Assembly: GCA_021325275.1 (NCBI GenBank)
Contig: JAJPHL010000070.1
Coordinates: 67,387 to 131,386 of the forward strand
DNA length: 64,000 nt
From: Terriglobia bacterium
GTDB taxonomy: Bacteria > Acidobacteriota > Terriglobia > JAJPHL01
Direction: 5' to 3'
Both the position numbers and the translations under genes were made by a program. Shown one piece after another: positions 1-64,000 of this stretch (position 1 is the first letter of the stretch; every line of letters starts with the position of its first letter). Below the pieces are notes generated by a model, which worked only from the letters and a program-made list of their open reading frames with translations, was not told where the DNA came from and did not search any database.

Positions 1-1
1 G

Positions 2-148
2 GGCCTGGAACACTTCTTTGAAGAAGCGTTTTATCCCGTTGAAGATCCCGCATCGCCCGCGCCGCCCATGAGCGACGAGTTCATGGGTCGATTGCTTACC
101 ACCGCCGTCAAGTACGGAATGGAATTTCTTCCGCCGCCATCGGCGTAG
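2..148 (+). CDS. C-terminal tail of a cupin-like protein (5' end outside window)
   Basis: The frame is open from the window edge to a TAG at 146-148 and encodes 48 residues. The tail contains an acidic-proline stretch (VEDPASPAPP) and ends in KYGMEFLPPPSA. A closing 'rYGiEFLpPP' segment is common at the C-terminus of cupin-fold proteins of the quercetinase-like type, so a cupin protein is my best guess. The metal-binding core would lie upstream of the window, so function cannot be tested here. The stop is followed within a few bases by an unrelated gene remnant in another frame. Confidence 0.45.
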   Translation, partial: GLEHFFEEAFYPVEDPASPAPPMSDEFMGRLLTTAVKYGMEFLPPPSA

Positions 149-150
149 CG

Positions 151-330
151 CGACGGAAGTCGCCGCATCAGGAATCGGCGGGCACGTATCGTTGGGGAGG
201 CGCGGCGGGAACGACATTCTGGATCGATCCGAAGGAACACATGATCGGAATTTTCCTGATCCAAAACTTACCCGGCGATTTCTCGTTCGCCGATCAGTTC
301 GAGCGCTTCGCGTACGCGGCGTTGAACTAA
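151..330 (+). pseudogene. C-terminal remnant of a serine hydrolase (beta-lactamase-like)
   Basis: This frame ends at TAA 328-330 and carries about 60 residues, including GTYRWGGAAGTTFWIDPKEH. The order WGGAAGT, FWIDP, then a hydrophobic strand (MIGIFLIQ) matches the last strands of class C beta-lactamase/esterase-family serine hydrolases (Pfam Beta-lactamase). No ATG or GTG with a ribosome site lies upstream in frame, and the frame is blocked by stops at 19-21 and 40-42. The rest of the domain, with its SxxK and YxN motifs, is missing. It therefore looks like the surviving 3' end of a deleted gene, fused to the end of the preceding one. The stop overlaps the end of the convergent MaoC gene by 4 bp. 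Confidence 0.6.
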
Positions 331-800
331 GCGAGTTTCACTTCAGCGATTTTCGGACCCTGTCCGCGCTTGTAGACCAAAATGTTCCGGCGGAACGTGA
401 TCACGATCTTACCGTCTTGATTGAATCCGCTGGTCTTCACTTCCACCAGTCCCATGTGCGGGCGCGACTGCGATTCGCGCTTGGCTAGAATCTCGGTCTG
501 CGCGTAAATCGTGTCGCCTTCAAACACCGGCGCGGGCATGCGCACTTCGTCCCAGCCGAGATTCACGGCGTGCTGCGAAATGTCTGTAACCGAAATTCCC
601 ACGACCAGCGCCAAGGTGAACGTGGAGTTCACGAGCGGCCGCTTAAATTCCGTTTGCGCGGCGTAGTGCGCGTCCAGGTGAATGGGATTCGTGTTCATGG
701 TCATCAGCGTGAACCACTGATTGTCCGCGGTTGTGACGGTGCGCCCGTGGGGATGGCGGACCACCGATCCCACCTCGAAGTCCTCGTAGAAACGATCCAT
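327..800 (-). CDS. MaoC-like hot-dog dehydratase
   Basis: A 157-residue protein of the MaoC/(R)-enoyl-CoA hydratase family, which adds or removes water across acyl-CoA double bonds. The hydratase motif is at residues 36-41 as NTNPIH. The family's usual Asp at its first position is Asn here, a form I recall from mesaconyl-CoA-hydratase-like members, so substrate and even activity are uncertain. A second hot-dog segment follows (VFEGDTIYAQTEIL). I chose the ATG at 800, which starts MDRFYEDF, because an eight-residue in-frame extension to 824 has no family support. It lies downstream of an acyl-CoA dehydrogenase on the same strand, separated by a long hairpin, and the two probably act on the same acyl-CoA. 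Confidence 0.85.
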   Translation of the reverse strand: MDRFYEDFEVGSVVRHPHGRTVTTADNQWFTLMTMNTNPIHLDAHYAAQTEFKRPLVNSTFTLALVVGISVTDISQHAVNLGWDEVRMPAPVFEGDTIYAQTEILAKRESQSRPHMGLVEVKTSGFNQDGKIVITFRRNILVYKRGQGPKIAEVKLA

Positions 801-830
801 GGTCGGCAGGTTACCACAGATCAAAACCGT

Positions 831-901
831 CCACAGATTGCACAGATTGCACAGATTAAGAACGCGAGGGTATGAATCTGTGTAATCTGTGTAATCTGTG
901 G
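831..901. repeat. Long hairpin built of CACAGATT tandem units
   Basis: The left arm 831-857 and right arm 875-901 are 27 nt each. They pair with two G-T mismatches that would be G-U pairs in RNA. Each arm consists of three tandem copies of an 8-9 bp unit (CACAGATT plus a linker base), and the loop is 17 nt. It sits between two minus-strand genes. No long T-run follows on either side, so it is not a classical terminator, but it may slow transcription or stabilise the upstream mRNA. Confidence 0.85.
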
Positions 902-923
902 ATTGATTTTTAAAATCGGTGGA

Positions 924-2078
924 CTAAAACGAGCGCGGCATTCCCAAAACGTGTTCGCCGATGTAGGACAAAATCATATTTGTCGACACCGGCGCGACCT
1001 GATACAAGCGCGTCTCGCGAAATTTTCGCTCGACATCGTATTCGGCGGCGAAACCGAATCCGCCGTGTGTCTGAAGACAAACGTTGGCCGCTTCCCAGGA
1101 CGCGTCGGCGGCCAGTAATTTCGCGAGATTCGCTTCTTCCCCGCAAACTTCCCCTGCGTCAAAAAGCCGCGCCGCTTCCCAGCGCATCAAATCGGCGGCG
1201 CGCACCCGCGCGTAGGCTTGCGCGATGGGAAACTGCACGCCTTGATTTTTTCCGATGGGGCGATCGAAGACAATGCGGCCGTTCGCGTAGTCGCGAGCTT
1301 TTTCCACGAACCAGTAGCCGTCGCCGACGCATTCGGCGGCAATCAGGATGCGCTCGGCGTTCATGCCGTCCAGAATGTAGCGGAAGCCGCGCCCTTCCTC
1401 GCCGATCAAATTTTCGGCGGGCACTGAAAAATCCTCGAAGAACACTTCGTTCGTTTCGTGATTCACCATGTTGCGAATCGGCCGCAGCGTCATGCCGCGC
1501 CTTTCGCCGCCGCGCAGGTCGACGAGAAAAACGCTTAGGCCTTCCGTTTTCTTTTTGACCTCTGCCAAAGGCGTTGTGCGCGCGAGGAGCAACATCAAGT
1601 CGGAATGCTGCACGCGCGAGATCCAAACTTTTTGACCATTCACCACGTAGCGATCGCCTTGGCGCCGCGCGAACGTTTGGATGCGCGTGGTGTCCGCGCC
1701 GGTGGTCGGCTCGGTGACGGCGAACGATTGCAGGCGCAACTCGCCTTTGGCGATCTTCGGCAAGTAGCGGCGCTTCTGATCGTCGGATCCGTGACGCAGC
1801 AGCGTGCCCATGATGTACATCTGCGCGTGACACGTCCCGGAATTCGCCCCCGAGCGATTGATTTCCTCGAGGATCACCGACGCTTCGGTGACGCCCAGTC
1901 CGCCGCCGCCGTATTCGGCGGGGATCAGCGCGGCGAGCCATCCGGCTGCGGTGAGCGCATCGATGAATTCCGTTGGATAGCCGGCGCGTTCGTCGATGGC
2001 GCGCCAATACGCGCCGTCGAAGCGGGCACAAAGTTCACGCACGGCTTGCCGATATTCGGGGAATCGATGGCGCTGCAT
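924..2078 (-). CDS. Acyl-CoA dehydrogenase
   Basis: A 384-residue FAD-dependent acyl-CoA dehydrogenase that would oxidise an acyl-CoA to its enoyl-CoA and pass electrons to ETF. The N-terminal helical domain is followed by the family signature AVTEPTTGADTT, the middle beta domain (VVNGQKVWIS) and the C-terminal helical domain with QTHGGFGFAAEYDVERKFRE. The terminal segment VAPVSTNMILSYIGEHVLG departs from the usual 'YEGTNEI' catalytic-Glu segment of short-chain enzymes, so substrate class is not assigned. The start at 2078 (MQRHRFPEY) removes 59 spurious upstream codons. An extended -10, TGC-TAAACT, lies at 2089-2097, ten bases before the ATG. It is divergent from imuA. Confidence 0.9.
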   Translation of the reverse strand: MQRHRFPEYRQAVRELCARFDGAYWRAIDERAGYPTEFIDALTAAGWLAALIPAEYGGGGLGVTEASVILEEINRSGANSGTCHAQMYIMGTLLRHGSDDQKRRYLPKIAKGELRLQSFAVTEPTTGADTTRIQTFARRQGDRYVVNGQKVWISRVQHSDLMLLLARTTPLAEVKKKTEGLSVFLVDLRGGERRGMTLRPIRNMVNHETNEVFFEDFSVPAENLIGEEGRGFRYILDGMNAERILIAAECVGDGYWFVEKARDYANGRIVFDRPIGKNQGVQFPIAQAYARVRAADLMRWEAARLFDAGEVCGEEANLAKLLAADASWEAANVCLQTHGGFGFAAEYDVERKFRETRLYQVAPVSTNMILSYIGEHVLGMPRSF

Positions 2079-2176
2079 CGCGGTTGGAAGTTTAGCAGAA
2101 ATCCTTTTGGGTCTTGACAAGCGCATCCACAAGAGCGAAACTAAAGCGAAATACACGAGAGAGAAGGTATTGAGAG

Positions 2177-2833
2177 ATGACCGCCCCGCTGGCCCTATTA
2201 CGTAGTCGCTTTGCCTCCGCACGTTCATTAAGCATCCAGAATGAACAACTTGCAATGTCCACGGGGATTCCCGGCTTAGCGTTGCCGCGAGGCGCCATTA
2301 CCGAGGTTTCGGGCCTCGCATCTTCGGGTCGCACAACCTTTCTATGTAGCGTGCTGGCCGCAGCCACGCGACGCCGGGAGTCTTGCGCGGTCATCGACAC
2401 CGCCGACACGTTCGATCCGGCGTCCGCCGAGGCGGCCGGCGCCGATCTGCGATTCCTGTTGTGGGTGCGCTGCGCCGCTCGAAAAAAATATGCGCTGCAA
2501 GCCGCCGATTGGTTACTGCAAGCCGGCGGATTCGGCGTGGTGGCGCTGGACATGGCGAATCTCGCGTCGCGCGACGTGCGCAATATTCCACTGAACATTT
2601 GGTTTCGTTTTCGACGCGCGGTGGAGCACAAGCCCACCGTGCTTCTCGCGATCGCCGCGGAACATTGCACAGGATCGGCGGCGGCATGGCAACTGGAAAT
2701 GTCGCCGCGTGGCGCGATTTGGCGCGGCTCAATAAATGGTTCGTTACTGCATGGCACGGCGATGGCGGCTATCCCCCGCAAACCGGTTTCGCGTCAAACC
2801 GCTTTTGAGGCGCAATCATGTTTGCTTGCATAA
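2177..2833 (+). CDS. imuA: ImuA-like RecA-fold mutasome protein
   Basis: A 218-residue RecA/SulA-like NTPase-fold protein. The nucleotide-loop region is GLASSGRTT at residues 46-54, in place of a canonical GxxxxGKT. A Walker B-like strand, GVVALDMANL, follows. Gene order with imuB and dnaE2 identifies it as ImuA, which in other bacteria supports mutagenic translesion synthesis after DNA damage. A purine-rich AGAGAAGG lies about 10 nt before the ATG at 2177 and supports this start. It overlaps imuB by 16 bp. A TTGACA occurs at 2114-2119, but no convincing paired -10 or LexA box was found. Confidence 0.8.
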   Translation: MTAPLALLRSRFASARSLSIQNEQLAMSTGIPGLALPRGAITEVSGLASSGRTTFLCSVLAAATRRRESCAVIDTADTFDPASAEAAGADLRFLLWVRCAARKKYALQAADWLLQAGGFGVVALDMANLASRDVRNIPLNIWFRFRRAVEHKPTVLLAIAAEHCTGSAAAWQLEMSPRGAIWRGSINGSLLHGTAMAAIPRKPVSRQTAFEAQSCLLA

Positions 2834-4077
2834 TCAGCGACGCGCCCGCGCCGGCTTTGCTCGAACTGGCGCGCGAATGGTCGCCGCGCGTGCAGACCGT
2901 GGCCCACGGTTTGATTCTCGACCTTACGGGGCTGGCGCGGCTGCTCGGGCCGCCGGAGGAAATCGCGCAGCGCATTGCGCAGCGAGCGAGCGGCGCGCGC
3001 GTGGCCGTGGCCGCCAATCCCGACGCGGCCATCTGCGCGGCGCGCGCGTACCCTGGCGTCACGGTGATTCGGCCGGGTCGCGAGATGCGCTTGCTCGGTG
3101 AATTGCCGCTCGAATTGCTCGATCCGCCGGAGGACATTCTCACCGCGTGGCATCTTTGGGGTCTGCATACGTTCCGCGATCTCGCGGCGCTGCCGCGCGA
3201 AGAACTCGCGGTGCGCTTGGGAGCAGCGGGCATTGAATGGCAGCGGCGCGCGCGCGGCGCGCTGGAGCGCCCGCTCCTGCCGGAGATCGCCGCGCCGGAA
3301 TATGTGCGCTGCCAAGAACTTGAGTTTCCCGTCGCCGAAAGCGAACCGCTGCTTTTTCTTTTTTCCGGCATGCTCGGCGAGCTTTGCGCGGAACTCGATT
3401 CCCGCGGACTCGCGGCGGACGAATTGCACTACAGCGCAAAATTGCTTACGGAAAAATCGCGCCAAGAAACAAAAGAAGCCATCTGGGAGCGGTCCTTGCG
3501 TCTTCCCTGCCCGATGCGCGATCAAAAGTCGCTGCTGAAACTGCTGCAACTCGATTTAGAAAAACATCCGCCGCCGGCGGAGGTGGTGGCGCTGGAATTG
3601 CGCGCAACCCCCGCGCCGCCGCAACGCTTGCAGCGGGGACTCTTCACCCCGGCCGCGCCGGAGCCGGAAAAACTTGAGATCACGCTGGCCAGGCTGGCCC
3701 GGCTCATCGGCGAAGACCGTTTGGGGTCGCCGGAATTACTCGACACCCATCGCCGCGATGCATTTCGCTTAGCGCATTTTCAACCGCCGGCGCAATTGCC
3801 CGAAGCGCCGGAAATTCACGAAACAAAGTTGGCGCTCCGCCGATTTCGTCCACCGCTCCCGGCGCGCGTGCGCGGCGTGCCACCTGCGTTTGTCGCGGCA
3901 CAAGGAATTCAGGGACGCGTCGAGGCGTCCGCGGGACCATGGCGCAGTTCCGGCGATTGGTGGAACGCCGCCAAGTGGTCGCGCGATGAATGGGATGTCG
4001 CGCTCGTGGACGGAATGTATCGCATTTTCGTGAACCTTGATACGAACGCTTGGTACATCGATGGAATGTACGACTAA
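2818..4077 (+). CDS. imuB: ImuB-like, catalytically inactive Y-family polymerase homologue
   Basis: A 419-residue Y-family DNA polymerase-like protein. ImuB is known as a non-catalytic adaptor that links DnaE2 to the sliding clamp. Recognisable parts are the SPRVQ...LILDLTGLARLLG strand pair near residues 22-45, an HhH-like little-finger region (HLWGLHTFRDLAALP, about 115-130) and a C-terminus ending WYIDGMYD that is usual for ImuB. It opens with MFACIISDAP and passes almost at once to the second part of the palm, so about 80 residues of the usual N-terminal fingers/palm are absent. The Y-family metal-binding acidic residues are not evident. It is translationally coupled to imuA, and the stop merges into a palindromic element. 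Confidence 0.8.
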   Translation: MFACIISDAPAPALLELAREWSPRVQTVAHGLILDLTGLARLLGPPEEIAQRIAQRASGARVAVAANPDAAICAARAYPGVTVIRPGREMRLLGELPLELLDPPEDILTAWHLWGLHTFRDLAALPREELAVRLGAAGIEWQRRARGALERPLLPEIAAPEYVRCQELEFPVAESEPLLFLFSGMLGELCAELDSRGLAADELHYSAKLLTEKSRQETKEAIWERSLRLPCPMRDQKSLLKLLQLDLEKHPPPAEVVALELRATPAPPQRLQRGLFTPAAPEPEKLEITLARLARLIGEDRLGSPELLDTHRRDAFRLAHFQPPAQLPEAPEIHETKLALRRFRPPLPARVRGVPPAFVAAQGIQGRVEASAGPWRSSGDWWNAAKWSRDEWDVALVDGMYRIFVNLDTNAWYIDGMYD

Positions 4078-4210
4078 TTTGGAGTGCGGCGACTTGTCGC
4101 CGCTTTGGATGCCCGCGGCTTGACGCGGGCCGCGCTTCACGTCGTTACAAACGGGCGCGCGAGTCAAGCCTCGCGCGTCGAAAGCGGCGACAAGTCGCCG
4201 CACTCCAAAT
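4077..4210. repeat. REP-like nested palindrome between imuB and dnaE2
   Basis: The outer arms 4077-4106 and 4181-4210 are 30 nt each and form a perfect inverted repeat. Each arm contains its own short palindrome, GCGGCGACTTGTCGCCGC. Inside lies a second imperfect pair based on GGCTTGAC and GTCAAGCC. The left arm begins on the last base of the imuB stop codon, and the right arm ends two bases into the dnaE2 ATG. The element therefore occupies exactly the space between the two reading frames and leaves no Shine-Dalgarno sequence for dnaE2. Confidence 0.9.
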
Positions 4211-7200
4211 GAATTACGTCGAGCTTCACGCGAGTTCCGCTTTCAGCTTTCTCGAAGGCGCAGCGCTGCCCGAGGACATTGTCGATCGCGCCGCCGAGTT
4301 GGGATTGCCCGCCGCCGCGTTGCTCGATCGCGACGGTGTGTACGGCGCGGCGCGCTTTCACATGGCCGCGCAAAAGGCGGGAGTGCGCGCGCATATCGGC
4401 GCGGAATTGTCGCTTGCTACGGGCCATCGCCTGCCGCTTCTGGTCGAAAATCGCACGGGATACCGGAATCTTTGCCAAATGGTCACGCGAATGAAGCTGC
4501 GCGCCGGCAAAAAGGGCGAGGGCGCGGCAACCTCGCAAGACCTCGAGGAATTTTCCGAAGGACTCATCGCCCTGGCGAACCTCGACACCGCGCCGCTCGC
4601 CGTGCGCATCTTTGGACCTCGCCAGGTTTACGCGGAGATTCAACGCCATTATTCACGCCAAGAAGCTTCGCGCAATCAAGCGACCATCGCGCTGGCCGAG
4701 TCGCTGCATATTCCCGTGGTCGCCACCAACGGCGCGCGATACGCGCACGCCGCGCAGCGCGAATTGCTCGACGTCTTCACGTGCATCCGAAATCATGTCC
4801 GCCTGGAAACGGCCGGACGGCTCCTTGAAGCAAACTCAGAACGTCATCTTAAATCCGCGGCGGAAATGTCGCGACTCTTCTCCGATCTTCCCGACGCGGT
4901 CGCGCGCACGGGCGAAGTTTCCTCCCGCCTCGCCTTCACGCTCGACGATTTGGGTTACGAGTTCCCGCGCTATCCCACGCCGCACGGCGAATCGATGCCC
5001 CAGTTTTTGCGTGCGCTCACCGACGCCGGCGCGCAGGCGCGATTCCGTCCGTATCACGAGCGTGCGCGGCGGCAAATCGAGCATGAATTGCGGCTCATCG
5101 AAAAACTCGGCTTAGCAGGATATTTCTTGATCGTGTGGGACATCGTGCGCTTCTGTCGCGAGCAAGGAATTTTGGCGCAAGGGCGCGGATCGGCGGCCAA
5201 CAGCGCGGTTTGTTACGCGCTGGGAATCACCGCGGTGGATCCCATCGCGATGGAATTGCTTTTCGAGCGATTTCTTTCCGAAGAACGCGGCGAATGGCCG
5301 GACATCGATCTCGACCTGCCGTCGGGCGACCGCCGCGAGCGCGTGATCCAATACGTCTACGAGCGTTACGGGAAATTGGGCGCCGCGATGACCGCCAACG
5401 TCATCACCTATCGCTCGCGATCGGCGGCGAGAGAAGTCGGCAAGGTGCTCGGCTTCGAAGAGGAAACCACCGCGCGCCTGGCCGCGCTTTCGCAATCATG
5501 GGAATGGCGCGATCCGCACGACACGCCGCAACGGCAATTCGAGACCGCGGGACTCGACGTAAAAAACGATCCGCGCATCCGCAAGTTTTTCGAGTTGTAC
5601 CTCGCCGTGCAAAACATGCCGCGGCACCTCGGCCAACATTCCGGCGGCATGGTCATCGCACAAGGCGCGCTCGATTCGGTGGTGCCGCTCGAACCGGCGT
5701 CGATGCCCGGGCGCGTCATCGTGCAGTGGGACAAAGACGATTGCGCCGACATGCACATCGTGAAAGTGGATTTGCTCGGCCTCGGCATGATGGCGCTGCT
5801 CGAAGAAGCGCTGGTGCTGATCCGCGAGGCTTATCGTGAAGAAGTGGACCTGGCGCATCTTCCTGCCGGCGATCCGTTGGTGTACCACGCGCTGCAAACC
5901 GCCGACACCGTGGGCTTGTTCCAAGTGGAAAGCCGCGCGCAAATGGCGTGCCTGCCGCGCATTCATCCCGAACATTTCTACGACATCGTGGTGCAAGTGG
6001 GCATCATTCGCCCCGGCCCGATTGTCGGAAAACTGGTGCATCCCTATATCCAACGGCGCTTGGGACGCGAGCCTCCCGACTGCATTCATCCGTCGTTCGA
6101 ACCGGTGTTGAAACGCACACTGGGAGTCCCGCTATTTCAAGAACAATTGATAAAACTGGCGATGTCCGCCGCGGGATTTTCGGGCGGTGAAGCGGAAGAA
6201 CTTCGGCGAGCTTTCAGTCACAAGCGATCGGAAATGAAGATGAAGGAAATTGAAGTGCGCCTGCGCGCCGGCATGGAACGCAACGGATTTACGGGCGCCG
6301 TGCAGGACCAGCTCGTGCAAGCGATCGCGTCGTTCGCGCTCTATGGATTTCCCGAATCGCACGCGGCGAGCTTTGCGCTGATCGCTTACGCCAGCGCGTA
6401 TCTGAAAACGCATTACTTGGCGGCGTTCACCGCGGCGCTTCTAAACAATCAGCCAATGGGATTTTATCAACCGGCGACCATCGTGAAAGACGCGCAGCGT
6501 CATGGATTGCGCGTGCGTCCCGTGGACGTCACGTGCTCCGATTGGTTTTGCACATTGCAACCAGGCGAAAAACTTCCGGACATGGGCCCCGACATGAGAT
6601 TGGGACTCTGTTACGTTCGCGGACTTCGCCGGGAATCGGGCGAAGCGATTTTGCGTGCCAGAAAGACCCGCGCCTTTACGAGCGTGGAGGATTTAGCGCA
6701 TCGCGCACCGGAGTTGCACAAGGATGAATTGACGCAACTGGCGGCGGCGGGCGCGTTCAACTGGATTACTGAAACCACGCATCGCCGCAACACGCTCTGG
6801 CAAGCGGCGCGCGCCGCGCGGCGCCCCGGCGAATTGTTTGAAACATTGCCGCCGGAAGAACAAGCGTGTCCGCTCGCGCCGATGTCGCCGCTCGAACGGC
6901 TCTCCGCCGATTTTCACGGCACGGGACTCACCATCGGCCGCCATCCCATGTCGTTTCGCCGCGAGGAAATGGCGCGGAGAGGAGTCCGGCGCTCGAACGA
7001 CTTGGCCGGCGTTCCGAATGGCGCGCGCGTGCGCGTCGCGGGAAACGTGATCGTGCGGCAGCGTCCCGGCACGGCGAAAGGATTTTTGTTCCTGAGCCTC
7101 GAAGACGAAACGGGAATCTCCAACGTGATCGTGACGCCGAAATTGTACGAGCGATTCCGCTCCGCGCTCACCGGGCAGCCGTTTTTGCTGGTGGAAGGCG

Positions 7201-7298
7201 CGCTGCAAAAGCAAGATGGCGCGATTTCCGTAAAAGCGCGGCGCGTGGAGGCGCTGCCGCTGCACGCCGCAGCCTCGGCGTCTCGCGATTTTCACTAG
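4209..7298 (+). CDS. dnaE2: Error-prone DNA polymerase III alpha-type subunit DnaE2
   Basis: A 1029-residue C-family polymerase, the catalytic partner of ImuA/ImuB in damage-induced mutagenesis. The PHP domain comes first (ELHASSAFSFLEGA at the N-terminus). The polymerase core has the metal-binding motif PDIDLDLPSG (about residue 360) and a palm segment KVDLLGLGMM (about 520). A helix-hairpin-helix region and a C-terminal OB fold (GNVIVRQRPG, LSLEDETG) follow. Length and the lack of a long tail fit DnaE2/ImuC rather than replicative DnaE. I start at the ATG 4209 (MNYVELHA), which matches the family N-terminus; the frame stays open upstream to 4050 but that part is the palindrome and imuB. The gene has no visible ribosome site. 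Confidence 0.92.
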   Translation: MNYVELHASSAFSFLEGAALPEDIVDRAAELGLPAAALLDRDGVYGAARFHMAAQKAGVRAHIGAELSLATGHRLPLLVENRTGYRNLCQMVTRMKLRAGKKGEGAATSQDLEEFSEGLIALANLDTAPLAVRIFGPRQVYAEIQRHYSRQEASRNQATIALAESLHIPVVATNGARYAHAAQRELLDVFTCIRNHVRLETAGRLLEANSERHLKSAAEMSRLFSDLPDAVARTGEVSSRLAFTLDDLGYEFPRYPTPHGESMPQFLRALTDAGAQARFRPYHERARRQIEHELRLIEKLGLAGYFLIVWDIVRFCREQGILAQGRGSAANSAVCYALGITAVDPIAMELLFERFLSEERGEWPDIDLDLPSGDRRERVIQYVYERYGKLGAAMTANVITYRSRSAAREVGKVLGFEEETTARLAALSQSWEWRDPHDTPQRQFETAGLDVKNDPRIRKFFELYLAVQNMPRHLGQHSGGMVIAQGALDSVVPLEPASMPGRVIVQWDKDDCADMHIVKVDLLGLGMMALLEEALVLIREAYREEVDLAHLPAGDPLVYHALQTADTVGLFQVESRAQMACLPRIHPEHFYDIVVQVGIIRPGPIVGKLVHPYIQRRLGREPPDCIHPSFEPVLKRTLGVPLFQEQLIKLAMSAAGFSGGEAEELRRAFSHKRSEMKMKEIEVRLRAGMERNGFTGAVQDQLVQAIASFALYGFPESHAASFALIAYASAYLKTHYLAAFTAALLNNQPMGFYQPATIVKDAQRHGLRVRPVDVTCSDWFCTLQPGEKLPDMGPDMRLGLCYVRGLRRESGEAILRARKTRAFTSVEDLAHRAPELHKDELTQLAAAGAFNWITETTHRRNTLWQAARAARRPGELFETLPPEEQACPLAPMSPLERLSADFHGTGLTIGRHPMSFRREEMARRGVRRSNDLAGVPNGARVRVAGNVIVRQRPGTAKGFLFLSLEDETGISNVIVTPKLYERFRSALTGQPFLLVEGALQKQDGAISVKARRVEALPLHAAASASRDFH

Positions 7299-7408
7299 AC
7301 GCATGGGGCGAATCCCGCCGCTCACCCGGTTTTTTCCGCCGCTTACCCATCCCGCACTCGATTCCCCGGCCGCCCCGGCTGAAACTGAAAGCGTCGGAGG
7401 CAACACCG

Positions 7409-9619
7409 ATGCTACTCACAATGATTCACGCCTTGCACTCGATGTTGATGACCGCGGGTCCGCTCCTTTGGGCGATCCGCCCGTCGGCCGGGACCATCGG
7501 CCACGCGGCCGCGCTCACCCGAACAATTCTGACGGGGTATCATGCAATAGACGGACTCGGTCCATCCATGCCGCTGATCACCAGCCACTCGTCCGCGTTC
7601 CTCGCCGTCGCGGCGCTGGCTTGCGCCGCGCTGCTGAGCTCGATCCTCAGCCGCGCGAAACAGAGCAAGGACATTGTGGTGCTCGAGCTCATGCTCGGAT
7701 CGATCACCGCGTATTTTCTGGCCCTGGCCGGAGCCGACGCGCTGCCCACCACCGGCGCCGATGCGCATCGCCACGCATATATCCTGCGCGGTAGCGCCGA
7801 AATCCTGCGCCTGCTGTTCTACGTTTTCGGCGGACACTTCTTGGCGCTCACGCATCGCGCAACGATCGAAGATCCCGATCGTCCTCGCGAGCCGCCGGTA
7901 TTCTCCAGCGGCCTGCAAGAAAAACACCTGCCCGCCATTTGGATCGCGCTCACCTACGCTCTCGGCGTGGCGGTCATTGGCCTCACGGCACGCGCGTTTT
8001 TCACGACGCTGGCCACGTATACGAATTGGACCGTTGCCGCGCCGCTGCCGCCGCATGGATCGCTGACTAGTTTTCTCTTCGGTGTTTTTGGCGGCATCTG
8101 TTTCACGATTCAGCTTCAGATCCTGAGCAATCTCGCGGCGCAAGTCCGCGGCTCAAACGACGGCAAGCCGTCGTTCTTCGGAAGCTGGCGGCTGACCAGC
8201 GGCGCCGGACGCGTCAACAACAAATACGTCGTTGGTTTCGCGCTGACGAAACGTCCGAGCGACGAACGCCTGAACGACACGCTCTATCGTCCCGACGAGT
8301 GGCACGCGTTTTTGGTTTTGCTGATCGGCACGATCGGCGGAATGCTGCTCGCGAATTTCGAACATTTCTACCGCTTGCATGGCGCCGACGAATTCGCGCT
8401 GTGGACGCTGGCGATCGAGCTGCTGCCGCTGGCGGTCCTGTTGCCGTTGACGTATTACAAGACGCGATTCCTCTTCTTCGACGCGCTCATCAAACGCGGT
8501 CTCCTGGCGTTGATTCTGCTGAGCGGCTTGGCGGTCTTGATGTTGGCCATTCCGGAGCACACCAACCAAGTGGTGATTTGGGCCGTCGCGTGGGTGCTGG
8601 CGATGGCGTTCAGCGCCATGCGGCCGCGGATGGACCGGGCGATCGATCGCTACTTATTCCATCGCCCGAATTACGAAACGCTGCAACGCGAGATCGGCGA
8701 GGAATTGCGGCAATTCGATGACGCCAACGCGGCAATCGCGCACGTATGCCAGTCGCTGGCGAAAGCATTGCGCTTGGCGGAAGTGCGATTCACCGCCACC
8801 GGCGATCAGGCGCGCGCCGAGGGCACGCTGAGCGTGCCGATGTACGGATCGAACGGGCAACGTACCCACGGCTGGCTGCAATTCGGGGAGCGCCCGCGCC
8901 AAGAACCGTATCAAAGCGAGGATTTGAAAGTTCTTAGCGCGATCGCCGCGCAGTTGGGCGCCACACTCGATCACATCGAGCAAGCGCGGCGCGAGCACGA
9001 ACTGCGCGAACTCGCGGTGCGCGCGGAGTTGAAGGCCTTGAAGGCGCAAATCAATCCGCATTTTTTCTTCAACGCCTTGAACACGGTGGCCGATCTCACG
9101 CAATCGAATCCCGCGGCGGCCGAAAAGACCATCTTGAACCTCGCGCGCATTTTTCAATTTGCGCTGGAAGCCAGCCGCCAGGAGACGGTGACGCTCGGCC
9201 GCGAGGTCGCCTTCGTGCGGTCGTATCTGGAAATCGAGAAGGCGCGTTTCGAAGAAAAGCTCGAGTACGCGATCGACGTGCCCGATGAACTCGCCGATCT
9301 TCCGGTGCCGCCGATGCTGGTGCAGCCGCTTGTGGAGAACGCGGTGCGTCACGGGATTTCGCCCAAGCAGGGCCCTGGACGCGTGACAGTGCGCGCCAAA
9401 CTTCGCGAGAAGGAATTGAGCATCAGTATTGAAGACGACGGCGTCGGCTTCGAGCCGTCGCCGAGAGCCACGGAAGGCATTGGAATGGCCAACGTCGCCG
9501 CGCGCGTCGAGCGCCTCGCGGGACCGGGGCATTGGCGCGTGGAATCGTCGCCCGGCGCGGGCGCGCGTGTAAGTTTCGATTTACCGGTCGCCGTCGAGGT
9601 GAAAGTATGCGTGTCTTGA
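7409..9619 (+). CDS. LytS-type membrane sensor histidine kinase
   Basis: A 736-residue sensor kinase. The first 390 or so residues hold about eight hydrophobic segments, starting with SSAFLAVAALACAALLSS. A GAF-like linker with VLSAIAAQLGATLDHIE follows. The kinase part is of the LytS/His_kinase type: the phospho-acceptor lies in INPHFFFNALNT (His about residue 551), the N-box is VENAVRHG (about 643) and the G-box is EDDGVGF (about 675). The ATG at 7409 is preceded by GGAGG at about 9 nt, and upstream open frame inside dnaE2 is discarded. The 3' end overlaps the response regulator by 13 bp. The stimulus is unknown. Confidence 0.88.
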   Translation: MLLTMIHALHSMLMTAGPLLWAIRPSAGTIGHAAALTRTILTGYHAIDGLGPSMPLITSHSSAFLAVAALACAALLSSILSRAKQSKDIVVLELMLGSITAYFLALAGADALPTTGADAHRHAYILRGSAEILRLLFYVFGGHFLALTHRATIEDPDRPREPPVFSSGLQEKHLPAIWIALTYALGVAVIGLTARAFFTTLATYTNWTVAAPLPPHGSLTSFLFGVFGGICFTIQLQILSNLAAQVRGSNDGKPSFFGSWRLTSGAGRVNNKYVVGFALTKRPSDERLNDTLYRPDEWHAFLVLLIGTIGGMLLANFEHFYRLHGADEFALWTLAIELLPLAVLLPLTYYKTRFLFFDALIKRGLLALILLSGLAVLMLAIPEHTNQVVIWAVAWVLAMAFSAMRPRMDRAIDRYLFHRPNYETLQREIGEELRQFDDANAAIAHVCQSLAKALRLAEVRFTATGDQARAEGTLSVPMYGSNGQRTHGWLQFGERPRQEPYQSEDLKVLSAIAAQLGATLDHIEQARREHELRELAVRAELKALKAQINPHFFFNALNTVADLTQSNPAAAEKTILNLARIFQFALEASRQETVTLGREVAFVRSYLEIEKARFEEKLEYAIDVPDELADLPVPPMLVQPLVENAVRHGISPKQGPGRVTVRAKLREKELSISIEDDGVGFEPSPRATEGIGMANVAARVERLAGPGHWRVESSPGAGARVSFDLPVAVEVKVCVS

Positions 9620-10365
9620 TCGTCGACGACGAACGTCCGGCGCGCAATCGCTTACGGCGATTGCTCGAAAACTCCGGGAACGTTGAGATCGCCGGCGAAG
9701 CGAACACCGGTTTGGCCGCGCTGGAAATGATCGAGCGCGAAAAACCGGACATCGTTTTCCTCGACGTGCAGATGCCGCCGCCCAACGGCTTTGAAGTGGT
9801 CCGCGAGTTGCGCACGCCCAACGTGCCACTGGTGATCTTCGCGACGTCTTACGACCAATATGCGCTGCGCGCATTTGAAGTGAGCGCCGTGGACTACCTG
9901 CTGAAGCCGGTGGAAGCGGATCGCCTGGACAAGGCGCTGGAAAAAGCGCGCACCCTGCTCGCGGCGCGGCAGGGACCGCGCACGACACTCGAGAATCTCG
10001 AAAAACTCGCCTCGGCGCTGGCTCAACCGCGCACGTTTCTCGAGCGGGTGGTGGGCCGTCGAGGAACTCGCCTGCATGTCCTGCCGCTGCGCCAAGTTCA
10101 CGGCTTCGTGGCAGAAGATGAGTTAGTTTTCGCCCTCATTGGCGACGGCCGGATGCTCGTGAATTACACCCTGCGCGATCTCGAAGCAAAGCTCGATCCC
10201 GAAAAATTCGCGCGCGTCCACAAGCAGACCATCGTGAATCTTTCCTCGATCGCCGAGATCGAACCGCTGGCGAGCGGCGGCGCGATGGCGCGCCTGCAAT
10301 CGGGCGCGTCCATCGAAATCAGCCGGCGATATCGCTCGACGCTGCAAGAAAAGCTGGGCTGGTAG
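9607..10365 (+). CDS. LytTR-family response regulator
   Basis: A 252-residue regulator that should be phosphorylated by the overlapping kinase. The receiver domain begins MRVLIVDDERPARN, with the phospho-acceptor Asp at about residue 53 (FLDVQMPP) and the conserved Lys in YLLKPVE near residue 103. The C-terminal LytTR DNA-binding domain runs from about 148 to 250 and ends with a typical VNLSSIAEIE...ISRRYRSTLQEKLGW. LytTR proteins bind paired direct repeats upstream of target promoters. No certain pair was found here, but a gene with a perfect TATAAT begins 100 bp downstream and is a candidate target. Confidence 0.92.
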   Translation: MRVLIVDDERPARNRLRRLLENSGNVEIAGEANTGLAALEMIEREKPDIVFLDVQMPPPNGFEVVRELRTPNVPLVIFATSYDQYALRAFEVSAVDYLLKPVEADRLDKALEKARTLLAARQGPRTTLENLEKLASALAQPRTFLERVVGRRGTRLHVLPLRQVHGFVAEDELVFALIGDGRMLVNYTLRDLEAKLDPEKFARVHKQTIVNLSSIAEIEPLASGGAMARLQSGASIEISRRYRSTLQEKLGW

Positions 10366-10447
10366 TCACTGTCGCGGCCCATTTCGAGACCCGAGTTATC
10401 GACGCCATCACAAAAAAGTAGTGGCAAAAGTGAGTCATTGAAACGTT

Positions 10448-12166
10448 TTAGGGCATGACAGCGTCTATAATCGCAGAAACAGGGAGGTTGTTATGCCCAG
10501 CGCCATTCGTAAGGTTTGGCAGGTGTTGAAAGCGTTCTTCCGGACCGAACCGGTGTACGCTTCCATGCCGCGTCGTCATCGATAAGCTCGCGATAATCGG
10601 AGGCAGAGTTTCCGCCGGGCTCAATCGGCGATAAATCCATCCGTGACCAATTTCCAAGCGATCGCGACGGTAGAATCGCGCCAACACTTCGAGTAATTCC
10701 GGATATTGCTCCATCGCCAGAGCGGGATTGTAGGCCCCGAGTCCATCCACGATGAACTCAGGGCGAAACGCGTGAAGCTCCAACGCTAGTTTCATGCGAT
10801 TCCGAGCCGCTTCGATCGGCGCGGCGGACCTGGACTGCGTCAACTGAATGTCGGCGGGGACGCCGGTGAGCGGCTGCGAGCTCAAGAACTCCGACACAGG
10901 CCGGCATCCACAATAAAAGTAAATCTCGGGGCGATATCCCCACACAAACAAGGTGGCGTGCGGATCGCCATGCGCGACGATGTTTGATGCAAGCGCGCGA
11001 CTGTCGCGGTCGAGCGCGGTGTCGTCCCAGTTGGAGATGTACGACGTTTGGCGTCCGGTGACCGCTTGAAATGCGAGCACGACGGTCCGCGAGTGAAAGC
11101 GGATGAGCGACACGCACAGGCTGGCCGCGACCACGATGGCCGCGGCCGTGCGCCACGCGCGTGACGCCGGAGCGTCCAGCGCCAGGCGGAATCCACGCGC
11201 GGCGAGCAAGCAAATCAGCGGGAGGACCAGGTAGAAGTATCGCGGATAGAAGCGTCCGCCGCCGGCCACGCCGAGATACGATGCGCCGAGCCAGGCAAGC
11301 AGAACATGCGAGTGAAAGCGTTCACGGGTTTCGCCCGAGCCAGCGTAACGGAAGAGGAGGATCACGCCCATCGCCAGCGCGGCGTGAAATCCCAAGTAAT
11401 TCAGCGTCCGAAGCCCGCCGCGCGAAAACCACTCCCCTACCGAGTAGACGCCGACGTAGCGAAATCCCCAGCCCCAGAAATCTTCAACGTATGCGTCCCA
11501 CTTGCCGTTCGACGTCAGGTACCACAGCCACGGCAGCGATCCTGCCATAAATCCCGCGGTAAAACGCGCCATGCGCTGGAACCAGCCGCGCGGATCGAGG
11601 CGAAGCGCTTCGATGAACACAAACACCAAGGCGATCACCGCGACCTTCGGATTAATCTGGAACGCCAACGAAGCCGCAACGCCGCCCCAAACGCAACGGT
11701 CCATCAGGTAAAGCCACACCGATCCGAGGTAAGGGATCAAGACCAAGTGATCGCCGGCCAGGGGCTGCACCTGCGAGTGAATGTAGGTGGCGTTGTAAAA
11801 CGCGTAGAAAAGCGCGGCCATGCGTCCTTCCGACCATCGTGTGATGCGCGGCCCGCCACTTTCCGGCGCCGGCCAAAAGTACGCGGCCATCCGCCAAAGC
11901 ATCAGCGCCACGGCAAATGCGTAGAGCACCGTGAACCATCGCACGGCGAGCAGTTGGTTGATGGGCAGTGAAAAAAGTCCTTCGAAGATCGCCGCCAGGG
12001 CCGGCGGCTTGTCGAACCAGATTTCGCGGTACAGCGTCTTGCCGCGCAGCATTTCCTGCGCCACGGTGAACCACAGTCCTTCATCGGCCCACACGAAGCC
12101 GAAGTAGAAGACGCGCGTCACCAGGCACGTGGCCAGGAGCAGGAGGATGTAAGTGGTGCGCCGCAA
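10448..12166 (-). CDS. Multi-span GT-C-type glycosyltransferase
   Basis: A 572-residue integral membrane protein with roughly ten hydrophobic segments in the first 390 residues and a soluble C-terminal part. The first loop has the acidic pair in VWADEGLWFTVAQEML followed by DKPPALAAIFEGL, the pattern of GT39/GT83 (dolichyl-phosphate-mannose/ArnT-like) enzymes that transfer sugar from polyprenyl-phosphate donors at the periplasmic face. The acceptor is unknown. The first codon is TTG with no clear ribosome site, so the start is uncertain. The last 35 or so residues are encoded opposite a promoter and small ORF, and the true end may be functionally earlier. Confidence 0.75.
   Translation of the reverse strand: MRRTTYILLLLATCLVTRVFYFGFVWADEGLWFTVAQEMLRGKTLYREIWFDKPPALAAIFEGLFSLPINQLLAVRWFTVLYAFAVALMLWRMAAYFWPAPESGGPRITRWSEGRMAALFYAFYNATYIHSQVQPLAGDHLVLIPYLGSVWLYLMDRCVWGGVAASLAFQINPKVAVIALVFVFIEALRLDPRGWFQRMARFTAGFMAGSLPWLWYLTSNGKWDAYVEDFWGWGFRYVGVYSVGEWFSRGGLRTLNYLGFHAALAMGVILLFRYAGSGETRERFHSHVLLAWLGASYLGVAGGGRFYPRYFYLVLPLICLLAARGFRLALDAPASRAWRTAAAIVVAASLCVSLIRFHSRTVVLAFQAVTGRQTSYISNWDDTALDRDSRALASNIVAHGDPHATLFVWGYRPEIYFYCGCRPVSEFLSSQPLTGVPADIQLTQSRSAAPIEAARNRMKLALELHAFRPEFIVDGLGAYNPALAMEQYPELLEVLARFYRRDRLEIGHGWIYRRLSPAETLPPIIASLSMTTRHGSVHRFGPEERFQHLPNLTNGAGHNNLPVSAIIDAVMP
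10466..10471 (+). promoter_or_regulatory. Perfect -10 box (TATAAT) for a small ORF
   Basis: TATAAT at 10466-10471 matches the consensus. The nearest -35-like element is TTGAAA at 10438-10443, 22 bp away, which is too long, so the promoter may need an activator. A start site near 10478 would give a leader of about 15 nt with AGGGAGG five bases before the ATG at 10493. Confidence 0.5.
10493..10585 (+). CDS. Possible 30-residue basic small protein
   Basis: An ATG at 10493 with an excellent ribosome site (GGGAGG, 5 nt spacing) and a perfect TATAAT upstream opens a 30-codon frame ending in TAA at 10585. The peptide has an amphipathic basic stretch, AIRKVWQVLKAFFR, and ends MPRRHR. I do not recognise the family. 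It is antisense to the extreme C-terminal codons of the minus-strand glycosyltransferase. Those codons look unlike the rest of that protein, so they may be non-functional run-on. It could be a membrane-active or regulatory peptide under the adjacent LytTR system, but this is inference. Confidence 0.45.
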   Translation: MPSAIRKVWQVLKAFFRTEPVYASMPRRHR

Positions 12167-12179
12167 CGTCTTTGGTCGC

Positions 12180-12201
12180 AGCGACGCTCAAACGCGTCGC
12201 T
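12180..12201. repeat. Short hairpin at the hfq stop codon
   Basis: AGCGACG at 12180-12186 and CGTCGCT at 12195-12201 form a 7-bp stem around an 8-nt loop. It overlaps the hfq stop codon. No T-run follows on the minus strand, so termination is uncertain. Confidence 0.5.
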
Positions 12202-12568
12202 ACTCTTCCTTAATCCCGCGGGCTTCACTTTCCTTGTACAGATACTTGATGTTCGACTTGTAGATCAGCAGGTTCGCCGCGCCGATGCGGTTCACCTTGA
12301 TGCAATACTTGTCGTACCACTCGATGATGCCGTGAATGTTCTCGCCGTCTTGCAACACCACCACCATCGGGGTGCGCGACTGCATCTGTTTGACGTAGTA
12401 AAAGTTTTCCGCGTTGGTCTGTTCCGGCGGAGTCGGCTTTTTGCGCGGCGGCCGGCTCTGCATTTGTTCCTTCACCTCGTTCAGCGACGGTCGAATCAGG
12501 CGGCGGTTGACTTCGGCGTTGGGCTTGTCGGGAGTCCTCGGGCCCGGTCCCCTCTGTGCGGTAAACAT
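12200..12568 (-). CDS. hfq: Hfq-like Sm-fold RNA chaperone with N-terminal extension
   Basis: A 122-residue protein whose last 65 residues form an Sm/Hfq fold: [22 protein letters not shown] resembles the Sm1 half, and [13 protein letters not shown]...[14 protein letters not shown] the Sm2 half. The canonical Hfq 'YKHA' reads YKSN here. The first 55 or so residues are basic, proline-rich and probably disordered ([10 protein letters not shown]), whereas E. coli Hfq carries its disordered tail at the C-terminus. It would bind U-rich or A-rich RNA and assist small-RNA regulation. A weak GGAG lies about 14 nt before the ATG; a shorter start within the extension is possible. The first residue of the call, MFTAQ, follows the longest frame. 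Confidence 0.75.
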
Positions 12569-12735
12569 TTTGTTTGTATGAGCTCCGTTTAGTTGCTGCT
12601 CACCCCAGCCGGAAACGGCCTTTTAACCGCGGCCTTTTGAAACCAGTGGGCTAGGTGGTCTGGCAGTTAACGAAAAGATATCACAGGGCGGCGACGAATC
12701 ACAATCGCGATTTTTCCCTATCGAACAAATGAAAT

Positions 12736-12820
12736 GCAACCGCCGATGAACGCTGATGAACGCCGATGGGGATCGAGCTCAAATTGGCGTTCTTGGGCGT
12801 TTATCGGCGGTTGCTTTTTT
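12736..12820. repeat. CGATGAACGC-type hairpin with T-run
   Basis: The left arm 12736-12767 pairs imperfectly with the right arm 12784-12814. Both are made of 10-12 bp tandem units of the form CGCCGATGAA. A T6 run at 12815-12820 follows on the plus strand, and the holB stop lies in it. The same unit sequence builds the hairpin at 15229-15304. The remaining part of this gap (12569-12735) holds a short direct repeat of CGGCCTTTT and nothing else that I can name. Confidence 0.8.
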
Positions 12821-13916
12821 ACCCGGCCAGGATCGCGGCTAGTCCTTCGAGGGCTAGCTGCCGATTCGCATTGCGGCGCAAGTTGCGCTGCAACTGATCA
12901 AGACGTTGCGATGCGCGTTCCAGCCACGCCCAATCGACGCGCGCGGCGAGCGGCTTGAGCGTCGATTCCAACTCCACGTTGCGCAGCGGAGGGCGGCCGG
13001 CGCGAAGATGCAGCAGATCCTCAACGATCGAGTAAAGGATCGCGACGACCGTTTCCAGATTGTCCTCGCCACGCGCCAGACCTTCGGTGCGCGCCATCAC
13101 GTCTTCGTAATTCGGTTTGGCGCCCGCGCGCGCCGCGAGCGAAACCAGCCATTCCGCGGCGTCACGCCGTTGCTTGCGCGCGACTTCTAAATCGAGACCC
13201 AGCGCCCGCCCCGGACATCCTTCAGAGAGATGCGCGGCGAGCTTGCGATCCGCGGCGGACATTTCCGAGCGCGCGGCGAGAAATCTCTCCACGTCGCTTT
13301 CCGCGGCAGGAGAAAGATGCAGCGGGATACCGCGCGAGCGAATCGTGGGAAGCAATTCGTAGTAATTCCCCGCCGTAAGGATCAGCGCGGTGGTCTCCGG
13401 CGGCTCTTCCAGAATCTTCAGCATGGAATTGGCCGCCGCCGCGTCCATGCGCTCGGCTTCGTCGACAATCATCACGCGGCGGCGCGCCGAGGCCGGCAGG
13501 AATTGCGCGTGTTCCTTCAGCAATCGCGCTTGGTCGATGGAGATTTGGCGCAGCGGACCATCGGGGAGAAACGCGATCACGTCCGGATGCGTGCTAAACA
13601 TCAGCGGACGCTCGCGGCGGTCTTCGGCGCGCATTTTGGCGCGCGCGGAGAGCAGCTTCGCGAATTCCTCGTCGGATTCCGGCGATTCCACTGGCGCGAT
13701 GCGCCGGCAATTCGCGCACATTCCACAAAAGTCGCCGGCGGCGAGCGCTTCGTCGTCGAGACAATTCAGCGCGCGCGCCGCCATCGACGCGAGTGTGTGT
13801 TTGCCAATGCCCAGCGGTCCGGCGAGGATCAAGCTGTTCGGCCAGCGGCCGGCGGTCAGCATGCGCCGCAGCGACGCTACCGCGGGCGCATTCCCGATGA
13901 ATGAATCAAATCCCAT
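12819..13916 (-). CDS. holB: DNA polymerase III delta' subunit
   Basis: A 365-residue clamp-loader subunit. The P-loop GPLGIGKHTLASM lies near residues 33-45, a cysteine zinc module is in the C-x2-C-x2-C cluster of DFCGMCANCRR, the Walker B strand is VMIVDEAERM, and the sensor/SRC-like motif is TIRSRG. The C-terminal collar domain completes the expected length. Delta' stabilises the clamp-loader pentamer with DnaX and HolA. I start at ATG 13916 (MGFDSFIGN); the frame remains open far upstream through tmk, which is a GC-rich artefact. The gene overlaps the 3' end of tmk by 40 bp, an arrangement known for tmk-holB pairs. Confidence 0.9.
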   Translation of the reverse strand: MGFDSFIGNAPAVASLRRMLTAGRWPNSLILAGPLGIGKHTLASMAARALNCLDDEALAAGDFCGMCANCRRIAPVESPESDEEFAKLLSARAKMRAEDRRERPLMFSTHPDVIAFLPDGPLRQISIDQARLLKEHAQFLPASARRRVMIVDEAERMDAAAANSMLKILEEPPETTALILTAGNYYELLPTIRSRGIPLHLSPAAESDVERFLAARSEMSAADRKLAAHLSEGCPGRALGLDLEVARKQRRDAAEWLVSLAARAGAKPNYEDVMARTEGLARGEDNLETVVAILYSIVEDLLHLRAGRPPLRNVELESTLKPLAARVDWAWLERASQRLDQLQRNLRRNANRQLALEGLAAILAG

Positions 13917-14533
13917 AAGTCGTTCCAAATATCTTCGTGAATCTCTTCCGGCGTGCGATTGCCGTCGATAACGTGCACCCGTCGCGGGTCTTTCTTCGCA
14001 ATGGTGAGAAACGCCTTGCGGACGCGCGCGAAAAACGCGGCGTTCTCCTTCTCGAAGCGGCTCTCGTCGCGGCCGGTGCGCGTGTTGCGCTTGCGCGCGC
14101 GGACGACACTTTGCCGCTGCGCGATGTCGATAAGTATGGTGCGATCGGGCACGAGCCCCTGACAGGCGATGCGGTCGAGATCCTCGACAGCGTGCGGCGG
14201 AAGCTGACGGCCACCGCCCTGATACGCGCGCGAGGAATCGGTGAAGCGATCGCAAAGGATAATCGCGCCGCGATCGAGCGCCGGCAGAATCACTTCGGCG
14301 ACATTCTGCGCACGCGACGCGAAGTACAGCAGGACTTCCGCGCGTGGATCCAGGCGTTTCGTCCGCGAGCTCAGGACGATCTTGCGAATCTCGTCGCCCG
14401 AGCGCGTGCCACCCGGCTCTCGCGCGAGGAGCACGGAAAAACCTTGACGGCGCAAACGTCGCGCAGCCATTTCGATTTGAGTGGTTTTCCCGCTGCCGTC
14501 TAAGCCTTCGAAGGTGATGAAGAGTCCACGCAC
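13877..14533 (-). CDS. tmk: Thymidylate kinase
   Basis: A 218-residue dTMP kinase that makes dTDP for DNA synthesis. The P-loop is FEGLDGSGKTTQ (residues 8-19), the DRF/DRY motif is LCDRFTDSS, and a basic LID region follows. The family's usual length is about 205-215. The start is GTG at 14533 with the family N-terminus MRGLFITFEG. An extended -10, TGC-TATGAT, lies at 14545-14553 on the minus strand, 11 nt from the start. It is divergent from yggS with only 19 bp between start codons. Confidence 0.93.
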   Translation of the reverse strand: MRGLFITFEGLDGSGKTTQIEMAARRLRRQGFSVLLAREPGGTRSGDEIRKIVLSSRTKRLDPRAEVLLYFASRAQNVAEVILPALDRGAIILCDRFTDSSRAYQGGGRQLPPHAVEDLDRIACQGLVPDRTILIDIAQRQSVVRARKRNTRTGRDESRFEKENAAFFARVRKAFLTIAKKDPRRVHVIDGNRTPEEIHEDIWNDLWDLIHSSGMRPR

Positions 14534-14552
14534 GATGTGACAAAATCATAGC

Positions 14553-15251
14553 ATGGGCGATATCGCAGGCCACCTCAGCGAGATCCGGCAACGCATCGCC
14601 GCGGCGGAATCGCGCGCCGGCCGCGCCGCGGGATCGGTGGAGTTGGTCGCCGTGAGCAAGACTTTTCCACCGCCGCCGATACGCGAGGCTTACGACGCGG
14701 GTCAGCGCCACTTCGGCGAGAATCGCATTCAGGAATTTGAAGGCAAGAGTCCGCAAATGCAATGGCCCGGCGCAGCGTGGCACATGATTGGCCACGTGCA
14801 ATCGAACAAAGCCGCGCGCGCCGCCCAACTCTTTGACGTTGTGCACACTGTTGACTCCGCCTCGCTCGCGCGACGTCTGCACGAGCAGCGCGCGCGCAGC
14901 GGGAAATCGCCGCTCGACGTGTTCATCGAAGTGAAACTCAGCGAAGAAGCGGCCAAGACCGGGGCCGCGGAAACCGAAGTTGAATCGCTCGCCAAGGAGA
15001 TTCGCACCCTCGACCATTTGCATCTCCGCGGACTCATGACCATGCCGCCGTGGTCGACCGATCCCGAGGTCGCGCGGCCGTATTTCCGCCGCCTGCGCGC
15101 GATCGGCGAGCGCGTGGGTGTGAGCGAATTCTCCATGGGCATGACCAACGATTTCGAAACGGCCATCGAAGAGGGCTCGACGCTGGTGCGCGTCGGCACG
15201 GCGATCTTTGGGAAACGGGAAAAACCTTTAGCCGCAGATGAACGCAGATAA
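14553..15251 (+). CDS. yggS: PLP-binding YggS/PROSC family protein
   Basis: A 232-residue alanine-racemase-like N-terminal-fold protein that binds pyridoxal phosphate and buffers its cellular level. The lysine is in LVAVSKTFPP (about residue 35). HFGENRIQEF, WHMIGHVQSNK and SMGMTNDFETAIEEGSTLVR are the conserved family blocks. The final residues (PLAADERR) and the stop are encoded inside a repeat hairpin, so the natural C-terminus was replaced when the hairpin arrived. A CAAAAT at 14541-14546 lies six bases before the ATG and would give a leaderless transcript. Confidence 0.93.
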   Translation: MGDIAGHLSEIRQRIAAAESRAGRAAGSVELVAVSKTFPPPPIREAYDAGQRHFGENRIQEFEGKSPQMQWPGAAWHMIGHVQSNKAARAAQLFDVVHTVDSASLARRLHEQRARSGKSPLDVFIEVKLSEEAAKTGAAETEVESLAKEIRTLDHLHLRGLMTMPPWSTDPEVARPYFRRLRAIGERVGVSEFSMGMTNDFETAIEEGSTLVRVGTAIFGKREKPLAADERR

Positions 15252-15304
15252 ACGCAGATAGGGCCGGGTTTCATCGGCGTTCATCGGCGTTTATCTGCGG
15301 TTGC
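15229..15304. repeat. CGATGAACGC-type hairpin overlapping the yggS stop
   Basis: The left arm (about 15229-15260) and right arm (about 15271-15304) are imperfect complements made of tandem AACGCAGAT/AACGCCGAT units. T-rich sequence follows (15304-15311). The unit is shared with 12736-12814, whose right arm also ends in CGGTTGC followed by T's. The left arm supplies the last codons of yggS. Confidence 0.85.
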
Positions 15305-15353
15305 TTTTTCTTTGTGTTCTTTGGGTCTTTGTGTTTTCATCGAAGCTACGATC

Positions 15354-16898
15354 ATGACTGCGCCAACTGACACATCGTTCTTCGGCCATCCCCGAGGACT
15401 TTCCACGCTCTTCTTCACGGAAATGTGGGAGCGCTTCAGCTACTACGGCACGCGCGCGATATTGATTCTGTTTATGACTGCCGCCGCTTCCAAAGGTGGA
15501 CTCGGCTTCGACGCTGCCAGGGCCAGTGCAATCTACGGCCTGTACACGTCAATCGCCTACATGCTCGCGCTGCCTGGCGGATGGATGGCCGATCGTTTCC
15601 TCGGCCAGCAGCGCGCCGTGTTTTGGGGCGGTCTGCTGATCGCCGCAGGCAACGCGGGACTTGCAATGCCGAGCGTCGTCACGTTTTACCTGGGCCTGGG
15701 ATTGGTCGCGATAGGCACGGGCTTCTTGAAACCGAACGTCAGCACCATTGTCGGACACCTGTATGGACCGAACGACAATCGCCGCGACGCCGGATTCTCG
15801 ATTTTTTACATGGGTATCAACCTCGGCGCGCTGATTTCACCCCTCATTTGCGGCACCCTCGGTGAAAAAGTGAATTGGCGGCTCGGTTTTGCTGTGGCGT
15901 CAGTGGGAATGGCGCTCGGATTGATTCAGTATCAATTCGGCCGCAAGCATTTCGGCGATGCTGGACGCGAGCCGGTGAAACCAGAAAGCGCAGAAGGCGC
16001 CGCCGAGCAACGCAAGCACTTGTTCATCGGTGTCGGCGCGACGTTCGGGGTTCTCGCGTTAGTCGGAGTGCTCGGCTACACCGGCATCATAGGGATCACC
16101 GCCGAGCGGATCAATTTGGCATATGGGATCCTGTTGGGAATTACGGTAGTCGGCGTGATCGTGTGGCTGATGGCCTCCGCCGATTGGACCGCGGAGGAAC
16201 GCAGACGTTTGATCGCAGTTTTTGCGTTTCTGGGGTCGTCGGCGATTTTTTGGTCGGTTTTCGAACAGGCTGGCTCCACGTTGAATCTCTTTGCGGATCG
16301 AAAAACGCAGATGCCTGCGGTTAACTTCCCGGCAACCTCCTTCGGGTGGTTGAACAACGCATTCAGCAAGTTTGCGTCTCCTACGGCCAATGGCTATCAT
16401 TTCGAATTTCCGGCGAGCTGGTTTCAATCATTGAACTCCATATTCATCGTGTTCGGCATGGCAGCATTTTTCGCGTGGATGTGGATCAAGCTCGGCAAAC
16501 ACGACCCTTCGAGTCCCACGAAGTTCACGATTGGCTTGGTGTTTGTGGCGCTCGGCTTCCTCGTGCTCGTGCCGGCAGCGGCGTCAGACGGACGCGTGAG
16601 TCCCTTGTGGCTGACGCTCACGTATTTCCTGCATACGATCGGCGAACTGTGTTTGAGTCCCGTGGGATTGAGCGCCATGACCAAGCTCGCGCCCGTGCGC
16701 ATCGGCGGAATGGTGATGGGCTTGTGGTTCCTGGCCACGTCGCTGGGAAATTTCCTCGGCGGACGCATGGCGGGTCTCTACGAATCGCTGGCGCTGCCGA
16801 AATTATTCGGCGCGGTGGGATTGTTCGCGCTGGCCGCGGCGGTCTTGATGGCGCTGCTGATCAGGCCGGTGAACCGGATGATGGGAGACGTGAAGTAA
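15354..16898 (+). CDS. POT/PTR2-family proton-coupled peptide transporter
   Basis: A 514-residue major-facilitator protein with 12-14 hydrophobic segments. The PTR2 signature FFTEMWERFSYYGTRAIL carries the ExxERF motif near residues 24-30 of the protein, and the second POT signature FYMGINLGALISP is present. Such proteins take up di- and tripeptides with protons. Start ATG 15354 is chosen over an upstream open stretch lying in the hairpin's T-rich flank. The 3' end overlaps the convergent amino-acid permease by 38 bp. Confidence 0.92.
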   Translation: MTAPTDTSFFGHPRGLSTLFFTEMWERFSYYGTRAILILFMTAAASKGGLGFDAARASAIYGLYTSIAYMLALPGGWMADRFLGQQRAVFWGGLLIAAGNAGLAMPSVVTFYLGLGLVAIGTGFLKPNVSTIVGHLYGPNDNRRDAGFSIFYMGINLGALISPLICGTLGEKVNWRLGFAVASVGMALGLIQYQFGRKHFGDAGREPVKPESAEGAAEQRKHLFIGVGATFGVLALVGVLGYTGIIGITAERINLAYGILLGITVVGVIVWLMASADWTAEERRRLIAVFAFLGSSAIFWSVFEQAGSTLNLFADRKTQMPAVNFPATSFGWLNNAFSKFASPTANGYHFEFPASWFQSLNSIFIVFGMAAFFAWMWIKLGKHDPSSPTKFTIGLVFVALGFLVLVPAAASDGRVSPLWLTLTYFLHTIGELCLSPVGLSAMTKLAPVRIGGMVMGLWFLATSLGNFLGGRMAGLYESLALPKLFGAVGLFALAAAVLMALLIRPVNRMMGDVK

Positions 16899-18273
16899 CA
16901 GCGGCGGGGCGGCGGCTGTAGAGCCATCCGCCGACTACGAAGAATCCCAGCGTTCCTCCGGCGAGTTTTTCCGCGAACACGAGCTTGCTCGCCGCTTCCG
17001 CGGGCGGAATCAGCGCTAACACCACGGCCGCGAGCGTGGTAAGCGCGCCGAGTATCGCCAGTCCCGACATCTTCGGGCTCGCGCCCAGTTTCAACAACGC
17101 CGCAAACATGTAGAGGAACGGAACGAAGTACAACAACAACGTCATGTCGGCGAGCAGCACGAACGTCTCGGCCACCGTTCCGCCGAAGAATCCCAGGGCC
17201 AATAGAGCCAGCGCGGGAATCGCCAGGGCCAAAATCGCCACGTACGGCGTTCCCCATTTCGGATGCAATTTGCCGAACGCGGGAGGCAGGAAACGATCGA
17301 GTCCCGCGACGAAGGCGAGACGCGCCGATCCCGCCAGCCACGCTGCCGCGCCGCCGAGCGCGCCCACGGCCATCAGCAATCCGATCGCGCCGCTCACGCC
17401 GGGAAAACCGTAGCGTCGCGCGACATCGTCGATCGCTTGCACGGGACCGCCGATCAAATCGACTTGCGCCGGCGGAATCACGGCCATCAGCGCCGCCGTT
17501 CCCGCCAGGTAGACCAGCGCAATGCTCACACCCGCGAGCAACGCACCGCGCGGAATATTTTTTTCGGGATCGCGGATTTCTCCCGCCATGATCGGCGCGA
17601 GCTCGAGTCCCGCGAAGGCGAACGCTTGCTGCGACCAAAAGTTCATGGTGTCCAGCTCGAACTTCGGCTTCAGCGATGCCAACGTGATCGCCGTGGCGCT
17701 GCCGAATTTCTGCCACGCGATGATTCCGCAGACGCACAGCAATCCGCCCGGCACCCAGATCGCGAGACCGCCGATGTTCGCGAGCCACTTGCCTTTCGCC
17801 GTGCCCGCGACGCACAAAATGGTCGCGATGGCCATCAGCGTGAGCGCCAACGCCGTGGTGTACGTTGTGCTTTTCGCCAGCGCCACGCCGCGCGCGCCGC
17901 CGGCGTAGCTTCCCAGCACGACGCCGGAAATCAGCACGGTGGGAAAATACGCCAGATTGCTGATCCAATAACTCCAACCGCACATGAATCCATGGAAGGG
18001 TCCGAAAGCCCGCTTGGTCCAATCGTAAATGCCGCCTTCGTCGGGAAATCGCCGCGCCAGTTCCACAACCGTGAGACTCTGCGGAACGAAAAACATCAGG
18101 AGCGCCAGCACCCACAGCGTCAGCGAGTGCGGACCGGTGTGCGCGGCGGTGCCAAGCCAACGCAATCCCAGCACGGCGCTGACGTTGAACAGGACAAGAT
18201 CGCGTAGTCCCACTTCGCGTTTTAGTGCGGTGGGTACAGTGGGTGCGGTGGGTTCACTGACTTTCTCGCTCAC
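16861..18273 (-). CDS. APC-superfamily amino-acid permease
   Basis: A 470-residue, 12-span transporter of the amino acid-polyamine-organocation type. The first helix region VGLRDLVLFNVSAVLGLRWL and the RRFPDEGGIYDWTKRAFG segment are typical of the glutamate/GABA antiporter side of the family. Substrate is not known. I choose the GTG at 18273, which reads VSEKVSEPT, because it overlaps the upstream ATPase stop as GTGA; a longer ATG-like frame to 18309 would lie inside that gene. Co-translation with an mlaF-like ATPase is unexpected, because neither protein normally needs the other. Confidence 0.88.
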   Translation of the reverse strand: MSEKVSEPTAPTVPTALKREVGLRDLVLFNVSAVLGLRWLGTAAHTGPHSLTLWVLALLMFFVPQSLTVVELARRFPDEGGIYDWTKRAFGPFHGFMCGWSYWISNLAYFPTVLISGVVLGSYAGGARGVALAKSTTYTTALALTLMAIATILCVAGTAKGKWLANIGGLAIWVPGGLLCVCGIIAWQKFGSATAITLASLKPKFELDTMNFWSQQAFAFAGLELAPIMAGEIRDPEKNIPRGALLAGVSIALVYLAGTAALMAVIPPAQVDLIGGPVQAIDDVARRYGFPGVSGAIGLLMAVGALGGAAAWLAGSARLAFVAGLDRFLPPAFGKLHPKWGTPYVAILALAIPALALLALGFFGGTVAETFVLLADMTLLLYFVPFLYMFAALLKLGASPKMSGLAILGALTTLAAVVLALIPPAEAASKLVFAEKLAGGTLGFFVVGGWLYSRRPAAVTSRLPSSGSPA

Positions 18274-19037
18274 AGGGACCCCGCGGCGGGCATCGCGTCC
18301 AAATCCCAAAATTCCCGGATGAACGGCGCGCCGTCTTGATAGATCCGCGAGATGGGGCCGAAGTACGCCGCGCGCGCATCATGCAGGAATACGGCGCGGT
18401 CGGCGACTTTGCGCGCCAACGCCATGTCGTGCGTCACCACCACCGACGTGAGTTTCAGTTGTTGTTTGAGTTTGCGCATCAAGTCGCCGATTTGCGCCGA
18501 CATCAAAGGATCGACCATGGTGGTCGGCTCGTCGTATAAGATCGCTTCGGGCTTCGCGGCCAGCGCGCGCGCGATGGAAACGGCGCGCTTCATTCCGGTG
18601 CTCAGGTCGGCGGGCATCAGATCCTTGAGATTGGAGATTTCCAAAAGGTCCAACATGCCGTCGACAATTTCTTCGCGGTCGCTTTCGCTCAGCTCCATGC
18701 GTTCTTCCAGAGGAAAACGCACATTGTCGCCGACGCTCAGGGAATCGAACAGCGCGCCGGATTGAAACACCATCGTGACTTTCTTGTGAATCTCCAGCAA
18801 CTCGCGCTCGCGGATTCCCGTGATGTCGCGATGCGCCACGAAGACGCGTCCCGAGTCCGGCTGGTGAAATCCCATGATCAAATTCAGCGTGACGGATTTG
18901 CCCACGCCGCTGCGTCCGAGTACGGCGAGAGTTTCGCCCGGCTCCACGCACAGCGACACGTCGTTGAGCACCACGTGGTCGCCGAACGCTTTCGACACAC
19001 CGCGAAATTCGATGTAATGCGCGGATTCTTCGATCAT
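18270..19037 (-). CDS. MlaF/Ttg2A-like ABC transporter ATPase
   Basis: A 255-residue ATPase. Walker A is GRSGVGKS (about residues 41-48), the signature is LSTGMKRAVSIARAL, Walker B is AILYDEPT and the switch His is in VVTHDM. The STGM signature and length match MlaF, which drives phospholipid traffic between the outer and inner membranes together with MlaE and MlaD. No MlaE permease or MCE-domain MlaD lies in this window, so its partners must be elsewhere. Its stop overlaps the start of the APC permease, and mobA ends 12 bp before its start. Confidence 0.88.
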   Translation of the reverse strand: MIEESAHYIEFRGVSKAFGDHVVLNDVSLCVEPGETLAVLGRSGVGKSVTLNLIMGFHQPDSGRVFVAHRDITGIRERELLEIHKKVTMVFQSGALFDSLSVGDNVRFPLEERMELSESDREEIVDGMLDLLEISNLKDLMPADLSTGMKRAVSIARALAAKPEAILYDEPTTMVDPLMSAQIGDLMRKLKQQLKLTSVVVTHDMALARKVADRAVFLHDARAAYFGPISRIYQDGAPFIREFWDLDAMPAAGSL

Positions 19038-19049
19038 GGCTCGGAGGAG

Positions 19050-19688
19050 CTAGCGGGCCGCGGCCGCGGCGTTGGATTCAAATCGCCGCCGCGCCAATTC
19101 GAAATCCTGCGGCGTGTTGATGTTCGAGAAAAGCACGCCGTGCGGATTGTACGGGCGGCATTCTTCGGCGCTCAGTTTGCGCACGCGAACTTTTTCGTAC
19201 AGCGACGTTACTTTCAACTCGCCGCGTTCCAACGCCGCTTCCACAAACGGCAGGGTGCTTTGGTTGTAGACGGCGCACAGCGATTCGAAGGCGTAATCGA
19301 CGGACTCGGCCACGGTCACTTCGGCGTCGGCCACGGAAGCAATTTGCACGAGCGCGTCGAGAAACGGCGCGTTCAAGAACGGCATGTCGCACGCCACCAC
19401 CAGCACGAGCGGTTTGCGCGAATGACGAAGCGCCGTTTCGATTCCCGCGAGTGGTCCCTGGCCCGGATGAAGGTCGTCGATCACCGGGAGGCCCAACGGC
19501 GAATACTTGTCGCGATTGCCGATCAACGTGACTTCTCCGAGCGCACGCTTGACATGCGCCGCAACTACTTCGATCAACGTGCGGCCGTCCAGTTCCAGCA
19601 GTGCTTTATCGCGACCCATGCGGGAGCTGCGTCCTCCGGTGAGAACGTAGCCGTCGCAGTACTTCGCAATCAGCGGGAGCCGGGCCAT
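19050..19688 (-). CDS. mobA: Molybdenum cofactor guanylyltransferase
   Basis: A 212-residue nucleotidyltransferase that attaches GMP to molybdopterin to form the MGD cofactor. The signature VLTGGRSSRMGRDKALLEL carries the GGxSxRMGxDK motif, and VACDMPFL holds the metal-binding Asp. The ATG at 19688 (MARLPLIAK) is supported by an extended -10 (TGC-TATCAT, 19696-19704) seven bases upstream, which would make the transcript leaderless. A GT-only NTP-transferase of another cofactor remains possible but less likely. Confidence 0.82.
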   Translation of the reverse strand: MARLPLIAKYCDGYVLTGGRSSRMGRDKALLELDGRTLIEVVAAHVKRALGEVTLIGNRDKYSPLGLPVIDDLHPGQGPLAGIETALRHSRKPLVLVVACDMPFLNAPFLDALVQIASVADAEVTVAESVDYAFESLCAVYNQSTLPFVEAALERGELKVTSLYEKVRVRKLSAEECRPYNPHGVLFSNINTPQDFELARRRFESNAAAAAR

Positions 19689-19695
19689 GAAGCGA

Positions 19696-19704
19696 ATGAT
19701 AGCA
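19696..19704 (-). promoter_or_regulatory. Extended -10 of mobA (leaderless start)
   Basis: On the minus strand the sequence reads TGC followed by TATCAT, then seven bases, then the mobA ATG. A TTGTCA lies 19 bp upstream. The rest of the 19705-19841 gap is AT-rich and holds no recognised feature. Confidence 0.55.
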
Positions 19705-19841
19705 AGAAATGACACACTATTGACAAGCTATGGTAGACTGATTGACGCAGGCGAATATTTTACGAATTACGAGAGGCCGCGAAAACGCTCAAAAAACGAA
19801 AATTACAAAACGAACCTACCGATGGGTTAAAGCCCTTGGAT

Positions 19842-21146
19842 TCAAGCGCTTGAACGCATGAAATCGGGGAACTTTTGAGGTGCTCCGCCCGCTGCTACTG
19901 AAGCCTCGCTCAACGGTCCCGGCGCGCTCCACGACGCAGCGTCGTAAACGTCCATGTCGGGCGCCAGTCCTTCGCGCATGCACTGCATGAGTCGCCAGGA
20001 CATCAGAAAATCCATGCCGCCGTGGCCGCCCAGTTTCTTCGCCAGTTCACCTTGGCGCTTCCAGAGCTGATCTTCGTACTGATCCTTGAAGTCGGTGATC
20101 TCGTGCCAGGACTCTTCCTTCATGCCGTCGAAATAAATGCGCGGCGGATAATCGCGGAAGACGCCGAGCGATCCTGAGATCATGTTCAAGCGATCGTACG
20201 GGCGCGGGCTCACAACGTTGTGCTGCAGGAGAATCGTGAGACCGGCGGCGGTCTTGATGATCGACGTGTTCATGTCGCCGCAAACGTATTTTTCTTGCGC
20301 CTTGGCCGTGCCGGGAAAAGTTTTCTTCACGTAGGCGGTGAGGCTGCGCTCGCGCGAACTGACCGACACGATGGAATCGAAGCGGTCGCCGCGATTGATG
20401 TTCATGTAATGCGCCACGGGACCGAGTCCATGCGTGGGGTACAAGTTTCCGTTGCGTTTGGTGTGCGGAATGCGCCGCCACAATCCTTCGCTGCGATCTT
20501 CGGTGAGGATGGTACGCAAGTCGTGGAGATAAGCGGCCTCGCCGTGCGTGAGTTCACCGAATAATCCGGCGCGCACCATGTTCCACACCATCATCTCGTT
20601 GTAGCCATAGCAGCAATTCTCGAGCTGGATGCAGTGGCGGCGTGTTTTTTCCGACGTGTCGACCAGTTTCCAGCAATCGGCGATCGTGAACGACGCCGGA
20701 ACTTCCACGGCGGCGTGCTTGCCGTTTTCCATCGCACTCAAAGCCATCGGCACGTGCCAATCCCACGGCGTCGCGATCATCACCAGGTCGAGATCGTCGC
20801 GCTTGCAGAGGTTTTCGAAATCGCGTTCGCCTTTGGTGTATCCGGCGGGCTCGGGCGCGCCGGCATCGCGCGCGCGCTTCTGCGCGGCGGCCACTTTCGG
20901 CGCGTCGATATCGCAGACCGCTTTCAACTCCACGTTGTCGATGGCCAGCAGGATCCGCACGTGTTCGGAGCCGCGCGCGCCGACGCCGATCAAGCCGATT
21001 CGCACTTTGTCTTTTGCGGTGAATGGAACGTTGCGCATGGTCGCGGCGCCATTGGCCCGCGGCGTCGCGCCGGCCATGGTTCCCGCGATCACGCCGGCCG
21101 TGGCGGTTTGCAAAATCTCGCGCCGTGAAAGTTTGTTCTCCGACAT
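19842..21146 (-). CDS. Gfo/Idh/MocA oxidoreductase, GH109-like, Tat-exported
   Basis: A 434-residue protein with a twin-arginine signal (LSRREILQTATAGVIAGT) and a Rossmann domain beginning RIGLIGVGARGSEH. CDIDAPKV holds the NAD-binding acidic residue. HAAVEVPA, ENCCYGYNEMMVWNMVRAGL and PTHGLGPVAHYMN are blocks shared with GH109 alpha-N-acetylgalactosaminidases, which cleave glycosides by an NAD-dependent redox mechanism; the His in THGLGP is a likely catalytic residue. It should act in the periplasm. The ATG at 21146 is six bases downstream of an extended -10 (TGC-TAACAT). Confidence 0.85.
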   Translation of the reverse strand: MSENKLSRREILQTATAGVIAGTMAGATPRANGAATMRNVPFTAKDKVRIGLIGVGARGSEHVRILLAIDNVELKAVCDIDAPKVAAAQKRARDAGAPEPAGYTKGERDFENLCKRDDLDLVMIATPWDWHVPMALSAMENGKHAAVEVPASFTIADCWKLVDTSEKTRRHCIQLENCCYGYNEMMVWNMVRAGLFGELTHGEAAYLHDLRTILTEDRSEGLWRRIPHTKRNGNLYPTHGLGPVAHYMNINRGDRFDSIVSVSSRERSLTAYVKKTFPGTAKAQEKYVCGDMNTSIIKTAAGLTILLQHNVVSPRPYDRLNMISGSLGVFRDYPPRIYFDGMKEESWHEITDFKDQYEDQLWKRQGELAKKLGGHGGMDFLMSWRLMQCMREGLAPDMDVYDAASWSAPGPLSEASVAAGGAPQKFPDFMRSSA

Positions 21147-21152
21147 GCGTCG

Positions 21153-21161
21153 ATGTTAGCA
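21153..21161 (-). promoter_or_regulatory. Extended -10 of the GH109-like gene (leaderless start)
   Basis: The minus strand reads TGC-TAACAT at 21161-21153, then six bases, then the ATG at 21146. There is no room for a Shine-Dalgarno sequence. Confidence 0.55.
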
Positions 21162-21164
21162 CGG

Positions 21165-21173
21165 TGATATACT
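21165..21173 (+). promoter_or_regulatory. Extended -10 of the riboswitch transcript
   Basis: TG-A-TATACT at 21165-21173 is an extended -10 element, about 14 bp before the riboswitch P1 stem. No good -35 is present. It overlaps the divergent promoter of the GH109-like gene. Confidence 0.5.
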
Positions 21174-21186
21174 CCGTGGCTGTTCA

Positions 21187-21378
21187 CGTTTCTGGCGAGC
21201 ACCCTTCGGGTTGCTCAGGGAAGCTGGTGAGAATCCAGCACGGCCCCGCCACTGTAAACGTCCGCCGGTTCGCTTCGAGTGAGCCGGCCGGTGATCGCCC
21301 CTGAAGCCACTGTTCCGTTCTTGGGATGGGAAGGCGGGCGGCGCCGCGAGACGCGAGTCAGGAGACCGGCCCGAAACG
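21187..21378 (+). ncRNA. Cobalamin (adenosylcobalamin-type) riboswitch
   Basis: The P1 stem can form between CGTTTC (21187-21192) and GAAACG (21373-21378). Conserved core segments occur in order: GGGAAGCTGGTGAGAATCCA at 21218-21237, GCCCCGCCACTGTAA (about 21243-21257), GCCACTG (21306-21312), GGGAAGG, and the B12-box-like GCGAGTCAGGAGACCGGCC at 21353-21371. It precedes a BtuB-like outer membrane receptor by 37 nt. The ribosome site AGGAGG (21405-21410) lies close enough for B12-dependent control of translation, and CCCC at about 21390 could pair with it. No T-run terminator is visible. Confidence 0.95.
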
Positions 21379-21415
21379 CAATGTCAATTCCCCTGTCGCG
21401 GGATAGGAGGAGACC

Positions 21416-23611
21416 ATGCGTCTCGTATCTGCACGTCTATTTGTCTCTGTTTTCCTGTTGTTCCTCTCGTCACATTTACACGCCGACGTTTTCGGCGCCG
21501 TCAGCGATCCCCATGGCAAGCCCGTCGCCGGCGCGAAAATCGTTTTGATGGGCCACACCGCGGTCCTCGGCGCGTTCAGCGATGCCAAAGGAGAATATCG
21601 AGTGAAGAATGTCCCCAACGGACACTTCTCTCTTTTCGCCGACGCCCCCGGACTCGCCGCTGCGCCACGGGCGCTCGACTATTCCGGAACCGATACGAAA
21701 GAAGATTTTCAACTTCAAGTTGTCGCGAAAGCGGAAACGGTCAACGTGACGGCCCAGCGGACCGAAGTGGCGGCTTCGTCGGTTGCCGATTCATCCACGA
21801 TCATCACGCGCCAAGAAATCGAGGCGATTCACGCGGAGAATGCCGAGGAAGCGCTGCGCCTGGCGCCCGGCCTCGTCGTGTCGCAAACGCTCGACCGCGG
21901 CAACGTCGGTTCCGTTTTCGCGCGCGGCGCGAATTCGAACATGACGCTGGTGATGATCGACGGTGTTCAGGTAAACGACTTCGGCGGCGGAGTCAACTTG
22001 GCCAACCTGCCGGCCAACAACATCGAGCGCATCGAAGTGATCCGTGGACCGCAGAGCGCGCTCTACGGAACCAACGCCATCGGCGCGATCATTCAGATTG
22101 TCACGCGGCAGAACGAAGGCGGCGTGCAATTGCACGGCTCATTCGAAGGCGGGACGTTTGGATATTACAAGGGCGCTGCCGGTGCGGGCTTCACCGCCGG
22201 AAAACTGTCCCTTGACGTTGAAGCGGCGCACGAATCGTCGGCCGGCGCGGTGCCCAACGGCGATTATCGCAACGAAGATGTGTCGCTGAGCGCCAGCTAT
22301 CAAGTTTCCGCGAACTCACGATTCACGTATCGCATGAACGCCGACGGGAATGAAAGCGGTGCGCCCGGTCCGTATGGATCGAATCCCATCGGAGCGTTTC
22401 CAGGCCTCGACTTGATTTCGCGCAGCAAGGAAAACGTCTACGGTCACGCGTTCCGCTACGAGTTTCAGAAGGGCCGCGTGAATCAGCAATTCACGGGCGG
22501 CTGGCACGACGAGATTTACGATTTCGTGTCGCCCTATGGGCCGTCGAGAACCACGAATCGCCGCGGCGACTTCGCGAGCATCACGGAAATCGCGCTGAAT
22601 CCGCACGACGCGCTGGTCGCCGGTGTGGAATATCAACACGAGTCGACGACCAACAGTTTCCTCACCGACCCGGGCGGCAACATTTTCCCGGTGCTGCGGA
22701 ACGAGTTCGGATTCTTCGTGGAGAATCGCTATCAATATCAAGGCCGCTTCTTCCTGAACACGGGATTCCGCTTCGAGGACGTACACACCGACGCGATGCC
22801 GGCAGTTGAATTCGGCGGACCGGCGCGTCCCGCGGCAACGGTGCTGTCGCCGAATCCGAAAGTGTCGGCGGCGTGGCTGCCGAAACCCGCGAGCAACACA
22901 CGCCTTCACGGCAGCGCCGGCACGGGATTGCGCGCGCCGAACGGTTTTGAGCTGGCCTTCACAAATAATCCAAACTTGAAACCCGAGCGAACCACGGGAT
23001 TCGATCTTGGCGTGGAACAAAGCATGTGGAACAAGCGCGCCACGTTCGACGTGACGTATTTCTACAATCACTTTCACGATTTGATCGTGACCCTGGGACC
23101 GTCGCAGGCGAACTTGAGCAAGTGGCAATCGGATAATTTGGCGAACGCACGTTCACAGGGTGTGGAGTTCACCTACGCCGTGCGTCCGGTGCGCTCGCTG
23201 CGCGTCGCCGGGCACTACACCTACAACGCCACCGACACTTTGGCGCTCAGCGGATCGAGTCTCGCGGCGCCGCCGTTCAAGGTGGGACAACCGTTGATCC
23301 GGCGTCCCGCGCACAACGCGGCGTACGACATCACCTGGACGCATGGACGCTTGACGCTCGACACCACGGCGTTTTTCCGCGCCAGCGTTCTCGACATCGA
23401 GCCGAATTACGGCGCCAGCGGCGGACTCTTCACCAATCCCGGATTCGCGCGCGCCGACGCCGGGGCGGAGTACGCGGTGTGGAGCAACGTGTCGATCTAT
23501 GGACGCGTGCGCAATCTCAACGACGCGCGGTACGAGGAAGTGTTCGGTTATCCCTCCGAGCGGCGCAATTTTTTCCTGGGGTTGAAGTTCAACGTCGGAC
23601 GGAAGCAGTAG
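21416..23611 (+). CDS. TonB-dependent outer membrane receptor, probable cobalamin uptake (BtuB-like)
   Basis: A 731-residue outer membrane receptor. A signal peptide (to about residue 24) is followed by a carboxypeptidase-regulatory-like beta-sandwich (GAVSDPHGKPVAGAKIVLMG, about 27-95), a plug domain (AEEALRLAPGLVVSQ, VMIDGVQVND, IERIEVIRGPQSALYGTNAI) and a 22-strand-type barrel ending in FFLGLKFNVGRKQ. The plug shape is like BtuB, and the upstream riboswitch indicates a corrinoid as substrate. The ATG at 21416 has AGGAGG at 5 nt. No TonB box of clear sequence was identified. Confidence 0.92.
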   Translation: MRLVSARLFVSVFLLFLSSHLHADVFGAVSDPHGKPVAGAKIVLMGHTAVLGAFSDAKGEYRVKNVPNGHFSLFADAPGLAAAPRALDYSGTDTKEDFQLQVVAKAETVNVTAQRTEVAASSVADSSTIITRQEIEAIHAENAEEALRLAPGLVVSQTLDRGNVGSVFARGANSNMTLVMIDGVQVNDFGGGVNLANLPANNIERIEVIRGPQSALYGTNAIGAIIQIVTRQNEGGVQLHGSFEGGTFGYYKGAAGAGFTAGKLSLDVEAAHESSAGAVPNGDYRNEDVSLSASYQVSANSRFTYRMNADGNESGAPGPYGSNPIGAFPGLDLISRSKENVYGHAFRYEFQKGRVNQQFTGGWHDEIYDFVSPYGPSRTTNRRGDFASITEIALNPHDALVAGVEYQHESTTNSFLTDPGGNIFPVLRNEFGFFVENRYQYQGRFFLNTGFRFEDVHTDAMPAVEFGGPARPAATVLSPNPKVSAAWLPKPASNTRLHGSAGTGLRAPNGFELAFTNNPNLKPERTTGFDLGVEQSMWNKRATFDVTYFYNHFHDLIVTLGPSQANLSKWQSDNLANARSQGVEFTYAVRPVRSLRVAGHYTYNATDTLALSGSSLAAPPFKVGQPLIRRPAHNAAYDITWTHGRLTLDTTAFFRASVLDIEPNYGASGGLFTNPGFARADAGAEYAVWSNVSIYGRVRNLNDARYEEVFGYPSERRNFFLGLKFNVGRKQ

Positions 23612-23630
23612 TGCGTCAGTTCGAATGCGT

Positions 23631-23846
23631 GTGCATCCCGGAGGGATGCCAGCTTGTAGCCGGTGGTTGAGCGTCTTTTGCGATTACCACCGGTCAATGC
23701 GACCAAGAAAATCGATCCCGGAGGGATCGCAGCAACCCTGCCCGCTGCGATCCCTCCGGGATCGAAAACTATTTCCATTCGACAACCGGTGGTGTCGCAA
23801 AAAACGCTCAACCACCGGCTACATGCTGCGATCCCTACGGGATCGA
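23631..23846. repeat. Nested inverted repeats built on GATCCCGGAGGGATC
   Basis: An inner perfect inverted repeat lies at 23712-23733 and 23744-23765 (core CGATCCCGGAGGGATCGCAG and its complement). An outer pair contains GTAGCCGGTGGTTGAGCGT near 23656-23674 and its exact complement near 23804-23822, each flanked by a further copy of the CCCGGAGGGAT palindrome. The 216-bp block fills most of the gap between the receptor gene and the ankyrin gene. It has no coding potential of its own. Confidence 0.85.
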
Positions 23847-23907
23847 ATACGAACCACAGGTTCACTACGCAGGAAAATGAGGCAGCGCGGCGCGATAAGA
23901 TATTCGC

Positions 23908-25209
23908 ATGCCCGATCCGCGTGACGAATTCATCGACTCGTGCCTGTGGCACGGCTCGCTCGACAAACCCGCGGCGATTCTCGCGGCGCATCCGGAAATC
24001 GCCGCCGCCGACATTTACACGGCGGCGATTCTCGGCGACGATGCGGCCGTCCGCCGGTTCATCGCGGCCGATCCCGCGAGCGCCACGGCGAAGGGCGGTC
24101 CGCGCGGGTGGGATGCGCTGACGTATCTTTGCTTCTCGAAATACTTGCGTCTCGATCCTTCGCGGTCCGAAGGTTTTGTGCGTGCGGCGACGGCATTGCT
24201 CGACGCCGGAGCGAATCCCAACACAGGATTCTTCGACAACAGCCATATGCCGACGCCGGAGTTTGAGAGCGTGCTCTATGGCGCGGCGGGCGTGGCCGGA
24301 CACGCGGGTGTCACGCGCGTGTTATTGGAACGCGGCGGCGAACCCAACGACAACGAGACGCCGTACCATGCGCCCGAAGACTATGGCAACGGCGCGATGA
24401 AAGTACTGCTGGAAAGCGGCAAGCTCACCGCGCAGAGTCTTTCGTGGATGCTCGCGCGCAAGGCCGACGTGCACGACCTTGACGGCTTGAAGTTGGTGCT
24501 GGAACACGGCGGCAATCCGAACATGATGACCATCTGGGGAGTCACCGCGCTGCATCAGTCGGTGAGGCGCGACAATAGCCGCGCGATGATCGGGTTATTG
24601 CTCGACCACGGCGCCGACGCTACGATTCCGATGCACGCGGGACCAACGGCCGTGGAGATTGCCGCGCGTCGCGGCCGGCGCGACGTGCTCGAGTTGTTCG
24701 AGAAGCGTGGCGTGTCGATGAAACTCGCGCCGGCGGCAGCGTTGATCGCGGCGTGCGCGCGGAACGATTTGGCCGCCATTGGAGGCGCGCCGCAAACTGT
24801 GGTACGCGAGGTGGTCGCGGCAGGCGGACAGCCGCTCGTGGAATTTGCGGGCGTCGGGAATACCGATGGTGTCGCGCGACTAATCGATTTAAGTGTCGCG
24901 ATCGGCGCACCGCACGGCGCGGGCGACGGCTACTTCGATGTAACCAAGGGCACCACCGCGTTGCACAACGCGGGGTGGCGCGCGCAGCACTCCACGGTGA
25001 AATTGCTGATCGAGCGCGGCGCGCCGCTGGACGTACTGGATACCAAGGGGCGAACACCGCTGAACATGGCGATCAAAGCATGCGTCGAATCGTACTGGAC
25101 GCATCGTCGAAGCACGGAATCGATTGCGGCGCTCGTGGCCGCCGGCGCGTCGAAGAAAGGCGTCACGCTGCCGACGGGATATCCGGAAGCCGACGCGTTG
25201 CTCGGATAG
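23908..25209 (+). CDS. Ankyrin-repeat protein
   Basis: A 433-residue protein with degenerate ankyrin repeats along its whole length. Clear examples are ATALLDAGANPNTGF, VTRVLLERGGEPND, LKLVLEHGGNPNMMTIWGVT, MIGLLLDHGADATIP and the C-terminal TALHNAGWRAQHSTVKLLIE. There is no signal peptide or membrane segment, so it is probably a cytosolic scaffold or binding protein with unknown partner. A TAAGAT hexamer at 23896-23901 lies six bases before the ATG, and no ribosome site is present, which suggests leaderless transcription. Confidence 0.9.
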   Translation: MPDPRDEFIDSCLWHGSLDKPAAILAAHPEIAAADIYTAAILGDDAAVRRFIAADPASATAKGGPRGWDALTYLCFSKYLRLDPSRSEGFVRAATALLDAGANPNTGFFDNSHMPTPEFESVLYGAAGVAGHAGVTRVLLERGGEPNDNETPYHAPEDYGNGAMKVLLESGKLTAQSLSWMLARKADVHDLDGLKLVLEHGGNPNMMTIWGVTALHQSVRRDNSRAMIGLLLDHGADATIPMHAGPTAVEIAARRGRRDVLELFEKRGVSMKLAPAAALIAACARNDLAAIGGAPQTVVREVVAAGGQPLVEFAGVGNTDGVARLIDLSVAIGAPHGAGDGYFDVTKGTTALHNAGWRAQHSTVKLLIERGAPLDVLDTKGRTPLNMAIKACVESYWTHRRSTESIAALVAAGASKKGVTLPTGYPEADALLG

Positions 25210-25223
25210 CGAGGAGAGATTTC

Positions 25224-25313
25224 ATGCGGAAACAGATATCGTCGAGGCCGCGAAGACAAGGCCTGGCTTCGCGACAAGCCAGTCGGGCGAGAGAAGTTGT
25301 GATTCAGCGATAG
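25224..25313 (+). CDS. Possible 29-residue basic peptide
   Basis: An ATG at 25224 with GAGGAGA about 7 nt upstream opens a 29-codon frame ending in TAG 25311-25313. The product is strongly basic (MRKQISSRPRRQG at the start). A 7-bp stem CTGGCTT/AAGCCAG lies inside it. It may equally be the decayed end of a larger gene, because no family is recognisable. Confidence 0.22.
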   Translation: MRKQISSRPRRQGLASRQASRAREVVIQR

Positions 25314-25362
25314 AGATTGCCGGTGTCCGACCCGCAAACGCTGTGTTTGGCACTCCCTGTGC

Positions 25363-25390
25363 TTGGCACTTCAAAGATCAATGCTAAAAT
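25363..25390 (+). promoter_or_regulatory. Promoter of the ABC ATPase gene (leaderless GTG)
   Basis: A -35 TTGGCA (25363-25368), a 16-bp spacer and an extended -10 TGC-TAAAAT (25382-25390) are followed seven bases later by GTG 25398. TTGGCACT occurs twice in this promoter (about 25346 and 25363), which may be a repeated operator. Confidence 0.6.
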
Positions 25391-25397
25391 CTCCCTT

Positions 25398-26312
25398 GTG
25401 CCCGACGCCGTCATCGAAGTCTCTCACCTGAAAAAAACCTACGGATCGCTGACCGCCGTCGAAGACATTTCCTTCGACGTGCATCGCGGCGAGATCTTCG
25501 GCATGGTGGGACCCAACGGGGCCGGCAAGACCACTACCATCGAATGCATGGAAGGCATGCGCAAGGCCGACGGCGGGGCGATTCGTATCCTCGGCCTCGA
25601 TCCCGCCACCGAGGAACGCGCCCTGCGCCAGCGCATCGGCGTGCAATTGCAGCAATCGGCGTTGCACGATCGCATGAAGGTGTGGGAGGCGATGGATCTT
25701 TTCTCGGATTTATACCCGAAACCCGTGCCATGGGAGCCTCTGCTCGAGCAACTTGGTCTCGCCGAGAAGCGCGATTCGTATTTCTCGAAACTTTCGGGCG
25801 GTCAAAAGCAGCGTCTCTTCATCGCGCTCGCGTTGATTGGCGATCCGGAGCTGGTTTTCCTCGATGAACTCACCACGGGACTGGATCCGCACGCGCGCCA
25901 CGCCATGTGGGATTTGGTCCGCGACGTTCGCGCGCGCGGCAAGGTGGTTTTTCTCACCACGCATTTCATGGAAGAGGCCGAACGCCTCTGCGATCGCGTG
26001 GCGATCGTCGATCACGGCAAAGTTGTGGCGCTCGATACACCGGCCAAGCTCATCGCGAGCCTCGGTGGAAGCAACCGCGTGGTGTTTTCCACCGACGCGG
26101 ACGTCACGGCGCTCATCCGCGATTGTGAAGGCGTGCGCGCGGTGGAAAGAATCGCCGAACGCACCATCGTCGGCGGCGACGGCGACATGCTGGTGGTGAA
26201 CGTGGTGACGGCGCTGGTGAAAGCAGGCGTGCGATTCCGCGATCTGCGGACCGAGCAGCCTAAGTTGGAAGATGTATTCCTCGCCCTCACGGGCCAGGAA
26301 ATGCGCGATTGA
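25398..26312 (+). CDS. ABC-2-type transporter ATPase
   Basis: A 304-residue ATPase of the drug/polymer-export (CcmA/NatA) kind. Walker A is GPNGAGKTTTIE, the Q-loop is VQLQQSALHDRM, the signature is LSGGQKQRLFIALAL, Walker B is ELVFLDELTTGLDP and the H-loop is FLTTHFMEEAE. The C-terminal 90 residues form the extra domain seen in this group. I favour the GTG at 25398 over a longer frame from 25317 because promoter and start agree as leaderless. The membrane partner is not adjacent: the next gene is a convergent PEP-CTERM gene whose stop directly abuts this one. Confidence 0.9.
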   Translation: MPDAVIEVSHLKKTYGSLTAVEDISFDVHRGEIFGMVGPNGAGKTTTIECMEGMRKADGGAIRILGLDPATEERALRQRIGVQLQQSALHDRMKVWEAMDLFSDLYPKPVPWEPLLEQLGLAEKRDSYFSKLSGGQKQRLFIALALIGDPELVFLDELTTGLDPHARHAMWDLVRDVRARGKVVFLTTHFMEEAERLCDRVAIVDHGKVVALDTPAKLIASLGGSNRVVFSTDADVTALIRDCEGVRAVERIAERTIVGGDGDMLVVNVVTALVKAGVRFRDLRTEQPKLEDVFLALTGQEMRD

Positions 26313-27248
26313 TTACGCCTGGCGACGCTTCCGCGCCGCGAAGAGTCCGCTGATCCCAAACGCCAGCAGCGTGATCGTGGCGGGCTCCGGCGTCGCAGAA
26401 AGCGGCGTGAACGGTTGATAGTTCACCGAAAAGCCCGAAGTGTCTTGCAGCGATGCGTTGCCCGGCGCATTGGTCCCGCCCGGCGACGCGTTGTTCACAG
26501 CCAGCAGCGCGCCGTTCAACGTCGAGTCGTGCACGCTGACGTTGCCGGTGATGACCAGAAACGTTCCGTTGAACTGGTTGGTGTTCGAAATGTTGAGCGC
26601 GTTGCCCGTGCCGAGAATATTGAACAACACATCGTTAGCGGTGATGCCGCCGGTCAACATGACACCGGAATTGGTGAACGTGACATCGCCGTTGTTTCCG
26701 GTGACGTTGATGATCACCCTTTCGGCCGCGGTGCCGTTGATGATCAGTCCGCCGCTGCCGGTGAAGTTGATTCCGCTACCGCCGATGTCGACTACCGTTT
26801 GTCCGGCGGGCACCGTGGCGTTGATCGTCACGTTGCTCGATCCGGAATCAGACAGACCGCTCGTGGCCCACGTCGTATTGGTCGCGGGCAGCGCCGCCGC
26901 CGCAATCGACGCGTTCGTGGCGTCCGTGTAAACCTGTGACAAATCTTGATTCGTAAAAAACCCACCGGTGGCCGTGACGCCGCTGTTTGTTCCGGTCACT
27001 CCCGCCGCTTCATAGACGGCGCCGTTGATCGTTGCGGGGCTCGCCCAATTGATCGCACCGCTCGCGCCGATCGCCACGTTGCCGGTGACATTGCCGGGGC
27101 CGTTGTAGGTGAAGGTATTGATGGAAGGTCCCGCGTAGATGGCGTAGTTGGCCGCTGTGCCGAGGGAGATCACACCGGCTGAAACTGCTTGAGACAGCGC
27201 AAGCGATGCCGCCAAAAATAGAAGCACTAAAGAAAAGCGACGCGTCAT
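26313..27248 (-). CDS. PEP-CTERM surface protein (pair 1)
   Basis: A 311-residue secreted protein with a signal peptide (MTRRFSLVLLFLAASLALS), a Ser/Thr/Asn-rich repetitive beta domain opening ISLGTAANYAIYAG, and a C-terminal sorting tag: TPEPATITLLAFGISGLF followed by AARKRR. PEP-CTERM tags are recognised by exosortase and removed during export to the exopolysaccharide surface. It is paralogous to the protein at 31565-32479, and each lies directly downstream of a TPR lipoprotein gene. The leader region 27249-27441 contains a 7-bp CGATGGC/GCCATCG hairpin; GGGAG lies about 9 nt before the ATG. No exosortase is in the window. Confidence 0.88.
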   Translation of the reverse strand: MTRRFSLVLLFLAASLALSQAVSAGVISLGTAANYAIYAGPSINTFTYNGPGNVTGNVAIGASGAINWASPATINGAVYEAAGVTGTNSGVTATGGFFTNQDLSQVYTDATNASIAAAALPATNTTWATSGLSDSGSSNVTINATVPAGQTVVDIGGSGINFTGSGGLIINGTAAERVIINVTGNNGDVTFTNSGVMLTGGITANDVLFNILGTGNALNISNTNQFNGTFLVITGNVSVHDSTLNGALLAVNNASPGGTNAPGNASLQDTSGFSVNYQPFTPLSATPEPATITLLAFGISGLFAARKRRQA

Positions 27249-27441
27249 AAGTTGCTACTCCCGATGGCTTACCCAATTAGACGACGTGCCATCGCTATCC
27301 GTTGCACCCATAATGCCACAACCTAACTATCGAACAGAGGCTAATTCCTCTGCAATCAGAAACTCAACCCGGTGCAACGGTGGCCCTTAATCGGTCTTTG
27401 GCGTTGCTGGTCGTCACACTCGTGCCCATTTGGCTTGCGCG

Positions 27442-29874
27442 CTATCGCGCAACCCTTGCCTGCAAGGAGATTATTTCCGCATTGATCTCGCTGATCTCCG
27501 GCAAGTTTGGATTGATCCGCTTGGCCGCTTGCAGAGTTACCAACGCTTCCTTGTCGCGCTGTGAACGACTTTGCGCCATCCCGAGATGATAGAGAAAACT
27601 TGGATCGTCGGGGCGCATCCGCACGGCGTCGTCAAGCGCTTGCACGGCTTCGGCATAGTTTCCGGCTTGATAGAGAAGCCAACCGAGCGTGTCGTCGAAT
27701 TCCGGATTCGCTATGTCGATGGTGTGCGCCTTGCGCGCCAACTCGACCGCGCGATTGGCGTCCTTGAACGGCGCGGCGGCCATCAGCAATGCCAAATTGT
27801 TCGCCGCCACCGCATTGTTGGGATCGAGTTTCAGCGCGTCCTCGTAAAAAAGCCGGGCGTCCTTGGGCTCTCCCTTCTGTTGATAGACGATTCCCTTGAA
27901 CACCCACGCTTCCGCGGATTTGGGATAGCGCTGCGTCATGTCGTCGAGCGTTTTCAATGCGGCGTCCCAATCGCCCAAGTCGGTTTGCGCCTCGGCCAAA
28001 CGCACCATCACTTGCGGATCGTCGGGCGCGATAGCTGCCGCTTTCTCCATGGTCGCGCGCGCGGCGTTGAACTCGCGACGGCGAATCTGCAAACGCGCCA
28101 GCATGATCAAGTCGGTGATCGACTTGGGATTCGCGGCCACGCGATTCTGCAGCGCGGTCATGAATTCGTCGAGATGGGCCTGGCCTTCCAGCACCATTAG
28201 CAGCAAAGCCTGCGCGCGCGGATCGTCGGGATTGTTGCGGGCCCGCGATTCCACTTCCGCCAGCAGCGGCCCGCCGTATTTGGTCATCAGCGTCGACATG
28301 CCGAAGCGCGCGTACGCCGGAATCAGTTCAGGGCGCGCCAGCAATGCTTGACGCAACGCGTCTTGTTGTTCGGGACCGAGCGATGCGCCAGGGTCGCTGA
28401 GCGCCGCCATGATCACCACCTCCGGCGCTTGCGATTGGACGCTCGGCGCGGTGCGCGCCAGATCCAACACGACGCCGTCCGATCCGCGGCGCAGGTGGTA
28501 GTCCATCAGCCACATGCGCGCCAGCATCATCGCTTGATTGGTGTGCAAGCAATGCTCCATGCGTTGCAGCGCCAGTTGCTCCTTCCCCGCGCCAAACGCG
28601 GCGAGCGCCAACAAATACTCGGCCGGCGCGGAATCGGGAACGGCGTGCAACACGTGATCGAACTGCAGCATGGCCGGCTCGAATTCGCGCGAATCCAGAT
28701 ACAACATGCCGCGCAACATGTGCGCCGTTTCGTCGTTGCCGTCCTCGCGCAGCAGCGTTTCGTCCAAGCGCAGCGCTTCGCCGCGGCGTCCCGCGCGATA
28801 GTACACCGACGCCAGAAGATCGCGGAGATCGCGGAGGGGAACCACTTCTTGTTCCGCCTCGGAGTCCTTGCGGAAAAATGCCAGTTTGCGCGCCAACCAT
28901 CCTCGCCTCGCTCTGGCCGCGCCCCCCTCGCCGCTCTTCACCAAGTTCTCCGCCTCGGCGACGGCTTTCGGCCAATCGCCGATCGCGACGTAATAATTCG
29001 CCAGGGCCGTCACCGCCGTGGACTCGCGCGGGGCCAGCCAATGCACGTCGTGAAATGTTTTCTCGGCCGCCGCGCGACTTCCGGCGGCCAGTTGCGCCCA
29101 TCCCAGTTGCAGGTGATACGGAACGTCCTGCGGATGGCGCTGGATCGCCTCGTTGAATAGCGGAATCGCCTTCCCGGGTTGACGCAAGAGCAAGTAGCAA
29201 TTCGCCAGCAGGGCCAGCGATTCCGGCGAGCGGTTGGTGATTCTCACTTCTTCCTGAAGCGTGGCTTCGGCCGACGGCGCGTCGCGCCGCGCCATGTCGA
29301 GCGTCGCATCGAGCGCGCGGCCGGTGAGATTTCCCGGATCGTCGCTGAGCAGCGCTTCCACTTGCTGCTTCGCGGCGTCGGGCTGCGTTTGCAGCGCCAG
29401 CGTGGCGGCGAGCAGCGCGCGGGCGTCTTTGCTGCGCGGATCCCGTTCCATCACCCACTGCAATCGCTTCTGCGCCAACTCATATTGGCGCGCACCGAGA
29501 AACAGCCGGGCCAGTTCAATCCGGATAGGCAAGCTAAATTCGCCGCCACCCTTGACGTCTTTCTCTTCGGCTTCGCGCAGCAGCGAATAAGCGCCCTGCT
29601 TGTCGTTGACATGCAAGTGAATCTGCGCCAGTTGATAGCGCACTTCGACGCTCGAGGGACTTTGCCGGTAGGCGCGCAGGAAATAAACGCCGGCGCGCTC
29701 CCATTTGCCGGAGTTGTCGGGATCGGCGGCGGCCTCTTTGGCGGCCTGCACGCCTTTGCTGTAATTCTCTTCAAAGGTGGCTTTGTTACAGGCGGAAAAC
29801 ACGAGGAGCGAAGACAACAGCAAACAGACCAGCGCCCCCGTTCGCCATTTGAGCCCGTGCGAACGGCACATCAT
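27442..29874 (-). CDS. TPR-repeat lipoprotein, PEP-CTERM-associated type (pair 1)
   Basis: An 810-residue lipoprotein. The signal ends in a lipobox, LVFSAC (Cys about residue 29), and the mature protein begins NKATFEENYSKG. It then consists of tetratricopeptide repeats, for example ALKTLDDMTQRYPKSAEAWV and EPKDARLFYEDALKLDPNNA. It resembles the PrsT family of TPR lipoproteins that co-occur with PEP-CTERM/exosortase systems. It is a clear paralogue of 32571-34868. The ATG at 29874 is six bases downstream of an extended -10 (TGG-TAAAAT at 29889-29881). Confidence 0.88.
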   Translation of the reverse strand: MMCRSHGLKWRTGALVCLLLSSLLVFSACNKATFEENYSKGVQAAKEAAADPDNSGKWERAGVYFLRAYRQSPSSVEVRYQLAQIHLHVNDKQGAYSLLREAEEKDVKGGGEFSLPIRIELARLFLGARQYELAQKRLQWVMERDPRSKDARALLAATLALQTQPDAAKQQVEALLSDDPGNLTGRALDATLDMARRDAPSAEATLQEEVRITNRSPESLALLANCYLLLRQPGKAIPLFNEAIQRHPQDVPYHLQLGWAQLAAGSRAAAEKTFHDVHWLAPRESTAVTALANYYVAIGDWPKAVAEAENLVKSGEGGAARARRGWLARKLAFFRKDSEAEQEVVPLRDLRDLLASVYYRAGRRGEALRLDETLLREDGNDETAHMLRGMLYLDSREFEPAMLQFDHVLHAVPDSAPAEYLLALAAFGAGKEQLALQRMEHCLHTNQAMMLARMWLMDYHLRRGSDGVVLDLARTAPSVQSQAPEVVIMAALSDPGASLGPEQQDALRQALLARPELIPAYARFGMSTLMTKYGGPLLAEVESRARNNPDDPRAQALLLMVLEGQAHLDEFMTALQNRVAANPKSITDLIMLARLQIRRREFNAARATMEKAAAIAPDDPQVMVRLAEAQTDLGDWDAALKTLDDMTQRYPKSAEAWVFKGIVYQQKGEPKDARLFYEDALKLDPNNAVAANNLALLMAAAPFKDANRAVELARKAHTIDIANPEFDDTLGWLLYQAGNYAEAVQALDDAVRMRPDDPSFLYHLGMAQSRSQRDKEALVTLQAAKRINPNLPEISEINAEIISLQARVAR

Positions 29875-29880
29875 TCTGAC

Positions 29881-29889
29881 ATTTTACCA
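29881..29889 (-). promoter_or_regulatory. Extended -10 of the TPR lipoprotein gene (leaderless start)
   Basis: The minus strand reads TGG-TAAAAT at 29889-29881, followed by six bases and the ATG at 29874. No Shine-Dalgarno sequence can fit. Confidence 0.55.
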
Positions 29890-29913
29890 GAATCGCGATC
29901 GGCGAACATTCGC

Positions 29914-30114
29914 CTACTGTGCCGCTCCATTGACTTTCGGCGGCTCGATGATTGGTTCCTGCAGAGAGTCCTCGCGCACGCGGCCTAAGCCGTGACACGT
30001 GGGGCAGACCATAAAGTTCGCGGGAATATCATTGGTCCATTCCGACCGGGGACGAGTCGGAATTACTCCGCGTCCGTTACATTTTATGCAGGCAACGTAC
30101 TTGCGAATTGCCAT
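29914..30114 (-). CDS. Small DnaJ-type zinc-ribbon protein
   Basis: A 66-residue protein with two CxxCxGxG motifs, CIKCNGRG (residues 9-16) and CPTCHGLG (about 37-44), the two halves of a DnaJ-type zinc finger. The C-terminus is acidic and proline-containing. It probably binds one zinc ion and a protein or nucleic-acid partner. TATAAA at 30121-30126 lies six bases before the ATG, so it too appears leaderless. It sits between argD and the TPR lipoprotein on the same strand. The 100-bp gap to argD holds nothing recognised. Confidence 0.72.
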   Translation of the reverse strand: MAIRKYVACIKCNGRGVIPTRPRSEWTNDIPANFMVCPTCHGLGRVREDSLQEPIIEPPKVNGAAQ

Positions 30115-30214
30115 CCTGTGTTTATATCGGGAATTACAGCAAGCAACAATAGGGAAAAGGCCCGATAGGTTACCACCTGAGCCCTAGGATTGCCGCACAA
30201 CCTCCCGAAACTAC

Positions 30215-31402
30215 CTACACGACGGACGCGAAGATGCGATCAAGCGTCTCCGCCGCCAAATCCACTTGCGCTTCGCTGATAATGTACGGCGGCAGGAAGC
30301 GCAACACTGTGTCGTGCGTGGAGTTGAACAGCAATCCTTCCTTCATCCCGGCGTCGACATACGGGCGTCCGTTGACGGAAAGCTCGGCGGCCAGCATCAA
30401 GCCGCGGCCGCGAACCTCTTTGATCACGGGATATTTTTTCTTCAGCTTTTCCAGATGGCGATGGAAACGCCCGCCGACTTTTTTTATGTGAGCGAGCAGA
30501 CGATCCTTTTCCATCACGTCGAGAAACTCCAACGCCAGGCGGCACCCAAGAGGACCGCCGCCAAAGGTGGTCCCGTGCATGCCGGGCGTCATCGCCTGGG
30601 CGGCTTTTTCCGACGCCATCATCGCGCCCAGTGGAAATCCCGCGGCCAGCGGCTTCGCGGTGGTCACGATGTCGGGCATGACGCCATGATTCTGGTATCC
30701 GAACCAGCGCCCGGTGCGTCCCAAGCCGCATTGGATTTCGTCGAGGATCAAGAGTGCGCCATGACGATCGGCGAGTTGGCGCGCGGCCGTCAAGAAATCG
30801 GCTTGCACTTCGTTGATGCCGCCTTCGCCCTGGATCACTTCCAGGCAAATCCCGCAGGTGTTGTCGTTCACCGCGGCGCGCAGCGCGGCCACGTCGTTGA
30901 ACGGCACGAAATCGACGCCGGGCATCGACGGCTCGTAGGGTTGGCGATACTTCGTTTGTCCAGTGGTGGCGACGGCGCCCATGGTGCGGCCGTGGAAAGA
31001 ATTTTCGAGCGACACAAAGCGATATTTTTCCGGCGACGTTTTGGCGCCATAGAGCCGCGCGAGTTTCAACGCGGCTTCCCACGCTTCCGTCCCGCTGTTG
31101 CAGATGAACACGCGATCGAGTCCGCTCAACTTCGCGAGTCGCGCGGCGAGCGGACCTTGATAGGGATGGTAGTAAAGATTCGAAACGTGCAACGCGCGCG
31201 CCGATTGCTCGCGAACTGCCTTCACAATCCGCGGATGCCCGTGTCCCAGCATGCTGACGCCGATGCCGCCCAGCAAGTCGAGATATTTCTTGCCGCGCTC
31301 GTCAAACAACCAGCAACCTTTGCCGCGTTCCAGCAACAAAGGATAACGCGCGTAGGTTTGAAGAAGGTGTTGCGCTTCGAGTGCTTGAGGAGTTTTCGGC
31401 AT
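30215..31402 (-). CDS. argD: Acetylornithine aminotransferase
   Basis: A 395-residue class III PLP aminotransferase. LDLLGGIGVSMLGHGHP, CNSGTEAWEAALKLAR, NSFHGRTMGAVATTGQ, ILDEIQCGLGRTG and the PLP-lysine segment TTAKPLAAGFPLGAMM are in family order. It would convert N-acetylglutamate semialdehyde to N-acetylornithine in arginine synthesis; a related role in succinyl-diaminopimelate metabolism is possible. The ATG at 31402 is chosen over an upstream TTG because a TATCAT -10 (31410-31415) lies exactly seven bases before it. No other arg genes are adjacent. Confidence 0.85.
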   Translation of the reverse strand: MPKTPQALEAQHLLQTYARYPLLLERGKGCWLFDERGKKYLDLLGGIGVSMLGHGHPRIVKAVREQSARALHVSNLYYHPYQGPLAARLAKLSGLDRVFICNSGTEAWEAALKLARLYGAKTSPEKYRFVSLENSFHGRTMGAVATTGQTKYRQPYEPSMPGVDFVPFNDVAALRAAVNDNTCGICLEVIQGEGGINEVQADFLTAARQLADRHGALLILDEIQCGLGRTGRWFGYQNHGVMPDIVTTAKPLAAGFPLGAMMASEKAAQAMTPGMHGTTFGGGPLGCRLALEFLDVMEKDRLLAHIKKVGGRFHRHLEKLKKKYPVIKEVRGRGLMLAAELSVNGRPYVDAGMKEGLLFNSTHDTVLRFLPPYIISEAQVDLAAETLDRIFASVV

Positions 31403-31445
31403 CCTCAAGATGATACCACCGGCAATCGGTGAAGCACCGCGGTCT

Positions 31446-31544
31446 CAGCACAGAGATCGCAGAGAAACACAGAGGACACAGAGAACATTCACCTTGGCTG
31501 GGCGATCTCTGTGTTCTCTAGCTTTTCTCTGTGGTCTCTGTGGT
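31446..31544. repeat. CACAGAGA-type repeat hairpin
   Basis: The left block (about 31446-31486) contains tandem CACAGAG/GCAGAGA units, and the right block (about 31504-31544) contains their complements (CTCTGTG units). Together they form a long imperfect hairpin filling the argD-PEP-CTERM gap. It resembles the hairpins at 831 and 12736 in design but not in sequence. Confidence 0.8.
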
Positions 31545-31564
31545 TCACTCTGATGCCAAGCGAT

Positions 31565-32479
31565 TCACTCGGGCTTCGAGTCCATCTTGCGGCGTCGTGC
31601 GATGAGAGCACCCGCGCCGAGCGCGAACAACGTGATCGTGCCGGGTTCAGGCACCGGCGTGCCACCCATTTCGAAACCGTCGTAGTTGATCACCATCGCC
31701 CCGGACTCTTGCAGCACGTCGTGCACTGACGACGAACCGAAGCCGGAGATCAACGCGCCGTTCAGCGTTTGCGTGCCGCTGAGCTCCACGTTCGTGTTCA
31801 ATGCCAGAATCGTTCCGTTGATCACTTCGGCGCCGGCAATCGAAATCGCGTTGCCTCCCGAGGCTTCCACGTTGAATAGAACGTCGGACGCGGTGAGTCC
31901 CCCGCTGAGCAGAATGTTCGCCGAGCCGCTCATCGCAATACCGTTCGATCCGGTGATGTTGACCACGAAGATATCGTTCGATGTGCCGCTCAATGTCAGG
32001 TTGCCGTCGTTGATTACGATCGCCGACACGTCGAGCACGGTTTGTGTGCCGGTGGCGGTAATCGTCTGATTCGCACTGTTCAAGCTGATGATGTTGCCGG
32101 ACACCGACGTGGTCGCCGCGAGTCCCGCGGCGGTGGTCGCGGCGGTTTGCGCATTCGAAACGGCGGTGCCCAGCGAAGCGTTGGTGGTCGTGGTGCCGGT
32201 GATCGAGACGGTGCCGCTCGTTAGTCCGGTAACGCCCGGCGCATCGAAGAGGTTCCCGTGGTCGGTAAACGTCCCCGCCCAGTTGTAAGAACTGTTCTGT
32301 CCGATCGCGATGTCTCCATAGATCGTGGTGTTGCCGGCCATGTTGAAGGAGTTCATGTAGGGACCCACGAACAACGCGTAGTTCGCCGCGGATCCCAACG
32401 TCAACGTCGTCGCGGAAGCCGAAATCGATAGCACAAATACCGCCGCGAGCAAGCACCAAGTTTGATTGCGAGAAGTCAT
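31565..32479 (-). CDS. PEP-CTERM surface protein (pair 2)
   Basis: A 304-residue paralogue of the protein at 26313-27248. It has a signal peptide (CLLAAVFVLSISASA), the same opening motif LTLGSAANYALFVGPYMNSF, a Thr/Ser/Asn-rich beta-repeat body and the sorting tag PVPEPGTITLFALGAGALIA followed by RRRKMDSKPE. The two share domain order and the LGSAANYA opening, so a tandem duplication of the pair with later divergence is likely. GGACGGAGG lies roughly 12 nt before the ATG. Confidence 0.88.
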   Translation of the reverse strand: MTSRNQTWCLLAAVFVLSISASATTLTLGSAANYALFVGPYMNSFNMAGNTTIYGDIAIGQNSSYNWAGTFTDHGNLFDAPGVTGLTSGTVSITGTTTTNASLGTAVSNAQTAATTAAGLAATTSVSGNIISLNSANQTITATGTQTVLDVSAIVINDGNLTLSGTSNDIFVVNITGSNGIAMSGSANILLSGGLTASDVLFNVEASGGNAISIAGAEVINGTILALNTNVELSGTQTLNGALISGFGSSSVHDVLQESGAMVINYDGFEMGGTPVPEPGTITLFALGAGALIARRRKMDSKPE

Positions 32480-32570
32480 CTGAAGAGAACGCCTCCGTCC
32501 TCAACCAGACTATCGGCAGGAATCAGTGAAGAGTTAACTCCCGTACATTCTTGAGACAGAACCGTTATGA

Positions 32571-34868
32571 TCAGCGCACGCCGAGCGTCGCGAGCACCGT
32601 TTTGGCTTCGCCGGCCTCCGGCATTTGGGGATCGAGGCGCAGCGCTGTCTCAAGATTGAGCACCGCTTCCTTGATGCGATCGACGCGGCTTTGCGCCACG
32701 CCTAAGTGATAGCGAAACGCCGCGACATTCGGCATCATGCGAACGGCTTCCGACAGCGAATCGAGCGCGGCATATGAGTCGCCGGACAAATGCGTAATCC
32801 ATCCGAACGTATCGGCGAACTCGGGCTTCGTGGGATCGATTTGATGCGCGCGCTTCGCCAAATCCAGCGCGCGCGGCAGATCGTGGAACGACGTCGCCAG
32901 TAGCAGTGCGAAATTGTTCGCCGCGACGGGATCGCGGCTGTCGCACTTGAGCGCCGTTTCGTACAAACCGCGAGCCTTCTCGAGATCGCCGTGCTGCTCG
33001 AAGAGAATCCCCTGAAATGTCCACGCCAGGCAGGAGCGCGGATCGCGCTGCGTGACTTCGGCAAGGAGTCTTGACGCCTCGTCGAAGTGTCCGGATTCGA
33101 ATTCGACCTGCGCGCGGCGCAGCCCGACTGCAAGACTCTCCGGCTGCGCGGCCGCGGCTTTCTCAAGCGACGTGCGCGCGGCGTCAAGCCTTCCGTGATC
33201 CATCTGCAGCCGTGCCAGCGTCAGCCAGTCGCTGGGGCGCTCGGGATGCGCAGCCGTTGCGAGCGCTGCGTGGACGATCGCGCGGTCCGTTTGTCCTTGC
33301 GCCTCGAGTACAGCCATCAGCAACGCACGTGCAGGCTGATACTCCGGCGATTTCTTCACCAACTTCTCAAGATCGTCGCGCAGCGGCGCGCCGTACTTGC
33401 GCAGCAGCGTGGTCATCCCGTAGTTTTCGTAGGCCGGAATAAAATCGGGACGCGCGAGCAGCGCCCGATGCAGCGCGGTTTGTTCAGCGACCGAGAAAGA
33501 GACATTCGCGTCGGCGAGCGCGCGGAAGATCACGATTTCCGGAGCTCCAGCCTGATTCTCCGGCGCGTTGTGCGCCATGTCGAGCGCCGCGTTGTTCGAT
33601 CCCCGCCTCAAGTGGTAGTCGATCAACCACAAGCGCGCGGGCAGCATGTCCGGTTCCAGGTAGAGGGCATGCTCCATCTGCTGCACCGCGACTTGCTCTC
33701 GGCCGGCGCCGTGTTGCGCCAGTCCCAACAGATACGTCGCGGGCACGGAATCCCGGTGATCGCGGACGATGAAATCGAACTCTGCGATCGCTTCGTCGAA
33801 TTCCTTGGCGTCGAGATGCAACACGCCGTTGAGCAGGTGCGCGCCCGAATCCTTGGTGGAGAGAAGTTGCGCCGTCAGTCTCTTCGCGTCGTCGCGGCGT
33901 CCGCCGCGATAGTAAACCGCGGCCAATAAGCTGCGCGTCTGCGTGTCGCCGGAGTTTTTCTTGGCATCCGCTTCCAGCTCGGCCGCCGCCGCCGGCCAAT
34001 CGCCGATTCGGATGTAGTAGGCCGAAAGTGCTCGCGCCGCCTCGCGATTGGCAGGCGCCATTTTCGCCGCTTCGCGGAGATTCTTCTCCGCGCCGGCGCG
34101 ATCGCCCATCTTTCCGTAGAGCGCGCCGAGTTGCATGCGCAAGGCCACATCTTGTGGCTGTCGCGCCAGAATCTCGTTCAAGAGTCCCGCGGCTTTCTCG
34201 CCTTGGCGCGTCAGTTGGTAGAAATTGGCGAGAGCCTTCAGCGAATCGGTCGAGCGGTTGGTGAGCTCGGTCTCGCGGACCAGTGACGCTTCCGCTTCTT
34301 CCGATTTCTGCGAGAACAAATCGAGCGTGGCATCGAGTACGCGCCCTGTAAGATTCGCGGGATCGTCGGAGAGCAGAAGGTCCACTTGCTGGCGCGCGGC
34401 CTCCGGCTTCGATTCCGCGGCTAGCACGGTGGCCAACAGTGCGCGCGCCTCGCTGTGATGCGGATCTCTTTCGAGCACGCGCAGCAAGCGCGTTTCGGCA
34501 AGATCGTATTTTTTCGCGCCGATGAAAAGCTTTGCCAGTTCGATGCGGATCGGCAGACTCACCGAGCTTCCGTAGCGATCGCGCTCCTCCGCCGCGCGCA
34601 GCACGTTATACGCGGGCCGAATTTGTCGCACCTTCAAATCGGCCAGCGCAAGCTGATAGCGCGCTTCCAAATTGTCGGGACTCTGCATCGCGGCGCGCCC
34701 GAATTGTTCCTGCGCATCATCGTAGCGCCCGGCCTTCATGCTCGCGACGCCGGCACGATAGTTTTCTTCGAATGTTGCTTTTTTGCACGCGGAAAAAAGG
34801 ATCAGTGCCGCGGCGAGACAAACAATCGCCGCCCGCGCGGAGCGCCGGGATGTGACAGCGCGATTCAT
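32571..34868 (-). CDS. TPR-repeat lipoprotein, PEP-CTERM-associated type (pair 2)
   Basis: A 765-residue paralogue of 27442-29874. The lipobox is LFSAC, and the next residues KKATFEENYRAGV match pair 1 closely; SLPIRIELAKLFIGAKKYDL and LLSDDPANLTGRVLDATLDL are also shared. TPR units fill the rest. It begins 9 bp after the diacylglycerol-kinase-like gene ends, so it may be the distal gene of the purM-purN-dgkB transcript. It likely helps assemble or export the PEP-CTERM partner downstream, by analogy with PrsT; this is inference. Confidence 0.87.
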   Translation of the reverse strand: MNRAVTSRRSARAAIVCLAAALILFSACKKATFEENYRAGVASMKAGRYDDAQEQFGRAAMQSPDNLEARYQLALADLKVRQIRPAYNVLRAAEERDRYGSSVSLPIRIELAKLFIGAKKYDLAETRLLRVLERDPHHSEARALLATVLAAESKPEAARQQVDLLLSDDPANLTGRVLDATLDLFSQKSEEAEASLVRETELTNRSTDSLKALANFYQLTRQGEKAAGLLNEILARQPQDVALRMQLGALYGKMGDRAGAEKNLREAAKMAPANREAARALSAYYIRIGDWPAAAAELEADAKKNSGDTQTRSLLAAVYYRGGRRDDAKRLTAQLLSTKDSGAHLLNGVLHLDAKEFDEAIAEFDFIVRDHRDSVPATYLLGLAQHGAGREQVAVQQMEHALYLEPDMLPARLWLIDYHLRRGSNNAALDMAHNAPENQAGAPEIVIFRALADANVSFSVAEQTALHRALLARPDFIPAYENYGMTTLLRKYGAPLRDDLEKLVKKSPEYQPARALLMAVLEAQGQTDRAIVHAALATAAHPERPSDWLTLARLQMDHGRLDAARTSLEKAAAAQPESLAVGLRRAQVEFESGHFDEASRLLAEVTQRDPRSCLAWTFQGILFEQHGDLEKARGLYETALKCDSRDPVAANNFALLLATSFHDLPRALDLAKRAHQIDPTKPEFADTFGWITHLSGDSYAALDSLSEAVRMMPNVAAFRYHLGVAQSRVDRIKEAVLNLETALRLDPQMPEAGEAKTVLATLGVR

Positions 34869-34877
34869 GAGGAAACA

Positions 34878-35795
34878 CTAAGGGGCAATCACCGGCAGTG
34901 CCGCAGCGGCGACGGTGACTTTCGCGGGAGTCGTGCCGGCGTACTCGCCGTCAGCGAAAATCTCAAGCGGACGTTCGGCCTCAATCGCGGCCGAGACGGT
35001 TCTCATGCAGGTGACTTCCTCCCGCGCCACATGGGTCCCCTTGAATACTTCGGGAAAACACCACAAAAGCTTGAGTCGCGTCATGCGGCGCACTGCCACG
35101 AGATCGAGCAGGCCATCGGTAAGCTTGGCCGAGGGCGCAATGCGCATCCCTCCGCCGTAGCTCGACGCATTCGCCGCCGCCAGCAGCACGATCGGCCCAC
35201 GGTACTCGCCGCCATCGTGCGTGATGCGCACTTCGGCCGGCGTGAACTCGGCCAGCGCGCGCACCAGCGACCATACATAAAGGGACGTGCCTCGAAATGG
35301 TCCACGATGGCGATTGGCGATGGCGTTGGCGTGGGAGTCGAGGCCGAAGCTCGCGATGCAGGCGAAGTGTCGCGTGGCACGCGCGCATTCCAGGCGGCAC
35401 AAGTCGATCCGGCGAATCGATCCCGTGAACGCGGCCTGCGAAGCCGCGTGAATGTCGAGCGGAATTCCTAAATTGATAGCGAGATCGTTGCCGCTGCCGC
35501 AGGGAATAATTCCGAGGGCCGAGCCCGTTCCGGTGCCATCTAGCCGAACTGCGTCCTTTGATCCGGCGGCGATTCCATTCAATACACGATGGACGGTGCC
35601 GTCGCCGCCCGCGGCGATCACTCGCGCCACGCCCGCCGTTGCCGCGTCGCGCGCCGCGCGCTCGGTGTCGTCCGCGGAAGTTGTTTCGCGAATCTCGACT
35701 CCGGGGGACGCCGCGACTTCTTTCCGAACGATCTCGTGGAATCGCGCGGATCGCCCTCGCCCCGCGGCGGCGTTCAGCAAGACAACGGCGTTCAC
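34878..35795 (-). CDS. Diacylglycerol/lipid kinase family protein
   Basis: A 305-residue DAGK-catalytic-domain protein. The nucleotide motif AAGGDGTVHRVLNGI is near residue 60 and PCGSGNDLA near 97. A C-terminal beta-sandwich with LEIFADGEYAGTTPAKVTV completes the YegS/DgkB shape. Such enzymes phosphorylate diacylglycerol or related lipids. The start is the GTG at 35795 (VNAVVLLNAAAGRGRS), which overlaps the purN stop as GTGA. Coupling of a lipid kinase to purine genes is unusual. Confidence 0.87.
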   Translation of the reverse strand: MNAVVLLNAAAGRGRSARFHEIVRKEVAASPGVEIRETTSADDTERAARDAATAGVARVIAAGGDGTVHRVLNGIAAGSKDAVRLDGTGTGSALGIIPCGSGNDLAINLGIPLDIHAASQAAFTGSIRRIDLCRLECARATRHFACIASFGLDSHANAIANRHRGPFRGTSLYVWSLVRALAEFTPAEVRITHDGGEYRGPIVLLAAANASSYGGGMRIAPSAKLTDGLLDLVAVRRMTRLKLLWCFPEVFKGTHVAREEVTCMRTVSAAIEAERPLEIFADGEYAGTTPAKVTVAAAALPVIAP

Positions 35796-36409
35796 ACCCG
35801 GGCGCCTCGGTTTTGAATCACGCGCCGATTCTCCACACGCACAGCGCCTGCCAACACCAGCCGGATCGCTTCGCTGTAGATCCGATGCTCTTCCTTGAGA
35901 ATGCGCGCCGAAAGCGTCGCTTCCGTGTCGCCGTCTTCTACCGCCACCGCGGCTTGCAGGATGATCGGGCCGTGATCCAAATCCTCGTCGACAAAATGCA
36001 CGGTGCATCCACTGATCTTCACGCCGTGCTCGAGCGCTTGGCGTTGCGCCTCTAATCCGGGAAACGACGGCAAGAGCGACGGATGAATATTCAGCACACG
36101 ATTGGGAAACGCGCGCACAAACACGGGACTCAAGAAGCGCATGAAGCCCGCGAGACACACCAGGTCCGCGCGATGACGGCGCAATTCCTCCACCAGCAGC
36201 GCGTCGTACGCTTCGCGCTCCATTCCGCGCGAGGGAATCGTGACGGCGGGAATCCCAAGCTTTTCAGCGGCTGCAAGTCCGGCCGCGCCGGGACGGTTGC
36301 TGATCACCACCGCAATTTCCGCATCGAGCGCACCCGAGGCGACATTGCGAGCGATCGCCTCAAAGTTCGATCCGCGTCCACTCAGCAAAATGGCGATGCG
36401 TTTTTTCAC
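35792..36409 (-). CDS. purN: Phosphoribosylglycinamide formyltransferase
   Basis: A 205-residue GAR transformylase that adds a formyl group from 10-formyl-tetrahydrofolate at the third step of purine synthesis. It begins VKKRIAILLSGRGSNFEAI. LAGFMRFLSPVF, NIHPSLLPSFPG (Asn and His catalytic) and VDEDLDHGPIILQAAV (catalytic Asp) are all present. The start is GTG 36409, overlapping the purM stop as GTGA; a longer frame to 36619 is antisense-like and rejected. Confidence 0.93.
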   Translation of the reverse strand: MKKRIAILLSGRGSNFEAIARNVASGALDAEIAVVISNRPGAAGLAAAEKLGIPAVTIPSRGMEREAYDALLVEELRRHRADLVCLAGFMRFLSPVFVRAFPNRVLNIHPSLLPSFPGLEAQRQALEHGVKISGCTVHFVDEDLDHGPIILQAAVAVEDGDTEATLSARILKEEHRIYSEAIRLVLAGAVRVENRRVIQNRGARV

Positions 36410-37437
36410 AAGTACTTCACTTCGTGCGCGCCGCGCGCCACGCGGCCTATGACGTAGTGCTTCTCGCGCCGTTTCTTCAAAACCGCTTGCGCCGCCGGCC
36501 ATTTCTTCGGGGGAATTGTCAGCACCATGCCGATGCCCATGTTGAACGCGCGAAACATTTCGTCGCGCTCCACGTTGCCAAGCTTTCGCATGACGGAAAA
36601 AATCGCCGGCACGGGCCATGATCCGACATTGATTTCCAATCCGAGGTTTTTCGGAACCTGGCGCAAGAGATTGCCGGGAAAGCCGCCTCCGGTGACGTGC
36701 GCCGCTCCGTGCAGCAACTCGCGTTGGTGCAATTCTTGAATCGGCCGCAAGTAACTTCGGTGAACGCTCAATAGCGCGGCACCGAGTTTGCCCTTCAGCC
36801 CCGGCACTTGGCTCTCGACCGTGTACCCGCCGATTTCGAAAAACAAGCGCCGCGCCAGCGAGTATCCGTTAGTGTGCAGTCCGCTCGACGACAATCCGAT
36901 CAGTAGATCGCCCGCCGCGACGCGCGCACCGGTGAGAATTCGCTTGCGATCGACGGCCCCGACGATGAATCCGGCGAGATCGTACTCGCCGTCCGCGTAA
37001 AATCCGGGCATCTCGGCGGTTTCGCCGCCGACCAGCGCCATGCCATTCTGTTTGCACGCGACCGCCAAGCCCTCGACGATTCTCGCGGCGACATTCGGCC
37101 GCAGTTTTCCGGTGGCGATGTAGTCGAGAAAGAACAGCGGCGTCGCGCCTTGCACCGCGATGTCGTTCACGCAGTGATTGACCAGATCTTGTCCGATGGT
37201 GTGATGGCGATTCGAAAGAAATGCGACTTTCAGCTTGGTTCCGACGCCGTCGCAACTTGCCACCAACACCGGATCGCGCCAACGGTTGCGATCGAGCGCA
37301 AACAAGCTGCCGAATCCGCCGATTTCCGCCAGCACCGACGGATTGAAAGTGGCGCGCGCCAGCGCCGCGATGCGATGTTTGGCTTGGTCGGCGCGCGCGA
37401 TGTTTACGCCGGCCGATTCGTAGGTAGTGGCTTTCAA
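36406..37437 (-). CDS. purM: Phosphoribosylaminoimidazole synthetase (AIR synthetase)
   Basis: A 343-residue enzyme that closes the imidazole ring of FGAM to give AIR. TTYESAGVNIARAD, ASCDGVGTKLKVA, HCVNDIAVQGATPLFFLDY, ALVGGETAEMPGFY and SSSGLHTNGYSLAR are conserved family blocks. The N-terminus matches the family only if the start is TTG at 37437. A TACACT -10 lies six bases upstream (37444-37449), so the message may be leaderless. It is the first gene of purM-purN-dgkB. Confidence 0.93.
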   Translation of the reverse strand: MKATTYESAGVNIARADQAKHRIAALARATFNPSVLAEIGGFGSLFALDRNRWRDPVLVASCDGVGTKLKVAFLSNRHHTIGQDLVNHCVNDIAVQGATPLFFLDYIATGKLRPNVAARIVEGLAVACKQNGMALVGGETAEMPGFYADGEYDLAGFIVGAVDRKRILTGARVAAGDLLIGLSSSGLHTNGYSLARRLFFEIGGYTVESQVPGLKGKLGAALLSVHRSYLRPIQELHQRELLHGAAHVTGGGFPGNLLRQVPKNLGLEINVGSWPVPAIFSVMRKLGNVERDEMFRAFNMGIGMVLTIPPKKWPAAQAVLKKRREKHYVIGRVARGAHEVKYL

Positions 37438-37441
37438 GCGG

Positions 37442-37469
37442 TCAGTGTAACACAGCGGGGTGACACTGA
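37442..37469. promoter_or_regulatory. Inverted repeat over the purM promoter
   Basis: TCAGTGT at 37442-37448 and ACACTGA at 37463-37469 are exact complements separated by 14 bp, and they overlap the purM -10. It may be a repressor operator. The rest of the 37470-37545 gap has no recognised feature. Confidence 0.4.
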
Positions 37470-37545
37470 TCTGCGAGGCCCTCGATGAGAGCGACCTGCG
37501 AAACCGCGAGTTTGTCTCGCCGAAAACCTGATCGCTTACGATCCG

Positions 37546-38427
37546 CTACGTCAGGATTGAAATCAGTCCCATCTGATTCACTTGATACGCCGCGCCCGTC
37601 AACGCCTGCGTCGACGTGGAGGTCTGATCGAGTTCCGAAGACAATTTCGCGAGATCGGCGCCCGAGACCGCCGACACGTTCTGCGTCAACTGCGTCTCTT
37701 CGGTGCTGAGGAATTGCGACGTGCTGTTCAGCCGCGAGAGCGTGCTTCCGTAAAACGTGGTTTGGGTGTTCACGTAGTGGAACGCGTTCTGCACTTCGGT
37801 AGTGGCGCCGGCAATTCCCTGCCCTGATTGCAGCGCGCTTGCCAAATCCGCCAGCGACTGAAACATGTCGGCGCCCGACCCGGCGAACAACTTGCTTCCG
37901 GGCACGTTGGTGGGCGTGTATTGTCCCGCGGAGATTTGCGCGCTGTTCACGCCGCTGTTCCCTTGATACGTGACGTTCCCGCTCGCGTCCGCGGAGTACG
38001 GCGGCGCGCTCGTCGCGGTTCCGCCGAACAGATACTGCTCTTGAAATTGCGTGTTCGCCAGGCCCATCAACTGCGTGCGAATGCCCGCAATTTCATTGGC
38101 CACCGCTTGGCGGTCGCTATCCGACATGGTGCCGTTCGCGCCTTCGGTGCCAAGCTGGATCGCTTGGGTGAGCACATTGGAAATGGAACTCAATGCCGAC
38201 GACGCCGTTTGAAGCTGCCCTTGCAGAGACGCCACATTGTTGCCGTACTGCGTGTCGGCGCTTTTCTGAAACGTATCTTCCAACACCTGCGTCGCGCCCG
38301 TGGGATTGTCCGACGGCGCGTTGATCGACGAACCGCTGGAGAGTTCCTGCAACAATTTGGCCTGTTGCGCCTGATTGTCATTCAGGTCGGCGGCGAGAAG
38401 ATCGAGCGGACTGCCTGCTACTCTCAA
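37546..38427 (-). CDS. flgL: Flagellar hook-filament junction protein FlgL
   Basis: A 293-residue flagellin-like protein. The N-terminal helix has LLQELSSGSSINAPSDNPTG, the flagellin-family 'G-x-x-I-N-x-P-SDxP' block, and the C-terminal helix carries QTSTSTQALTGAAYQVNQM. FlgL joins the FlgK junction to the filament and is secreted by the flagellar export apparatus. It is the last gene of the flgF-led operon, 17 bp after flgK. Confidence 0.9.
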   Translation of the reverse strand: MRVAGSPLDLLAADLNDNQAQQAKLLQELSSGSSINAPSDNPTGATQVLEDTFQKSADTQYGNNVASLQGQLQTASSALSSISNVLTQAIQLGTEGANGTMSDSDRQAVANEIAGIRTQLMGLANTQFQEQYLFGGTATSAPPYSADASGNVTYQGNSGVNSAQISAGQYTPTNVPGSKLFAGSGADMFQSLADLASALQSGQGIAGATTEVQNAFHYVNTQTTFYGSTLSRLNSTSQFLSTEETQLTQNVSAVSGADLAKLSSELDQTSTSTQALTGAAYQVNQMGLISILT

Positions 38428-38444
38428 CGGAAATTCTCCTTAGT

Positions 38445-39821
38445 TTACGCCGGCGATCCAAGCGTCAGCGCGGTCTGCGTCATTTGATCCACCACTTCGG
38501 CCACCCGCGCCGCGCCCTGATAGGCGCGTTCGAATTGGATCAAGTTGCTGGCTTCTTCGTCCATGTTTACGCCGGAAATCGAGCTGCGCTGCGATTGCAG
38601 TTGCTGCAAGTTCAGGTTCGACGCGGTTTGCGCAGCGGTGGCGTTGGAAATCTGTCCGGCGATTTGCGACACGATCGTCGTATAGGCGGTTTCGGGACTC
38701 TGCCCGTTCACCACGCCTTGATTCACCAACCCGGCCATGGCCGTCGCGTTGCCGTTGCTGCCGGCGGAACCATCGGAGCTGGCGGCGATCAGCGACGGAT
38801 CGTTGATCTGCACGGTCATTTGCGCGGCCGCACCGGAAATGCCGGCGGGCGGCGGCGAGAAAATATTTCCGCCGGGATTTCCGTTCAAATCCGTGCCCGC
38901 GCGATTCTGAGTGTTCACCGAATTCGAGAGGCCCGCGGCGAGTTGGTCGAGACCCTGCTTCAATCCCGTGATCGTTTGGTCGCGCGCCTGAAGCATTCCG
39001 CCGATACTGCCGCCGGAAATCTCGGACGTGAGGTCTTGTCCTTGATCGAAAATGTGTTGCTGACCGTCGGTGGCGCTCAACTGCGTCGCCAGGGCCTGCG
39101 CCGTATTGCCGACCACCAGCGCCGCGCCGTTCGCGGTGCTGACGCTGACTTCGCCGTCGCCGGCATCGGTGACCGACACGCCGACCAGCGACGACAGCGA
39201 ACGAATCGCGTGCGTCCGTTGATCGATCAGCGCGCCGTTGGTGTCGCCGCTTTGCGTTTGCGAGATTTGCACATTGAGCGTCGCGATTTGCTGTGTGAGC
39301 GTGTTCACTTGCTTCACGTCGTTCGCGATTTCTCCGCTCAGCGCAGTCTGCTGTTGGGTCAAACTCTGCGACGTGGTGTTGAATCCTTGCGCCAGATTCT
39401 GCGCGGCCAGCAGGACGCTTTGCCGTGTCGGAGCATCGCTGGGATTCGTGGAGAGCTGTTGCAGCGAGTTGAAGAAACTGGAAATCGCGGATTGCAAACC
39501 GCTGCCCTGCGAATCGTTGAAGAGCGTTTGTGCTTGCTGCGACGCCGACAGGTACGAAGTCAACGACGACTGGTTGGCGTTCTCTTGATTCAGTTGCAAT
39601 TCCAGAACGTTGTCCGTCACCGACTGGACTTGCGCCACTTCCACGCCGCCGCCCACGGCGGAATTCTGATCGGCGCCGGGCACTTCCTTCAACACGGCCA
39701 CTTGCCGCGTGTAACCCGGCGTGTTGACGTTGGCGATGTTGTTGCCGCTCACCTCCAGCGCCTGCTGCTGGGCTTCTAACGCGGAGGTGGCTACATCCAT
39801 GATGCCGAAGAGATTAGACAT
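38445..39821 (-). CDS. flgK: Flagellar hook-associated protein FlgK
   Basis: A 458-residue hook-filament junction protein. The N-terminus has the rod/hook signature ALEVSGNNIANVNTPGYTRQ near residue 20-40, and the C-terminus has the matching coiled helix DEEASNLIQFERAYQGAARV. The ATG at 39821 (MSNLFGIMDVATS) is preferred to a 12-codon upstream extension. It overlaps the flgN-like gene by 8 bp. Confidence 0.93.
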   Translation of the reverse strand: MSNLFGIMDVATSALEAQQQALEVSGNNIANVNTPGYTRQVAVLKEVPGADQNSAVGGGVEVAQVQSVTDNVLELQLNQENANQSSLTSYLSASQQAQTLFNDSQGSGLQSAISSFFNSLQQLSTNPSDAPTRQSVLLAAQNLAQGFNTTSQSLTQQQTALSGEIANDVKQVNTLTQQIATLNVQISQTQSGDTNGALIDQRTHAIRSLSSLVGVSVTDAGDGEVSVSTANGAALVVGNTAQALATQLSATDGQQHIFDQGQDLTSEISGGSIGGMLQARDQTITGLKQGLDQLAAGLSNSVNTQNRAGTDLNGNPGGNIFSPPPAGISGAAAQMTVQINDPSLIAASSDGSAGSNGNATAMAGLVNQGVVNGQSPETAYTTIVSQIAGQISNATAAQTASNLNLQQLQSQRSSISGVNMDEEASNLIQFERAYQGAARVAEVVDQMTQTALTLGSPA

Positions 39822-40200
39822 ATGTTTGGAAGCCTCCGTTGGCCGGCGCCGGCGCATACTGATTTGCGGGAGCGACGATGTTGAGAAGAGTTTTTACGTT
39901 GCGCGCGGAGCGTCGCGCCACACTGCGGAAAATGTGATTGAGCCGGCGAACTTCCAAACGCGCGACGTTGACCGCGCGCTCGAAATCGGCGTCGCCGGGC
40001 AAGGCCGCGGCCGCCGGCATCTGGCGATTCAGCAGCGCCAAATCGTGGCAGTGCGCCTCGAGTTCTTGTGTGTGGAGAAAAATGCGGTCGAGGTTCATCT
40101 CCGCCATGGCGGCGAGACCGCGATTGTAAACGTCAGCCATCGCGCGCAAGGTTTGCACTTGGCGCTCCAGCAGAGTCCGACGGGGGGTATCGGAGGACAT
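39814..40200 (-). CDS. flgN: FlgN-like export chaperone
   Basis: A 128-residue mostly helical protein directly upstream of flgK. FlgN escorts FlgK and FlgL to the export gate. The helices (LLERQVQTLRAMADVYNRG, FERAVNVARLEVRRLNHIFR) and a C-terminus of the form ARNVKTLLNIVAPANQYAP fit the FlgN pattern weakly. The position and 8-bp overlap with flgK give most of the support. Confidence 0.65.
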   Translation of the reverse strand: MSSDTPRRTLLERQVQTLRAMADVYNRGLAAMAEMNLDRIFLHTQELEAHCHDLALLNRQMPAAAALPGDADFERAVNVARLEVRRLNHIFRSVARRSARNVKTLLNIVAPANQYAPAPANGGFQTYV

Positions 40201-40206
40201 ATCACT

Positions 40207-40398
40207 TCAAGCTCGCGTATCGAACGTGTGTTTTTCCGTTTCGTCGCCGGAATCTTCTTCCTCAGCTTCTTCGTCCGGTTCTTCTGGATCGCGACGCTCC
40301 ACGCGGCGACGCGACCTCCAACCCGACCCAGGCTCGTGGCGTTCCAATCCCGGCGAAGGATCGGTGGGCACCGCGCGGTCGAGACGAAGTAACTCCAT
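40207..40398 (-). CDS. Small acidic protein of unknown function in the flagellar operon
   Basis: A 63-residue frame with a good ribosome site (AAGGA, about 7 nt before the ATG). It has an arginine-rich first half and an acidic second half (PEEPDEEAEEEDSGDE). No family is recognised. It lies 27 bp after flgM and 6 bp before flgN in the same direction, so it is almost certainly co-transcribed. A disordered chaperone or regulator is possible. Confidence 0.5.
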   Translation of the reverse strand: MELLRLDRAVPTDPSPGLERHEPGSGWRSRRRVERRDPEEPDEEAEEEDSGDETEKHTFDTRA

Positions 40399-40425
40399 GA
40401 CTACTTCCTTTGCGCAACAAGCCCA

Positions 40426-40698
40426 CTAGGCCGCCGCGCGCAATTCACTCCACATCGCTCCGGCAATCTGGCCGCTCGACCAGCCGCCGTTCGAAAGCGT
40501 ACTCTGTGCGGCGGCCACGCGGCCGGTGCGCACCTCGGGCAGGCTGTCCAGCGAGTCTTGTAACTGCTGCGTCTGCGCGCTGGACGATAGACTCGTTTTG
40601 TCCGAAACCGTTGTCGATCTCGAGGCGCGCGAGCCGCGCGTTTCACCCAGATGCAAATCTGAAGTTGAAGTAATCGAATTGTAGGCGTTCACCGTCAT
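40426..40698 (-). CDS. flgM: Anti-sigma-28 factor FlgM
   Basis: A 90-residue protein, disordered and Ser/Thr-rich in its first half, with a C-terminal helical region (QQLQDSLDSLPEVRTGRVAA, then QIAGAMWSELRAAA) typical of FlgM. FlgM holds sigma-28 until the hook is complete and is then exported. It starts 1 bp after the flgJ-like gene ends. Placement inside the rod/hook operon fits its role in ordering late gene expression. Confidence 0.8.
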   Translation of the reverse strand: MTVNAYNSITSTSDLHLGETRGSRASRSTTVSDKTSLSSSAQTQQLQDSLDSLPEVRTGRVAAAQSTLSNGGWSSGQIAGAMWSELRAAA

Positions 40699-40699
40699 C

Positions 40700-41080
40700 T
40701 TAGTCTCCTCCTTGATGATCGGCAGACCCCTCGCCAGCCTTTAGCGTTTTCTCAGATAAAGATGAATCGGCATCCGGCGGCGATTCGGCTGCCGCATTCG
40801 GGGCCAACTGGTGCAAGATCATTTTCGCGATGCCGAAGCCGCCGCGCGCCGCCACTCCCACGGCGAACGCATGCGACGCCATGTCGCTCAGCGAGTTCCC
40901 CGAGCCGGAATCGTCGCCGGTCTCGGTCTTCATGCCTTTCCAGATTTGCTCCACCATCATCGACTCGAATTCGCGTGCGCCCTTGCGCAGCTTTTCAAGC
41001 TGCGGCCCGGAGATGTTCGTGGCCGCCGCCGCGTGAGTCGAAATGCCGGGATTCGAGATGGAGGCAATGCCGGACATCAC
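40700..41080 (-). CDS. flgJ: FlgJ-type rod-binding protein (no muramidase domain)
   Basis: A 126-residue protein matching the N-terminal rod-capping half of FlgJ: LEKLRKGAREFESMMVEQIW near residues 29-48. The peptidoglycan hydrolase domain found in enterobacterial FlgJ is absent, so another enzyme must open the wall. The reading starts at GTG 41080 or the ATG at 41077; both overlap the flgI stop. Confidence 0.85.
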   Translation of the reverse strand: MMSGIASISNPGISTHAAAATNISGPQLEKLRKGAREFESMMVEQIWKGMKTETGDDSGSGNSLSDMASHAFAVGVAARGGFGIAKMILHQLAPNAAAESPPDADSSLSEKTLKAGEGSADHQGGD

Positions 41081-42204
41081 AGAATCTCCAACTCGGCTTG
41101 CAGTCCGCCGGCTTCCTTGATCGCTTGCAAGATCGCCACGATATCTCGCGCCGTCGCGCCGATCGCTTGCAATCCGCGCACAAAATCTTCCACGGTCGCG
41201 CCGCCCGGTAGATCGAGGCGCTTGGCGGCGTTGTCCTTGGCCTTCAGCGTCGCCTGCGGGATCACTTCGGTCTTCCCTTGCGAGAGCGCATTTGGTTGCG
41301 ACACTTGATACTCCGTCGACACTTCAATCGAGAGCGCGCCGTGCATGATCGATACGCCGGAAATCTTCACGTCTTTGCCCATCACCACGGTTCCGGTGCG
41401 TTCGTTGACGATCACCTTGGCGCGCGAGGCCACCGCCACCGTGAGATTCTCGATGCGCGCGAGCAGCGCGGGGATCGGCGTCTCGGCCACTTCGCCGCGC
41501 AAGATTTCCACTTCGCGGCCGTCGATCACTTTCGCAACGTCACGGCCAAATTCCTTGTTGATCGCCGCGGCGATGTCGCGCGCCGTGGTGAAATCGGGGT
41601 CGCGCAGTTCGAACGCCAGGCGGCGCAGTTTGTTGAGATCCACCGACGTCTCGCGCTCTACAATCGCGCCGCTCGGGACGCGCGCGACCGTCGGGTGATT
41701 CACCGAAACCGTGTTGCCCGCCGCGCCGGCCGAGTATCCGCCGAGCGTCAGCGCGCCTTGCGCCACCGCGTACACCTGACCGTCGCCGCCTGCGAGCGAT
41801 GTCAGCAGCAGCAATCCACCGCCGAGACTCTTCGCGTCGCCGGTGGAAGACACGGTCACGTCGATGTGCGTACCTGGATGCGCGAACGGCGGCAACGTTG
41901 CCGTGACAAACACCGCCGCAACGTTATTCGCCTTAATCGTGGTCGGAGAAACTTGCAGACCCATGCGCTGCATGATGTTCGCGAGCGTCTGCATGGAAAA
42001 AACAGTTTGCTGCGAGTCGCCGGTGCCTTTCAGGCCCACGACAATTCCGTATCCCACCAACGGATTGTCGCGCACGCCTTCGATCGTGGCGATATCCTTC
42101 AGCCGCGACTCCAATTTGTCGCCGGCAAAAAGGCGGGGTGCGAGGAGGACGGCGCACCCCAAGGCCAGCCGGAAGAACGTCGCGGAGAACTTTGCGCGTG
42201 TCAT
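41077..42204 (-). CDS. flgI: Flagellar P-ring protein FlgI
   Basis: A 375-residue periplasmic protein with a signal peptide (FRLALGCAVLLAPRLFA). RLKDIATIEGVRDNPLVGYG and VVGLKGTGDSQQT are the family start. The C-terminal LQAIGATARDIVAILQAIKE is highly conserved. FlgI forms the bushing in the peptidoglycan layer, confirming a Gram-negative envelope. Confidence 0.95.
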   Translation of the reverse strand: MTRAKFSATFFRLALGCAVLLAPRLFAGDKLESRLKDIATIEGVRDNPLVGYGIVVGLKGTGDSQQTVFSMQTLANIMQRMGLQVSPTTIKANNVAAVFVTATLPPFAHPGTHIDVTVSSTGDAKSLGGGLLLLTSLAGGDGQVYAVAQGALTLGGYSAGAAGNTVSVNHPTVARVPSGAIVERETSVDLNKLRRLAFELRDPDFTTARDIAAAINKEFGRDVAKVIDGREVEILRGEVAETPIPALLARIENLTVAVASRAKVIVNERTGTVVMGKDVKISGVSIMHGALSIEVSTEYQVSQPNALSQGKTEVIPQATLKAKDNAAKRLDLPGGATVEDFVRGLQAIGATARDIVAILQAIKEAGGLQAELEIL

Positions 42205-42221
42205 AGTTTAGAATCTCAACC

Positions 42222-42926
42222 TTAAAACCCAAAGATCTTCAGCAAGAAACTGGTGATTTTGTTGGGCGGACGCACACCGTCGCTGATGACACCTTTACCC
42301 TTCAGCTCGATTTCCAGGTTGCCGAGTTGGCTCGAAGCGATGGAATTGTCGAAGGCCACGTCGCCGGGACGCGCCATGCCGCGAAGAATGATCGTTTGGC
42401 GCTCGTTGTTCATGTCCACTTCGCGGACCGCTTCCACAACCATCACGCCGTTCGGCAGCACCGCGATCACACGCGCCGTGAGGTCGGTGTTCAAAGAACT
42501 GCTCGATCCATTCGTCGTCGCGCCGGAAAGCGCTTGGTTCGAGTTCGGCGAGAACATGTTTTGCAAGGTGCTGGTCGCGCCGATTTTCCCGATCGGAATG
42601 TTCGTCAGGCTGGAACTCGCGGAGAGCGTGCGTTTCGAAGAGACGGTGCCCGCGGCCTGGCTCGTGGTGGCGACCACGATGTGGATCACCATCAGGTCGT
42701 TTACGCTGCGCGCCTTGTAGTCGGGCGCGAGCGCGGAGAACGTGTTGGCCGGGCGAAACAAGCTGCCTTCCGACAACGGTTCTTCCGACATCTGCTGTTT
42801 CGCCTTCGTCACATAGTCGGCGGAAGCGTTCTGTACGATGGCGGGTTTCTTCTTGCCGATGGGCAGCGGTCCTGCCGCCAACGGCAGGGCGGCCGCGATC
42901 AGGCACGCCAGTCGAAAACTTTTCAC
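42222..42926 (-). CDS. flgH: Flagellar L-ring protein FlgH
   Basis: A 234-residue outer-membrane ring protein. It has a signal sequence ending near LAAGPL; the usual lipobox Cys is not evident. SLFRPANTFSALAPDYKARS, NDLMVIHIV and the C-terminal NSIASSQLGNLEIELKGKGV are family motifs. The start is GTG 42926, overlapping the flgA stop as GTGA. Confidence 0.93.
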   Translation of the reverse strand: MKSFRLACLIAAALPLAAGPLPIGKKKPAIVQNASADYVTKAKQQMSEEPLSEGSLFRPANTFSALAPDYKARSVNDLMVIHIVVATTSQAAGTVSSKRTLSASSSLTNIPIGKIGATSTLQNMFSPNSNQALSGATTNGSSSSLNTDLTARVIAVLPNGVMVVEAVREVDMNNERQTIILRGMARPGDVAFDNSIASSQLGNLEIELKGKGVISDGVRPPNKITSFLLKIFGF

Positions 42927-43624
42927 TGTTGTTCTCCCTTGAGTTGGTCGCGGCCCACCACGACCGCCTTGAAAATATGATTGCTGTCCGGCGCGCGCAC
43001 TCGCACAGCCTGGCCTTCGCCGCCGGAATCGAGCGGGGCGACTTGGCGTGATAACACAAATCCCACGCCTTGTACGGTGAGGGTGGCCGGGCGTCCGGCG
43101 ACCACAAGCGCCGTCGCGAAAGCTGCGGCCCCACTCAGCGAAAGCGCTTGGGAAAACATCTCGGGACGCAGCACTTCTCCGGCGGCGATCTTGCGGCGCG
43201 CGTAGCGCCCAGCCAATTCCTCGATCGAAGGCGAAGCCAGCGCGGTCAAAGGACGATACTCGACGGCGGCGGCATTCGCGGAAAGCTCCTCGCTCGCCGC
43301 GATATCGTGTGCGGCGACGAGTGCGGGAAACAGAATGGATCCGCTGACGCCCACTTCAAACGCGTGCTTGTGGGAGTCGCGGAGTTGGAAATAATTCTTG
43401 GCGTGCACGGGATCGTACTCGATGCGCGCGACTTCCAGAGTCTCGCTGACCGAGCCAATCACGTCGAGCTTCAGTTCGCCGAAGCGCGCGCCGCGCCGTT
43501 GTAGTTCGCGTTTGATCACGGTCATGACATCGCCGGATTGTGGGCCGGGCTGCGCGGAAAGCAATCCGCCCCAGATCAGCGATGCGGTCACGATGAGAAG
43601 CGCGAGTTTGAGGAGTGTCTTCAT
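42923..43624 (-). CDS. flgA: Flagellar P-ring assembly chaperone FlgA
   Basis: A 233-residue periplasmic protein with an N-terminal signal and a C-terminal SAF domain: RYARRKIAAGEVLRPEMF followed by LTVQGVGFVLSRQVAPLDSG. FlgA helps FlgI polymerise around the rod. It lies between flgG and flgH, 2 bp after flgG. Confidence 0.88.
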   Translation of the reverse strand: MKTLLKLALLIVTASLIWGGLLSAQPGPQSGDVMTVIKRELQRRGARFGELKLDVIGSVSETLEVARIEYDPVHAKNYFQLRDSHKHAFEVGVSGSILFPALVAAHDIAASEELSANAAAVEYRPLTALASPSIEELAGRYARRKIAAGEVLRPEMFSQALSLSGAAAFATALVVAGRPATLTVQGVGFVLSRQVAPLDSGGEGQAVRVRAPDSNHIFKAVVVGRDQLKGEQQ

Positions 43625-43626
43625 GT

Positions 43627-44418
43627 TTAGCGAGCCATTTGATTCACGCCTTGAATCATCTGGTCGGCGGCTTGCACGACCTTCTGGTTCGACTCATAGG
43701 CGCGCTGCGTCAAAATCATTTGCACAAACTCGTCGACCACGCTGACGTTCGACGATTCGATCATTCCCTGCTGCAATGTGCCCAGACCTTCCGATCCGCC
43801 AGGCGCGCCGGTGATCGGCTCGCCGGAGGAACTGGTGGGCAGGAACAAGTTTTGTCCCACGCTATTCAATCCGCCGGGATTGGCAAAGGTCGCGAGCTGA
43901 ATTTGTCCCACTTGCTGCGACGCGGTTTGTCCCGGCAGCGTGACGGTGACGGTTCCGTCTTGTCCGATGCTGATGTTGGTGGCGTTCACGGGAATCGTGA
44001 TCGCCGGTTGCAGCGGATTTCCGTTCGACGTGACCATGTTTCCCTGGTTGTCGAGCTGAAACGTACCCGAGCGCGTGTAGGCAATGCCGCCGTTCGGCTG
44101 GCGCACTTGGAAAAATCCCGCGCCTTGAATCGTGAGATCGAGCGGATTGCCGGTGGTCGTGAGATCGCCTTCCGTCTGGATCACTTCGGAAGCGGCGCTT
44201 TGCGTACCCAAGCCGATTTGCAATCCCGCGCTCACTTGCGTGGACTGCGTGGCGTTCGATCCGGGCACTACCATGTTTTGGTAGAGCAAATCCTGAAACT
44301 GCAAACGGCGTTTGCGGAATCCCGCCGTGGAGGCGTTCGCCAAATTGTTGGCGACGTTATCGAGATTCATCTGCTGGGCGTTCATGCCGCTGGCCGCTGT
44401 GTAGAGAGCGCGAAACAT
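43627..44418 (-). CDS. flgG: Distal rod protein FlgG
   Basis: A 263-residue rod protein. The N-terminus is MFRALYTAASGMNAQQMNLD with the NVANNLANASTAGFRK motif, and the C-terminus carries SNVSVVDEFVQMILTQRAYE, the expected coiled-coil partner. Length fits FlgG exactly. It is 12 bp after flgF. Confidence 0.95.
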   Translation of the reverse strand: MFRALYTAASGMNAQQMNLDNVANNLANASTAGFRKRRLQFQDLLYQNMVVPGSNATQSTQVSAGLQIGLGTQSAASEVIQTEGDLTTTGNPLDLTIQGAGFFQVRQPNGGIAYTRSGTFQLDNQGNMVTSNGNPLQPAITIPVNATNISIGQDGTVTVTLPGQTASQQVGQIQLATFANPGGLNSVGQNLFLPTSSSGEPITGAPGGSEGLGTLQQGMIESSNVSVVDEFVQMILTQRAYESNQKVVQAADQMIQGVNQMAR

Positions 44419-44430
44419 TTTCTTCTCCTG

Positions 44431-45219
44431 TTAACTCTTGGCGACTTGGTCGATGGCCGTCTTATTGAAATCCGTGTTGAACATGGCGAGCGCCTTCTGA
44501 AGCATCTCCGCGCCGCGTTGCAATTCGATCAAGCCGACGCTGCCGTTGACGACGTTCATGTTCGATTCCTCGAGAAATCCTTGCTGCACCGTGGAATTCG
44601 TAGCGACGGTTGCTGTGGCGCCGGGCGCGGCCGCAAAAAGCGATCCGCCGAGCGCGACGGGCGGCGTGGATTTATCGAACTCCACAATTTGAATTTGGTC
44701 GACAGCCGTGCCGTTCACCGTGATCGATCCGTCCGAGCCGATTGACATTTGTCCCGGCGGAACTTGGATTGGACCATTCTTACCAAGCACGGCGCCGCCG
44801 CCCGCGCTAAGTAATTCCCCATTAGGACCAAGTGAAAGCGATCCGTTGCGCGTGTAGGCCGTGCCCGAGGGCGTAGAAACGGCGATGAATCCGGGGCCGT
44901 TGATGGCGATATCGGTGTCGCTGCCGGTGTGTGCGAGACTGCCGGAACTGAAATCGGTAGTGGATCCGCCGAGAACCACAAAGTTGTTGACGGCGTGATT
45001 GATAGCGTTGGAAACCACGCTGTGATGCGGTGCTCCGCCGGCCAGCGTGGCCGTGGCGCCCGGGGCGCCGGTGGCAAGTTGCGCCTGCATCGCGGAGTAG
45101 AACTCGCGCTGCGCCTTGAATCCGGTGGCTCCGCTGTTGGCCAGATTGTTGGCGGCCACGTCAAGGGCCTGCATCTTGGCAATCAATCCGGTCGTCGCCG
45201 CGTAGAATCCGCTATTCAC
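44431..45219 (-). CDS. flgF: Proximal rod protein FlgF
   Basis: A 262-residue rod protein and first gene of the operon. MNSGFYAATTGLIAKMQALD, AANNLANSGATGFKAQRE and the C-terminal EESNMNVVNGSVGLIELQRG are characteristic of FlgF. The start is GTG 45219 with GGAGG at 45224-45228. That ribosome site is contained in a 6-bp hairpin, and a sigma-54-type promoter lies just upstream. Confidence 0.9.
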   Translation of the reverse strand: MNSGFYAATTGLIAKMQALDVAANNLANSGATGFKAQREFYSAMQAQLATGAPGATATLAGGAPHHSVVSNAINHAVNNFVVLGGSTTDFSSGSLAHTGSDTDIAINGPGFIAVSTPSGTAYTRNGSLSLGPNGELLSAGGGAVLGKNGPIQVPPGQMSIGSDGSITVNGTAVDQIQIVEFDKSTPPVALGGSLFAAAPGATATVATNSTVQQGFLEESNMNVVNGSVGLIELQRGAEMLQKALAMFNTDFNKTAIDQVAKS

Positions 45220-45222
45220 ATA

Positions 45223-45238
45223 TCCTCCGCAAGGAGGA
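45223..45238 (-). promoter_or_regulatory. Hairpin that hides the flgF ribosome site
   Basis: On the minus strand TCCTCC-TTGC-GGAGGA forms a 6-bp stem with a four-base loop. The 3' arm is the flgF Shine-Dalgarno sequence. The predicted transcript would begin within or next to the 5' arm, so exact start-site choice decides whether the hairpin forms. Confidence 0.55.
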
Positions 45239-45240
45239 GT

Positions 45241-45256
45241 AGCAAGCAGCAGGCCA
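45241..45256 (-). promoter_or_regulatory. Sigma-54-type promoter of the flagellar operon
   Basis: The minus strand reads TGGC-N7-TTGCT with exactly ten bases between the GG and GC dinucleotides, the diagnostic -24/-12 spacing. A start site near 45230 would give a leader of about 11 nt before the flgF GTG. Sigma-54 control of rod and hook genes is common in flagellated bacteria. The activator binding site is not identified. Confidence 0.6.
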
Positions 45257-45290
45257 TTCTTATAAAGGAGTTTTTGATGCTATTTCGGGA

Positions 45291-45701
45291 TCAGGAGTCG
45301 TACGGGGTTAGGAAAATCTCACGATCGTAGTGGACGATGGCGATCCTTAGGCGGTCGAGCCAGCCGTTGCGGCCGAGCAAATCGCGGGGCATGCTCAATT
45401 CTCCGGTGAAATAGACGAGGCTAGTGAAGTCCACGCCGAAGCATGTAATCGTGACCTCGTGCTCGAATGCGTCGAACCTTCCAGCCAATCCACGGAATGT
45501 CCTACGCGGTCCCGACTCGAGCTCGATATTCAACCATTCTGCCCAACGTCGATCGAACACGCAAAAGTCCGCTCCCGTATCGAGCTTGGCAGCAACCTCA
45601 ACATAGCTGCCGTTGGCAGAGAGTCCGATCGGAACGAAAATGGCCTGCTGCGGATCGTCTTTGTAGACGTGGCGGTTTTCGAACCGCAGATCGTACGGCA
45701 T
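45291..45701 (-). CDS. Retropepsin-like aspartic protease-fold protein
   Basis: A 136-residue single-domain protein. The catalytic-type motif is AAKLDTGADFCVFDRRWAEW (DTGA at about residues 41-44), and the second half has RDLLGRNGWLDRLRIAIVHY, the 'iLGr' strand of retropepsins. It would act as a dimer if active. No signal peptide is present. A GAGGA ribosome site lies 4 nt upstream. It starts 3 bp after the DUF5678-like gene and is presumably co-translated with it. Confidence 0.72.
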   Translation of the reverse strand: MPYDLRFENRHVYKDDPQQAIFVPIGLSANGSYVEVAAKLDTGADFCVFDRRWAEWLNIELESGPRRTFRGLAGRFDAFEHEVTITCFGVDFTSLVYFTGELSMPRDLLGRNGWLDRLRIAIVHYDREIFLTPYDS

Positions 45702-45704
45702 TCC

Positions 45705-45959
45705 TCAAAAGCCGCCAATCGTTGGTGAGTCATCATCCGGACAGTGGAAGAGGAATGGAACACCGCCGTGTGCACGGGCGGCCGCATAAACGGCGTCGGC
45801 ATCAAACCCGTGAGCAACCAGCTGATCACCGGCCAAAGCGATCCATTCGCCCTTGTATTCAAGGCGGTGATCGCTAATCCACTGCATCTCCCGATCACGC
45901 TCGATCGGATGTTCCGCGCGGCGAATCGGAGGCAAGGGCGGCTTGGCGATGGAAGACAT
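45705..45959 (-). CDS. DUF5678-like small protein
   Basis: An 84-residue protein containing YKGEWIALAGDQLVAHGFDA, which matches the 'y.GkWvAl..g.vva.g.d' core of DUF5678, followed by a strand ending LFHCPDDDSPTIGGF. The function of that family is unknown; it is often adjacent to a retropepsin-like gene, as here. The ATG at 45959 is chosen because the upstream extension runs into the gltD remnant. The original order was probably gltB-gltD-DUF5678-protease in one direction. Confidence 0.65.
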   Translation of the reverse strand: MSSIAKPPLPPIRRAEHPIERDREMQWISDHRLEYKGEWIALAGDQLVAHGFDADAVYAAARAHGGVPFLFHCPDDDSPTIGGF

Positions 45960-45984
45960 ATTCTTGATTGGATTGTACCGCAGA

Positions 45985-46078
45985 TCAAGCCGCGAGGTAG
46001 CGATCGACGCCCGCCGCCGCGCGACGCCCCTCGGCAATCGCCCACACGACGAGCGATTGTCCGCGGCGCATGTCACCC
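45985..46078 (-). pseudogene. Orphan 3' end of gltD with natural stop
   Basis: The minus strand encodes [20 protein letters not shown] followed by [10 protein letters not shown] and a TGA at 45985-45987. The first 84 bp (46078-45995) are 93% identical to 46741-46658 inside the intact gltD, with six mismatches, all at synonymous third positions. No start codon or upstream gltD sequence is attached. This is the cut-off end of a glutamate synthase small-subunit gene and very probably the original gltD terminus. Confidence 0.88.
45995..46078. repeat. Direct repeat copy A (gltD end)
   Basis: 84 bp, paired with 46658-46741. It bounds the brnTA module on the left. Confidence 0.92.
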
Positions 46079-46087
46079 AACATCGTG

Positions 46088-46102
46088 GTATAACAGTTAT
46101 AC
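46088..46102. promoter_or_regulatory. Palindromic operator/-10 of brnTA
   Basis: GTATAACAGTTATAC is a perfect 7-1-7 palindrome. It contains TATAAC and ends 3 bp before the brnT ATG. Antitoxins of the BrnA type repress their own promoter by binding palindromes over the -10 box, so this is the likely operator. Confidence 0.65.
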
Positions 46103-46105
46103 AGA

Positions 46106-46384
46106 ATGCGATTTCACTTCAGCCGGGCAAAGAGCGAGGCCGTGCGGAGGAACCCGAGAAGAGGAATCGGGTTCGAAGAGGCTCGCGAGATTTTCGAGCA
46201 TCCTTACTATCAAGACCAACGTTCGGACGATCCCGAGCAGTACCGTGCGATTGGTTGGGTTGGCGGCACACTGTTCACACTGATTTTCGAGATTCGAGAA
46301 GACAACGAAGGCGAGTTTTACCATTTTGTGACGCTCTGGAAAGCGACGCGAGAGGAGAGGCATTTGTATGAAGCAAACCAATAA
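46106..46384 (+). CDS. brnT: BrnT-like toxin
   Basis: A 92-residue BrnT-family ribonuclease-type toxin. [20 protein letters not shown] matches the 'FeeA..vF.dp....D' region, and the C-terminus [14 protein letters not shown] matches the 'ATkrE...Y' end. The usual catalytic-region ISAR before AT is FVTLW here, so it is a diverged member and its activity is uncertain. It overlaps brnA by 17 bp. It is bounded on both sides by gltD end repeats. Confidence 0.75.
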
Positions 46385-46643
46385 GGCCAAGCGAGTCCAT
46401 TCGGCTGAATCGATCGCCAAAATGGCGGATCGCGGCGTGGACGTGTCGCGATTCTTTACCAATCGCGGCAAGATGATGAAGCCGATTCAACGCGTCAATG
46501 TGGATTTCGCCGGAGATATGCTGCGCGAGTTAGACCAAGCCGCGTCGGAGTTGAACGTGAGCCGGCAAGCGGTGATCAAGGTCTTCCTGCGGCAGGTGCT
46601 CGATCAGCGGGAACTGGCGAACCAAGCGCGGCGGAGCCGGTAA
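46368..46643 (+). CDS. brnA: BrnA-like ribbon-helix-helix antitoxin
   Basis: A 91-residue antitoxin. The N-terminal half should wrap the toxin, and the C-terminal half is a ribbon-helix-helix domain ([20 protein letters not shown], then [17 protein letters not shown]) for operator binding. Toxin-first order with overlap is typical for brnTA. Its last 68 bp overlap the convergent 3' end of gltD. Confidence 0.78.
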
Positions 46644-48042
46644 GGAGCGCCTGCGACAGGTACCGATCCACGCCTGCCGCCGCGCGACGCCCCTCGGCGA
46701 TCGCCCACACTACGAGCGATTGTCCGCGGCGCATGTCGCCCGCCGCAAAAACGCCCGGCACTGAGGTCATGGAGTTGTCGTCGGTTGCGACGTTGCCGCG
46801 CGCGTCGAGCGCCACACCAAAACTTTCGAGCATTCCCTTGCGCACGGGACCGGTGAATCCCAACGCGAACAACACAAGGTCGGCTTCGATCGTGAACTCC
46901 GTGCCGGGCACGGGCTCAAACTTCGGCGGCGGACTCACGCGCGTACACACCAAGCGTTCGACCTTGCCGTTGCCTTCAAATCGAAGCGTCGAGACGGCCC
47001 AGTCGCGCACGCCGCCCTCTTCATGCGAACTTTCCGTGCGCATTTGCAGCGGCCATAGCGGCCATGGCGTGGATTCCGCGCGCATGTCCGGCGGTTGAGG
47101 CATGATCTCGAACTGGTGGACGCTCGCCGCGCCCTGCCGATGGCACGTGCCGAGGCAATCGGCGCCGGTGTCGCCACCGCCCAGAATCACCACACGCTTG
47201 CCCGACGCCAAGATGTTTCTCTCTACGCGGTCGCCCGCAACCCGACGGTTTTGTTGCGGCAGAAACTCCATCGCAAAGTGGACGCCTGCGAGTTCGCGGC
47301 CCGGCACCGGCAAGTCGCGCGCTTGTTCCGCGCCGCCCGCCAGCAGAATTGCGTCGAACTCCTTGCGTAAATCTTCCACCGGAACATTTCCGCCGACGTG
47401 CATGCGCGTCTTGAAGACAATGCCCTCGGCGGTCATTTGTTCCAACCGGCGATCCACAATGCGCTTCTCCAATTTGAAATCGGGGATACCGTAACGCAGC
47501 AATCCGCCGATGCGATCGTTCTTCTCGAACACCGTTACTAAATGTCCGGCGCGATTCAATTGCTGCGCGGCGGCCAGACCCGCGGGTCCCGATCCCACCA
47601 CGGCCACGCGCTTGCCGGTTCGCGACGGCGGCGGCTCGGGCAAAATCCACCCGGCTTCGAAGGCGTGCTCGATGATTGTTTTTTCCAGAAGCTTGATCGC
47701 CACCGGCGGTTCGTTGATTCCCAACACGCACGACGCTTCGCACGGCGCCGGACAAATACGTCCCGTGAACTCCGGAAAATTGTTCGTGGCGTGCAGCGTG
47801 CGTACGGCGTTGCGCCACTGTCCGCGAAACGCCATGTCGTTCCAGTCGGGAATGATGTTGTTCACCGGGCATCCGGTGTGGCAGAACGGCACGCCGCAAT
47901 CCATGCAGCGCGCGCCTTGCGCTTGCACTTTCTCTTCCGGGAACGGTTGGTAGATTTCGAAGTAATCCTTGACGCGCTCCTGCACCGCGCGCCGCTGCGG
48001 CAGCTCGCGCGTGTATTCCAGAAAGCCGGTGACCTTACCCAT
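46576..48042 (-). CDS. gltD: Glutamate synthase small subunit, with replaced C-terminus
   Basis: A 488-residue NADPH-dependent subunit that feeds electrons to GltB. The N-terminal Fe-S ligands are in [19 protein letters not shown] and CPAPCEASC. The FAD motif is [17 protein letters not shown], the NADPH motif is [13 protein letters not shown], and [20 protein letters not shown] is near the end. After VDRYL the protein continues for 26 atypical residues ([14 protein letters not shown]...) that are antisense to brnA, whereas the orphan copy at 45985 ends naturally as YLAA. The tail was therefore acquired with the brnTA insertion. It overlaps gltB by 8 bp. Confidence 0.93.
46658..46741. repeat. 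Direct repeat copy B (inside intact gltD)
   Basis: 84 bp paired with 45995-46078. It bounds the brnTA module on the right and encodes residues GDMRRG to DRYL of the present GltD. Confidence 0.92.
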
Positions 48043-51000
48043 GCATCACCTCCGGCTGATTGGCCACGCGGGTGCGTGACGGAGGCAGCGGAATGCTCAT
48101 CTCGGCGTTGACAGGTTCCGGCTTGCTCCGAGCGATTCCCAACACGCGCTTGTATTCGTGCGGGAACACTTTCACGAATTTCGCGAGCAGCGTGGCGCAA
48201 TTCTCCAGAATCCACTGCGCGCGAGGACTGCCGGTATATTCGGCGTGCTTCGAAATCAGTTCGGTGAGAATCTTGAAATCCGCGATGCCGCTCATCGAGT
48301 CGAGATCGACGCTCTGGCGATTGCACATCACGTTCGAGAACTCACCGGTTTCGTCGAACACGTACGCGACACCGCCGGTCATGCCCGCGGCGAAGTTGCG
48401 GCCCGTGCTCCCCAGCACCACGACCAAGCCTCTGGTCATGTACTCGCATCCGTGATCGCCGACGCTCTCGACCACCGCGGTCGCGCCGGAGTTGCGCACT
48501 GCAAAACGTTCGCCCGCCATTCCGTTGAAGTACGCCTCGCCGGACGTCGCGCCGTAGAGCGACACGTTGCCGATCAAAATATTTTCCTCGGGCTGGAACG
48601 TGGAGCCTTTGGGCGGATAGACAATCAGTTTGCCGCCGCTCAATCCCTTGCCGCAGTAATCGTTGGCGTCGCCTTCCAGTTCGAGCGTCACGCCTTTCGC
48701 CAAAAACGCGCCGAAACTTTGCCCCGCCGATCCCGTGAAGTGGAACTGGAACGTGTCGTCCGGCATTCCTTCCGATCCGTAGCGGCGCGCGATTTCGCCC
48801 GAGAGCATCGTGCCGACGGTGCGATGGACGTTGCGAATCGGCAAGCGAATTTCCACCGGCGTTTTCGTTTCGAGCGCTTCCTTGGTCATCTCGATCAACT
48901 GATGATCGAGCGCCTGTTCGAGTCCATGATCCTGCGGCTTCATCTGGCGGCGGCCCACGCGGCGCGGCGCTTCCGGCTGATAGAGAATTTGGCTGAAGTT
49001 TAGCCCTTTGGCTTTCCAATGATCGACCGCAGCGTTCATTTCGAGCAAATCCACGCGGCCCACCATGTCGTCGACGGTGCGGAAGCCCAGTTCCGCCATG
49101 ATTTCGCGCAGTTCCTCGGCGATGTAGAAGAAAAAGTTGATGGCGTACTCAGGCTGGCCGCTGAACTTGGCGCGCAAAACAGGATCCTGCGTGGCAATGC
49201 CCACGGGACACGTGTTGAGATGGCACTTGCGCATCATGATGCAGCCTTGCGTCACAAGCGGCGCGGTGGAGAAGCCGAACTCTTCGGCGCCCAAGAGTGC
49301 CGCGATCGCCACGTCGCGGCCCGTCGACAATTTTCCGTCGGTCTGAACGCGAATGCGGCTGCGCAGATCGTTCATCACCAAGACTTGCTGCGTCTCCGCG
49401 AGTCCCAACTCCCACGGGACGCCGGCGTGCTTGATCGACGTAAGCGGCGAGGCTCCTGTGCCGCCATCGTGTCCACTGATCAGCACCACGTCAGCGTGCG
49501 CCTTGGCCACGCCCGCCGCGACAATCCCCACACCGACTTCGGCCACCAGCTTCACGTGAATCCGCGCCCGCGGATTGACGTTCTTCAGGTCGTAGATCAA
49601 CTGCGCGAGGTCTTCGATGGAATAGATGTCGTGATGCGGCGGCGGCGAGATGAGACCCACGCCGGGAATGGAGTGCCGCACGCGGGCGATTTCTTCGTCG
49701 ACTTTGTGTCCCGGAAGCTGGCCGCCTTCGCCGGGCTTCGCGCCCTGGGCGATCTTAATTTGCAAATCGTCGGCGTTCACCAAATAGTTCGTGGTCACGC
49801 CGAAACGCGCCGACGCCACTTGCTTGATCGCGCTGCGGCGCCAATCGCCGTTGGGATCTTTTTGGTAGCGCGCTTCGTCTTCGCCGCCCTCGCCGGTGTT
49901 CGACTTGCCGCCGATGCGATTCATCGCGATCGCCAAGGTTTCATGCGCTTCCTTGCTGATCGAGCCGAACGACATCGCGCCCGTCGCGAAACGCTTCACG
50001 ATCGACTCGGCTTTCTCGACGGAATCGAGCGGAATGCTCTTGCCGGTCTTCTTGAATTCCATCAGGCCGCGCAGGGTACACAACTTCCGGCTCTGATCGT
50101 TGACCAATTGCGTGTATTCGCGAAACGTCGCGAAGCTCGATTGACGCACGGCGTGCTGAAGCTTGCTCACCGTAAGCGGATTCAGCAAATGGTGCTCGCC
50201 GCGCACGCGATACTGATAATTTCCGCCCACGGCCAGTTCGGTGTCGGAGCCGGTGACGAAACGGAACGCATGTTCGTGTTTGCGCCGCGCCTCTTCCGCC
50301 AATACTTCCAGCCCAACACCCTCGATGCTCGATGCCGTACCGGTGAAATACTTGTCGACCAGCGCGCGATTCAATCCGATCGCTTCGAAACACTGCGCGC
50401 CGCGATAGCTTTGCAGCGTGGAGATCCCCATCTTCGAAAAAACCTTGAGCAATCCCTTATTCACCGACTTCTTGTAATTCTTCAGCGCCGTTTCGAACTC
50501 CATATCGCCGAGGAGACCCTTGGCGCACATGTCCTCAAGCGTCTCGATCGCGAGATAAGGATTCACCGCGCTCGCGCCGTAGCCGATCAGCAGCGAATAA
50601 TGCATCACCTCGCGCGGTTCGCCGCTCTCGACAATCAGCGCGACTTGCGTGCGCGACCCTTCACGCAGCAAATGATGATGCACGGCGCTCAGCGCGAGCA
50701 GGCTCGGGATCGCCGCATAATCTGGGTCCGCACCTCGATCCGAGAGAATCAGCAGCGTATAGCCGGACTTGATCGCCAGCGACGCGCGGCGGCATAGTCC
50801 GTCGATGGAGCGTTCCAGTTCCTTCGCGCCGCCCTCGGCGAGGAATTGCATCGGCAGCGTCGACGCCAGCCAGTCGCCGCGGGAGACGCGGCGCAGTTTT
50901 TCGAGATCGAAGTTGGTCACGATCGGGGAGCGCAGTTTCAAGGTGTGGCAGTGCTGCGGCGTCTCCTCGAGAATGTTTCGCTCGGTGCCGATGTAGCTCG

Positions 51001-52654
51001 TGAGCGACATCACCAGTTCTTCGCGAATGGGATCGATCGCCGGATTCGTGACTTGCGCGAAGAGCTGCTTGAAGTAATGGAAGAGCGGTTGTGGCTGATC
51101 GGAGAGGCACGCCAGCGGAGTATCCGTTCCCATCGACCCAACCGGCTCTTCGCCGTTCATCGCCATCGGCGCGAGAATCAGGCGCAAGTCTTCATCGGTG
51201 TATCCAAACGCCCGTTGACGCTCCAGCAGCGTTTCGAATTCCGTGGCGTGAAAACGCGGCGGATCGGGAAGCTGATCGATGGTCACCTGATGATCGTGCA
51301 ACCACGTCGCGTACGGCTTGCGCATCGCGAAGCGCGACTTGATTTCGGAATCCGGAACGAGGCGGCCTTCCTTGGTGTCGACGAGCAACATGCGTCCCGG
51401 CTGCAAGCGGCCCTTTGATCGCACATCCTCCGGCTTCACGGGAAGCACGCCGGTTTCCGACGCCATCACCAGCAGATCGTCGTGCGTGACCAAGTAACGC
51501 GCCGGACGCAAACCGTTGCGGTCGAGCGTCGCGCCGATCCATCGGCCGTCGGTGAACGCGATCGCCGCGGGACCGTCCCACGGCTCCATCAATGACGCGT
51601 GATACTCGTAAAACGCGCGGCGCTCCGGGTCCATGGTGGAATCGCCGTCCCACGCCTCGGGGATCAGCATGGCCATGGCGTGCGGCAAGTCGCGGCCGGC
51701 CATCATCAGCAGTTCGACGGCGTTGTCGAGCATCGCGGAGTCGCTGCCGCCGGGCGCGCAGACGGGAAAAATCTTTTTGATGTCGTCGCCAAACAGGGGC
51801 GAAGCCAAGATTTTTTCGCGCGCGTTCATCCAACTGACGTTGCCGCGCACCGTGTTGATTTCTCCGTTATGGCAAATGTAGCGATAGGGATGCGCGAGCT
51901 GCCACGTGGGAAACGTGTTCGTGGAAAATCGCTGGTGGACAAGACAGAGCGCGCTCTCCACGTCGGGATCGCTCAGTTCGCCGTAGAATTGCGTGATCTG
52001 CGGCGCGAGAAGCAGTCCTTTATATACGATCAGCCGCGAGGACATCGAGGGAACGTAGAAGAATCCCTTGTCCGCAATGTCGGACTGCGCGATTTCGCGT
52101 TCGGCGCGTTTGCGAACCACGTACAGTTTGCGCTCCAGCTGTTCTGGATCCATGCCCGCGCCGGCGCGCAGAAAAATTTGCTGAATGTAGGGCTGCGATG
52201 CACGCGCGATGCGGCCGATGGCATTCGACGCGATCGGCGTGTCGCGCCATCCGAGCACCGCGAGTCCTTCTTGTATGGCGATGTCTTCCAGCCATCCTTC
52301 GCAGGCGAGGCGCGGCTGGCGCGCGACCGGGAGAAACACCATGCCGACGCCGTACTCGCCTTCGGCGGGAAGCGTGAAACCGAGGCGCGCGCATTCGCGC
52401 GCGAAAAATCGATGAGGAATTTGAATCGAGATGCCCGCGCCGTCGCCGGTTTCGGGATCGCATCCGCACGCGCCGCGGTGCGTGAGGTTTTCCAGAACCT
52501 GAATGCCCTTGCGAATAATGGAGTGCGATTTTTCGCCCTTGATGCTGGCGACCAGTCCGATGCCGCAGGCGTCGCGCTCCAATTCGGGGCGATATAGGCC
52601 CTGAGGCGCGGGGAGGCCGTTAGACGACACGGGGGCAGACCTTTCCTCACTCAT
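48035..52654 (-). CDS. gltB: Glutamate synthase large subunit
   Basis: A 1539-residue enzyme that makes two glutamates from glutamine and 2-oxoglutarate. The Ntn-glutaminase begins at Cys30 ([13 protein letters not shown]) after a propeptide. The central and FMN domains follow, with the 3Fe-4S cysteines in [15 protein letters not shown], and the C-terminal GXGXG beta-helix has GYGASA-like and [14 protein letters not shown] segments. Length matches the bacterial family. TACACT (52662-52667) is seven bases before the ATG, consistent with a leaderless message. Confidence 0.96.
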
Positions 52655-52735
52655 ATCATGCAGTGTAAGGCTCTGCCTTCCGCGAAAGCGAATGACTAAT
52701 ATTGATTGTCGCTATTAGCTCGGGGACTATGCGTT

Positions 52736-53131
52736 CTAGACGCGCGCCACTTGCGGGGTTTTCTCGAAGTGACCGTCGCGCGTTGCCAGGGTGAGTTGAT
52801 GCTGAATCGCGAGGCTCGCGATCCAAAGACCGTTGGTCGGGACGGGCGTCCCGGCGCGGCGTAATTGTGCAAACAAGCGCGCGTAAATCCTTGTCGTCTC
52901 GCGATCCGCGTACAGGCATGTCACTTGCGGCATTTTCAGGAAAACGACGAGGCGCGCCTCATTTTGCGCACGGTGGCGCGGATCGCCGCGGTCGAACCCG
53001 GCTTGGATTTCACCGAGGGCTACAAACGGCACAAAAACGGCGTCCGCTTCTTGAACGAGAGACGTAATCGCCGGATCAGGGCGTAGGGCGTCGGTCAAAC
53101 GATTCGTATCGAGCAGAAGACTCACTTCCAC
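52736..53131 (-). CDS. PIN-domain VapC-like toxin with a substituted active-site residue
   Basis: A 131-residue PIN nuclease. LLDTNRL (first Asp), VALGEIQAG (Glu) and TLATRDGHF (last Asp) are present. The third acidic residue, expected in 'PTNDLWIAA', is Gly here (PTNGLWIAS), a change that one G-for-A transition explains. The metal site is probably weakened, so the toxin may be inactive or attenuated. It overlaps its antitoxin by 10 bp. Confidence 0.85.
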   Translation of the reverse strand: MEVSLLLDTNRLTDALRPDPAITSLVQEADAVFVPFVALGEIQAGFDRGDPRHRAQNEARLVVFLKMPQVTCLYADRETTRIYARLFAQLRRAGTPVPTNGLWIASLAIQHQLTLATRDGHFEKTPQVARV

Positions 53132-53376
53132 ATATCCTCGTCGATGACTCTTTGTTCGGCGAGAGCGCGTTCAAACTCTGGATCGTCATGCCATTTGCCT
53201 GGAAGCTCGCTCAGGTTGCGGCGGCGACGCGGAGCGCCGCCTCCAGCCGCTGACAATTCCTCAACGAGTAATTGATTCAAACTCACACCACGCTGGCGTG
53301 CACGGCGCCGCAGCGCGGTGTCCACTTCCGGCGGAATCCCGCGGATTGTATACTGAATGTGACTCTTTGTAGGCAT
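53122..53376 (-). CDS. VapB/FitA-like antitoxin
   Basis: An 84-residue antitoxin. The ribbon-helix-helix part is YTIRGIPPEVDTALRRRARQ followed by RGVSLNQLLVEELSAA, and the toxin-binding tail is WHDDPEFERALAEQRVIDED. ATG 53376 (MPTKSHIQ) is preferred to an 11-codon extension. TATCAT lies 11 nt upstream. Confidence 0.83.
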   Translation of the reverse strand: MPTKSHIQYTIRGIPPEVDTALRRRARQRGVSLNQLLVEELSAAGGGAPRRRRNLSELPGKWHDDPEFERALAEQRVIDEDMWK

Positions 53377-53459
53377 CTTCTGCCTGCATGATACTCCAAC
53401 TTCATGCATGATGCGCGGGTACTATTGCGCGACGCATCTTGCGGCGTTAACGTGAAGCT

Positions 53460-54182
53460 ATGCTGTTTTTGTTGGGCGCTTGGCTCACGCTCGCACCGCC
53501 GTCCCCACCGCGACCCTTGCCCGAAGTGGAGCGGATCATCTTTGCGCTCACCAATCAGGAGCGCGCGCGTTATCGATTGCCTCCTCTGCGAAACGATCAA
53601 GCGCTCGACTCCATCGCGCGCGGACACAGTGAAGATATGCTGCGGCGCGGTTTTTTCAGCCATACGAATCCCGATCGCGAGAGTCCCGGCGACCGCATGG
53701 CGCGTTTGCATCGCATCCTGATCGGTGAGGGTGCCGAAAACATTTGGTCCGGCAGCGGATACAACGCCAACGCCGTGGCGGAGCAGATTGTCGGCGACTG
53801 GATGAACAGCCCCGGACATCGCGCCAATATTTTGAATGCGGAGTACACCCACTTGGGCGTGGGCGCGGCCATGGAGGGCGCGGAGATTCGCGCGACGCAG
53901 AATTTCGATATTGTCGAAGCGTTTCTTGCGACGCCTGCGCCACGCGTGATCCGGCGTGGCGCGGTGCTCGATCTCCGCACGGCGCCGAATCCTTCGGGAA
54001 CGGTCGCGGTGAAATTCGATCTGTGGTCGGACGGACTGGGTAAGCCCGTTTTTGGCCCCGCGCCAGTAACGGGAACCGCCATCGAAGCGCCGCCGGGAAA
54101 TTATCGCCTGCGCTTTTATTTTGAAAAGGGTCTCGGCAAATACACGGTGTGGCGCGGGCCTACCATTGACGTTGCCCGATAG
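53460..54182 (+). CDS. CAP/SCP-domain secreted protein
   Basis: A 240-residue protein with an N-terminal signal or anchor (MLFLLGAWLTLAPP) and a CAP domain (residues about 25-150). GHSEDMLRRGFFSH and GAENIWSG supply the conserved His and Glu, and NSPGHRANILNAEYTHLGVG is the CAP2-like block. A small C-terminal beta domain follows. Bacterial CAP proteins bind lipids or act at the envelope; the exact role is unknown. Confidence 0.88.
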   Translation: MLFLLGAWLTLAPPSPPRPLPEVERIIFALTNQERARYRLPPLRNDQALDSIARGHSEDMLRRGFFSHTNPDRESPGDRMARLHRILIGEGAENIWSGSGYNANAVAEQIVGDWMNSPGHRANILNAEYTHLGVGAAMEGAEIRATQNFDIVEAFLATPAPRVIRRGAVLDLRTAPNPSGTVAVKFDLWSDGLGKPVFGPAPVTGTAIEAPPGNYRLRFYFEKGLGKYTVWRGPTIDVAR

Positions 54183-54203
54183 GCCCGCCACGCATTACAG
54201 GGT

Positions 54204-55616
54204 TTACCAGATGCCGAGGAATTTCCACCAGGCGAATCCCACGGTCGTCCAGATCAGCAGGTTTACGAACGACATCAGGAGTCCGATGCCCCACCACTTC
54301 CCGAACGGAACGTAGTCGGCGGCGTAGAACATCGGCGACGGCGTGGTGCCGTAGTGCGTGAGGCCCGCGGAGAAATTTGCGAAGATCGCGAAGGAATACA
54401 TCACCAACCCGATCGGCGCGCCCTTCGCTAATAGCACGGTGGCAAACGGCGCGAACATCGCGAGCAAGTGCGCGGTGATGCTGGCGAATCCATAGTGCGC
54501 GTAAAAGTAGATGAGCAGCGCGCCGCCGAAGAGTGCGACCCATCCCGCGCCGCCGAAATGCGAGCCCACGTTTTGCGCAAACGCGGTGGTGACGTTGGCT
54601 TCTCCAAGCGCCTTGCCGAGTCGCAACAAGCCGCCGTACCAGACGAAAAGATCCCAGGCGGCGCGCTCGTTCTTCACATCCTCCCAATCGATCACGCCGA
54701 CCAGCAGCAGAGCGCACGCACCCATCAGCGCGGTCAATCCGATATCCAAATGCGTGGACTTCGACGTAATCCATAACGAGCAGACGGCGATGAAAACGCC
54801 GGTGGTGGCCCACTCCGGCCAGCGCATTGGTCCCATCGCGGCGAGTTCGCGCGACGCAAAACTCGCGGCTTCCGGCGTGCGGCGAATTTTGGGCGGAGAA
54901 AGCTTCATCACGAGCCACGGAATCACGGCGATCGAGCACAATCCCGGCAGCGATCCGGCGACCAGCCAACTGGTCCAAGTGATGTTGTAGTGAAATGTCT
55001 TCAAGGCGATGGCGGCGGCCAGCGGATTGCTGGCTTGTCCTGTGAAAAACATCGCCGTCGTGACGCAGATGCTCTGGTAAACCGACGTCGTCAAAAATGT
55101 ACCGAGTAGCGCGGCCGTCTCTCCGGGATGCGATTCGTACAACTCGGCGATCGATCGCATGATCGGCAGAATCACGCCGCCCGATCGCGCGCCGTTCGAG
55201 GGAATCGCCGCGGCCAGCACCATGTCGCTGAATGCCAAGGAGTACGCGACGCCTAACGAGCTTTTTCCGAAGGCGCGGACGAATCCGAGCGCGATCCGGC
55301 GGGCAAGTCCCGTCTTGATGAGCGCGCGCGCGATGAGATACGCAGCGAGCACCAGCCACACGCTGGAATCCGCCCAACCGGCCAGCGCTTGTTCCACGGT
55401 CAGGCCTCCGAACATGGCGGCCAGCGTGACGGCGGTGAGAACGAGCGCGCCGCCAGGCAACGGTTGCAGCATCAATCCGACGATAGTGGCGGCGAAAATT
55501 CCGAAAAGACGCCAGCCCGCGGGCGTCACAATCGCGGGACGCGGAATCAACGTCTGGGTGATGATGTATATCGCAACAAGACAGGCGAACCCCAGAAGCC
55601 GGCGTTTGGCGGTCAT
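54204..55616 (-). CDS. DASS-family anion:sodium symporter (dicarboxylate type)
   Basis: A 470-residue membrane protein with 11-13 hydrophobic segments. The two family SNT-like clamps are AAIPSNGARSGGVILPI and AGLTHYGTTPSPMFY. Members carry 2-oxoglutarate, malate, succinate or citrate across the inner membrane. The first clamp reads SNGAR in place of SNT. It is divergent from the gene at 55643 with 26 bp between start codons. Confidence 0.9.
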   Translation of the reverse strand: MTAKRRLLGFACLVAIYIITQTLIPRPAIVTPAGWRLFGIFAATIVGLMLQPLPGGALVLTAVTLAAMFGGLTVEQALAGWADSSVWLVLAAYLIARALIKTGLARRIALGFVRAFGKSSLGVAYSLAFSDMVLAAAIPSNGARSGGVILPIMRSIAELYESHPGETAALLGTFLTTSVYQSICVTTAMFFTGQASNPLAAAIALKTFHYNITWTSWLVAGSLPGLCSIAVIPWLVMKLSPPKIRRTPEAASFASRELAAMGPMRWPEWATTGVFIAVCSLWITSKSTHLDIGLTALMGACALLLVGVIDWEDVKNERAAWDLFVWYGGLLRLGKALGEANVTTAFAQNVGSHFGGAGWVALFGGALLIYFYAHYGFASITAHLLAMFAPFATVLLAKGAPIGLVMYSFAIFANFSAGLTHYGTTPSPMFYAADYVPFGKWWGIGLLMSFVNLLIWTTVGFAWWKFLGIW

Positions 55617-55642
55617 GCGAGCACTACGATATCATCAAAGAA

Positions 55643-56608
55643 ATGAGGCTGATTGTTCACGACCTGATCGCGGAGCTGGCGCCGTGGTTCCTTTCAACCG
55701 CGTCGCCGAAGGAGAAGTTTGCGAAGGCGCAGCGGGCGATTCTCGATCCCGCCTCGGGCGTCGCGGCGCGGATGTGGAGCGCGAATGACGCGCCGGAATA
55801 CGCCGCGATGTCGGCGGCGCTGCAAGACGGCTACGACGTGGTCGCCGCGCAACAAGTTTGGGGACTTTTCAACCCCGCGCGATCCATGGCCGCGACGGTC
55901 TGGCAATTCGAGCAATACGCCGAGGCCCACTTGGCGAAAATCGCGCGAGAAGCGTGGGATCGTTGCGCGGAGAAGCGGCCGATGGAAATGGACGTGGACC
56001 TGTTCCTGCTTCCCGGCGACGCCGCCAATCGCACGTTCATGATGCACAACTTGGGTGTCAGCGCGTACGCGCAAGTGGAAGGCGATCGCGCACAGATTCG
56101 CGTGGCGATCTGGCCGAGCAAGCACAACATCGCGACGTTCCCTGAAGTGATTGCGCGAATGTACGCGCATGTCGCGTCAGTCCAGCCGCTTTCGCTGGGT
56201 GCGTTCATAGAACGCGAGCGAATCGCGAACGAGTTTTGCGAGTCGTCGTGGATTGATCGCAAGGTGCGCGATCTCGCGGCGTGGCCGGCGACGCTTGAAG
56301 AACTCGCGAGCGTTTGTGGCGTGGCGCAAGCCGCCGGACTCCCAGTCAACGTGTACGGTTCACGCGGAACGCTTGGCGAATTGGCGGCGTTTTGGAGCGG
56401 GCTAGCTCCGCTCACTGCGGAAGAAATCGATTACTCTCGGGAGATCCTGCGCCAAGCATGGCAAAGCTCGCATCCCAACACCGTGGCCGCGCATTTCTAC
56501 GGCGATCCGGTTGTCAGCGCGCACGGAATCAAGGGCGTGGGTCTGCCGGCGTTCGTGGGATTTCAGATGGCGAGTGTAAACCCGCGGGCTATTTCAGCAG
56601 TCCTCTAA
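55643..56608 (+). CDS. Unknown protein with DUF2268-like spacing but no HExxH
   Basis: A 321-residue soluble protein. I do not recognise it with certainty. The segment EVIARMYAHVASVQPLSLGA, followed 12 residues later by RERIANEFCES, resembles the layout of DUF2268 zinc-protease-like proteins ('HEyhH ... EGlA'), but neither metal-binding His pair nor the Glu is conserved. A late GDPVVSAHGIKGVGLPAFVG segment also fits their ends. If related, it is an inactivated member. TATCAT at 55630-55635 lies seven bases before the ATG, suggesting a leaderless transcript. Confidence 0.7.
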   Translation: MRLIVHDLIAELAPWFLSTASPKEKFAKAQRAILDPASGVAARMWSANDAPEYAAMSAALQDGYDVVAAQQVWGLFNPARSMAATVWQFEQYAEAHLAKIAREAWDRCAEKRPMEMDVDLFLLPGDAANRTFMMHNLGVSAYAQVEGDRAQIRVAIWPSKHNIATFPEVIARMYAHVASVQPLSLGAFIERERIANEFCESSWIDRKVRDLAAWPATLEELASVCGVAQAAGLPVNVYGSRGTLGELAAFWSGLAPLTAEEIDYSREILRQAWQSSHPNTVAAHFYGDPVVSAHGIKGVGLPAFVGFQMASVNPRAISAVL

Positions 56609-56771
56609 AGAGGAAGAAGAGCAAGAGCAGTCCCATGAGAATGATGAACCCGCAACCCAAAAGGCGGCTGTTCGAGGCGGTGGATTCGGCTTTTTTCTTG
56701 GCGCGCGGGGGCTTCCAACGGGACACATCCTCATTATAGGCGGTAACTTTGGGCGGGCGTAGCCCGTCCAC
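56589..56771 (-). CDS. Possible small single-span membrane protein
   Basis: A 60-codon frame with a basic middle (RWKPPRAKKKAES) and a strongly hydrophobic C-terminal segment, GCGFIILMGLLLLFFLFRGL. A TATAAT occurs on the minus strand within it, and a GTG seven bases later would start a shorter version, VSRWKPPRA. It overlaps the 3' end of the convergent gene by 20 bp. The hydrophobic profile supports coding, but no homologue is recognised. Confidence 0.45.
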   Translation of the reverse strand: MDGLRPPKVTAYNEDVSRWKPPRAKKKAESTASNSRLLGCGFIILMGLLLLFFLFRGLLK

Positions 56772-56779
56772 TTATCTAT

Positions 56780-57922
56780 ATGCGCGATTTCAAAACTATC
56801 CTGCAAGTGGTGTTTGTCGCAGGCGTCGTCGCGATCGCCGGACTACTTTTTTCGATTAATCGCAAGTTGGATCAGCAGAAGAATGACACGGCAGCGCCCG
56901 CGGCGGCGGCCGTGCCGGCGACAGAAGCCAAGCCGTCTGCCGATCCAAACGCCGCACCGGCACCTCCGGTTGACGGCGTGCCGCCCGCCCCGCCGATTTC
57001 CGCGATTCAAGCGGCCGACCGCGCGATGAAAGAGGCGCGTCAACAGCCGGCAAGAGACAAACCCTCGCCGGTGAAGCAAGACACCTCGGCCGCGAGCCGG
57101 CCCGATCGTTTCGCGGATCTCCCACCGCGCTCCGCGCCCGTCGATCCGGCGCCTGCCGTGACTCCGGCGAAAGATCCGAGCGGAACTTCCTACGCCAACG
57201 ATGGATCAACGATCACCGCGGCATTGGCGCCGCCTCCGATCCCCGAGCCACCGCCACCGTTGAAAACGCCGCACGATCCAGTGGTGCCGGCGTCCGTGCC
57301 GGCGGGTCCGCCGAAAACGGTCACGATTCCCGAAGGCACGTCGTTCCGCGTTCGTCTGATCGATCGCATCGACGCGAACCGCATGCACACCGGCGACACG
57401 TTCCGCGCTTCACTTGACGAAAACCTGATTGTCGATGGAATGACCGTCGCAAATCGTGGCTCGAACGTTGTAGGGCGCTTGGTCGAAGACAAACAATCCG
57501 GCCGCGTCTCCGGCGGCGCATCGCTCACGTTGACCATCGATCACATTACGACCGTCGCGGGCGACCAGTCGATCACCACCGATCAAGTGAAGAAGGATGC
57601 GGGATCGGAAGCCAAAAAGGACGCCGCCAAGGTCGGCGGACTCGGCGCGCTGGGCGCGATCATCGGCGCGGTGGCGGGCGGCGGAAAAGGCGCGGCGATC
57701 GGCGCGGGCGCGGGTGCGGGAGCCGGTGCCATCGACGTGCTGACGAGCAAGGGAAAAGATTTACGCTTGGGTCCGGAAACGCAATTGATCTTCCGGCTGG
57801 GCGCCCCGGTAACGTTCACCGTCGATCCGTCGCGCGTGCAGCAAGCGAGCACGCGCAACTCGAGTACGCCGGCGGACAACGATCCCGACCGCCCGATCTT
57901 GCGGCGGCGGACGGATCCATAG
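56780..57922 (+). CDS. Membrane-anchored proline-rich protein with glycine zipper
   Basis: A 380-residue protein with one N-terminal membrane segment (VVFVAGVVAIAGLLFSINR), a long Ala/Pro-rich linker (to about residue 170), a conserved beta domain (TIPEGTSFRVRLIDRIDANR, TGDTFRASLDENLIVDG) and a glycine zipper (GALGAIIGAVAGGGKGAAIG). The C-terminal LGPETQLIFRLGAPVTF is a final strand. It is probably periplasmic and envelope-associated. The function is unknown. Confidence 0.75.
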   Translation: MRDFKTILQVVFVAGVVAIAGLLFSINRKLDQQKNDTAAPAAAAVPATEAKPSADPNAAPAPPVDGVPPAPPISAIQAADRAMKEARQQPARDKPSPVKQDTSAASRPDRFADLPPRSAPVDPAPAVTPAKDPSGTSYANDGSTITAALAPPPIPEPPPPLKTPHDPVVPASVPAGPPKTVTIPEGTSFRVRLIDRIDANRMHTGDTFRASLDENLIVDGMTVANRGSNVVGRLVEDKQSGRVSGGASLTLTIDHITTVAGDQSITTDQVKKDAGSEAKKDAAKVGGLGALGAIIGAVAGGGKGAAIGAGAGAGAGAIDVLTSKGKDLRLGPETQLIFRLGAPVTFTVDPSRVQQASTRNSSTPADNDPDRPILRRRTDP

Positions 57923-57935
57923 GCGCACGCTAAAA

Positions 57936-59072
57936 TTATTTCCCGGTGGTCATTTTCTCAAGCGCCACGACTTGCTGCTTCACCATGTCGACTTCCACGG
58001 AATTCGGCACGGCTTGCAGATACCCGCGAATCAACTGCAACGCTTCGGGCAAGTTTCCCTTGCGCGCGAGAATTACGCCGAGCACATAACCGGCGCGCGG
58101 ATTCGTGGCGAGACTCAAGCGCACCGCTTCGCGCGCGCTCTTTTCGCCGGCATCCATGTCGTTCAAGTTCAAATTCGCGAGCGCGCTGAAGTAATACGCG
58201 TTGGGATAATCCACGGGATCGAGCGCGATCGTTTTCGCGGTCACGTCGCGCACCTCGGGCCACAACTCGTCGTGCGCGGTGACCAGATACAAACGCTCGT
58301 ATGGATAAAGATACTTTCCATCCGCCGCAATCGACTTCCGGTACGCATCGGCCGCATCCTTCCAGCGACTCTTGGCTTCGTTCACGCGGCCGAGTTGATA
58401 CCACGCCGCCGCGTAACTCGGATAGGCGTCCACTGCTTTCCTGAATTCCTTGGCCGCGTCGTCGGGATTGTGTTTCTTCAGCGCGTCGAGACCCTTCTCG
58501 TACGACTTGCGCGCCGCCTCCGGAGCCATCGTCGTTGTTGCGCTCACTGTGAGACCTTGCACGTTCGACAAGCGATGCAGCACGATCGTGCCGACGTCGG
58601 AGGAATCGAGGCGGCGATGCGCGGTGAGCGGCGTGACGCCCGAGCGAAATCCCGGCAGCGCGCCGCGCAGTTCGCATCCCGTGAGGTCTTTCGGGAGCGT
58701 GTCCATGTCGCTGGGCGCGGTGATCGATCCGGCGCCCCCGGCCGCGCGCGAGTTGGGCGTGCCATACGTCAAGTCGGAGAGCGGATCGAGATTGGAGATT
58801 CCCAACTGAATGGTGAAATTCCCTTTGTCGTCGCTGAAGCCTTGCGGACGCGGCATGGAATTACAAACCAATTCCACGCGCACGCGATCGGGCGGCGCGG
58901 TTCCGTCGTCCAAAACGAACTTTCCGGAGAGCGCGGCGCCGCCGGTGGATGTAGGAATGTTGGTAGGGTTCACACCGCCCGCCGGCGACACGTTTTTCGG
59001 CGCTTGCGCGCCCGCCAGAGTACAAGCCAGTAGAGCGCAGGTGAAAACCGCGCGGATGCTCGCAAGATTCAT
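57936..59072 (-). CDS. Secreted TPR protein
   Basis: A 378-residue protein with a signal peptide (VFTCALLACTLAGAQA), a beta-sandwich-like domain in the first half (SGKFVLDDGTAPPDRVRVEL, carboxypeptidase-regulatory-like) and TPR units from about residue 185 (KSYEKGLDALKKHNPDDAAK, FRKAVDAYPSYAAAWYQLGR, SAREAVRLSLATNPRAGYVL). A GGGAGG ribosome site supports the ATG at 59072. Partner and role are unknown. Confidence 0.85.
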   Translation of the reverse strand: MNLASIRAVFTCALLACTLAGAQAPKNVSPAGGVNPTNIPTSTGGAALSGKFVLDDGTAPPDRVRVELVCNSMPRPQGFSDDKGNFTIQLGISNLDPLSDLTYGTPNSRAAGGAGSITAPSDMDTLPKDLTGCELRGALPGFRSGVTPLTAHRRLDSSDVGTIVLHRLSNVQGLTVSATTTMAPEAARKSYEKGLDALKKHNPDDAAKEFRKAVDAYPSYAAAWYQLGRVNEAKSRWKDAADAYRKSIAADGKYLYPYERLYLVTAHDELWPEVRDVTAKTIALDPVDYPNAYYFSALANLNLNDMDAGEKSAREAVRLSLATNPRAGYVLGVILARKGNLPEALQLIRGYLQAVPNSVEVDMVKQQVVALEKMTTGK

Positions 59073-59103
59073 GTCACGCCTCCCGACTACTGAACTTACG
59101 GAA

Positions 59104-60291
59104 CTACGTGCAGGCCTCGAACAAGCCTGCCGCCCCTTGGCCGCCGCCGATGCACATGGTCACGACGCCCAATTTCGCCTTGCGCCGCCGCATTTCGTTG
59201 GCAAGGGTGCCGACCAAGCGCGATCCCGTCATGCCGAACGGATGACCGATCGCCACCGATCCGCCGTTCACGTTCAACTTCGCCGGATCGATCCCTAAGC
59301 GATCGCGGCAATAGATCACTTGCACGGCGAACGCTTCGTTCAGCTCCCACAAGTCGATGTCGTCCACTCTCAGACCATGGCGCTTCAGCAATTTCGGCAC
59401 TGCGAACACCGGACCGATGCCCATTTCATCCGGCTCGCAGCCGGCGATGGCGAATCCGCGGAAAATCAATTTGTACTTGATCCCCAACTCGTCGGCGCGC
59501 AGCCGCGACATCACCAGCGTCGCCGAAGCGCCGTCGGAGAGCTGCGAGGAATTGCCGGCGGTCACCGATCCTTGGCCGCTGGTTTGATCGAAGTGTGGCT
59601 TCAGCTTGGCGAGACCCTCGATGGTGGTGTCCGGGCGATTGCATTCGTCGCGATCGAGCACCGCCTCTTCCTCGCGCTCCACGTTGCCTTCTTTGTTGAG
59701 CACGGCGCGAGTGACTTTCATCGGCGCGATTTCGTCTTTGAAGAAATTCTCCTGCTGCGCGCGGGCGGTGCGCTTTTGGCTCTCCAGCGAATACTCGTCT
59801 TGCGACTCGCGACTCACTTTGTATCGCTTGGCGACAACTTCGGCGGTGTCGCCCATCACCATGTAGACGCCCGGGAAATGTTCCTGCAATTTGGGATTCG
59901 GATGATTGTCACGCGGCGTCATGGTGATGCTCTCCACGCCGCCGCCGATCGCCGCATTCGCGCCTTCGGCGATTTGATGCGCGGCCATGGCGATCGATTG
60001 CAATCCCGAGGAGCAAAAGCGATTCACGGTGACCGCGGCAGTGGTCACCGGAAGCCCCGCGAGCAGCGTGGCGATGCGCGCCACGTTGGTCCCTTGCGTG
60101 CCGTGCGGCTGTCCGCAGCCGACGATCACGTCTTCCACTTCTTGTGGCGGCAATTCCGGATGGCGATCGAGGACGGTGCGAATGCAATGCGCCATTTGAT
60201 CGTCGGGACGCGTGCGATTCAACGATCCGCGAAACGATTTGGCTAAACCTGTACGAAGACTATCGACAATCACGGCTTCTCGCATACTCAT
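59104..60291 (-). CDS. Thiolase (acetyl-CoA acyltransferase)
   Basis: A 395-residue thiolase. The nucleophile Cys is in NRFCSSGLQSIAMAA (about residue 91), LWELNEAFAVQV follows, the catalytic His is in GGSVAIGHPFGMTGSRL and the second Cys is in VTMCIGGGQGAAGLFE. The form is that of degradative acyl-CoA thiolases (FadA/AtoB). It would work with the acyl-CoA dehydrogenase and hydratase classes seen at the other end of the window. TGA-TAAAAT lies nine bases upstream of the ATG. Confidence 0.94.
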   Translation of the reverse strand: MSMREAVIVDSLRTGLAKSFRGSLNRTRPDDQMAHCIRTVLDRHPELPPQEVEDVIVGCGQPHGTQGTNVARIATLLAGLPVTTAAVTVNRFCSSGLQSIAMAAHQIAEGANAAIGGGVESITMTPRDNHPNPKLQEHFPGVYMVMGDTAEVVAKRYKVSRESQDEYSLESQKRTARAQQENFFKDEIAPMKVTRAVLNKEGNVEREEEAVLDRDECNRPDTTIEGLAKLKPHFDQTSGQGSVTAGNSSQLSDGASATLVMSRLRADELGIKYKLIFRGFAIAGCEPDEMGIGPVFAVPKLLKRHGLRVDDIDLWELNEAFAVQVIYCRDRLGIDPAKLNVNGGSVAIGHPFGMTGSRLVGTLANEMRRRKAKLGVVTMCIGGGQGAAGLFEACT

Positions 60292-60306
60292 AGAAGACCG
60301 ATTTTA

Positions 60307-60912
60307 TCAGTCCCACCCGAGAGCCGCCAGCGCCTCACGGGTGTGCGCTGCATCGCGATGCCATACAGAGCGCAATCCCAGGGTCGCGGCCACATCGGCG
60401 AACATGCGGCGATCTTCGAGGTACGCGGCTTCGCCGGGCGCCACTTGCGCGATGTCGAGCGCGAGCTTCCAGATGCCGAGATCGGGCTTGCGCATGCCGA
60501 CGAATCCGGAAATCACGAAAAAGTCGATGAACTCGCCGAGCGCGAAACGCCGCACGCGATCTTCGGCGATCTCGCGACCCTCGTTGCTCACCACGCCGAT
60601 CTTGAATCCGTGGCGGGCTTTTAGTTCTTTCACCAGCGCGATCATTTCCGGAATCGGGCTGGCCTGTTCGAGGATGAACTCGAAAACTTCCTGCGGCGTG
60701 TAAGGACGCGGCTCGAAGAAAACCACGCGATCGAGATAGGTCCAGATGTCGGTCTTGCCCGCCTCGTAGGTGTCGTAGGTGAGGCGATGGCATTCCTCCA
60801 TCACCGGCACGGGGATGCAAAAGTGTTCGGCGAGGGCGCGGCGCGTGTTGCGGTCCCAACCGTTGGTCAGGAGCACGCCGCCGAGATCGGTGAGCAGGAG
60901 CGATGGCTTCAT
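60307..60912 (-). CDS. HAD-superfamily hydrolase
   Basis: A 201-residue HAD-IA-type phosphatase-like protein. Motif I is LLLTDLGGVLLTNG (nucleophile Asp about residue 8), motif II lies in GVVSNEGREI, the motif III Lys is in GMRKPDLGIW, and motif IV is EDRRMFADVAATLG. A helical cap is inserted after motif I. The substrate is probably a small phosphorylated metabolite. It starts 15 bp after the thiolase stop in gene order. Confidence 0.87.
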   Translation of the reverse strand: MKPSLLLTDLGGVLLTNGWDRNTRRALAEHFCIPVPVMEECHRLTYDTYEAGKTDIWTYLDRVVFFEPRPYTPQEVFEFILEQASPIPEMIALVKELKARHGFKIGVVSNEGREIAEDRVRRFALGEFIDFFVISGFVGMRKPDLGIWKLALDIAQVAPGEAAYLEDRRMFADVAATLGLRSVWHRDAAHTREALAALGWD

Positions 60913-60964
60913 GGAAAACCATTAAAGCACAACTCAAACGAGAAGGATTTGAGTTCGGATCCCG

Positions 60965-61381
60965 TCAAACGGGCGGCTCAAACGGATTGATCAGCGCCAC
61001 ACCGAAGAGTTCGAAATCTCGAGTATTGCGCGTCACAACCGTCAGATTGTGGACGCGAGCGGTCGCTGCGATCAAACAATCGTTGCTTAGCGTAGCGGGC
61101 TTTCCGATCATCAATCGTGCCCATTCCCGAAGGCAAGAACCATCGAGCGGCAGGATTTGCATAGTCGCAGCTAAACCATCAATCCACTTTTCGATCTCAC
61201 TAGCTTTGGCGACATCTTGCGTTCGAGTAATTTCGACTCCCTGTTGAAGTTCGCCTAACGTCACAACAGAAATGTGGATCGAGTTGGCATCGGCGCGTTG
61301 CAGCCACTCGACCACGGCCCGGTTCGGTTTGGGTTTCCGAACTTCCGACACTATGTTGGTGTCGAGCAAGTACCCGTTCAA
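60965..61381 (-). CDS. PIN-domain VapC/FitB-like toxin
   Basis: A 138-residue PIN nuclease with all four acidic positions: GYLLDTNIVSEV, TLGELQQGVE, LSNDCLIAATA and VTRNTRDFELFG. It overlaps its antitoxin as ATGA. Unlike the VapC at 52736 its active site appears intact. Confidence 0.9.
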   Translation of the reverse strand: MNGYLLDTNIVSEVRKPKPNRAVVEWLQRADANSIHISVVTLGELQQGVEITRTQDVAKASEIEKWIDGLAATMQILPLDGSCLREWARLMIGKPATLSNDCLIAATARVHNLTVVTRNTRDFELFGVALINPFEPPV

Positions 61382-61677
61382 TCGTCGAACCTCACCGGCC
61401 TGGAGGCTACTTGCGGACGAGTGGGAGATTGAAGAAGATCCTCAAGGTCAAACCTCGGTTCCGGCGCAAGCAGCCAGTCGGTGACATTCCTGTACTTGGG
61501 CTCAGGTTCGGCAACCGGGCTGTTCGATGAAGATTTGAGGCGGCGCCATTCCTGGATACCAAGCAGCACCGCGATTTCCTTGGCCCCGGCGCTCAGAGTC
61601 TGAGGACCTTCCTCAATGCTCGCAGCCACGACTTCGTCCAGTCGTTGGCTAGCATCTTCGATTTGCCAAGTGCTCAT
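61378..61677 (-). CDS. Phd/YefM-type antitoxin
   Basis: A 99-residue antitoxin. WQIEDASQRLDEVVAASIEE and LSAGAKEIAVLLGIQEWRRL match the Phd/YefM DNA-binding fold, in which 'v...s..dF..vv' and 'Q.itr.g.....l.s.eey' are usual. The C-terminal tail, rich in Pro and acidic residues, should bind the toxin. A -10 TATAGT lies at 61696-61701 on the minus strand. Confidence 0.85.
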   Translation of the reverse strand: MSTWQIEDASQRLDEVVAASIEEGPQTLSAGAKEIAVLLGIQEWRRLKSSSNSPVAEPEPKYRNVTDWLLAPEPRFDLEDLLQSPTRPQVASRPVRFDD

Positions 61678-61713
61678 TGCAATACCTCTATCTCAACTAT
61701 ACATGATCGCAGA

Positions 61714-61727
61714 GTGAAACTTTTCAC
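61714..61727. promoter_or_regulatory. Palindromic operator upstream of phd-vapC
   Basis: GTGAAACTTTTCAC is a 6-2-6 palindrome. It covers the -35 position relative to the TATAGT -10 of the antitoxin gene. Autoregulation by the Phd-VapC complex is the likely use. Confidence 0.5.
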
Positions 61728-61816
61728 ACGGCCTTTAGCGTCGGCGGCAAAAAGAGCACATCCATTTTGTCGTCTTCCCGTGGCAGGCCGCGGATGACGG
61801 CGTCGCGAAGATAAGG
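61724..61816 (-). pseudogene. 30-codon C-terminal fragment in frame after a glycosyltransferase stop
   Basis: Directly after the glycosyltransferase TGA (61817-61819) the same frame continues for 30 codons, with LRDAVIRGLPREDDKMDV and then LFLPPTLKAV, ending in TGA 61724-61726. The charge pattern is protein-like, not antisense-like. It may be the end of a deleted gene or a former C-terminus cut off by the stop. I do not recognise the family. Confidence 0.45.
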
Positions 61817-63004
61817 TCATCGATTGGGGGTTGCGGTGTGCTCTTCGGCGACAAAGTCCGTGACGATTTCCCGCAATGCACGGCAAAACGCCTCGGTGCT
61901 GAAGAGGTGCGATTGGCCGGCGGCTTTTTCGCGCAATTCGCTTTCCAGACCGCGATCCGACAAAACGCGCGAGATTTTTGCGGCCGCATCGTTGACATCG
62001 TCGAAGAGCACGCGCGGCTCGCCGCCGACAATTTCGATGGGCCCGCCGGAGTTATGCGCAAACAAAACGCATCCCGCGCACAGGATCTCCGCCGGCCCGA
62101 TTCCGAAATGCTCTTCGCGCATCGCGTGGATTCCATAGCGATGACTCGCGACTTCCGCGGCGAGTTCGTCGCGGCTCAGGTCGAGGCGCAAACGAAACCA
62201 CGGGCGATCCGCCGCCAAAACCTTGATCTGCTGCAAGTACTCGGGCTCGTCGGGGTCGGGATGGCCAATCAACGTCAGTCCGAAGTCGTGGCCGCGCCGC
62301 CGCACTTCTTCGACGATGGCGACAGCCATGTCCCATCGCTTGCAGCTATGGATTCTTCCCACGCCGACGGCGGCGCTCCGCCGCTCGTCCCAGGGAACAT
62401 TCGGAAAACCGGTGGTGACCGGAGGAAACACGATCACCGAGCCGGTGTGGTGAACGCTGCGAATGCGGCCGGCGATGAAGGAGGAATTGGCCAGCGACAG
62501 GTTTCTCGCCAAACCGGCGTTCGTTCCCATCGAAATCGCTTGGCAAATGCGCCGGTAAGCCCACAAGATGCCCGGTATGTAGTGAAACCAGCTCATCTCA
62601 TCTTTGGGACGCGGCAAGTAAAGCCACGGATGATGAACATACTGGATTCCGCGGCGCCCGAAGTCGGCCTCGTTCTGCGTGCTCATCACCACGTCGAATT
62701 TCTCGCGGGCGTCAATGTTCCGGGCCAAACGCATCGTGAGGGAAGTGCTTAGCAGCGCCCCCGCGGTGGGAAAATTCCCGAGCAGCGTTTGATAATGCGG
62801 CGGCGCGACGCGCACGTCGATGTCGCCGGGACGCAGCGAGGTGCCCCAACTACGATTGAGCGCCTGGCAATCGATTGGCTGGAGCGTAGCAAGCGCCACT
62901 TCGAAATCGTCGCGGAGCGCTTGCAAGGTCCACGCGGCGACAGCGTTTCCGCCACCCGCGGCGGTGACTTTGGGGTGTGCTATGAGGACTCGCTTTTTCG
63001 CCAT
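61817..63004 (-). CDS. GT4-family glycosyltransferase (ALG11-like)
   Basis: A 395-residue GT-B enzyme. VLIAHPKVTAAGGGNAVAAW lies at the N-terminus. The donor-binding domain has AVGVGRIHSCKRWDMAVAIV, and the GT4 acidic motif is in REEHFGIGPAEILCAGCVLF (ExxxxGxxxxE). It resembles the ALG11 mannosyltransferase branch. The sugar and acceptor are unknown. ATG 63004 is used; a TTG at 63025 six bases after a TATCTT is an alternative leaderless start. Confidence 0.88.
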   Translation of the reverse strand: MAKKRVLIAHPKVTAAGGGNAVAAWTLQALRDDFEVALATLQPIDCQALNRSWGTSLRPGDIDVRVAPPHYQTLLGNFPTAGALLSTSLTMRLARNIDAREKFDVVMSTQNEADFGRRGIQYVHHPWLYLPRPKDEMSWFHYIPGILWAYRRICQAISMGTNAGLARNLSLANSSFIAGRIRSVHHTGSVIVFPPVTTGFPNVPWDERRSAAVGVGRIHSCKRWDMAVAIVEEVRRRGHDFGLTLIGHPDPDEPEYLQQIKVLAADRPWFRLRLDLSRDELAAEVASHRYGIHAMREEHFGIGPAEILCAGCVLFAHNSGGPIEIVGGEPRVLFDDVNDAAAKISRVLSDRGLESELREKAAGQSHLFSTEAFCRALREIVTDFVAEEHTATPNR

Positions 63005-63080
63005 GGCCCGACGTACTCGATGCAAGCATGAAAGATATCACGGCGGGACTTTCCTGATGAACTCGCCCGGCGAAGTCGCG

Positions 63081-63776
63081 CTATTCCGCGATCACGCGAA
63101 TCGAACCAACGCCGCCCTCGATATCCAGGTTGATTTGCACCTTGGCCTTGCCGTTCGCGTCGTTGACCCAACGGTCGCCGTCTTTCTGCAAGCCCTTCAT
63201 TGAAATGTCGCCGAGACCGCCGGTGGCTTTGGCGGAAATGCCGGCGCTCGACGGCACGTAGATCGTCGCTTCGCCCGCGCCGCCGCGCACGCGCACGTCG
63301 AAGCTATGCGTGGGCTGGCCGCGAAGGTCCAGTTTCAGTTGGCCGGCGCCCATTTCCAAGTCGATGTTGCGCAGCGCCAGCGATCCCAGGTTCAGGTTGG
63401 CCTCGCCCGCGCCGAAGTGCACCGTGAGATCGGTCAGCGGACTGTTGTTGAGTTGCAGATCCCACTCGTTTACAGCGTTGGTCGCGTTCTTCGTGTTGCT
63501 CTGCTGAATGGTCAAATCGCCGGTTCCCGAGGTCGACGAGTAGTGGACATCCGGCTTCCAATCCGGGACGTTGTATTTGAAGTCGCCTTGGAGCCACTTC
63601 GATGCTCCACCGCGGATGTTCAGTTTGCCCGCGCCCATTTCCACGCGCGTATGCAGCTTCTCGGAATTGTCCTTCTCCACAAACTTGGACTCCTGCTGCG
63701 TCGGCCCGGTTGGAACCGTTTCGCAACCGGCCAGCAGAAGAGCCATGCATGCAAGCAAAGCGTATGAAGAGCGCAT
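63081..63776 (-). CDS. Toast-rack-domain lipoprotein
   Basis: A 231-residue lipoprotein with lipobox LLLAGC (Cys about 18) and a repetitive beta domain. EMGAGKLNIRGGA, HFGAGEANLNLGSLA and EMGAGQLKLDLRGQ recur, the pattern of the toast-rack N-terminal domain seen with LiaF/DUF4097-like proteins. It is probably an envelope-stress or adhesion protein. The ATG at 63776 has AGGAGG about 6 nt upstream. Confidence 0.85.
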   Translation of the reverse strand: MRSSYALLACMALLLAGCETVPTGPTQQESKFVEKDNSEKLHTRVEMGAGKLNIRGGASKWLQGDFKYNVPDWKPDVHYSSTSGTGDLTIQQSNTKNATNAVNEWDLQLNNSPLTDLTVHFGAGEANLNLGSLALRNIDLEMGAGQLKLDLRGQPTHSFDVRVRGGAGEATIYVPSSAGISAKATGGLGDISMKGLQKDGDRWVNDANGKAKVQINLDIEGGVGSIRVIAE

Positions 63777-63910
63777 AGGGAAGCCTCCTTATATGTGCAA
63801 GACGGCTAGCATTATTCCTTTGTTCCGTCCACATTGCAAGTGCGGGTCGATCGCTAACGCGACCTTCGCGGACCTGTAAAACTACCGATATCGAATGGCC
63901 TAACCGATTG

Positions 63911-63996
63911 GCCATCTAGACACACAAGTGTGTCGATAATACCACAATAATTCTCCGCAACTTTATGTATACTCAGGGTTTACAGGCCTAGATGGC
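63911..63996. repeat. Inverted repeats at the window end
   Basis: GACACACAAGTGTGTC at 63919-63934 is a near-perfect 16-bp palindrome. GCCATCTAG at 63911-63919 recurs inverted as CTAGATGGC at 63988-63996. The remaining part of 63777-64000 has no recognised gene. A TATACT lies at 63968-63973 on the plus strand and could serve a gene beyond the window. Confidence 0.55.
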
Positions 63997-64000
63997 ATAT

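Follow-up and report, generated by a model that had tools for sequence, protein, structure and literature searches.

A sigma-54 promoter beside the flgF start codon of a Terriglobia bacterium encodes one arm of a Shine-Dalgarno-masking hairpin that may filter out read-through RNA

The window analysed here, a 64,000-nucleotide stretch of a Terriglobia bacterium genome, carries on its minus strand a flagellar operon headed by flgF, with two co-directional ORFs upstream of it. The promoter, the hairpin and the genes at this junction are listed in Table 1. In the position of flgJ (window 40700-41080) there is just a short rod-binding ORF, which has a weak match to PF10135 and is without a lytic domain.

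Table 1. Promoter, hairpin and genes around the start of the flgF operon (window positions; minus signs before small numbers refer to the predicted transcription start).
Feature	Position	Strand	Basis or remark
Sigma-54 promoter core, TGGC (-26..-23), N7, TTGC (-15..-12)	45256-45253 and 45245-45242; core 45242..45256	-	Exact sequence and class-wide conservation
Hairpin 5' arm TCCTCC, promoter positions -8..-3	45233..45238	-	Sequence
Hairpin loop TTGC, contains the predicted start	45229..45232	-	Sequence
Predicted sigma-54 start, +1 = G, within the hairpin loop	45230	-	Derived from the position of the -12 C, 45242
Hairpin 3' arm GGAGGA, the flgF Shine-Dalgarno, +3..+8	45223..45228	-	Sequence
Predicted 11-nt leader of the sigma-54 flgF mRNA, GCGGAGGATAT	45220..45230	-	Counted from the predicted +1
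flgF, GTG start 45219-45217, opening gene of the operon	44431..45219	-	Pfam rod/hook domains
flgG, flgA, flgH, flgI, short FlgJ-like rod-binding ORF, flgM, ORF(s) without assignment, flgK, flagellin-type flgL	37546..44418	-	
Co-directional ORF upstream of flgF, Asp_protease_2	45291..45701	-	Stops 34 bp before the -24 element; read-through RNA could originate here
Small co-directional ORF upstream of flgF, DUF5678	46076-45705	-	With Asp_protease_2, occupies the place of cheY/cheX-like genes in many relatives

An initial annotation of this DNA had described a promoter of the form TGGC-N7-TTGCT with correct -24/-12 spacing, and this is present exactly at 45256-45241 of the minus strand, with T45241 directly 3' of the TTGC element. 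The GG and GC are 10 bp apart in a TGGC-N8-TGC context, which is spacing of the sigma-54 type. The promoter word by itself is weak, as TTGGC-N8-TGCW has 178 matches in the 6.86 Mb genome versus 129 for a reversed control; position and conservation make the case a strongly supported one. GG-N10-GC is conserved throughout the class in a constant position ahead of flgF, and a high-scoring sigma-54 site falls within the last 60 nt of 87% of 194 same-class flgF upstream regions, compared with 1% of 776 control windows taken from more distal upstream sequence. In the aligned promoter profile the sites were chosen by score, so that its GG and GC are partly built in. The comparison loci were drawn from the class, from family f10 and from the phylum, with no other flgF from the window's own family or order among them; one remote related locus was left out. 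Most of the same-phylum genomes of other classes (n=20) have a candidate sigma-54 site as well, usually further from the start codon.

The window's genome contains a single rpoN. Directly upstream of flgBC-fliE it encodes an AAA+ sigma-54 activator with a Fis-type helix-turn-helix (L138:3-539), which is likely a flagellar regulator. Conservation, the one rpoN gene and this activator gene back the earlier view that a sigma-54 promoter heads the flgF operon, and we regard sigma-54 control of these genes as close to certain. A general sigma-54 site at flgB was also considered and rejected, since it was seen in some f5 loci only (L126 and L137). In these two genomes the flgB site lies ~13-14 nt before the ATG, and a leaderless flgB is possible there.

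The numbering of sigma-54 elements runs from the start site, and the second element's C takes the number -12. Since this C is at 45242, the predicted +1 is G45230, which is in the loop of the hairpin and 3 nt past the 5' arm, and not at the edge of the arm where it had previously been placed. The hairpin itself had been described correctly: TCCTCC-TTGC-GGAGGA, the flgF Shine-Dalgarno (SD) in its 3' arm and the GTG at 45219 are all present as quoted. Because the 5' arm occupies -8..-3 it is promoter DNA, and it very probably lies outside the sigma-54 mRNA. With this arm absent and a leader of just 11 nt, a hairpin switch acting on the sigma-54 mRNA is unlikely. Folding of the window sequence predicts an unpaired probability for the SD of 0.0008 in an RNA beginning at -60 versus 0.29 in an RNA beginning at +1, the latter folding differently and leaving the SD partly open.

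Pairing between promoter and SD was evaluated in relatives by a swap test, in which the promoter of each species (-28..-1) was paired with the leader of every other species and the folding stability was compared. Across all leadered relatives, a species' own promoter and own leader formed more stable structures than the swaps (z -6.7). The excess was retained when swaps were kept within genus (z -3.8), when the richest genus, g10, was removed (z -5.3), and when each genus was represented by one sequence (z -4.0, with p < 0.05 in each of 60 draws). Own pairing also exceeded that of 12 composition-matched promoters (p = 0.001). Controls comprising three regions further upstream, the coding start and the reversed promoter gave no pairing signal, nor did the SD of flgG taken from these genomes. 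A first permutation test with the 5' side limited to -14..-1 had given a weak signal (p ~0.02), because several genera have their arm in the -24/-12 spacer. A larger set was then tested with the 5' side extended to -28..-1, an extension made after looking at the sequences, and for this reason the controls and within-genus tests outweigh the headline z.

Counts of stems point in the same direction. Watson-Crick stems of at least 7 bp numbered 14 against an expectation of 5.2, and stems of at least 8 bp with G-U pairs numbered 38 against 19 expected overall and 26 expected within genus. Allowing G-U pairs increased the excess (z 6.6 versus 4.2). In the pairing relatives nearly all partners of the SD lie upstream of +1; some genera carry the 5' arm at -13..-1, others within the -24/-12 spacer, and the arm sequences differ. 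Examples are GCAACCTCC/GGAGGTTGC in L175 (-13..-5), TCTCCCTT/AAGGGAGA in L023 (-10..-3), and CTCCTGC/GCAGGAG within the -24/-12 spacer in L227, L229 and L230. The excess is carried by family f10, and it was not significant in f4 (z -0.8), in f6 (z -0.2) or in all non-f10 sequences pooled (z -1.4).

The predicted flgF leader is 10-24 nt long in most SD-bearing relatives. In genera g22, g59, g49 and g90 it is 1-2 nt (at most 3 nt in 45 of 47 sequences), since the -12 element of these flgF genes (L045-L097, L262-L270) is found 12-13 nt before the ATG, and they are without an SD. Their flgF mRNA is thus predicted to be effectively leaderless. A few further predicted leaderless cases that look independent occur in g10, g86 and g128 (L222, L179, L248, L252). 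An SD word was found in 0 of 50 leaderless cases versus 106 of 113 leadered ones, while anti-SD words occur in the promoters of 8 of 45 leaderless versus 69 of 112 leadered relatives, a contrast that comes largely from one clade. A leaderless sigma-54 regulon in g22 was rejected, as a strict pattern search of the g22 genomes yielded essentially flgF alone. In family f36 of the same phylum (L278-L284), flgF leaders are ~32 nt long and an SD-masking hairpin can be drawn by eye, its 5' side straddling the predicted start (for example CCTCTCG/CGAGAGG in L282).

Since the pairing joins promoter DNA to the leader, it can matter only in RNA that crosses the promoter. This leads us to a model, for and against which we see the chances as evenly balanced, in which the flgF hairpin is a filter that blocks translation of read-through RNA and from which the sigma-54 mRNA escapes; for the window species taken alone we put the probability lower than across the group. 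Transcription from the sigma-54 promoter would start ~11 nt before the start codon, within the loop, leaving the SD free. RNA entering from a co-directional upstream gene would carry both arms and have its SD locked in the hairpin, so that only sigma-54-initiated messages would yield FlgF. Genes resembling cheY and cheX (by reading of the sequences, and by phmmer between loci) are found upstream in 34 of 54 relatives' loci, always co-directional. The switch of translation in the initial annotation would in this way survive in a changed form, with start-site position deciding whether an RNA contains both arms and hides its SD; nothing found speaks for the protein that had been offered as an alternative trigger. 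Covariation in relatives, chiefly in a different family within the class, favours this changed form. Of the two elements whose conservation before flgF had been proposed as a check, the promoter is conserved, and an excess of hairpin pairing is seen mainly in f10.

In the leaderless relatives the same end would be reached otherwise, as a long RNA would have no SD to use. Extended to the whole class, flgF would be translatable only from RNA starting at the sigma-54 site, by way of either a promoter-masked SD or a leaderless mRNA without an SD. We hold this broader reading tentatively, at somewhat less than even chances, and attach the same reserve to its corollary, that the promoter sets translation along with transcription and insulates the flagellar operon from read-through of chemotaxis or other upstream genes. 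If true, it would account for a co-directional operon being kept off without a terminator, and two alternative forms of such control, masked SD and leaderless, would be found in one bacterial class. It would also serve as a warning that an inverted repeat over an SD beside a promoter may be absent from the mRNA.

An alternative of real weight, though short of an even chance, is that the hairpin is a by-product of composition, with a pyrimidine-rich promoter (-23 to -1) near a purine-rich SD frequently producing complementary 6-mers that have no function in the window species. The window hairpin is unusual relative to dinucleotide shuffles (p ~0.01), a null that is too easy because of exactly this composition, and it is ordinary relative to other species, as 11% of other promoters give a stem of at least 6 bp with the window leader and the window promoter gives one with 43% of other leaders. 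SD accessibility in the read-through RNA was 0.21 with the window's own promoter and 0.21-0.24 with that of another species. It was therefore rejected as a test of selection, for a foreign promoter masks the SD equally and accessibility alone is no proof of selection; much of the masking would arise from pyrimidines of the promoter facing purines of the SD. Leadered promoters are 68% pyrimidine, and the lack of an excess in f4 and f6 is likewise in keeping with a compositional origin. Chance and composition can thus still hold for the window's 6-bp stem. They leave unexplained the excess in the group as a whole, where own pairing beats within-genus swaps and composition-matched promoters and where the flgG, upstream and reversed controls are null, even if the single window species may still fit.

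Two other explanations fare less well. A role outside translation, either as a DNA-level inverted repeat recognised by a regulator or as a processing or terminator element of the upstream transcript, would suit a repeat that overlaps a promoter and follows co-directional genes. It appears improbable, as the sequence and position of the arm vary among species while pairing is kept, the gain from G-U pairs favours RNA, and the stem has no T run after it. Least probable, and by our estimate very much so, is the model of the initial annotation, in which the sigma-54 flgF mRNA carries the hairpin at its 5' end and has its translation gated by a protein or by small shifts of the start site. The stem would be stable if transcribed (~-10 kcal/mol), but the predicted start comes 3 nt after the end of the 5' arm, a position that the annotation itself had named as speaking against such a gate. 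The SD partners upstream of +1 in the relatives argue against it too, as do the several genera whose arm is in the -24/-12 spacer, which a sigma-54 mRNA cannot contain.

Sigma-54 flagellar promoters in Caulobacter, Vibrio and Helicobacter have -24/-12 elements driving rod and hook genes, with an NtrC-type activator in the flagellar cluster. The flgF promoter differs from that class in its predicted leader, which is 11 nt here and, in one clade of relatives, 1-2 nt. In IS10 and IS50, RNA entering from outside forms a hairpin that hides the first gene's ribosome-binding site; these differ from flgF in being mobile elements, with a transposase gene and another class of promoter. Leaderless genes have been predicted at 10-19% in three Acidobacteria (PMC3160421), and the text of that survey does not mention sigma-54. 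The flgF genes of g22, g59, g49 and g90 would resemble leaderless bacterial genes, having a predicted mRNA 5' end at the start codon and no SD, while flgF of the window, with a predicted 11-nt leader containing GGAGG, is not of this kind. A literature search, with subscription journals outside its coverage, returned nothing on point, either for leaderless flagellar genes under sigma-54 or for a hairpin acting on read-through in flagellar operons.

The closest likeness to the proposed read-through filter is phage T4 gene e, encoding lysozyme, in which a promoter adjoining the ribosome-binding site lies in DNA that also specifies the 5' half of a hairpin masking the SD, so that long transcripts are blocked and short ones translated. 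In gene e the late promoters are found where this half of the inhibitory stem is encoded, the longer early transcripts give 100-fold less lysozyme, and the same arrangement is found in soc, 49 and I-TevI (PMC3014915). As far as we found, such a promoter-in-arm device is known from phage T4 and not from flagella. At flgF the arm that would pair with the SD (45238-45233) likewise lies upstream of the predicted +1 at 45230, and folding predicts an SD that is masked in the long RNA and freer in the short one, an effect that is not specific to the window's own promoter. The two systems differ in that gene e has a phage late promoter, serves the timing of lysis and is experimentally proven, while flgF belongs to a chromosomal sigma-54 flagellar operon whose arrangement is known from sequence alone. 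Our best reading is that flgF may work like the gene e block, and it would then provide a chromosomal case of 5'-end-gated translation, hitherto best known from phage T4.
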